The notes below the pieces were generated by a model. It was not told where the DNA came from. It saw only the letters and a list, made by a program, of their open reading frames with translations, and searched no databases. From the IMG/VR virus record IMGVR_UViG_3300009001_003790, positions 1-21,506 of that record: 21,506 bases of DNA. One strand, 5' to 3'. Below, piece by piece: positions 1 to 21,506 of the stretch. How positions within the stretch are numbered: the stretch's first letter is position 1; the number at the start of each line of letters is the position of its first letter. The translations under genes and the position numbers were made by a program. Source of the stretch: a virus.

Positions 1-309
1 CAATATGAAAAAAGAGTTATAATCCATCAACTAGCAAATAGCATTCCATCAATTTTTGGCTCGGCATCAATCGCAGTAGGTCCAATTTCTGCTGGTTTCT
101 CGGCCGGCATTGGATTACCATTCGGTGGAAATGTCAATGTAACAACACCAGTATATTCTGTAGAATTGATTAACGCTTTCCCAACAACAATAGGACAAAT
201 TGATTTTAATAATGATCAAGACGGACTTATTGAAATGACTGTTCAGATGTCTTACACAAACTGGAAAAAAGTACCATCTGGACAAACACAAATTAGTATC
301 CAATTATAG
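1..309 (+). CDS. Tail-tube/baseplate tube-initiator family protein (gp54- or gp19-like), 3' part only
   Basis: This is the last 102 codons of a gene that starts before the window; it ends with TAG at 307-309. The visible part contains a KRVIIHQLAN segment, a Gly/Ser-rich insertion, then VYSVELINAFPTTIGQIDF and a final MSYTNWKKV. The pattern of a conserved VELxxxxPTxIGxxDF strand followed by a terminal SYxNW strand is that of T4 tail-tube gp19 and of the related tube initiator gp54. Such proteins form or nucleate the inner tail tube on the baseplate. Position directly upstream of gp26 and other hub genes makes the gp54-like role more likely, but the N-terminus is outside the window, so gp19 versus gp54 cannot be settled. 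Confidence 0.6.
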   Translation, partial: QYEKRVIIHQLANSIPSIFGSASIAVGPISAGFSAGIGLPFGGNVNVTTPVYSVELINAFPTTIGQIDFNNDQDGLIEMTVQMSYTNWKKVPSGQTQISIQL

Positions 310-323
310 GAGTGAATTAAATT

Positions 324-1037
324 ATGGCATTACCTAAACTAAATAATGCTCCCAAATATGAATTGACGATTCCGTCGTCTCAGAAAAAAGTAATGTATCG
401 ACCGTTTTTAGTAAAAGAAGAAAAATCTTTAATGATTGCGGCAGAGAGTGGAGATCAACAGAATGTTTTAAGAACTTTAGTTGAAACAATTAAAGCATGC
501 ATTGAAGGTGATATATCAGTCAATAACCTAACATCTTTTGATATCGAATTCATGTTTTTACAATTGAGATCAAAAAGTGTAGGTGAATCTGCTCAAGTAG
601 GATTAAAGTGTAGTGGGTGTTCGGTTACAAATGAGATCTCAATCAATCTCGATAAGATTGCAATTGATATACCAAAGGTACAAAAGAATGTTAAGCTAAC
701 TGATGAAATTTCTTTAGATCTTGACTGGCCAACATTCTATGACATCATTGATGCTGGTACACACAGTGATAATGAACCAAATGCAGAACAAGCATTTTCA
801 TTGATTCGAAGTTGTTTGAAAGCTGTCAATACAGAAGACGAAAGAATTGTACTAAAAGAAACATCAAAAGAAGAAATACAAGAATTTATCGATTCGATGA
901 GTACAGCACAGTTTCAAAAGATTAGAGAATTTGTTGAAAAGATTCCTAAGCTTTCACATAATGTAAAATTTGATTGTACGAGTTGTGGACATAAGAATGA
1001 TATAACAATCGAAGGAGTGGCAAATTTTTTATCGTAG
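324..1037 (+). CDS. 26: Baseplate hub protein, gp26-like (T4 baseplate family)
   Basis: A 237-aa protein beginning MALPKLNNAPKYELTIPS with the block YRPFLVKEEKSLMIA (about 25-39) and IEFMFLQLRSKSVGE (about 74-88). These are the hallmarks, as I recall them, of gp26-type baseplate proteins of marine T4-like phages. Two CxxC pairs (C96/C99 and C218/C221) could together bind one zinc. It probably helps assemble the central baseplate hub. A ribosome binding site (TAGGAG) lies about 10 nt before the ATG. The last codons carry a slippery run (1022-1031) with a Shine-Dalgarno-like AAGGAG (1012-1017) just before it, so part of the ribosomes may continue in the -1 frame into the gp51-like frame and make a 297-aa fusion. 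Confidence 0.85.
   Translation: MALPKLNNAPKYELTIPSSQKKVMYRPFLVKEEKSLMIAAESGDQQNVLRTLVETIKACIEGDISVNNLTSFDIEFMFLQLRSKSVGESAQVGLKCSGCSVTNEISINLDKIAIDIPKVQKNVKLTDEISLDLDWPTFYDIIDAGTHSDNEPNAEQAFSLIRSCLKAVNTEDERIVLKETSKEEIQEFIDSMSTAQFQKIREFVEKIPKLSHNVKFDCTSCGHKNDITIEGVANFLS
1022..1031 (+). promoter_or_regulatory. Probable programmed -1 ribosomal frameshift site at the gp26/gp51 junction
   Basis: The sequence AAATTTTTTA contains two overlapping heptamers of the X_XXY_YYZ type in the gp26 reading frame: A_AAT_TTT and T_TTT_TTA. The second is the same heptamer as the HIV-1 slip site. The gp26 stop (TAG 1035-1037) follows one codon later. An SD-like AAGGAG at 1012-1017 sits 7 nt upstream of T_TTT_TTA, similar to the upstream stimulator of E. 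coli dnaX. Only a weak downstream stem (CTCT 1038-1041 with AGAG 1050-1053) was seen. Frameshifting itself is inferred. Confidence 0.6.
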
Positions 1038-1216
1038 CTCTATCTCACGAGAGTCTTGAAGCTTATTACCAAACAAACTTCAATTTAATGACCCACTGGC
1101 ATTGGGGGCTGACTGAGATAGAGGAAATGATTCCATGGGAAAGAGAGATTTATATCTCTTTATTGATTAACCACTTAAAAGAAGAAAGAGCACGTCAAGA
1201 ACAAAGGCAACACTAA
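1031..1216 (+). CDS. 51: gp51-like baseplate hub assembly protein, probably translated by -1 frameshift from gp26
   Basis: The frame reads IVALSHESLEAYYQTNFNLM and then MTHWHWGLTEIEEMIPWERE, ending EERARQEQRQH; stop TAA is at 1214-1216. The segment TEIEEMIPWEREIYxxLLxxHLKEE matches my memory of the small gp51 hub-assembly proteins of cyanophage-type T4 relatives. There is no ATG, GTG or TTG in this frame between the last upstream stop (998-1000) and ATG 1088. The apparently conserved start of the domain therefore lacks its own initiation codon, which supports expression as a gp26-gp51 fusion of 236+61 residues. A short product starting at ATG 1088 (42 aa) is the alternative. The stop overlaps the ATG of the next gene (TAATG), so translation is coupled. 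The arrangement gp26/-1/gp51/tape measure mirrors lambda G/GT/H. Confidence 0.65.
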   Translation: MVALSHESLEAYYQTNFNLMTHWHWGLTEIEEMIPWEREIYISLLINHLKEERARQEQRQH

Positions 1217-2718
1217 TGGCAAGTTTAGAAATCGTAGTAGAACAGTTAAAGAGTAATGGGCAAAAGAATACTGTACAGTTGACTTCGCTTAATTCATCTG
1301 TTCTGAATATGAATAACATGTTAGGAGATCTGACAGACGCTCTTATGATGCAAAGGCTCGATATGCTCGAGATGATGCGTGAAAAGAAAGACACCGCTCC
1401 GCCTGCACCTGCACCTGCACCAGCAGGAGATACAAAAGCCGGCACTGGCAATCTAGGATTATTACTAGCAGGATTAGCTGCATTTGCTGGTGGATTTATT
1501 GGTGGTATTCTTGACTCGATCAAGAAGATTGCAAATCTTTTAAAATTTGATGCTCTATTTGATCTTATTAAAGGTGCAGTCGGTAGACTGATTACAAATG
1601 TCACTAATATCATTAAACGCGTTATCGATCCGATCATCGATGTATTTCGATTATTAAGATCAAAGACTGCAGCTGCAATTGAGGACTCGATTAAAATAAT
1701 CGATGATATGATTCAGCCTATCAAAAATTTGTTTCAAGCTGGACCAGAATCAAGAATCGGCAAGCTCTTCTCAACAATTATGAAACCGTTTATGTTTCCA
1801 TTTGAAGGTGTTATCGATGATATCGTAAAACCATTCAAAGGAATTTTCCAAGCAACCGAAGGTCCTAGTGTTGTGTCGAGAATCATCGGTGCAATCACGA
1901 AACCATTTACTGCAGTGATGGAACTCGCGGGTAAAGCCGGAGACATGATCAAAACCGCCTTCTCAATCTTTGATGAAGGTAGTGGGTTTATGAAAGTGCT
2001 AGGAGGAATCGGAAAAGTAATTGGTAAACTATTCTTTCCTCTTACTATTATCATGACAGCATTTGATACAGTCAAAGGTGCTATTGCTGGATTTGAAAAA
2101 GAAGGTATTATTGGTGGTATAAAAGGAGCAGTCGAAGGATTCTTGAATTCTCTTATTGGTGCACCCCTTGACTTATTAAAAGATGCTGCAGCATGGGTAA
2201 TGAAAAAGCTTGGATTTGACGATTCGGCCGAAGCTCTTCAATCTTTTAGCTTCGGTGACATTATCAAAAATATTGTTTTTTCACCTCTCGAGATATTGAA
2301 GAGGGCAGTGAATTCACTGATCGAAGGTATTGCAAAATTCCTTGATGACAGCATTATCCCTGGAACCGGAAAGTTAGCAGCCGGTCTTCGATCATTCAAA
2401 TTTGAAGAAGGTCAATTGCAGACCGAAGCTGATGCTAATAAAGAAGCCGAAACACGCATTGCCGCGAAGAGGACAAAGGCCGAAGGTGGTGCTACTAAAG
2501 AAGCCGAAACAGCGAAGATGACAAAGAGTGGAGAATCTGCAAATCGTGCAGCGATAATTGAAGAAGATACCGCTGCCATATCTCAATCTAAGAGTGCACC
2601 AAGTGTTATTGTCAGCGCTCCTTCGAGCGTAAGCACTAGTTCTTCAAACACACAACCGATTCTTTCGGCTACACCTGCCGCTTTAGATTACAGCGATCCT
2701 ATGCTAGCTGGCTCATAA
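1216..2718 (+). CDS. Putative tail tape-measure / baseplate hub protein (gp29-like position)
   Basis: A 500-aa protein. Residues 1-57 are likely helical, followed by an Ala/Pro linker (61-70), a Gly-rich hydrophobic stretch (about 79-101) and long amphipathic helical segments. Several KPF-containing segments look like degenerate repeats. Another hydrophobic stretch (roughly 268-335) contains FFPLTIIMTAF and GIIGGIKGAVEGF, and the tail is rich in Ala/Lys/Glu and then Ser. Long helices mixed with hydrophobic, Gly-rich segments are typical of tape-measure proteins, which set tail length and enter the host envelope. T4 gp29 is about 590 aa. Its place directly after a gp26/gp51 frameshift pair supports this. 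I do not recognise a diagnostic motif, so another internal tail or structural protein is possible. The start ATG overlaps the previous stop. Confidence 0.5.
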   Translation: MASLEIVVEQLKSNGQKNTVQLTSLNSSVLNMNNMLGDLTDALMMQRLDMLEMMREKKDTAPPAPAPAPAGDTKAGTGNLGLLLAGLAAFAGGFIGGILDSIKKIANLLKFDALFDLIKGAVGRLITNVTNIIKRVIDPIIDVFRLLRSKTAAAIEDSIKIIDDMIQPIKNLFQAGPESRIGKLFSTIMKPFMFPFEGVIDDIVKPFKGIFQATEGPSVVSRIIGAITKPFTAVMELAGKAGDMIKTAFSIFDEGSGFMKVLGGIGKVIGKLFFPLTIIMTAFDTVKGAIAGFEKEGIIGGIKGAVEGFLNSLIGAPLDLLKDAAAWVMKKLGFDDSAEALQSFSFGDIIKNIVFSPLEILKRAVNSLIEGIAKFLDDSIIPGTGKLAAGLRSFKFEEGQLQTEADANKEAETRIAAKRTKAEGGATKEAETAKMTKSGESANRAAIIEEDTAAISQSKSAPSVIVSAPSSVSTSSSNTQPILSATPAALDYSDPMLAGS

Positions 2719-2721
2719 ACG

Positions 2722-2754
2722 AAAAGAGACCTGCATAACAGATCTCTTTTCTTA
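2722..2754. terminator. Intrinsic terminator between converging transcription units
   Basis: AAAAGAGA (2722-2729) pairs with TCTCTTTT (2743-2750), and CTG/CAG continue the stem after one mismatch, leaving the 5-nt loop CATAA. The stem starts 4 nt after the stop of the tape-measure-like gene and its 3' arm ends in a T-run (TTTTCTT). The A/T-rich base makes it usable from both sides, which fits the convergent genes. Confidence 0.75.
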
Positions 2755-2855
2755 TTGAGCAGAGCCAACTTATAAATGCTGGATGCATTCTCCTTTATTG
2801 TTTTCGTCCCTGACATTAAGGACTATCGGGTCTATTAGGGGACCAACCCATTCTG
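2755..2855. other. Convergent spacer with two small tandem hairpins
   Basis: No gene is supported here. Two short stems can be drawn on the + strand: GTCC 2806-2809 with GGAC 2820-2823, and GGTC 2829-2832 with GACC 2841-2844. TATAAATG at 2771-2778 resembles a T4 late promoter box (TATAAATA) with one mismatch, but no + strand gene follows it. Confidence 0.25.
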
Positions 2856-3032
2856 TTATTTATTCTTTCTAGCTTTTCTGTTTTTAGCATATCTGCGTTC
2901 TGTTACACCGTTAAGAATATCTTTTTTACCACGCCGGCGTGCTCGAGCAAATTCACTTTTGCGAATTCTTTCTTCTTTAGAGTCCTTTTCAATTAAAGGT
3001 TCTTCTTTATCTGGTAACACATTTTTCTCCAT
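2856..3032 (-). CDS. Small basic hypothetical protein (58 aa)
   Basis: The product starts MEKNVLPDKEEPLIEKDSKE and becomes strongly Arg/Lys-rich in the second half (FARARRRGKK, RRYAKNRKARKNK), suggesting nucleic-acid binding; no family is recognised. The start ATG (3030-3032) lies only 5 nt after the CCA end of the upstream tRNA, so it is probably translated from the same transcript after tRNA processing. No strong ribosome binding site is seen. A longer open frame runs back through both tRNA genes but is not credible as protein. It is the last gene of the minus-strand block before the convergent terminator. Confidence 0.5.
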   Translation of the reverse strand: MEKNVLPDKEEPLIEKDSKEERIRKSEFARARRRGKKDILNGVTERRYAKNRKARKNK

Positions 3033-3037
3033 AATAT

Positions 3038-3113
3038 TGGTACTCGGTGAGAGATTCGAACTCCCGACAAACGCGTTATGAGCACGTGGTTCTAACCGCT
3101 GAACTAACCGAGT
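3038..3113 (-). tRNA. tRNA with CAT anticodon (Ile2 or elongator Met)
   Basis: A complete 76-nt cloverleaf. Acceptor ACTCGGT pairs with ACCGAGT, the D stem is GTTC/GAAC, and the anticodon stem is ACGTG/CGCGT with loop CTCATAA. The T stem is GGGAG/CTCTC with loop TTCGAAT, the discriminator is A, and CCA is encoded. It is not an initiator: the acceptor starts with an A-T pair and the anticodon stem lacks the three G-C pairs. An Ile2 tRNA (C34 changed to lysidine, reading AUA) would suit the many ATA codons in these genes, but elongator Met cannot be excluded by eye. Confidence 0.93.
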
Positions 3114-3118
3114 GTAAT

Positions 3119-3195
3119 TGGCGATTCCGAGAGGATTCGAACCCCTGACCGATTGCTTAGAAGGCAATTGCTCTATCCAGCTGAGCTACGGAACC
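3119..3195 (-). tRNA. tRNA-Arg(TCT)
   Basis: A complete 77-nt cloverleaf with encoded CCA. Acceptor GGTTCCG pairs with CGGAATC (one G-T pair), the D stem is GCTC/GAGC, and the anticodon stem is ATTGC/GCAAT with loop CTTCTAA, giving anticodon TCT. The T stem is AGGGG/CCTCT and the discriminator is G. It reads AGA/AGG, which are common Arg codons in AT-rich phage genes. It lies 5 nt before the CAT tRNA and downstream of gp32. Confidence 0.95.
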
Positions 3196-3202
3196 AAAGT
3201 GG

Positions 3203-3256
3203 TTCCAGTGACGGAGTAGTTGAGAGAGGAGCTACGATTACATCACGTCACTGGAA
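3203..3256 (-). other. Long hairpin between gp32 and tRNA-Arg
   Basis: TTCCAGTGACG (3203-3213) and CGTCACTGGAA (3246-3256) form a perfect 11-bp stem around a 32-nt loop. The loop holds a smaller stem, GTAG 3216-3219 with CTAC 3232-3235. It starts 5 nt after the gp32 stop. There is no T-run, so it is not a standard terminator. It may stabilise the gp32 mRNA 3' end or mark a processing point before the tRNAs. GGTTCC at 3201-3206 can also pair with GGAACC of the tRNA acceptor region (3190-3195), giving a competing fold. Confidence 0.7.
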
Positions 3257-3261
3257 ACTGC

Positions 3262-4152
3262 TTAGTCTTCGTTTGCTAGTCGTGCAAAGTAGGACATTGT
3301 ATCGTCATCCTCTGTTTGAGGAATTGTTTCTGCAGTCGGCATAGGTGCTGGAGCTGCGGGTTCATTCATTTGAACTTCTTGCTTCATCGTCGGTGCACCC
3401 ATACTTGCTTCTTCACCAAGAACACGACCTAACTTTGCTTTCAACTCATCATAAGTCTTGTAATTCTTTGGCTCAGTAAACTCATTGAGATCATGCACTT
3501 GATTGTATACACTCTCAAGCTTTGTCTCATCTTGGTCATACAGTGGTGATTGACTATCAAACTCAGATTTATCATAATTGCGATAACCTTCTACTTGACG
3601 AATTTTAAGTTTGAAATCTGCACCTTCCCAAAAATCAAATGGATTGACTGCTTTTTCATCGGCAAATGATGGTTGCATTACATCCATAATTTTATCAAAG
3701 ATTTTCTTACCGAACTTATAGAGGAATACTTTTCCTTCATTGTGAGGAGCAGATGGATCCTGAAGAACAAGAATATTCGTTACGTAGTGCAACCGGCGTT
3801 TTTGAGTTCGGGCTCTTTCTTTATCTGACTCGATGCCAGAATTCCATAACCGGGAGTTGAGCTCTCCAACTGGATCATTTTGACCAATAGAAGTAAGGCT
3901 GTTTTCGATATACCATAGACCGGTTGGTCCTTTGAATCCATGATCCCAATATCTGACCCATGGTAAATCTGAACCTTCTCCGGCTGGCAAGAATCTGAGT
4001 ACGGCATATCCATTTCCTGCCTTATCTACTGTGGGCTTCCAAATGCGCTCATCGGTGTAAGACTTTTTTTCGCCGCCTCCACCAGTAGCTTCGGCTGCCT
4101 GAATGAGTTTAGAGATTTGATCTCGATTACGTTTTAGATTTTCGAATGACAT
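3262..4152 (-). CDS. 32: Single-stranded DNA-binding protein gp32
   Basis: A 296-aa T4 gp32 homologue that coats ssDNA during replication, recombination and repair. The N-terminus MSFENLKRNRDQISKLIQAA corresponds to the cooperative self-binding domain. The core has YAVLRFLPA, NILVLQDPSAPHNEGKVFLYKFGKKIFDKI and FDFWEGADFKLK; SGY/RNYDKSEF-type motifs follow, and the tail is acidic (DDDTMSYFARLANED). The protein contains no cysteine, so the zinc site of T4 gp32 is absent, as I recall for cyanophage-type gp32. ATG 4150-4152 is chosen because AAGGAT lies upstream; an upstream ATG at 4230 is possible but its extension looks unlike gp32. A sigma70-type promoter at 4195-4223 gives a leader of about 37 nt. 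Confidence 0.96.
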   Translation of the reverse strand: MSFENLKRNRDQISKLIQAAEATGGGGEKKSYTDERIWKPTVDKAGNGYAVLRFLPAGEGSDLPWVRYWDHGFKGPTGLWYIENSLTSIGQNDPVGELNSRLWNSGIESDKERARTQKRRLHYVTNILVLQDPSAPHNEGKVFLYKFGKKIFDKIMDVMQPSFADEKAVNPFDFWEGADFKLKIRQVEGYRNYDKSEFDSQSPLYDQDETKLESVYNQVHDLNEFTEPKNYKTYDELKAKLGRVLGEEASMGAPTMKQEVQMNEPAAPAPMPTAETIPQTEDDDTMSYFARLANED

Positions 4153-4194
4153 ATTTTTTGTATCCTTTGTATGTACTGAAATATTAACTGAATT

Positions 4195-4223
4195 ATTATA
4201 CCATATTTTTACTGTTTTGTAAA
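4195..4223 (-). promoter_or_regulatory. sigma70-type promoter for gp32
   Basis: On the minus strand, -35 TTTACA (4218-4223), a 17-bp spacer and -10 TATAAT (4195-4200). It lies between the gp33 stop and the gp32 start, so gp32 can be expressed apart from the upstream genes. Confidence 0.85.
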
Positions 4224-4247
4224 TAGGCAATATTATATATTACTTTT

Positions 4248-4490
4248 TTAATCTGCAAAAGCGCTATCTAAAGTATTACCCTGTGGCAAAAAGTTTAAGG
4301 CCATTGCCTCTGCCTCGACTTTGTCCTTAATGACTGGAGATATAAACTTCTTCACGTCTTCTGGCTCAATGTCGTTTTTATCACATACGTGCAATATTGC
4401 ATCCATATATGAAATTCTTAATTCGCTTACTGTAATTTCAATCAACTTAGCGAATTTACTTTTAGTCAGAAATTGATTTTCAATCGTCAT
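4248..4490 (-). CDS. 33: Late-transcription coactivator gp33-like
   Basis: An 80-aa protein (MTIENQFLTKSKFAKLIEIT...) with ISYMDAILHVCDKNDIEPEDVKKFI and IKDKVEAEAMALNFL. This is the conserved core of phage late-transcription coactivators as I know them from T4-like phages. gp33 links the host RNA polymerase to the sliding clamp gp45 and so activates late promoters together with gp55. T4 gp33 is about 112 aa; marine forms are shorter. ATG 4488-4490 is chosen because a strong GGGAGG lies 6-7 nt upstream; it overlaps the preceding gene by 11 nt. The gene order gp33-gp32 is common in T4 relatives. Confidence 0.85.
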   Translation of the reverse strand: MTIENQFLTKSKFAKLIEITVSELRISYMDAILHVCDKNDIEPEDVKKFISPVIKDKVEAEAMALNFLPQGNTLDSAFAD

Positions 4491-4734
4491 TAATTGCCTC
4501 CCATTCAATATCATATCCACCTTTACGATCTGAAACCCAATCTTGTTCTTCTTCATCTGGACCAAGGTATTCCATTAGATCCCAAGCTTCATCATAACGA
4601 TCATGTGATTGATCTTCTAAAGCTTGCTTTAATTCTTCTTCAGAATTAAAATCTGATTCTTCGATATCTTCTCTTTGAATAATATAGTTTGACATCACCA
4701 CAACGTTGTGGTATTCACGTTTTTGCATAATCAT
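4480..4734 (-). CDS. Acidic hypothetical protein (84 aa)
   Basis: The product is very acidic (SDFNSEEELKQALEDQ, YLGPDEEEQDWVSD) and no family is recognised. The start ATG at 4734 overlaps the stop of the upstream gene (TAATG) and has GGAG 8 nt before it. An internal ATG at 4695 starts MSNYIIQREDIEESD, similar to the start of the 100-aa protein at 7684-7986 (MSNYVITKNSTLEER). That similarity could mean the real start is 4695, with the palindrome at 4697-4712 directly upstream of it. It overlaps gp33 at its 3' end. Confidence 0.7.
   Translation of the reverse strand: MIMQKREYHNVVVMSNYIIQREDIEESDFNSEEELKQALEDQSHDRYDEAWDLMEYLGPDEEEQDWVSDRKGGYDIEWEAINDD
4697..4712. repeat. Perfect 16-bp palindrome
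   Basis: ACCACAACGTTGTGGT is a perfect palindrome placed one base upstream of the possible start codon at 4695 of the acidic 84-aa protein and 200 nt upstream of gp33. It could be an operator or an RNA hairpin that affects translation start choice; no repeat of it was noticed elsewhere in the window. Confidence 0.6.
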
Positions 4735-5864
4735 TATTTGTTCTCCACTCTAAGTAAGATAGTGTCTTCATTAATCCGACCATTTGGTGTAGCTGGTTTT
4801 GTTTTAATACCATCTAGAAGCTTAGTTAGCTGTCGCGGTGTGCATCGAGCAACTTCTGGTAGTATATCTAATGGTTTCCGTAACGTGATTGTACGAGATG
4901 TTTCTTTATCAAAGTTTTTAATGGTTGTGCCATTAATAATAAACCCCTTTGGATCAAACGTTACATATTCCGTAAGTCTACGATACTTTGTATTGAAAAC
5001 ATAGAGTCGAGTCTTACCAATAATTTGAGCCGGTTGAATCGATACAACCTTAAAGTCTGAATCTTCTTTCTTGTATTTAATCTTTGCAACTTGTTTATCA
5101 ATAGAAGGAGCCTTTACGACTTTCACTTTCCGTTGAGCTTTTGCTGCAGACTTAATACGATCAAGATCATCAAGCATAGTCTGGCATTCTTTAATGCGGC
5201 GGTTGAGTTCAGGTCGTTTCAAATGAGAATAGCCCTCGACGGCTTGTTCACAACGCTTATGATAAGCATCTTCATAATCTAGCAACCATCCCTCAACCAC
5301 CTGACGTACAGGTATCGTGGCGGATCCACTTAACCCATGTTTACGGAATAAACCATAAACATCAATAGAGGCTTTTTCACTGTCAATCCACTGATCTTCG
5401 AGATCTAAAAGATCTTGCATGATAGTGTTATTGATCTTACGCTGCAAGCGTTGCTGAGGAGAGAGGGTGACAACTTTATCGCTGTCATGCTTCGCTTGCA
5501 GTTTTTCATAATGTAAAGCTTTTCCTGTTTCAACAAGATTAGCTAGCCTCTTATCAGCAGCACTTTTCCAGTACGCTGATTTATCGGATTCTTCTAGTCC
5601 ACTATTATACCAAAAGCATGTAGCTGCGGTAGCATAGCTTATTAGAAGTTTCCAATCCGGATTAACAAGAATGAATTGAGTATCTTTCTTGTTAAAATTA
5701 TTTTTTACATAAGTTTTGATTTGATCAAGTGCCTGTTTCTTTTCAACTTGATTTTGAAAATAGTACTGTACTTCATCAAAGCCTTTGTCAATCGGTGCAG
5801 CATTTACACCAACGCGGCGAGTAGCACGTACTGTTTTCTTTTTAGTACTTTTAGGTATAGCCAT
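4734..5864 (-). CDS. Conserved T4-like phage hypothetical protein (376 aa)
   Basis: No function is recognised, but several blocks look familiar from conserved unknown proteins of marine T4-like phages: NNTIMQDLLDLEDQWID, CEQAVEGYSHLKRPEL, KYKKEDSDFKVVSIQPAQIIGK and LYVFNTKYRRLTEY. The N-terminus is basic (KSTKKKTVRATRR), which fits DNA or RNA contact. The length is typical of what I remember. ATG 5862-5864 is chosen because GGAG lies 7 nt upstream; ATGs at 5879-5882 are in frame but lack this spacing. It is the first gene of the unit driven by the promoter at 6002-6030 and is followed by the 84-aa gene with a TAATG overlap. Confidence 0.85.
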   Translation of the reverse strand: MAIPKSTKKKTVRATRRVGVNAAPIDKGFDEVQYYFQNQVEKKQALDQIKTYVKNNFNKKDTQFILVNPDWKLLISYATAATCFWYNSGLEESDKSAYWKSAADKRLANLVETGKALHYEKLQAKHDSDKVVTLSPQQRLQRKINNTIMQDLLDLEDQWIDSEKASIDVYGLFRKHGLSGSATIPVRQVVEGWLLDYEDAYHKRCEQAVEGYSHLKRPELNRRIKECQTMLDDLDRIKSAAKAQRKVKVVKAPSIDKQVAKIKYKKEDSDFKVVSIQPAQIIGKTRLYVFNTKYRRLTEYVTFDPKGFIINGTTIKNFDKETSRTITLRKPLDILPEVARCTPRQLTKLLDGIKTKPATPNGRINEDTILLRVENK

Positions 5865-5995
5865 GATGTCTCTCCTCATCAATCAAAATAATATAGCGAG
5901 TCTTTCTAATGAGGGCGCTCTATAATTTCCCACCTGCGTCTTAATTTTTATGAGGTTGCAGGCTTAACCACGTTTATACTCGTTCCTCAATTGTT
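5865..5995 (-). promoter_or_regulatory. Long 5' leader of the 376-aa gene with possible hairpins
   Basis: Between the predicted transcription start (near 5995) and the ATG lie about 130 nt, far longer than the 20-40 nt leaders of the other promoters here. Two possible stems: CCTGC 5933-5937 with GCAGG 5958-5962, and TATAG 5892-5896 with CTATA 5920-5924. A strong GAGGAGAG precedes the ATG. The length suggests post-transcriptional control, but no known riboswitch is recognised. Confidence 0.4.
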
Positions 5996-6001
5996 AGATC
6001 T

Positions 6002-6030
6002 ATTCTACCACAGTTTTTAGCAAATGTACA
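6002..6030 (-). promoter_or_regulatory. sigma70-type promoter for the 376-aa gene unit
   Basis: On the minus strand, -35 TGTACA (6025-6030), a 17-bp spacer and -10 TAGAAT (6002-6007). The spacer and flanks (ATTTGCT, AAAACT, TGTGG, AGATC) closely match the promoter at 8654-8682. Confidence 0.82.
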
Positions 6031-6043
6031 CCATAAAATGCAC
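6026..6043. repeat. 18-nt inverted repeat covering the -35 box
   Basis: On the minus strand GTGCATT-TTAT-GGTGTAC can form a 7-bp hairpin with wobble pairs; its inner end is the -35 box. On the + strand it is followed by TTTTTT, the form of an intrinsic terminator for antisense transcription. The same layout occurs at 20721-20738. Confidence 0.5.
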
Positions 6044-6117
6044 TTTTTTATATTTTTTTTCAGTAACACCTTCTGGTGTGCATTCATAGATAAGTGATGT
6101 ATAGTTTATCTCTCAAT

Positions 6118-6492
6118 TTAATCTAATGTTGTATCAGACCCAGGACTTTGTGTGCACATTTGAGTTCTAGGACATTGGAAATACTTATCCATAGCTACTG
6201 TAAGATCACCTTGGCCCGTCGCGCCTCTTTCGTATATACACATGCGCTCGTCGGTTTCGGGATCTACATATTGTCGTTTTAACCTACAGTTGATAGTATT
6301 AGTTACAGTAGGTGGAACTGCTTTACGTCTACACTCCATGGGATCTAAACCTAAGATAGTCTGTGGCCATCGCAACGGATTTGTATTCCATAGAGTGCAA
6401 TGAGTTTTATCTTCACTACCAGTATATGTACGACCTTCTGCATATGCTGCTGATGAAGATAATGAGAATACAATTATAAGATATTTAAACAA
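6118..6492 (-). CDS. Secreted Cys-rich hypothetical protein (124 aa)
   Basis: The product begins MFKYLIIVFSLSSSAAYA followed by EGRTYTGSED, a clear Sec-type signal peptide with a likely cut after AYA. The mature part has six cysteines (HC, EC, NC, MC, QC and MC positions spread over the chain), which could form disulfides in the periplasm. No family is recognised. The only usable start is TTG 6490-6492, placed directly after the TAG of the 45-aa gene (TAGTTG), so it is probably translated by coupling. Downstream of SleB-type hydrolase and a small membrane protein, it may belong to a lysis group, for example as an envelope-acting accessory. It does not look like a lipoprotein spanin. Confidence 0.75.
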   Translation of the reverse strand: MFKYLIIVFSLSSSAAYAEGRTYTGSEDKTHCTLWNTNPLRWPQTILGLDPMECRRKAVPPTVTNTINCRLKRQYVDPETDERMCIYERGATGQGDLTVAMDKYFQCPRTQMCTQSPGSDTTLD

Positions 6493-6630
6493 CTATAAAC
6501 TTTCGAATACATCCCAAATTTGCATTGCGATCAAAAGAAGACCGGTGATTACCATCCACAAATTACCATTAGCTAACATAAAATTAGCAATTCCAATTAC
6601 ACCGGGAGCCCAAAATAAAGTTTTTTTCAT
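6493..6630 (-). CDS. Small membrane protein (45 aa), holin candidate
   Basis: The reading frame starts MKKTLFWAPGVIGIANFMLA and continues with a second hydrophobic stretch (LWMVITGLLLIAMQIW) before ending DVFESL. Two closely spaced hydrophobic segments, roughly residues 5-19 and 24-39, with a basic N-terminus fit a small holin or other inner-membrane peptide. ATG 6628-6630 has AAAGGA about 8 nt upstream. The gene fills exactly the space between the SleB-type hydrolase (3 nt away) and the secreted Cys-rich protein (0 nt), so all three are likely one translational unit. No sequence match to a known holin family is claimed. Confidence 0.72.
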   Translation of the reverse strand: MKKTLFWAPGVIGIANFMLANGNLWMVITGLLLIAMQIWDVFESL

Positions 6631-6633
6631 TTA

Positions 6634-7068
6634 CTAATCCTTTTTCTCATAGAATATATGATTACCAATTACAACATATTCTCTTTTTTCTGATGCCCAA
6701 TCTGGTTCAACATAGTCTGCATGATACCAAAGAGAATATCCTACTAGATTATCAACGCTATCATTTATTACACCCTGGGCTATAAGCAACGAAGTTTCCC
6801 ATGCCATTTTATCGATAGGCTCATCAGACTTTCCATCACAATACCAACTGAATTGACATCGATTTTTTATTGGAATGCGTTTATTTGGATCTGCCCAAGA
6901 CTTTCGGTGATGTCCTTGATAAACAACATCGCACACTTTATCTGGAAAGTGACGAGATTCAACTCTATTCATTACGACTTGAGATACAGCTATCATACCA
7001 CGAACATCTTGATCCCTTGCTTCGTGATATGCATTCAATGCTAAACAAACCAGAGCTTCTGCAAGCAT
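6634..7068 (-). CDS. SleB-type cell-wall hydrolase (endolysin candidate)
   Basis: A 144-aa protein made almost entirely of the Hydrolase_2/SleB fold. LALNAYHEARDQ has the catalytic Glu at E16, followed by IAVSQVVMNRVESRHFPDKVCDVVYQ, RCQFSWYCDG (70-79), LWYHADYVEPDWA (H116) and IGNHIFYEK (H137). SleB-type enzymes cleave peptidoglycan glycan strands as lytic transglycosylases or amidase-like hydrolases. The length is that of a single catalytic domain without a binding domain, and there is no signal peptide, so export would need a holin. ATG 7066-7068 has GAGGAGAGG upstream and overlaps the previous stop (TAATG). Next to it are a small membrane protein and a secreted protein, supporting a lysis role. 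Confidence 0.88.
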   Translation of the reverse strand: MLAEALVCLALNAYHEARDQDVRGMIAVSQVVMNRVESRHFPDKVCDVVYQGHHRKSWADPNKRIPIKNRCQFSWYCDGKSDEPIDKMAWETSLLIAQGVINDSVDNLVGYSLWYHADYVEPDWASEKREYVVIGNHIFYEKKD

Positions 7069-7427
7069 TACCCTCTCCTCATTTTTGCGTATATTTCTGG
7101 ATTATCTCCTCTACCGACCGGTACTGTGTTTGACTTGTGAAGTGTGGCAAGCCCGATGATGTATTCGCCTGAATATTCATTCTGTCTAGATTTCCCTTGG
7201 ACGGGGGTGATGATGTCCGACGTCTTGACGCTGTCACATGTCGTTGAATAGTTCGGAATACTCTTGCCATTTGACTTTTTCTGATTTTTGAGTTGCGATG
7301 GATGCACACCATTCTTCATGAGCCATGCATCATGTTTAGCTTGAACTTCCTGCCAGCCAGCTTTACGCTTTTGCTTACGCTTTCTACTATTTATAGAAGA
7401 AAGGCCTCTCACAAGATGCATTGTCAT
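7068..7427 (-). CDS. Conserved phage hypothetical protein, basic (119 aa)
   Basis: The protein has a basic N-terminus (NSRKRKQKRKAGWQEVQ), then KHDAWLMKNGVHPSQLK and a C-terminal block with VKTSDIITPVQGK, EYIIGLATLHKSNTVPV and KMRRG. I recall this order of motifs from unknown proteins spread over many T4-like phages. No function is known to me; the basic start suggests nucleic-acid contact. ATG 7425-7427 overlaps the previous stop by ATGA; a second ATG two codons on is equally possible. The gene lies directly before the SleB-type hydrolase in the same unit. Confidence 0.82.
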   Translation of the reverse strand: MTMHLVRGLSSINSRKRKQKRKAGWQEVQAKHDAWLMKNGVHPSQLKNQKKSNGKSIPNYSTTCDSVKTSDIITPVQGKSRQNEYSGEYIIGLATLHKSNTVPVGRGDNPEIYAKMRRG

Positions 7428-7684
7428 TTGTAATACCTTTCATAAAGATACTCGATTTTAGGTAATTCGGGATGCTTATGAATCCACAAACCAGTGTCGG
7501 GTTGGAAATGATTTTTAAAGAAGTTGTTCATCTTACGATTAGTCGTCTTAAAAGACGTATCTATTCGTAAAGCCAACTCATCAAAATCAGCATCACTCAT
7601 AATAGGATTATCTTTGATCTCATATGCATATGCTGCGACCGAGAGTTTAATCCTATTACGAGTTTCACTACAGAACTCAACCAT
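7424..7684 (-). CDS. Hypothetical protein (86 aa)
   Basis: Residues 16-38 read AAYAYEIKDNPIMSDADFDEL, which recalls the Ia region of NAD-dependent DNA ligases (YYxxDxPxxSDAEYDxL). However, the protein is far too short to be a ligase and lacks the adenylation lysine motif. The C-terminal half has FKNHFQPDTGLWIHKHPEL, probably the family's own conserved block. Function unknown. The ATG overlaps the previous stop (TAATG) and the gene sits in the unit started by the promoter at 8022-8050. Confidence 0.78.
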   Translation of the reverse strand: MVEFCSETRNRIKLSVAAYAYEIKDNPIMSDADFDELALRIDTSFKTTNRKMNNFFKNHFQPDTGLWIHKHPELPKIEYLYERYYK

Positions 7685-7986
7685 TAGTTCCAGCCTTCTT
7701 CAGACTCATAAGAAGTTTGATCAGCTAAACGCTCACCATAATGCTCGGCAAGATACTTTTCGCCATCGGTATACTGATTATGATTTTCATCCATTTTATC
7801 GATCATATCATCGAACTTTTTACGCTCAGGCTTATCCACCTCATCAACATACTTACGAACACGAGCTGCACTTGCAGCTAACCGAGCGCGCCTTGCTTTG
7901 ATCTTAGCAAACCTTTCGGAAGCTTCGCGAATAGCAATCATACGCTCTTCTAGAGTAGAATTTTTTGTAATAACATAATTTGACAT
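7684..7986 (-). CDS. Hypothetical charged helical protein (100 aa)
   Basis: MSNYVITKNSTLEERMIAIR followed by long Arg/Lys/Ala-rich helices (ERFAKIKARRARLAASAARVRKYVDE) and an acidic C-terminus (YESEEGWN). A coiled coil is likely; no family is recognised. ATG 7984-7986 is chosen because GAGGAG lies upstream and because the promoter at 8022-8050 falls inside the longer open frame, ruling out the earlier start at 8088. It is the first gene of a six-gene unit that ends with the SleB lysis group. Its N-terminus resembles the MSNYIIQRED start inside the 84-aa protein at 4480-4734. Confidence 0.78.
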   Translation of the reverse strand: MSNYVITKNSTLEERMIAIREASERFAKIKARRARLAASAARVRKYVDEVDKPERKKFDDMIDKMDENHNQYTDGEKYLAEHYGERLADQTSYESEEGWN

Positions 7987-8021
7987 TTGTAGCTCCTCAG
8001 CTTTTTTCATTTTACTAGTAT

Positions 8022-8050
8022 ATTCTACCACAGAAATGCAGCAATGTAAA
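8022..8050 (-). promoter_or_regulatory. sigma70-type promoter for the unit 7986-6118
   Basis: On the minus strand, -35 TTTACA (8045-8050), a 17-bp spacer and -10 TAGAAT (8022-8027), with the shared CTGTGGTAGAATA end. It drives small unknown genes and the SleB lysis-like group. Confidence 0.85.
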
Positions 8051-8076
8051 GGAAAAAGTGCAATATATTTTCCTTT
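8048..8076 (-). repeat. Inverted repeat overlapping the -35 box
   Basis: AAAGGAAAA (8048-8056) and TTTTCCTTT (8068-8076) form a 9-bp stem with an 11-nt loop containing TGCA. It lies between the stop of the 70-aa gene and the next promoter. No T-run follows on the minus strand, so termination is uncertain. Confidence 0.55.
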
Positions 8077-8087
8077 CAAAACAACCA

Positions 8088-8099
8088 CTTACGTTTTTT
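8088..8099 (-). repeat. Post-stop motif AAAAAACGTAAG, copy 1
   Basis: Minus-strand AAAAAACGTAAG follows the stop of the 70-aa gene within a few bases. Identical copies follow two other stops (8720-8731 and 20763-20774). Confidence 0.6.
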
Positions 8100-8102
8100 T
8101 TT

Positions 8103-8315
8103 CTAACCCCAATCTTTACGATCTTCCTCATTGTCATAACCATATTTGTATTCAGCAATTTGAGCTTCAGCTAATTGCTCACGATCAATACGGATACCTT
8201 TGCCGGTGCCAGAAGGATAGTAGTGAGGATTAAACGGACGTCCATAATAGCGATCTGCTGAACCGCGATCTTGAGGTGAACCACGCTTTGGAATGTTAGT
8301 ATATTCAATAGCCAT
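8103..8315 (-). CDS. Conserved phage hypothetical protein (70 aa)
   Basis: MAIEYTNIPKRGSPQDRGSADRYYGRPFNPHYYP and a C-terminal IAEYKYGYDNEEDRKDWG. I recall the RGSADxYYGRPxxPHYYP signature from small unknown proteins in many unrelated tailed phages, so the gene is probably real and selected, but its function is unknown. The ATG overlaps the previous stop (TAATG). It is the last gene of the short unit from the promoter at 8654-8682 and is followed by the post-stop motif and an inverted repeat. Confidence 0.85.
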   Translation of the reverse strand: MAIEYTNIPKRGSPQDRGSADRYYGRPFNPHYYPSGTGKGIRIDREQLAEAQIAEYKYGYDNEEDRKDWG

Positions 8316-8623
8316 TATGCCACCTCATGATTACAATTAAATTCGGCATATGCCACATTCAAATCGTCCATAGTGCAACAAAGACTTAGCAAATACCGAG
8401 CATTGCCCTTTGATGTCAAGCTTGCAATATAGTCAAACAGACCATAGTACTCCATTTGATACTCATACTGCTCGACAGTAGTAATACCCTGCTCTGCCCA
8501 ATGCGCTGGGTCAGTCACAGTCATGCCGTAATAAGATCCGGGATTTTCGTCCATCCACTTCTTACCTTCAGCATTCTTTGCTTCGATGTGATTCTTAAGG
8601 GCAATTTGGTCTTTAGTAAACAT
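8315..8623 (-). CDS. Hypothetical protein (102 aa)
   Basis: MFTKDQIALKNHIEAKNAEG with later DPAHWAEQGITTVEQYEYQ and LLSLCCTMDDLNVAYAEF. No family is recognised; a mostly helical small soluble protein is likely. ATG 8621-8623 has a strong GAGGAG about 8 nt upstream, and the promoter at 8654-8682 lies just before it. The leader has an upstream ATG (near 8641) opening a frame of nine codons that overlaps this start; whether it is translated is unknown. Confidence 0.75.
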   Translation of the reverse strand: MFTKDQIALKNHIEAKNAEGKKWMDENPGSYYGMTVTDPAHWAEQGITTVEQYEYQMEYYGLFDYIASLTSKGNARYLLSLCCTMDDLNVAYAEFNCNHEVA

Positions 8624-8653
8624 AATTTGGCTCCTCTTCCATTTTATAGATCT

Positions 8654-8682
8654 ATTCTACCATAGTTTTCAGCAAATGTAAA
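8654..8682 (-). promoter_or_regulatory. sigma70-type promoter for the 102/70-aa genes
   Basis: On the minus strand, GTTTACA with -35 TTTACA (8677-8682), a 17-bp spacer and -10 TAGAAT (8654-8659). The leader AGATCTATAAAATGGAA that follows is repeated after the promoter at 20697-20725. Confidence 0.88.
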
Positions 8683-8683
8683 C

Positions 8684-8709
8684 AAAAAAATGCACTAAAA
8701 TATAGTGCA
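8684..8709 (-). terminator. Intrinsic terminator directly upstream of a promoter
   Basis: On the minus strand TGCACTA-TATTT-TAGTGCA (8709 to 8691) is followed by seven T (8690-8684). It ends the unit of the metallopeptidase-like gene and the 71-aa gene, and abuts the -35 box of the next promoter. Confidence 0.8.
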
Positions 8710-8719
8710 TTTTCAATAA

Positions 8720-8731
8720 CTTACGTTTTTT
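8720..8731 (-). repeat. Post-stop motif AAAAAACGTAAG, copy 2
   Basis: Minus-strand AAAAAACGTAAG lies 4 nt after the stop of the 71-aa gene, followed by the terminator at 8684-8709. Confidence 0.6.
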
Positions 8732-8735
8732 TTAT

Positions 8736-8951
8736 TTAATAGGGATTACCAAGACCATCAATTCCGCTGATAATACGAGGAGCTTTTTCTAACTCTTCAT
8801 TTAAATGATCAATGCGCTTGTACGATTCTTGGAGTTGTTCCTGTAATTCTTTTATGTTATTCTCTAGTATTTCAATATGGCCTTCTTTGTTTAAAAGTTC
8901 ACGCCGATAAAGTTCAGTTTCTGATTGCTGATGATCTTTGAATTCTGCCAT
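8736..8951 (-). CDS. Small coiled-coil protein (71 aa)
   Basis: Residues about 10-58 form a heptad-rich helix (ELYRRELLNKEGHIEILENN, LQEQLQESYKRIDHLNEELE) followed by a short Gly-rich end (ISGIDGLGNPY). This is a coiled coil, probably a dimer; function unknown. It overlaps the 3' end of the metallopeptidase-like gene by 61 nt, a longer overlap than elsewhere here, but there is no later Met. GAGGTG lies about 12 nt before the ATG. It is the second gene of the unit from the promoter at 9354-9382. Confidence 0.7.
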   Translation of the reverse strand: MAEFKDHQQSETELYRRELLNKEGHIEILENNIKELQEQLQESYKRIDHLNEELEKAPRIISGIDGLGNPY

Positions 8952-9316
8952 TGCTTTAATAACACCTCTTGTAGTTCATATGCTTCTTTTTCCCATGGTA
9001 AATTCACGTATTCTTCATGACTGCTGTAGAAATTACATTCAGTGAAGAACTCTTTGTAGACTAATTGCTTTACATGCACCATTTCATGGAAAATAGTGGT
9101 TGTAAAATCATCGCCAAGACCTAACTTTTTATCGACGTCGATTTGAAATTCTCTAATCCCTATATCCAAACACGTGCCATGATAACCAGTTAATTTCTTC
9201 AGACTAATATTTACTTCACATTTTGTAATCCTAGGCATTAAGGATTTCCATGCGAATGAAGCACAATCAAATGCTACTTCTCTTTGTCTTTTACTTCCAC
9301 CTTCTACGAAAATCAT
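8891..9316 (-). CDS. HExxH zinc metallopeptidase-like protein (141 aa)
   Basis: The protein has FTTTIFHEMVHVKQLVYKEF, a textbook HExxH zinc site (H77, E78, H81). LPWEKEAYELQ follows about 27 residues later and could supply the third, glutamate ligand (E111 or E114). The fold would be a small minigluzincin/SprT-like type without pro- or signal peptide, so it acts in the host cell if active. No target can be named. The ATG at 9314-9316 lacks a clear Shine-Dalgarno sequence. The promoter at 9354-9382 lies about 30 nt upstream, and this is the first gene of its unit. Confidence 0.78.
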   Translation of the reverse strand: MIFVEGGSKRQREVAFDCASFAWKSLMPRITKCEVNISLKKLTGYHGTCLDIGIREFQIDVDKKLGLGDDFTTTIFHEMVHVKQLVYKEFFTECNFYSSHEEYVNLPWEKEAYELQEVLLKQWQNSKIISNQKLNFIGVNF

Positions 9317-9353
9317 AAGATAAGCACTTTCTATTGAATTTTCATTATAATAT

Positions 9354-9382
9354 ATTATATAACAGTTTTAACAGAAAGTAAA
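9354..9382 (-). promoter_or_regulatory. sigma70-type promoter for the metallopeptidase-like gene
   Basis: On the minus strand, GTTTACT with -35 TTTACT (9377-9382), a 17-bp spacer and -10 TATAAT (9354-9359). It lies just after the stop of the last glycosyltransferase-cluster gene; no terminator hairpin was seen there. Confidence 0.8.
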
Positions 9383-9402
9383 CAAAAAAAATGATATATT
9401 AA

Positions 9403-10101
9403 TTATGCTTCCGAGACATTCATATTTGGGCGGCCGTCAGGTGCCAAAATTGGCTTTGGCTTAATTACTGGTTTTTTTTCATACACTCGAGCTTCAACGT
9501 TATCACCGTGCTCAACTTTAAACGCGCCATGGATATGGTGTAAAATAAACTTAGTGTTTGGAAATTCTTTCCACATTTCTGTCCATATTGGTCTCCAGAA
9601 ATGCGCTAACCTATTTGTGTTTGTGTTTCCTCTATCTGAAGTAAGAACAAGATCTGAAAAACTACGTAAGTTAAAATCAAAAATAGAGTCAAATCCATAC
9701 ATATGGACTTCATCGGCTTTTAATTTATTCGCACAATAGTGAACAGCCATATGGCCACAATTGAAATTAGTGTATCCCAAACCCTTATTTCCATCTGGCG
9801 GAACAGCATATTCTGGTAGTGTAGTGTAAAATTCTTTTACCTGCTCAGCATGTGATATATAAAACATTGGATGATCTTCCATCCATTTCTTTGGACGAAA
9901 GCCAAGAAGCCACTGACCCGGGACACTAATTTCTTTCCTTGTCATTGCAGCCATAAATTTAAAGTCAACAATTGCTGTGCACCATTTGTCTGGAATCTCA
10001 AATGGTGTTTGATTACATGCGATTTTTAGACCTTTTCTCTGTTCTCTTTGAAATAAACCAGCCCAATCACCGTTTCCAATTACATGCGTAACTCTAGCCA
10101 T
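9403..10101 (-). CDS. DUF115/MptE- or sialyltransferase-like protein (232 aa)
   Basis: The start THVIGNGDWAGLFQRE, the middle CNQTPFEIPD and the block FNCGHMAVHYCANKLKADEV (about 113-132) followed by HMYGFDS resemble the 'NP..GLxAxxxAxxLGAxxIYLxGFD' core of the DUF115/MptE-like and GT29/GT42 sialyltransferase-type folds. A nucleotide-sugar transferase role would suit its place at the end of the glycosyltransferase cluster. It could also be a related non-sugar enzyme. The C-terminus is Pro/Lys-rich (KKPVIKPKPILAPDGRP), perhaps a flexible tail. It overlaps the previous gene by 8 nt. Confidence 0.7.
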   Translation of the reverse strand: MARVTHVIGNGDWAGLFQREQRKGLKIACNQTPFEIPDKWCTAIVDFKFMAAMTRKEISVPGQWLLGFRPKKWMEDHPMFYISHAEQVKEFYTTLPEYAVPPDGNKGLGYTNFNCGHMAVHYCANKLKADEVHMYGFDSIFDFNLRSFSDLVLTSDRGNTNTNRLAHFWRPIWTEMWKEFPNTKFILHHIHGAFKVEHGDNVEARVYEKKPVIKPKPILAPDGRPNMNVSEA

Positions 10102-10750
10102 TCATCATGCTCCGTATACGATCTTTTCCCTTTTTCCCCGTCCAATGAATAATTTTTGCATTTGTCGCTGGCTGATCATCATTTTCAATTTGAAGTCTTA
10201 ACCAGTTATATTCATTTGGTAGTGGTTCTATATATGTCAATCTTCCGAGAGGATCGAGCATGCTCTGCAGCGTTTCTTGATCTCCGACATCTGGATTAGT
10301 CTCAATTTCTTTTACCCATTTATAAAGGATACGAGGCTTGCCAATAAAGCCAACCACGCCTGAGTTATACCATATATCACCGCCGCCACGTCTTTTACTC
10401 CACGGCCTATCTTCGACCATGCCTAGTCTACCTTCGACAAGCTTATCAAAAATACCTTCAATATTACCTCTAACTTCACAATCGGTGTCAAGCCAAACAG
10501 TTTTCTTTGCGGGACAGTGCAGCATTGACTTGGGCTTTTTGAACCAGCCTTGTTCTTTTACCTTTGTCATTGTAATAATTGCATGCACATGTGGTTGAAT
10601 ACTAGAAAGATCATTGACTCCAAAGTCTGCAAAGATAAGAGGTACGGTATTATATTTCTTATAGTTTTCGAAAAACCAAGGGAGCATCCACTCTTGAGTA
10701 TGATCACAACCGGTAAGAAATGCTCTATTAAATAATTTTGTATTGCTCAT
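10094..10750 (-). CDS. GT8-like glycosyltransferase (218 aa)
   Basis: A GT-A type enzyme. VWLDTDCEVRGNI (85-97) has the metal-binding DxD (D88/D90), IWYNSGVVGF is the acceptor-side block, and IIHWTGKKGK near the C-terminus matches the HxxGxxK motif of GT8 glycogenin/LPS-type transferases. It transfers a sugar from a nucleotide donor; donor and acceptor are unknown. It overlaps the upstream gene by 23 nt and the downstream by 8 nt, consistent with one operon. No clear Shine-Dalgarno sequence is seen, so coupling is likely. Confidence 0.8.
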   Translation of the reverse strand: MSNTKLFNRAFLTGCDHTQEWMLPWFFENYKKYNTVPLIFADFGVNDLSSIQPHVHAIITMTKVKEQGWFKKPKSMLHCPAKKTVWLDTDCEVRGNIEGIFDKLVEGRLGMVEDRPWSKRRGGGDIWYNSGVVGFIGKPRILYKWVKEIETNPDVGDQETLQSMLDPLGRLTYIEPLPNEYNWLRLQIENDDQPATNAKIIHWTGKKGKDRIRSMMNG

Positions 10751-11378
10751 TATAATTATGCTTTGCTAAGCATCCTGTTTCATTTTGAATAGTTGTGAAT
10801 GTGTCGACAGCCATACATGCCCATGGGTAGTATTCCTGAAGCCATGGGAAATTGTCGAGGCACATAAAGATGTCTGTAGGACCGCCATGCGTTTTTGCCT
10901 TTTTAATTAATTCTTTTGCTCCGTATGGATTGACAATATATCCGTGAGCACCTCCAAAATATTTCTTTTGGACTAGTCCATCAACTCCAAGTTTCATTGG
11001 AGTGTTAAATTTTCCATATGAAGGTTTAGAAAATGTCATGACACCTTTAAACGGTGCATTCACTGGAACTTCACCAGTTACTATAGCGTCGTGTTCAAAG
11101 ATAACAATATTTTTATTGAGTTTTACAGATCTTTCCCATAGAGCATGGTGAGATAAAAATGCTGACATGCAATTCTCTGGTCGAGAATACTTTTCATGAA
11201 AGAAAGAAGGTTGAATTCCCTTTGTATGAAGAAGCAAATGCGGATTGTCTTTCGGTGTTGTCGCTGGATGGTGCTCTACGTGCAATCCATATTTCTCTGC
11301 AGATTTCATGCATCTCATTCCTGCCTGCACAGATTGCTCGTTATCCATAATTGTAATTACAAAAGCTTCTGTATTCAT
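10728..11378 (-). CDS. GT25-family glycosyltransferase (216 aa)
   Basis: AFVITIMDNEQS at the start, MSAFLSHHALWERSV (71-85), IVIFEHDAIV (91-100, ExD in place of DxD) and FGGAHGYIVNPYGAKELI are the ordered motifs of family 25 transferases, known from LPS synthesis. It is paralogous to the next gene upstream (11375-12070). The ATG overlaps the previous stop (ATGA). Confidence 0.85.
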   Translation of the reverse strand: MNTEAFVITIMDNEQSVQAGMRCMKSAEKYGLHVEHHPATTPKDNPHLLLHTKGIQPSFFHEKYSRPENCMSAFLSHHALWERSVKLNKNIVIFEHDAIVTGEVPVNAPFKGVMTFSKPSYGKFNTPMKLGVDGLVQKKYFGGAHGYIVNPYGAKELIKKAKTHGGPTDIFMCLDNFPWLQEYYPWACMAVDTFTTIQNETGCLAKHNYNEQYKII

Positions 11379-12070
11379 CTTGTTGTAGTACTTTCTATCC
11401 CTTGGATTCCAGTATAATAATGTCTCGTTTGTCCTAATTTAGGAACTAACTGCCTACACATTAAGGCATCATTCGGCCAGCAACCGTGTTCTTTCGTCAA
11501 ATTAATCATATGTTGTGCACCCTCTGGCTTGATATAATAGCTAGAATTACCAGCAATGCCTTGTGGGATATTATGATTATCAATTTCTGGTGCTCTAACT
11601 ATATCATTTGTTGATTCTTGAACTACTCTGTCATAGCCACTCGCTAAACGAGTAGCACGTATAGGAGTATTTAGGCCTATAATATTGTAGCGAGATTCTT
11701 CAAATTTTTCGATAGGTAAATTCTCACTTGAAAAATAAAGTGCATCATGCTCATTAATGATCATGTGTTCATCGTGCTTTACACATCTTTCCCATAGCAT
11801 ATAGTGAGAAAGAAAACAGCCTATTCTTTTTTTAGGCTCTGCTGTAGGATATGCAGTCATGATTAAGCCAGATTTAAAATCAAATTGTTGTCCTTCCCAA
11901 GGCCAAGTCCATTTTAATTTATACTTCTTCATTAGCCGATCTACTTGATCAGGCACGATTGCATCAAATATTACAGGCTTAAGAATCGGTGGCATCGAAA
12001 GAATCAATCGATCAGCAGCACGACTAGATTGTTTATTATCTTTTATTCTTATAACATAAGCGTTAATCAT
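11375..12070 (-). CDS. GT25-family glycosyltransferase (231 aa)
   Basis: AYVIRIKDNKQSSRA, RIGCFLSHYMLWERCVKHDE (82-101), MIINEHDALYF (103-113) and YYIKPEGAQHMI show the same family 25 plan as the neighbour at 10728-11378, and the two are likely an old duplication. The final third (WPNDALMCRQL) holds the usual late acidic motif. The start ATG directly follows the TAA of the FkbM-type gene. Substrates unknown. Confidence 0.85.
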   Translation of the reverse strand: MINAYVIRIKDNKQSSRAADRLILSMPPILKPVIFDAIVPDQVDRLMKKYKLKWTWPWEGQQFDFKSGLIMTAYPTAEPKKRIGCFLSHYMLWERCVKHDEHMIINEHDALYFSSENLPIEKFEESRYNIIGLNTPIRATRLASGYDRVVQESTNDIVRAPEIDNHNIPQGIAGNSSYYIKPEGAQHMINLTKEHGCWPNDALMCRQLVPKLGQTRHYYTGIQGIESTTTR

Positions 12071-12757
12071 TTAAAATCCTAAGTACCGTTCATGGTGTTT
12101 ATTGATTTCTATACTAATATCTTTCCGCATAAAAACAACATCCATTTGGTTGACGATATTCTTTCTCATTGCGATATGGTGAATTCCAGTAGGCACAAAC
12201 CCGTATTCATAAAATGTGCTAATATAGTCACTGAATAACGGTGCACCTTCGTTGTATTTCATAATCCCGACTTCACATATTACACCATAAGCACTTTCAA
12301 ATGTTTCTTTACCGCCGCGTAGAATATCTAATTCTGATCCTTGAGTGTCCATTTTAATAAATTGCGGCAGCGGTAAATCATTCTCTTTTACTAAACTGTC
12401 AAGTGTTTTTGTTTTCAATTCAATTGAATTGCCTAGGCTATAGTTTGGTGTTAATTCTTTATAATATCCATTACCAGTATTTTCTTTTCCGGGATTGGCT
12501 GTGTAGTAAGTAACTGTTTTGTCATCTTCATATGAAAGAACAGCGTTAAAAAATGTTTGATTTTCTGTATTTGGTAATTGGATTTGGGGATTTGCTTCAA
12601 ACATACAAAAATGCGAATGAGGTGGAAACAAATTGGAATGCGCATATTTCCAACGACCATCATTAGCACCGATATCATATACAGTTTTTATGTCATAGTT
12701 ATTTATGCGCAACTGATTGAGGACAACATCGAGTTTGCGATCCATGTTTTCAGGCAT
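12071..12757 (-). CDS. FkbM-family methyltransferase (228 aa)
   Basis: VYDIGANDGRW (27-37) is the SAM-binding loop, FEANP (53-57) the second motif and FIKMDTQGSELDILRGG (about 133-149) the signature of FkbM-type O-methyltransferases. Such enzymes often methylate sugar hydroxyls or the end groups of glycans in polysaccharide clusters. The ATG overlaps the previous stop (TAATG). It is one of three FkbM-like genes interleaved with glycosyltransferases here. Confidence 0.87.
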   Translation of the reverse strand: MPENMDRKLDVVLNQLRINNYDIKTVYDIGANDGRWKYAHSNLFPPHSHFCMFEANPQIQLPNTENQTFFNAVLSYEDDKTVTYYTANPGKENTGNGYYKELTPNYSLGNSIELKTKTLDSLVKENDLPLPQFIKMDTQGSELDILRGGKETFESAYGVICEVGIMKYNEGAPLFSDYISTFYEYGFVPTGIHHIAMRKNIVNQMDVVFMRKDISIEINKHHERYLGF

Positions 12758-13458
12758 TATACGTCTTCTATAATTCCGGCATCCACTAAATCAACATATG
12801 TTTCTTCTCTTGACTTGGGTTTATGCCTAATGTGAATCATATTAGCGCTTTCGAGATTCGGTAAATAACTACTATAATCCCATTTTTCGTCTAGATATGT
12901 ATCCAATTTAAACTTTGCTTTAACACACATAACATGAAACATTCCTTCATCCACGTATGGTCTAGGACTAATCTGCTCAAAGACTTTACGCATAGCTGGA
13001 TTAATTTGTTTACGCATCAGTTGCCTAAACTCTCGAGGCATTACATAAATTGCACCGGACCAGAGTGGATAATCTTTATTTCCTAGTCTCGGAAATTCAC
13101 GAATAAAAGCAGGCAATTGAGTTAAACGATGTACATCATCAAATGATGCAATTCCTTCTGCTTCAAATACATTTTCAGTACAAGAAGTTGTAATAAATTT
13201 ATCTGTGTCAAGAACAACAACAGTATCATATTCATCGTACTCTTCATTGATGCCAGCGCACTTTTGGCATTGACCACGTAGACCTTTTTGGAACGGTTCG
13301 CCATCTAAAAGCTTATATTCAGCACCAAGAGATTCTGCATATCGACTAATATTCTTTACACTTTTTTCTACGATAAAGGGTAAACCATTACGCTCTTTCA
13401 TCTCTTGAATGACTGATGGTCTAAATGGATGGAAGTGCTGCAATATAATATTTTTCAT
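12757..13458 (-). CDS. GT-A type glycosyltransferase, MKNII-Q paralogue 1 (233 aa)
   Basis: MKNIILQHFHPFRPSVIQEM, AESLGAEYKLLDG, YDEYDTVVVLDTDKFI (DxD at 84-86) and WSGAIYVMPREFRQLM give the plan of a GT-A fold similar to GT8/GT32-type enzymes. It is one of four paralogues in the cluster sharing the MKN[I/L]I-Q start, a GAxY strand and Y-x-x-Y-D before DxD. ATG 13456-13458 overlaps the previous stop as ATGA and gives the paralogous N-terminus; an earlier in-frame start nine codons upstream is less likely. Confidence 0.8.
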   Translation of the reverse strand: MKNIILQHFHPFRPSVIQEMKERNGLPFIVEKSVKNISRYAESLGAEYKLLDGEPFQKGLRGQCQKCAGINEEYDEYDTVVVLDTDKFITTSCTENVFEAEGIASFDDVHRLTQLPAFIREFPRLGNKDYPLWSGAIYVMPREFRQLMRKQINPAMRKVFEQISPRPYVDEGMFHVMCVKAKFKLDTYLDEKWDYSSYLPNLESANMIHIRHKPKSREETYVDLVDAGIIEDV

Positions 13459-14105
13459 TTTATTTGATTCTTTCTTCGGCCACAATAATGAATAAGCGTT
13501 GCTTCGGGGTGTGCTTCCTCTGGTAAATCACAAAATCTATCGTGAGGAATTTCTAATTTATTTTTGTTTTCTAGAGCTTTACTTTTTACAATACAATAGT
13601 GCATAATGATCTCATCATTTGGTGGTAAACCATCACTTGACATACTATTATGTATTACTGTGCTATCAAGGGCAGAACGCAGTGCTATACGTTCGTCTCG
13701 AGTAAACTTGAGACAATTACCAAAGAACATTGGCTCACCTTGAGTATACAGCTTAGGCCATTTACGACCATTCTTACTTCCAGATACTTCTCTCATTCCC
13801 ACTTTGTGTAATCTACCAACACCTTCATAATTAAAGATATTGTCAAAATTTTCAGTAAAAAGCATGTCCATATCTAATATTAAGACTGTATCATATTCAT
13901 CATATTTTTCATTTAATACAAACATTTTCTGAATTACGAGCCAGGGTTTGCTGTTAGTATTAGGAAACCAATCACCCATGGGAAATCCTTGAAGCAATTC
14001 ATAATCTGCTCCAACTCTTCGAGCATATTCTTCAATGCTATATTTGCATGTTTTAGCCCATGGTTGAAGCCGACCATTCCAATGTTGTAAGATAATATTT
14101 TTCAC
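13455..14105 (-). CDS. GT-A type glycosyltransferase, MKNII-Q paralogue 2 (216 aa)
   Basis: MKNIILQHWNGRLQPWAKTC, YARRVGADYELLQG, YDEYDTVLILDMDMLF (DxD at 78-80) and MFFGNCLKFTRDERI. It is closely similar at the N-terminus to paralogue 1. The start codon is GTG (14103-14105), overlapping the TAG of the upstream FkbM-like gene (TAGTG); the paralogous MKNII start supports this choice. Donor and acceptor are unknown. Confidence 0.8.
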   Translation of the reverse strand: MKNIILQHWNGRLQPWAKTCKYSIEEYARRVGADYELLQGFPMGDWFPNTNSKPWLVIQKMFVLNEKYDEYDTVLILDMDMLFTENFDNIFNYEGVGRLHKVGMREVSGSKNGRKWPKLYTQGEPMFFGNCLKFTRDERIALRSALDSTVIHNSMSSDGLPPNDEIIMHYCIVKSKALENKNKLEIPHDRFCDLPEEAHPEATLIHYCGRRKNQIK

Positions 14106-14731
14106 TAGTTTAAATCACCGATATTATTAAACATGTTTGGATCTAAATCTTTGTATGCTTTACCAAATAATTCCATATTTCCTTCAACATACCTATCGAA
14201 AAAATTGGTACCCCACTTTTCGTGTAAATTTTCTTTTAAGCTCTTTTCAAGTTCACTCATATCTTCTTTCATTTTATTACCATGAAATTCAACATATATT
14301 TTATTAATTAAGTCACTGCACTTGTTTTCAAGCATAATAGGAAGAATGTCATATTCACTCCCTTCGATATCCATTGTTAGGATAACGTAATCATCTTCAT
14401 TGATATTATCATTAAGCCACCTGCAAACGTCAACACATTCCATTTCTACTATATCGTTTGTAAGTCCTCTTTTTTTATCTTTTCTTGCGGAACCAGACAC
14501 AGTATTTTTTCCAACGTTAAAGGAAATAACACCATCATACGTTCCTGCACATGCTTTAATATGAGTAATATTTGGAACTTGCTCTTTAACTTTTTCTATA
14601 TTTTTAAAGCATCTTTCTTCTGGTTCGAAAGCGTATATAACGAAATCTTCAGAATAAATTTTGGATTTCTGAAGAGCAAGAAACTCAGAACCTTTGTTAG
14701 AACCTAGACTTACGTAAACTTTTCTGCTCAT
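14105..14731 (-). CDS. FkbM-like methyltransferase (208 aa)
   Basis: VSLGSNKGSEF (7-17) stands where the SAM loop DxGxxxG is expected, FEPEERCFKNI (35-45) is the second motif and LTMDIEGSEYDIL (118-130) the FkbM signature (D121, G124, E126). The first motif is unusual in having Ser-Leu instead of Asp-Ile/Val before Gly. SAM binding may therefore be altered. ATG 14729-14731 overlaps the previous stop (ATGA); a GTG three codons earlier is possible. Confidence 0.78.
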   Translation of the reverse strand: MSRKVYVSLGSNKGSEFLALQKSKIYSEDFVIYAFEPEERCFKNIEKVKEQVPNITHIKACAGTYDGVISFNVGKNTVSGSARKDKKRGLTNDIVEMECVDVCRWLNDNINEDDYVILTMDIEGSEYDILPIMLENKCSDLINKIYVEFHGNKMKEDMSELEKSLKENLHEKWGTNFFDRYVEGNMELFGKAYKDLDPNMFNNIGDLN

Positions 14732-15528
14732 AAATTCCACTCATTAACTGGAAGATTTACAATTCGATTAATTTTTTCTTTATCAAAATTGTCAGCACCA
14801 TTCAGTTGGATATGAACAAAGTTGCAATTTTCTTTTCTTAAATCAATGACGGGCCGAGGTTGAGATTTTACGCCTGGATCATAGTGAACAGAACTATTCC
14901 ATTTATATGGCAAAGTTTTCCAACCAAACTTACAAACTTCGAGCATTGCATGAATATATGGTTGATCACATGTATAAAATGATGGCAAATTGAATGCTTT
15001 TGTAAATTTAACATATTTTTCAAAGGGATAGAATTTTTCTCTTGCTTTTTTCATACCATCCTTTGACCATAAAATCATGCCAGAATTGTATACCCTTGGC
15101 AATCCAGATGCTGTGCGAGGCATTGTAACTGGCCACTTTTTTTCGACAAGCTCAACCCACTTCTCATCATTTGCGTTATTAATACCTCCACCGATTGTGT
15201 ATCTTTTTCGAGCTAGTGGCGCATTTACTTCTTCGCAAATACCAACTTCATAATCCTTAATGCTTTCAAATATATTTTCTCCGCAATCATCTCGAGGCAC
15301 TAGATCACAGTCAGCATACATGACATTATCATAATCTTCGTATGCATATACTGGCTTAAACTTTCCGTAGTTAGCTGTATAAGAACCTAGATCAGTCCTC
15401 CATTTTGGATTATGCTCGTATACATATTCGGCGCCAATCTTATCTGCATACTTTTCCATAGCTTCGATACCGGCTAGATTACCAGATCTTTCGTCGCCAT
15501 CCCAGCACTGATAAATTAAATTTTTCAT
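14728..15528 (-). CDS. GT-A type glycosyltransferase, MKNLI-Q paralogue 3 (266 aa)
   Basis: MKNLIYQCWDGDERSGNLAG, YADKIGAEYVYEHN, YEDYDNVMYADCDLVP (DxD at 73-75), then VYNSGMILWSKDGMKKARE (the NSG acceptor block) and CDQPYIHAML. The plan matches the other three paralogues, with a longer C-terminus containing VHYDPGVKSQ. The start overlaps the stop of the FkbM gene (ATGA). Confidence 0.82.
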   Translation of the reverse strand: MKNLIYQCWDGDERSGNLAGIEAMEKYADKIGAEYVYEHNPKWRTDLGSYTANYGKFKPVYAYEDYDNVMYADCDLVPRDDCGENIFESIKDYEVGICEEVNAPLARKRYTIGGGINNANDEKWVELVEKKWPVTMPRTASGLPRVYNSGMILWSKDGMKKAREKFYPFEKYVKFTKAFNLPSFYTCDQPYIHAMLEVCKFGWKTLPYKWNSSVHYDPGVKSQPRPVIDLRKENCNFVHIQLNGADNFDKEKINRIVNLPVNEWNL

Positions 15529-16160
15529 TTTTTATAAAACCAATCTATATCTGTTTTTTCAAATTTCTTAAAGCCCAACTGAGATAAGATATTTGTTATT
15601 TTTGAATCTATTACATTATCTGCTTCAATTTGCAATATCGGAGAATTATTCTTTAATGTTTCTATCATACCTTCTAAAACTGGCGCAGTATATCTTTCAA
15701 CATCGATTTTAATAAAATCTACATTACTAAATTTATAGCTATCTATAGCTTTGCTAATAACTTCTTTAGGTTCTACTACTCCGAATCTCTTACCTTCGCC
15801 CCACCTACTTTTGATTAAAGACTGTGTATCATCATGAACAACTACATTAGATTCTGAATTTTTGCTATTTTCATATATTTGTACTTTACCATCTGTATTT
15901 GATGCTGCTACATTCAATGGAATAATATTTTCAAAATCTTTTGTGTTTTCTTCTAATAGATCATATAGGTATGAAATCGGTTCAAAAGAGTATACCGTAT
16001 CAAATATCTCAGAATATTTAATTGCAGTTGCTCCTATATGAGCTCCGATATCTAAACACACTCGAGTATTTGTCAAATGTGGTGTTATTATTTTTAGCTC
16101 TTTTACACCTTTGCTCTCGGCCCATTCTTTACGATATTGATTATGCGAAGGAAGTTTCAT
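15525..16160 (-). CDS. FkbM-family methyltransferase (211 aa)
   Basis: VCLDIGAHIGATAIKYS (34-50) is the SAM loop, YSFEPISYLY (57-66) the second motif and FIKIDVERYTAPVLEGM (149-165) the FkbM signature with D153 and E155. NVAASNTDGKVQIY between them is the usual post-II strand. Together with the two other FkbM-like genes it suggests several methyl groups on the cluster's product. It starts 4 nt after the sulfoquinovose-synthase-like gene, with GAAGGAAG upstream of the ATG. Confidence 0.87.
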   Translation of the reverse strand: MKLPSHNQYRKEWAESKGVKELKIITPHLTNTRVCLDIGAHIGATAIKYSEIFDTVYSFEPISYLYDLLEENTKDFENIIPLNVAASNTDGKVQIYENSKNSESNVVVHDDTQSLIKSRWGEGKRFGVVEPKEVISKAIDSYKFSNVDFIKIDVERYTAPVLEGMIETLKNNSPILQIEADNVIDSKITNILSQLGFKKFEKTDIDWFYKK

Positions 16161-16164
16161 TATT

Positions 16165-17307
16165 TTACCACTTCGGAGAAGTTAAAATATTCTCAGATTT
16201 TAAATTGTGGGAGTACATATTAGCAATAAAGTGCACGTCATTAACTAAACCAACGTTGAGTTTGATTGGTTCGAACCCCAAAGACCTAAGTCCTTCATTG
16301 CTTACTGCTAAATCATTTTCGGCCAATTCTTTTCGAGGATTATCAATGTATTTGATAACACCGTCATATGATTTAGCACAAAGCTCGGCCAAATCTTTTA
16401 CTGACATAACTTCGGTTACTTGATTGAAGATTCTAACTCTTTCAGTTTCTGGTGGATTTTCGCAAGCTAGCTGAACGCACCGTGCGGTATCTTGAATATG
16501 AATGAATGCTCTTTTCTGACCACCCGTTCCGTATACTGTGATATCATTATTCGTTGCCGCTTGAGAAATGAATCGGTTTAAAACTGTTCCGTAAATTCCA
16601 TCGTAATCAAATCGATTTACGAGTCTTGGATCCAGCTTAGTTTCTTCGGTTTCTATTCCCCAAACAATCCCTTGATGCAAATCGGTAATTTTCAAACCCC
16701 AGTTTTTCTTATAGAACTGAAACAATAATTGATCAATTGATTTTGTCATATGATAAACACTACCGGGATTAGTAGGATAAAGAATATCTACATCCTTTTC
16801 GGTAGAGTTGATCTTTACATTGAGATAACCTTCGGGAATATCACCAAAATCTTTGGAATATCCATACACACCCATTGTACCGAGATGAATTAGATGACAA
16901 TCTGGGCATAGATCAACAATTGCATTAAGAACATTGTGTGTTGTTGTAATATTATTGTCGACAGTGTATCTACGCTCATGTTGACTAATCATAGAATAGG
17001 GTGCTGCTCTTTGTTCAGCAAAGTGTACAATAGCATCTGGCTGTAAATCTTGAACAATTTTAGCAAAATGATAAAAGTCTTTTGCTATATCGACATGCCT
17101 ATAGCTAATATTCCAACCTTGATCATGAGCAGCATGCATTCTTTCATCAATAGAACTAATGTCTGTTAATGAATTGCTATTCAATTCCTTATCGATTTGT
17201 CTACGAGATTGATTATCAATAATGTAGACTTCATGGCCTTCTTTTGCAAGCTTTAAAGATGTTGGCCAACCACAAAAGCCATCACCACCTAATACAAAAA
17301 TTCTCAT
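16165..17307 (-). CDS. sqdB: UDP-sulfoquinovose synthase-like SDR enzyme (SqdB/SQD1)
   Basis: A 380-aa extended short-chain dehydrogenase/reductase. The NAD loop is LGGDGFCGWPTSL (6-18). FAEQRAAPYSM (96-106), TVDNNITTTHNVL, YPTNPGSVYHMTKS (177-190), DLHQGIVWGIETEETKLDPR (209-228), NRFDYDGIYGTVLNRF (231-246) and GTGGQKRAFIHIQDTARC (260-277) follow the SqdB/SQD1 pattern over its whole length. Catalytic T144, Y185 and K189 match the Thr-Tyr-Lys set of Arabidopsis SQD1. SqdB makes UDP-sulfoquinovose from UDP-glucose and sulfite for sulfolipid (SQDG). No sulfolipid synthase (SqdX/SQD2) is obvious next to it, and it lies inside a glycosyltransferase cluster, so a glycan use is possible. The ATG overlaps the stop of the 37-aa gene. 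Confidence 0.93.
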   Translation of the reverse strand: MRIFVLGGDGFCGWPTSLKLAKEGHEVYIIDNQSRRQIDKELNSNSLTDISSIDERMHAAHDQGWNISYRHVDIAKDFYHFAKIVQDLQPDAIVHFAEQRAAPYSMISQHERRYTVDNNITTTHNVLNAIVDLCPDCHLIHLGTMGVYGYSKDFGDIPEGYLNVKINSTEKDVDILYPTNPGSVYHMTKSIDQLLFQFYKKNWGLKITDLHQGIVWGIETEETKLDPRLVNRFDYDGIYGTVLNRFISQAATNNDITVYGTGGQKRAFIHIQDTARCVQLACENPPETERVRIFNQVTEVMSVKDLAELCAKSYDGVIKYIDNPRKELAENDLAVSNEGLRSLGFEPIKLNVGLVNDVHFIANMYSHNLKSENILTSPKW

Positions 17308-17417
17308 CTAAAATATTCCACTCCACCGCCATAAGTATCGTAGTCAAAGACTTCATGAATGTCTTTTTCATCGACTTCAACATCAGAATTATGTTCTTCT
17401 TGTTCTTTTTCGCTCAT
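17304..17417 (-). CDS. Very small acidic protein (37 aa)
   Basis: MSEKEQEEHNSDVEVDEKDI and an end FDYDTYGGGVEYFR. It fills the 113-nt space between the 101-aa gene and the sulfoquinovose-synthase-like gene. AGGA lies about 6 nt before its ATG (17415-17417), and its stop overlaps the next ATG (ATGA). These features make it a credible translated gene; alternatively the frame only serves to couple translation into the synthase gene. No family is recognised. Confidence 0.65.
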   Translation of the reverse strand: MSEKEQEEHNSDVEVDEKDIHEVFDYDTYGGGVEYFR

Positions 17418-17420
17418 TTT

Positions 17421-17726
17421 TTATCCTAAAGTCTCTATATCATAAAACATCTCACCTAACTCTGACCAATCGCCTTTCCAATTTTTTGGCTTCTTTTGAA
17501 AAACAACCATAGCTCTATATGTAGGAATTTTTTCAGCAATACAATGCATTGTTGGACCTTTGTCATGATTTTGGTTAATCTTTAAATTTTTTGCATCTTT
17601 TGGGTATATGAGTTTGTTGCTTTCATCGTGCACAACAAAAGTACATTCGCCATGTTTATATACAAGCGGTAACCAATAGTGGTGAAATCGTTTTTGGTCT
17701 CCATTATATTTCAGTGTTATTACCAC
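17421..17726 (-). CDS. Hypothetical protein (101 aa)
   Basis: MVITLKYNGDQKRFHHYWLP, FVVHDESNKLIYPKDAKNLK and PTYRAMVVFQKKPKNWKGDW, a small protein rich in aromatic and beta-type segments. No family is recognised. The start is GTG (17724-17726) overlapping the TAA of the upstream methyltransferase, with GAGG about 10 nt before it; there is no other start before residue 59. Its place between a methyltransferase and the sulfoquinovose-synthase-like gene suggests a cluster-related role, but nothing more can be said. Confidence 0.68.
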   Translation of the reverse strand: MVITLKYNGDQKRFHHYWLPLVYKHGECTFVVHDESNKLIYPKDAKNLKINQNHDKGPTMHCIAEKIPTYRAMVVFQKKPKNWKGDWSELGEMFYDIETLG

Positions 17727-18334
17727 GGTTTTTGTGCCTCTACTACTGCACTATGCAATGCTCTGATTTTACCCTGACTATCTATACCTCTAAAATCTGC
17801 AACTCGGCTTTGTTGATACACGTGGTCTCTAGCCATAATAAAACCAAGGCCTTTAAGAGTACCAATAAGTTCATTCTTTCCCCAAACATAGAGATGTTCA
17901 CCATTTTGATATAGAAGCCCTTGCGCGCATTGTATTCGAATTGGCTTGTCTTCGTAACCCGGCGGACAAAACTTATGCTTTAAAACATAAAAATTATGGT
18001 AATGTGCACAGAAATATTCCTCATCTGCAGTTAGTTGCTCATCAGATAAAAGTTTATCGACAAATTCGTGTGGGGGCCAAATCGTGCGGATTGTACCACC
18101 CGGCTTAAGTACTCTATACATTTCTTTAAGAAAATCGATTCCTTCACTCTTGTGAAGATGCTCAATAAAGTGCTCCGAATAAACACCATCATAAGTATTA
18201 TCCGAAATACCTTTCATAGGAAGGTTGCGCATATCGTATTTTTCTACGCCTTTTTCAGGATCTGCAACATCACGCACAGCATCCCAGTTGAGGCCTCTTT
18301 TAAATCCAGCTGCAATTTCGAGATATTTTGCCAT
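17720..18334 (-). CDS. Class I SAM-dependent methyltransferase (204 aa)
   Basis: LEIAAGFKRGLNWDAV stands at the SAM-loop position, and VEKYDMRNLPM, YDGVYSEHFIEHLHKSEG (48-65) and LKEMYRVLKPGGTIRTIWPP (69-88) are the post-I to post-III motifs of the methyltransferase type 11 group. Such enzymes appear in sugar and LPS clusters. The N-terminus looks slightly trimmed, with the first motif starting at residue 5. It overlaps the upstream glycosyltransferase by 35 nt. GGGAATG lies just before ATG 18332-18334. Confidence 0.85.
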   Translation of the reverse strand: MAKYLEIAAGFKRGLNWDAVRDVADPEKGVEKYDMRNLPMKGISDNTYDGVYSEHFIEHLHKSEGIDFLKEMYRVLKPGGTIRTIWPPHEFVDKLLSDEQLTADEEYFCAHYHNFYVLKHKFCPPGYEDKPIRIQCAQGLLYQNGEHLYVWGKNELIGTLKGLGFIMARDHVYQQSRVADFRGIDSQGKIRALHSAVVEAQKPW

Positions 18335-19091
18335 TTTTCATTCCCTTCCATATTTGAGGCATATTGAATTTATCTCTTGCAAGATAATGATTAATTCTAC
18401 CATCGGGTAAATTACCGCTTCCCCACTGGTATGGCATTCTATTCCAATGCGTATCAAACTCAAAAACTTTAAATTCTGGTTGACTTAGCTGGAGATTAAT
18501 ATACATTTGTTCAGTATATCTCGTATGCACTACATAATTATCGACAGAAGTAAAGATTTCACGAGCTTTTTCTCGGCCGTGTTTAGTCCATAATTGAAGG
18601 CCACCATTGAGATATCGAAATCTTTCTTCTGGATAAAGCTTTGACTTAGGAAACATCCAGTCTTTACCAAATAAATGTTTACCGTACGCAATGATACCAC
18701 GTTGATAAATTTGTTTGTCCATTACGTTGCGCATCCATCCGGCCGGTGGACCAGTATGAACACCAAGCTCATGCACCATTGCTACATCAGCATCTTGTTC
18801 AAAGCTTTCGAAGATATTGTAAGGAGTGGCGACTAACATGTCAAGATCCAGTGTGAGGATATTGTCATATTGTTCGAATTGTTGATCGTAGAAGAGTCTT
18901 AAAGAATCAAGGCGAGGATCTAAATGATCGAAGTATCTATCATGACTTAGAATATATTCTGCGCCGCAGTGCTTAGCATACTTCTGAGCGTTTTCGGATC
19001 CCGCCTTTGCCCAATCTGGCATTTCAACACCGCCTAAGTCAGCATCGAAAGATTCGTACGGAATGTAGTATTGGAATATTAAGTTTTTCAT
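18300..19091 (-). CDS. GT-A type glycosyltransferase, MKNLI-Q paralogue 4 (263 aa)
   Basis: MKNLIFQYYIPYESFDADLG, YAKHCGAEYILSHDRYFDH, FEQYDNILTLDLDMLVATPY (DxD at 82-84), FRYLNGGLQLWTKHGREKA and YTEQMYINLQL. It is the most divergent of the four paralogues but keeps the same block order. It is the first gene of the glycan cluster after the EF-hand membrane protein; the 16-nt gap between them is the largest break inside the block. No own promoter is seen. Confidence 0.82.
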   Translation of the reverse strand: MKNLIFQYYIPYESFDADLGGVEMPDWAKAGSENAQKYAKHCGAEYILSHDRYFDHLDPRLDSLRLFYDQQFEQYDNILTLDLDMLVATPYNIFESFEQDADVAMVHELGVHTGPPAGWMRNVMDKQIYQRGIIAYGKHLFGKDWMFPKSKLYPEERFRYLNGGLQLWTKHGREKAREIFTSVDNYVVHTRYTEQMYINLQLSQPEFKVFEFDTHWNRMPYQWGSGNLPDGRINHYLARDKFNMPQIWKGMKNGKISRNCSWI

Positions 19092-19107
19092 TACAAATTA
19101 TATATTC

Positions 19108-19473
19108 TTATTTTTTCGAAGCAGATTTTCCTTTTACTGCATCAGCACCAAAGAAAGCCGCAACTAACACCGAGATAGAAACAAAATAAGTTGGTGCAAT
19201 ATCACTAATCAGTTGCGCTGCTTTATCTTGTCCCATGATAGTAGTAATCAAAATAATTGCTGGATAGAGTAGCATACCAAACAACGCAAACCAAGTCATT
19301 TTTCTCATAGCATCTCTTTGTGCATCTGCATCTTCGAGTTCTTTGCGTTTGAACTCCATGTGCATTTCCAATTCCTGAGCTGAAATATGACCATCGCCAT
19401 TAGTATCAGCTTCATCTAAGCCTTCAATAGTCTTCCGGAATGACTTTATCTCTTCTTTCGTGGGTTCGGCCAT
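19108..19473 (-). CDS. EF-hand membrane protein, holin-like (121 aa)
   Basis: Residues 23-34, DTNGDGHISAQE, are a complete EF-hand loop (D23, N25, D27, H29, S31, E34). A charged helix (KRKELEDADAQRDAMRKM) follows, then two membrane segments, WFALFGMLLYPAIILITTIM (61-80) and about 92-112 (ISDIAPTYFVSISVLVAAFF). A cytoplasmic calcium-binding head with two membrane helices resembles holin-like unknown proteins of marine T4-like phages. A calcium-sensing membrane role is inference. GGAG lies 7 nt before the ATG; the gene overlaps the 79-aa gene by 50 nt. Confidence 0.8.
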   Translation of the reverse strand: MAEPTKEEIKSFRKTIEGLDEADTNGDGHISAQELEMHMEFKRKELEDADAQRDAMRKMTWFALFGMLLYPAIILITTIMGQDKAAQLISDIAPTYFVSISVLVAAFFGADAVKGKSASKK

Positions 19474-19663
19474 CGTTATACTCCGCTAAAATTATGCTAG
19501 CAATTTCTATTGCACGATCATAACCAATGCGCAGACGATTAGACCTAAATCCATTTTCTACGAACCACTGTAAAGTATTTATATCGGATCCAAATACAGG
19601 CATATTAAAGTCTGAAGATATATCTTCAAACTCCGATCTTAAATTAAATAATGTAAAAAACAT
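19424..19663 (-). CDS. Small conserved hypothetical protein (79 aa)
   Basis: MFFTLFNLRSEFEDISSDFN, then TLQWFVENGFRSNRLRIGYD and RAIEIASIILAEYNDG. The pattern LxWFxxNxxxxNRxRxGYDxAIxxAxxIL recalls a small unknown protein family of T4-like phages. ATG 19661-19663 follows the TAA of the HAD-type gene (TAATATG) without a clear Shine-Dalgarno sequence, so it is probably translated by coupling. The C-terminus runs 50 nt into the EF-hand gene in another frame. Confidence 0.72.
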   Translation of the reverse strand: MFFTLFNLRSEFEDISSDFNMPVFGSDINTLQWFVENGFRSNRLRIGYDRAIEIASIILAEYNDGRTHERRDKVIPEDY

Positions 19664-19664
19664 A

Positions 19665-20204
19665 TTATTTTGCAAGTGCATTCTCCAGTTCAACAAACAG
19701 ATATTCTTTAAGGTCATCTTCATTACACTGGAAGCGGATACCGATACCACCAGCTTTTATCCATCGAGCAATGTTTTCGGGCTTATCATCAATTAGAATG
19801 TTTGGCTGACGAGTAAGACTATTTATTGCGTATTTATGCTTATTCGAAGTAAAGATAACATTTTCAACCAGTGGTGGCATATAGCTCTTATCTTCGAGCC
19901 ATCTGCGTTTCCAGTAAGCCGAGTTGTTATGATCACCTTTAAGTGGAGAAGAACAGATACCCCAATCACCGTTAGTGATATTATTGACAAACTGAATAAT
20001 TTCACATGAGAGACTAGCACCTGATCTACGAGGACCACGATCTTCTCTAAAGATTGGTAGTTGATAAAAGAAATCAGTGTTAGCAAGTTCTTTAAACTTG
20101 ATCTCACGATCCTGAATTGACTTCCAATGGTCAACACCATACTTTACTTCGATGCCGCTGAAGAAGTCTGCAATTACGCCATCCATATCAAGATATACTG
20201 TCAT
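19665..20204 (-). CDS. HAD-superfamily 5'-nucleotidase-like protein (179 aa)
   Basis: VYLDMDGVIADFF (3-15) has the nucleophile pair D6/D8, GICSSPLKGD (82-91) the motif II Ser, SNKHKYAIN (120-128) the motif III Lys and NILIDDKPENIARWIKAGG (135-153) the motif IV Asp pair. The order and length match 5'(3')-deoxyribonucleotidases and related phage HAD phosphatases. It may tune the nucleotide pool during replication. The start overlaps the stop of the 80-aa gene. Confidence 0.86.
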   Translation of the reverse strand: MTVYLDMDGVIADFFSGIEVKYGVDHWKSIQDREIKFKELANTDFFYQLPIFREDRGPRRSGASLSCEIIQFVNNITNGDWGICSSPLKGDHNNSAYWKRRWLEDKSYMPPLVENVIFTSNKHKYAINSLTRQPNILIDDKPENIARWIKAGGIGIRFQCNEDDLKEYLFVELENALAK

Positions 20205-20443
20205 CCGAAAATTCCTCCTCTAATTCTTTCATCAATATTAAATGCTTCTTCTTCGAGCTCATCGAGTGCTTCGTAGAGTGGATCAATCCACCTACTAGCT
20301 CCTCTCGGAGTATGAGAACTGTTAAGAGCTGGTTCTACACAGAGAGCAATTTCTGTACGACATTGATCAATAAACATAATCAGATCGTCAAGCTGTTCCA
20401 TTTGTTTCAAATGTTCATCATTGTAGAACCGACGTCTTGCCAT
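20201..20443 (-). CDS. Hypothetical protein (80 aa)
   Basis: MARRRFYNDEHLKQMEQLDD, LIMFIDQCRTEIALCVEPAL, then RGASRWIDPLYEALDELEEE. Mostly helical; no family recognised. The ATG overlaps the previous stop (TAATG) and the gene overlaps the HAD-type gene by 4 nt, so it belongs to the unit from the promoter at 20697-20725. Confidence 0.75.
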   Translation of the reverse strand: MARRRFYNDEHLKQMEQLDDLIMFIDQCRTEIALCVEPALNSSHTPRGASRWIDPLYEALDELEEEAFNIDERIRGGIFG

Positions 20444-20667
20444 TATACTACACTTCCGTTTGCAATCAATGAACTCATCATCAAGCGAACCTGCTTCAGG
20501 CGGCTCTCCAACTTGCGAATAACTTTTGGATTGTTAGTACTGGCAACTTCTTGCATGATAAATGCAGGAAGCAAACGGCTTTGGCGCTCGATTACAGTGC
20601 GCTGATCCTCTACACTTAGGTTTGTTACAAACTGCTTGAACTTTGCATTTGAAGCCATCTTTGACAT
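20443..20667 (-). CDS. Hypothetical protein (74 aa)
   Basis: MSKMASNAKFKQFVTNLSVE, DQRTVIERQSRLLPAFIMQE and LESRLKQVRLMMSSLIANGS, a small helical basic protein of unknown function. ATG 20665-20667 is chosen because AGAGGA lies 6 nt upstream. An in-frame ATG at 20685 lies almost at the predicted transcription start. It is the first gene of the long unit that probably continues through the glycan cluster, since no terminator or further promoter was found down to 9403. Confidence 0.75.
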   Translation of the reverse strand: MSKMASNAKFKQFVTNLSVEDQRTVIERQSRLLPAFIMQEVASTNNPKVIRKLESRLKQVRLMMSSLIANGSVV

Positions 20668-20696
20668 GTTATTTCCTCTTTCCATTTTATAGATCT

Positions 20697-20725
20697 ATTA
20701 TACACTATATTTGAGGAAATGTACA
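20697..20725 (-). promoter_or_regulatory. sigma70-type promoter, probably for the long unit 20667 to 9403
   Basis: On the minus strand, -35 TGTACA (20720-20725), a 17-bp spacer and -10 TATAAT (20697-20702). The leader AGATCTATAAAATGGAA is the same as behind the promoter at 8654-8682. Confidence 0.85.
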
Positions 20726-20738
20726 CTAAAAAGTGCAC
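20721..20738. repeat. 18-nt inverted repeat covering the -35 box
   Basis: On the minus strand GTGCACT-TTTT-AGTGTAC forms a 7-bp hairpin with a 4-nt loop, one wobble pair, and the -35 box in its 3' arm. On the + strand TTTTTT follows it. It is nearly the same as 6026-6043. Confidence 0.55.
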
Positions 20739-20762
20739 TTTTTTATTTAATTAAAATAAAGG

Positions 20763-20774
20763 CTTACGTTTTTT
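20763..20774 (-). repeat. Post-stop motif AAAAAACGTAAG, copy 3
   Basis: Minus-strand AAAAAACGTAAG overlaps the stop codon of the nuclease gene by two bases. Confidence 0.6.
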
Positions 20775-21450
20775 ATCCATGAAACATCTTACGCCTATTA
20801 TATTCATCACGAGTTTCGATCATTTTATCGATCCAAGCATCTCGTGTTTCCTTGTACATGACTGGATGAAAGTCATCTACATCCATAACAATTCGTGTTT
20901 GTTGGACAGCCATACCGGTACGTTCTTCCCACATGACAGCATATGCAGCTAGTTGCATAAAGTAGTTACCAATATTTGCTTTTTTCTTAGGACGTCGAGA
21001 AGTCTTCCAATCAACGATTGTAGGTACACCATCCCATTCGCAAATACAATCACATGTACCGGCTAGTTGTAAATGGTCAGAATACAATGGAACTTCTTGC
21101 CCATAGATTTTAGTGACATGCTTATCAAGCAGTGGACGAAGATTCTCGAGAGATTGAACGACGTGCGGAAGAAATTCGTTGCGACATTCGGGTTCATTCC
21201 TTAAATATTTTTCGATTAGTGAATGTACTTGAGTACCACGATTAGCAGCACGTTGACCGATACGGTTGGCTTCTTCTTCACCTACTCGTTTACGCCATTT
21301 TGCAATTGATTCTTCACTTAAGATACTAAGAACAGTAGTAACACTAGGATAGGCATTACCATCCAGGGTAAGATATCTCCTTCCGTCAGGACTATCTGTT
21401 CGATCCAAGCTTTCATATCCCATATCAATTTTTTCATGGATAAACTCCAT
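20773..21450 (-). CDS. PD-(D/E)XK exonuclease-like protein (225 aa)
   Basis: NRGTQVHSLIEKYL (70-83, H76), GQEVPLYSDHLQLAGTCDCI (117-136, with D134), PTIVDWKTSRRPKK (143-156, D147 and K149) and YFMQLAAYAVMWEERTG (163-179) are the ordered motifs of Cas4/RecB-like PD-(D/E)XK nucleases. Such phage proteins act as exonucleases in recombination, replication or host DNA breakdown. The size is that of a single nuclease domain, without iron-sulfur cysteines. ATG 21448-21450 is favoured because GGAA lies about 6 nt upstream; three neighbouring in-frame starts (ATG 21453, ATG 21456, TTG 21462) are possible. Confidence 0.87.
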   Translation of the reverse strand: MEFIHEKIDMGYESLDRTDSPDGRRYLTLDGNAYPSVTTVLSILSEESIAKWRKRVGEEEANRIGQRAANRGTQVHSLIEKYLRNEPECRNEFLPHVVQSLENLRPLLDKHVTKIYGQEVPLYSDHLQLAGTCDCICEWDGVPTIVDWKTSRRPKKKANIGNYFMQLAAYAVMWEERTGMAVQQTRIVMDVDDFHPVMYKETRDAWIDKMIETRDEYNRRKMFHG

Positions 21451-21488
21451 CATCATTTCCAATCGTTGTTTTATTAAATAATAGTATT

Positions 21489-21494
21489 ATTATA
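21489..21494 (-). promoter_or_regulatory. Probable -10 box of a promoter cut by the window edge
   Basis: Minus-strand TATAAT lies about 39 nt before the nuclease start. With the usual 17-bp spacer the -35 box would fall just outside the window. Confidence 0.5.
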
Positions 21495-21506
21495 AACCAT
21501 TTTGCG

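Follow-up and report, generated by a model that had tools for sequence, protein, structure and literature searches.

A predicted UDP-sulfoquinovose synthase linked to a glycosyltransferase island in T4-like phages

The stretch of DNA analysed here, called the window, is the 21,506-nucleotide (21.5 kb) virus record IMGVR_UViG_3300009001_003790 of a T4-like phage. Within it lies a gene, sqdB, whose product is very probably a UDP-sulfoquinovose synthase, and which in related phages is usually accompanied by a narrow group of glycosyltransferases (GTs) encoded just downstream. A lipid of photosynthetic membranes has sulfoquinovose as its head group, and archaea use the sugar in N-glycans. The position of sqdB in a block with several GT genes suggests that its product probably serves to decorate a surface sugar, a protein or the phage's own DNA, and not a membrane lipid. 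Phage-made UDP-sulfoquinovose would probably feed a glycan built by the island, through a GT-A enzyme encoded downstream and with a surface polysaccharide or lipopolysaccharide, or a virion protein, as acceptor.

T4-type markers in the window are recognized by phrog profiles for a baseplate hub protein (phrog_150), gp32 (phrog_224) and an exonuclease (phrog_298), all on the same record as sqdB. The nearest relatives of the window gp32 are those of Phage C48C1 (60%), OM43 phage Melnitz (55.6%) and cyanophages (53%). Adjoining gp32 is a pair of genes for tRNA-Met and tRNA-Arg (window 3038-3195); the tRNA-Arg gene has copies at 90-95% identity in 46 phage records, for the most part from enterobacterial phages. 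A cell wall hydrolase (PF07486) encoded at 6634-7068 is perhaps a lysis enzyme. Cellular contamination is ruled out for the window by the T4-type core genes on the same record and by the all-viral clade in which its SqdB is found.

Table 1. Features of the sqdB region of the window
Feature	Coordinates	Strand	Evidence
Phage exonuclease flanking the island; used as independent anchor	20773..21462	-	phrog_298, E 6.2e-70
Putative GT-A glycosyltransferase at island start, not tied to sqdB	18300..19091	-	Clusters with 14728; no Pfam match
SAM methyltransferase	17720..18334	-	PF08241, E 3.4e-8
Small ORF upstream of sqdB	17421..17726	-	No Pfam match
Predicted UDP-sulfoquinovose synthase (SqdB), 380 aa, ATG start	16165..17307	-	NCBIfam, SQD1 match, fold, fingerprint, tree
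FkbM-family methyltransferase, starts 4 nt past the sqdB stop	15525..16160	-	PF05050, E 1.2e-13
GT-A glycosyltransferase (alignment A5), best candidate sulfoquinovosyltransferase	14728..15528	-	PF01501 under cut-off; model; sqdB linkage
FkbM-family methyltransferase	14105..14740	-	PF05050, E 2.3e-11
Putative GT-A glycosyltransferase (A6 family), sqdB-linked	13455..14105	-	A6-A5 profile match 98%; PF01501, E 0.037, under cut-off
Putative GT-A glycosyltransferase (A6 family), sqdB-linked	12757..13461	-	Same cluster as 13455; no Pfam match
FkbM-family methyltransferase	12071..12757	-	PF05050, E 9.1e-16
GT25-family glycosyltransferase	11375..12070	-	PF01755, E 1.6e-14
GT25-family glycosyltransferase	10728..11378	-	PF01755, E 2.3e-10
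Putative GT-A glycosyltransferase, island core	10094..10750	-	PF01501, E 0.0043, under cut-off; in 31/35 sqdB-less islands
Conserved island-end protein	9403..10101	-	No Pfam match; in 30/35 sqdB-less islands

The sqdB reading frame lies where the first-pass annotation had placed it, but on the minus strand; the plus strand over the same interval is full of stops. A match to SqdB/SQD1 along the whole length, claimed in the same annotation, is borne out by the alignment of SQD1 (1qrr) over residues 2-380 (295 bits, E 6.5e-87), in which the proposed catalytic residues T144, Y185 and K189 align with SQD1 T145, Y182 and K186. The NCBIfam model for UDP-sulfoquinovose synthase, NF041015, matches with E 6.2e-104 over positions 1-350 of 384; the score of 348 bits is below the curated equivalog cut-off of 575 bits, which is an NCBI naming rule and not a functional feature, and which four other proteins also fail to reach, three of them from viral records (350-363 bits) and one from a Clostridiales MAG (497 bits). 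An AlphaFold2 model of the protein (mean pLDDT 88.7) superimposes on SQD1 with a Z of 55.4 and 1.9 A over 374 residues, and the best structure other than SQD1 is GalE, with a Z of 34.0. The NCBIfam E-value, the SQD1 match and the gap between these two Z-scores rule out a chance match or a misannotated generic epimerase, and the SqdB assignment is far above chance. Taken with the fingerprint residues considered below, the profile, alignment and predicted fold make the window protein very probably a UDP-sulfoquinovose synthase.

A first scan of IMG/VR gave 16 related loci and an alignment-based scan 113 relatives, 80 of which were kept; IMG/VR contigs with SqdB relatives thus number at least 80. 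A collection of 50,697 phage records held no more than distant SqdB matches in any record. Among isolate phages 61 records matched, and the 60 listed showed 23-27% identity and are mostly annotated as other nucleotide-sugar enzymes. In a tree of 73 rows, which leaves out proteins shorter than 340 aa and 14 identical rows and in which plant SQD1 alone stands for the cyanobacterial side, the window protein falls in a clade (P1) of 37 distinct rows, all viral, with support of 99/97. A second clade (P2) has 17 rows, mostly viral (94/92), and proteins of the sqdBDC type group with one viral contig, L081, at 100/100. Together with a Rhodococcus plasmid protein these form one 60-row group (97/94) apart from SQD1, the Clostridiales MAG and Pseudonocardia, with no settled branching order among the four within the 73-row tree. 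The neighbours of the window protein are thus proteobacterial SqdB proteins, that of Sinorhizobium meliloti among them, rather than another epimerase clade, in agreement with its first assignment. Eight more viral rows lie outside the 60-row group, near the canonical types represented by SQD1, the Clostridiales MAG and Pseudonocardia. By their positions in the tree, L081 and the viral rows near SQD1 and Pseudonocardia may be contigs of cellular origin.

The nearest cellular relatives, found by tblastn against plasmids, include sqdB genes paired with a GT gene in S. meliloti, Marinovum, Palleronia and Loktanella (53-56% identity). The operon genes are annotated in their records as epimerase, glycosyltransferase and oxidoreductase, and we take these gene sets to be sqdBDC-type operons (sqdB, sqdD, sqdC). 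In S. meliloti the sqdB gene is required for sulfolipid. One of the records, L037 (CP090106.1), is labelled S. meliloti pSymB; its size of 3.7 Mb and its ruvAB, ftsH and tol-pal genes suggest a chromosome under the name of a plasmid. Plasmid proteins of Rhodobacteraceae M382 and Pelagovum (marine Rhodobacterales) nest inside the viral clade P2, which suggests exchange of sqdB between phages and plasmids.

The cluster of glycosyltransferase genes described in the first-pass annotation is a run of same-strand genes that includes sqdB (Table 1; genes are referred to below by their first coordinate). It comprises two GT25 enzymes, three methyltransferases of the FkbM family and a number of putative GT-A enzymes that match GT8 weakly or not at all. 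The same island is found without sqdB in 35 related phage loci, all of which were fetched with GT 18300 as anchor and chosen for having the 10094 or the 9403 gene. Because the island occurs without sqdB in many related phages, sqdB is an optional cassette. Locus L123, whose exonuclease is 92% identical to that of the window and which has 10 kb of sequence downstream, lacks sqdB, whereas L278 (exonuclease 92%) and L284 (90%) carry it, a distribution that suggests exchange of the cassette among related phages.

Several counts indicate which transferase accompanies sqdB; they are not independent, as the loci are related and some are duplicates. The gene directly after sqdB, present in 36 P1 loci, encodes a GT of the A5 or A6 type in 21, an FkbM enzyme in 11 and another protein in 4, and in 33 loci mechanical ORF calls place its start no more than 10 nt from the sqdB stop. 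Eight of the 11 loci in which FkbM comes first, the window included, have an A5-type GT gene in second place. Every one of the 15 untruncated loci retrieved with GT 13455 as sole anchor at an identity of at least 47%, near-identical contigs among them, has SqdB, as do 4 of the remaining 63; L192 and L200, whose contigs end before the sqdB position, were excluded from the linkage counts. With the exonuclease as anchor, 40 of 80 loci could be used (39 with less than 4.5 kb downstream and L304 being excluded), and 4 of these 40 have SqdB. The three SqdB loci with an intact island score 483-518 bits for A5; none of the 36 loci without sqdB exceeds 317, and 23 of these lack any A5-family gene.

A further comparison set 27 of the 37 P1 loci (at least 2.5 kb downstream) against 51 sqdB-less loci with at least 5 kb past GT 18300, drawn from a series of 77 in which L114 has SqdB. 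At a loose A5 threshold of at least 200 bits there is no difference (21/27 with sqdB, 40/51 without; Fisher p 1.0). The narrow A5 group, at 400 bits or more, a threshold picked after the data had been seen, is found in 14/27 loci with sqdB and in 2/51 without. Exceptions are L132 and L156, which have narrow GTs and lack sqdB. It thus appears that the narrow GT group just downstream usually travels with sqdB. GT 18300 is dismissed as the linked transferase because it is present at 50% identity or more in only 6 of 33 loci with sqdB; it is found in 35/35 sqdB-less islands, a set retrieved by way of this same gene.

The model of GT 14728 (pLDDT 87.7) has a GT-A fold. VIA-align puts the PBCV-1 capsid glycosyltransferase nearest to it (Z 16.5, 3.4 A, 191 residues), ahead of WbbM, UGGT, glycogenin and LgtC at Z 14-15; the GT-A neighbours, several of them GT8-like, span Z 13-16. 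Foldseek places UGGT at the top with TM-scores near 0.5, and such likeness of fold says nothing about substrate. Given its linkage to sqdB, GT 14728 is the best candidate for a sulfoquinovosyltransferase.

In the proposed mechanism, phage SqdB would turn UDP-glucose and sulfite of the presumed host into UDP-sulfoquinovose, and the sugar would be moved to an acceptor by a GT-A enzyme encoded downstream, either that at 14728-15528 or its relatives at 13455-14105 and 12757-13461. The island as a whole would assemble the glycan that holds the acceptor, and its FkbM enzymes would methylate that glycan. The acceptor would most likely be a host surface polysaccharide or lipopolysaccharide, or a virion protein, rather than diacylglycerol. 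PAPS reductase was found in 0/17 and 0/16 viral records (one record belongs to both sets), and two plasmid records were positive. Phage-made sulfite is rejected on this absence from the viral records searched, for which UDP-glucose and sulfite are most likely supplied by the host. One locus, L065, has a HAD phosphatase domain fused to a nucleotidyltransferase (L065:5672-7018) 3 kb upstream of sqdB, a fusion that may supply UDP-glucose, and L063 also has a nucleotidyltransferase match. A link to cyanophage photosynthesis is not supported, the psbA family (PF00124) being present in 0/16 records. A large viral SqdB lineage under purifying selection and tied to particular GTs would imply that phages produce a sulfonated sugar for purposes of their own: changing the host surface (to keep out superinfecting phages, for instance), decorating virions or masking DNA. 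The island also yields candidate sulfoquinovosyltransferases outside the SqdX and SqdD families.

In proteobacteria sulfolipid synthesis probably relies on the GT8-type enzyme SqdD in place of SqdX. The first-pass argument, which named only SqdX/SQD2, has a gap here, and the search had to be extended to SqdD. The sqdB gene might be an auxiliary metabolic gene with which the phage boosts host SQDG, the lipid being completed by a host lipid transferase or by a GT8-like enzyme of the phage; we consider this unlikely. It is consistent with the cellular sqdB-GT pairs among the nearest relatives, and with a strong A5-type GT directly next to sqdB, the place of SqdD in cellular operons, in 10/36 P1 loci. 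GT 14728 itself scores 22.3 bits against PF01501 (GT8), under the cut-off of 24.3, and 8/18 A5 members match weakly at E 0.1. The SqdD profile, however, has no significant match in the window, 36 P1 loci, 15 P2 loci, L081 (whose contig ends just past sqdB) or any of the four long P1 records (141-153 kb), the best being a GT of L060 at E 0.0045; its four positive control loci, the same that built the profile, score at least 545 bits. The host may have an SqdD of its own. By hhalign, A5 matches SqdD with a probability of 2%, a weak test with shallow profiles, and A6 with 68% (E 5e-5) but over just 59 columns around the DxD motif. The first-pass annotation had seen no SqdX-like transferase nearby, and indeed SqdX-type GT4 (PF00534) is found in 0/9 P1 records, the window and eight others, mostly fragments; among P2 records it is present in 5/8, in four over the cut-off. 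The location of sqdB amid GT25 and FkbM genes also speaks against the lipid.

The lack of SqdD-, SqdX- and PAPS reductase-like genes in the window's clade favours a glycoconjugate over sulfolipid, and a non-lipid glycoconjugate is the most likely target on this gene content. The first annotation's preference for a glycan donor is thus favoured by the missing lipid transferases in P1 and by the linked GTs, and falls short of proof. Its caveat that a divergent lipid transferase might hide among the GT-A enzymes applies in part: some neighbours are weakly GT8-like, which keeps the lipid alive at low probability, but none in P1 matches SqdD significantly.

Quite improbable, in our estimate, is a route in which the SqdB product and a linked GT (a TAGT enzyme in P2, an unrecognised GT-A in P1) hypermodify hydroxymethylated bases of phage DNA, sulfoquinovose on 5-hydroxymethylcytosine giving a sulfonated, anionic and restriction-resistant DNA. 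In the P2 phages L084 and L088 a gene of the TAGT family (PF20691), which is connected with glucosylated hydroxymethylcytosine in DNA, directly follows sqdB (pairs at L084:535-2522 and L088:9983-11939), with a second TAGT gene shortly after in L088 (12753-13637), and that of L084 also matches phrog_842, a beta-glucosyl-HMC-alpha-glucosyltransferase. TAGT likely adds the second glucose on T6-type DNA, according to the available text of one report (PMC13390438). Only 2/11 P2 records (those of L084 and L088) have TAGT over the cut-off, and PF20691 is absent from the window (G000) and from 7/8 other P1 records; the exception, G023, is the only one of the nine with TAGT, about 47 kb from sqdB. A dCMP hydroxymethylase resembling T4 gp42 is found in two of the four P1 records of 141-153 kb, G001 and G019, next to a dCMP deaminase (L355:1441-2352 and L357:1453-2130, respectively). 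The matched stretch in G019 holds one TAA, and that of G001 keeps the Asp of the FGxxNDYAW stretch, which presumably marks hydroxymethylases. The P1 records G020 and G021, however, have sqdB and lack the hydroxymethylase, and gp56, gp1 and T4 beta-glucosyltransferase are unmatched in all four records, in a search that found the gp41 control in 4/4. A Tet/JBP search, uninformative by itself, gave no match. PF00303 matches occur in the P2 records G032, G033 and G034. GT25 and FkbM enzymes are better suited to a surface glycan, and DNA as target is a possibility with more support in P2 than in P1, to which the window belongs.

The fingerprint of UDP-sulfoquinovose synthases is listed as [ST]MG...Yx3K, also [ST]MGxnYx3K, in the accessible part of its source (PMC8987622), and is present in the window SqdB as T144-M145-G146, Y185 and K189. 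For Agl3 of Sulfolobus acidocaldarius, the available text reports that alanine mutants of H95, R101, M145, Y182 and K186 are inactive, that T144A is fully active while E147A keeps 12.4% and Y148A 15%, and that UDP-glucose-5,6-ene is formed without sulfite (PMC4388408). Mapped by motif and not by alignment of the Agl3 sequence itself, the essential residues are all kept in the window protein (H95, R100, M145, Y185 and K189), as is Y148; the loss of key residues named at the outset as evidence against SqdB is not seen. Agl3 Glu147 corresponds to Val147, and its occurrence in the SqdB proteins of S. meliloti, Marinovum, Palleronia and Loktanella marks this Val as a trait of the proteobacterial-type lineage, not decay. 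Values of dN/dS between the window SqdB and its two nearest relatives are 0.014 and 0.017, at a dS of 0.39; of 13 pairs compared, 11 gave a usable ratio above zero, from 0.014 up to 0.143. The sqdB lineage is judged from these values to be under purifying selection. The phage SqdB is of proteobacterial type and very probably active.

It is very unlikely that the enzyme has drifted to a UDP-glucose 5,6-dehydratase working without sulfite, or to the addition of another nucleophile. The NF041015 score under the cut-off, the change from Glu147 to Val and the sulfite-free product of Agl3 would fit such drift, as would the replacement of the fingerprint Met145 by Thr or Ala in eight P2 members (L082, L083, L085, L087, L089, L092, L093 and L095), where a changed reaction is possible. 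Against it, GTMGVYG and the YHxTK box are kept in all 37 P1 rows and Val147 is shared with S. meliloti SqdB.

Among known systems, the SqdB proteins of S. meliloti, Marinovum, Palleronia and Loktanella, encoded beside a GT8-type gene, share with the phage protein full-length identity in the range given above, the GTMGVYG variant and the larger clade; what sets the phage gene apart is the lack of a detected SqdD-like partner and its place in a glycosyltransferase island. Plant SQD1 (PDB 1qrr, 1i24) shares the fold, the catalytic triad and the Met-Gly, but identity is about 40% and the Glu of its GTMGEYG is a Val in the phage. The full-text literature search returned one viral UDP-sulfoquinovose synthase only, a putative enzyme of a Mu-like virus from euxinic water at 900 m in the Cariaco Basin (PMC7785012), other papers being judged by title and the start of the abstract. 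Its authors read it as serving N-glycosylation, and the part of that paper available describes no GT linkage (PMC7785012). A viral SqdB lineage that appears coupled to a glycosyltransferase cassette is absent from the literature searched. The plasmid clusters of Rhodobacteraceae M382 and Pelagovum likewise have sqdB with glycosyltransferase genes nearby (L035:12001-15764 and L039:12001-13907), and their proteins nest in P2; unlike the viral records searched, they include a nearby PAPS reductase, a possible source of sulfite. The archaeal Agl3, compared here by motif and gene context rather than by sequence alignment, is also encoded near genes for GTs and sugar enzymes and, in the text available, feeds the S-layer N-glycan (PMC4388408), and it offers a precedent for a UDP-sulfoquinovose synthase that would supply a glycan and not a lipid.
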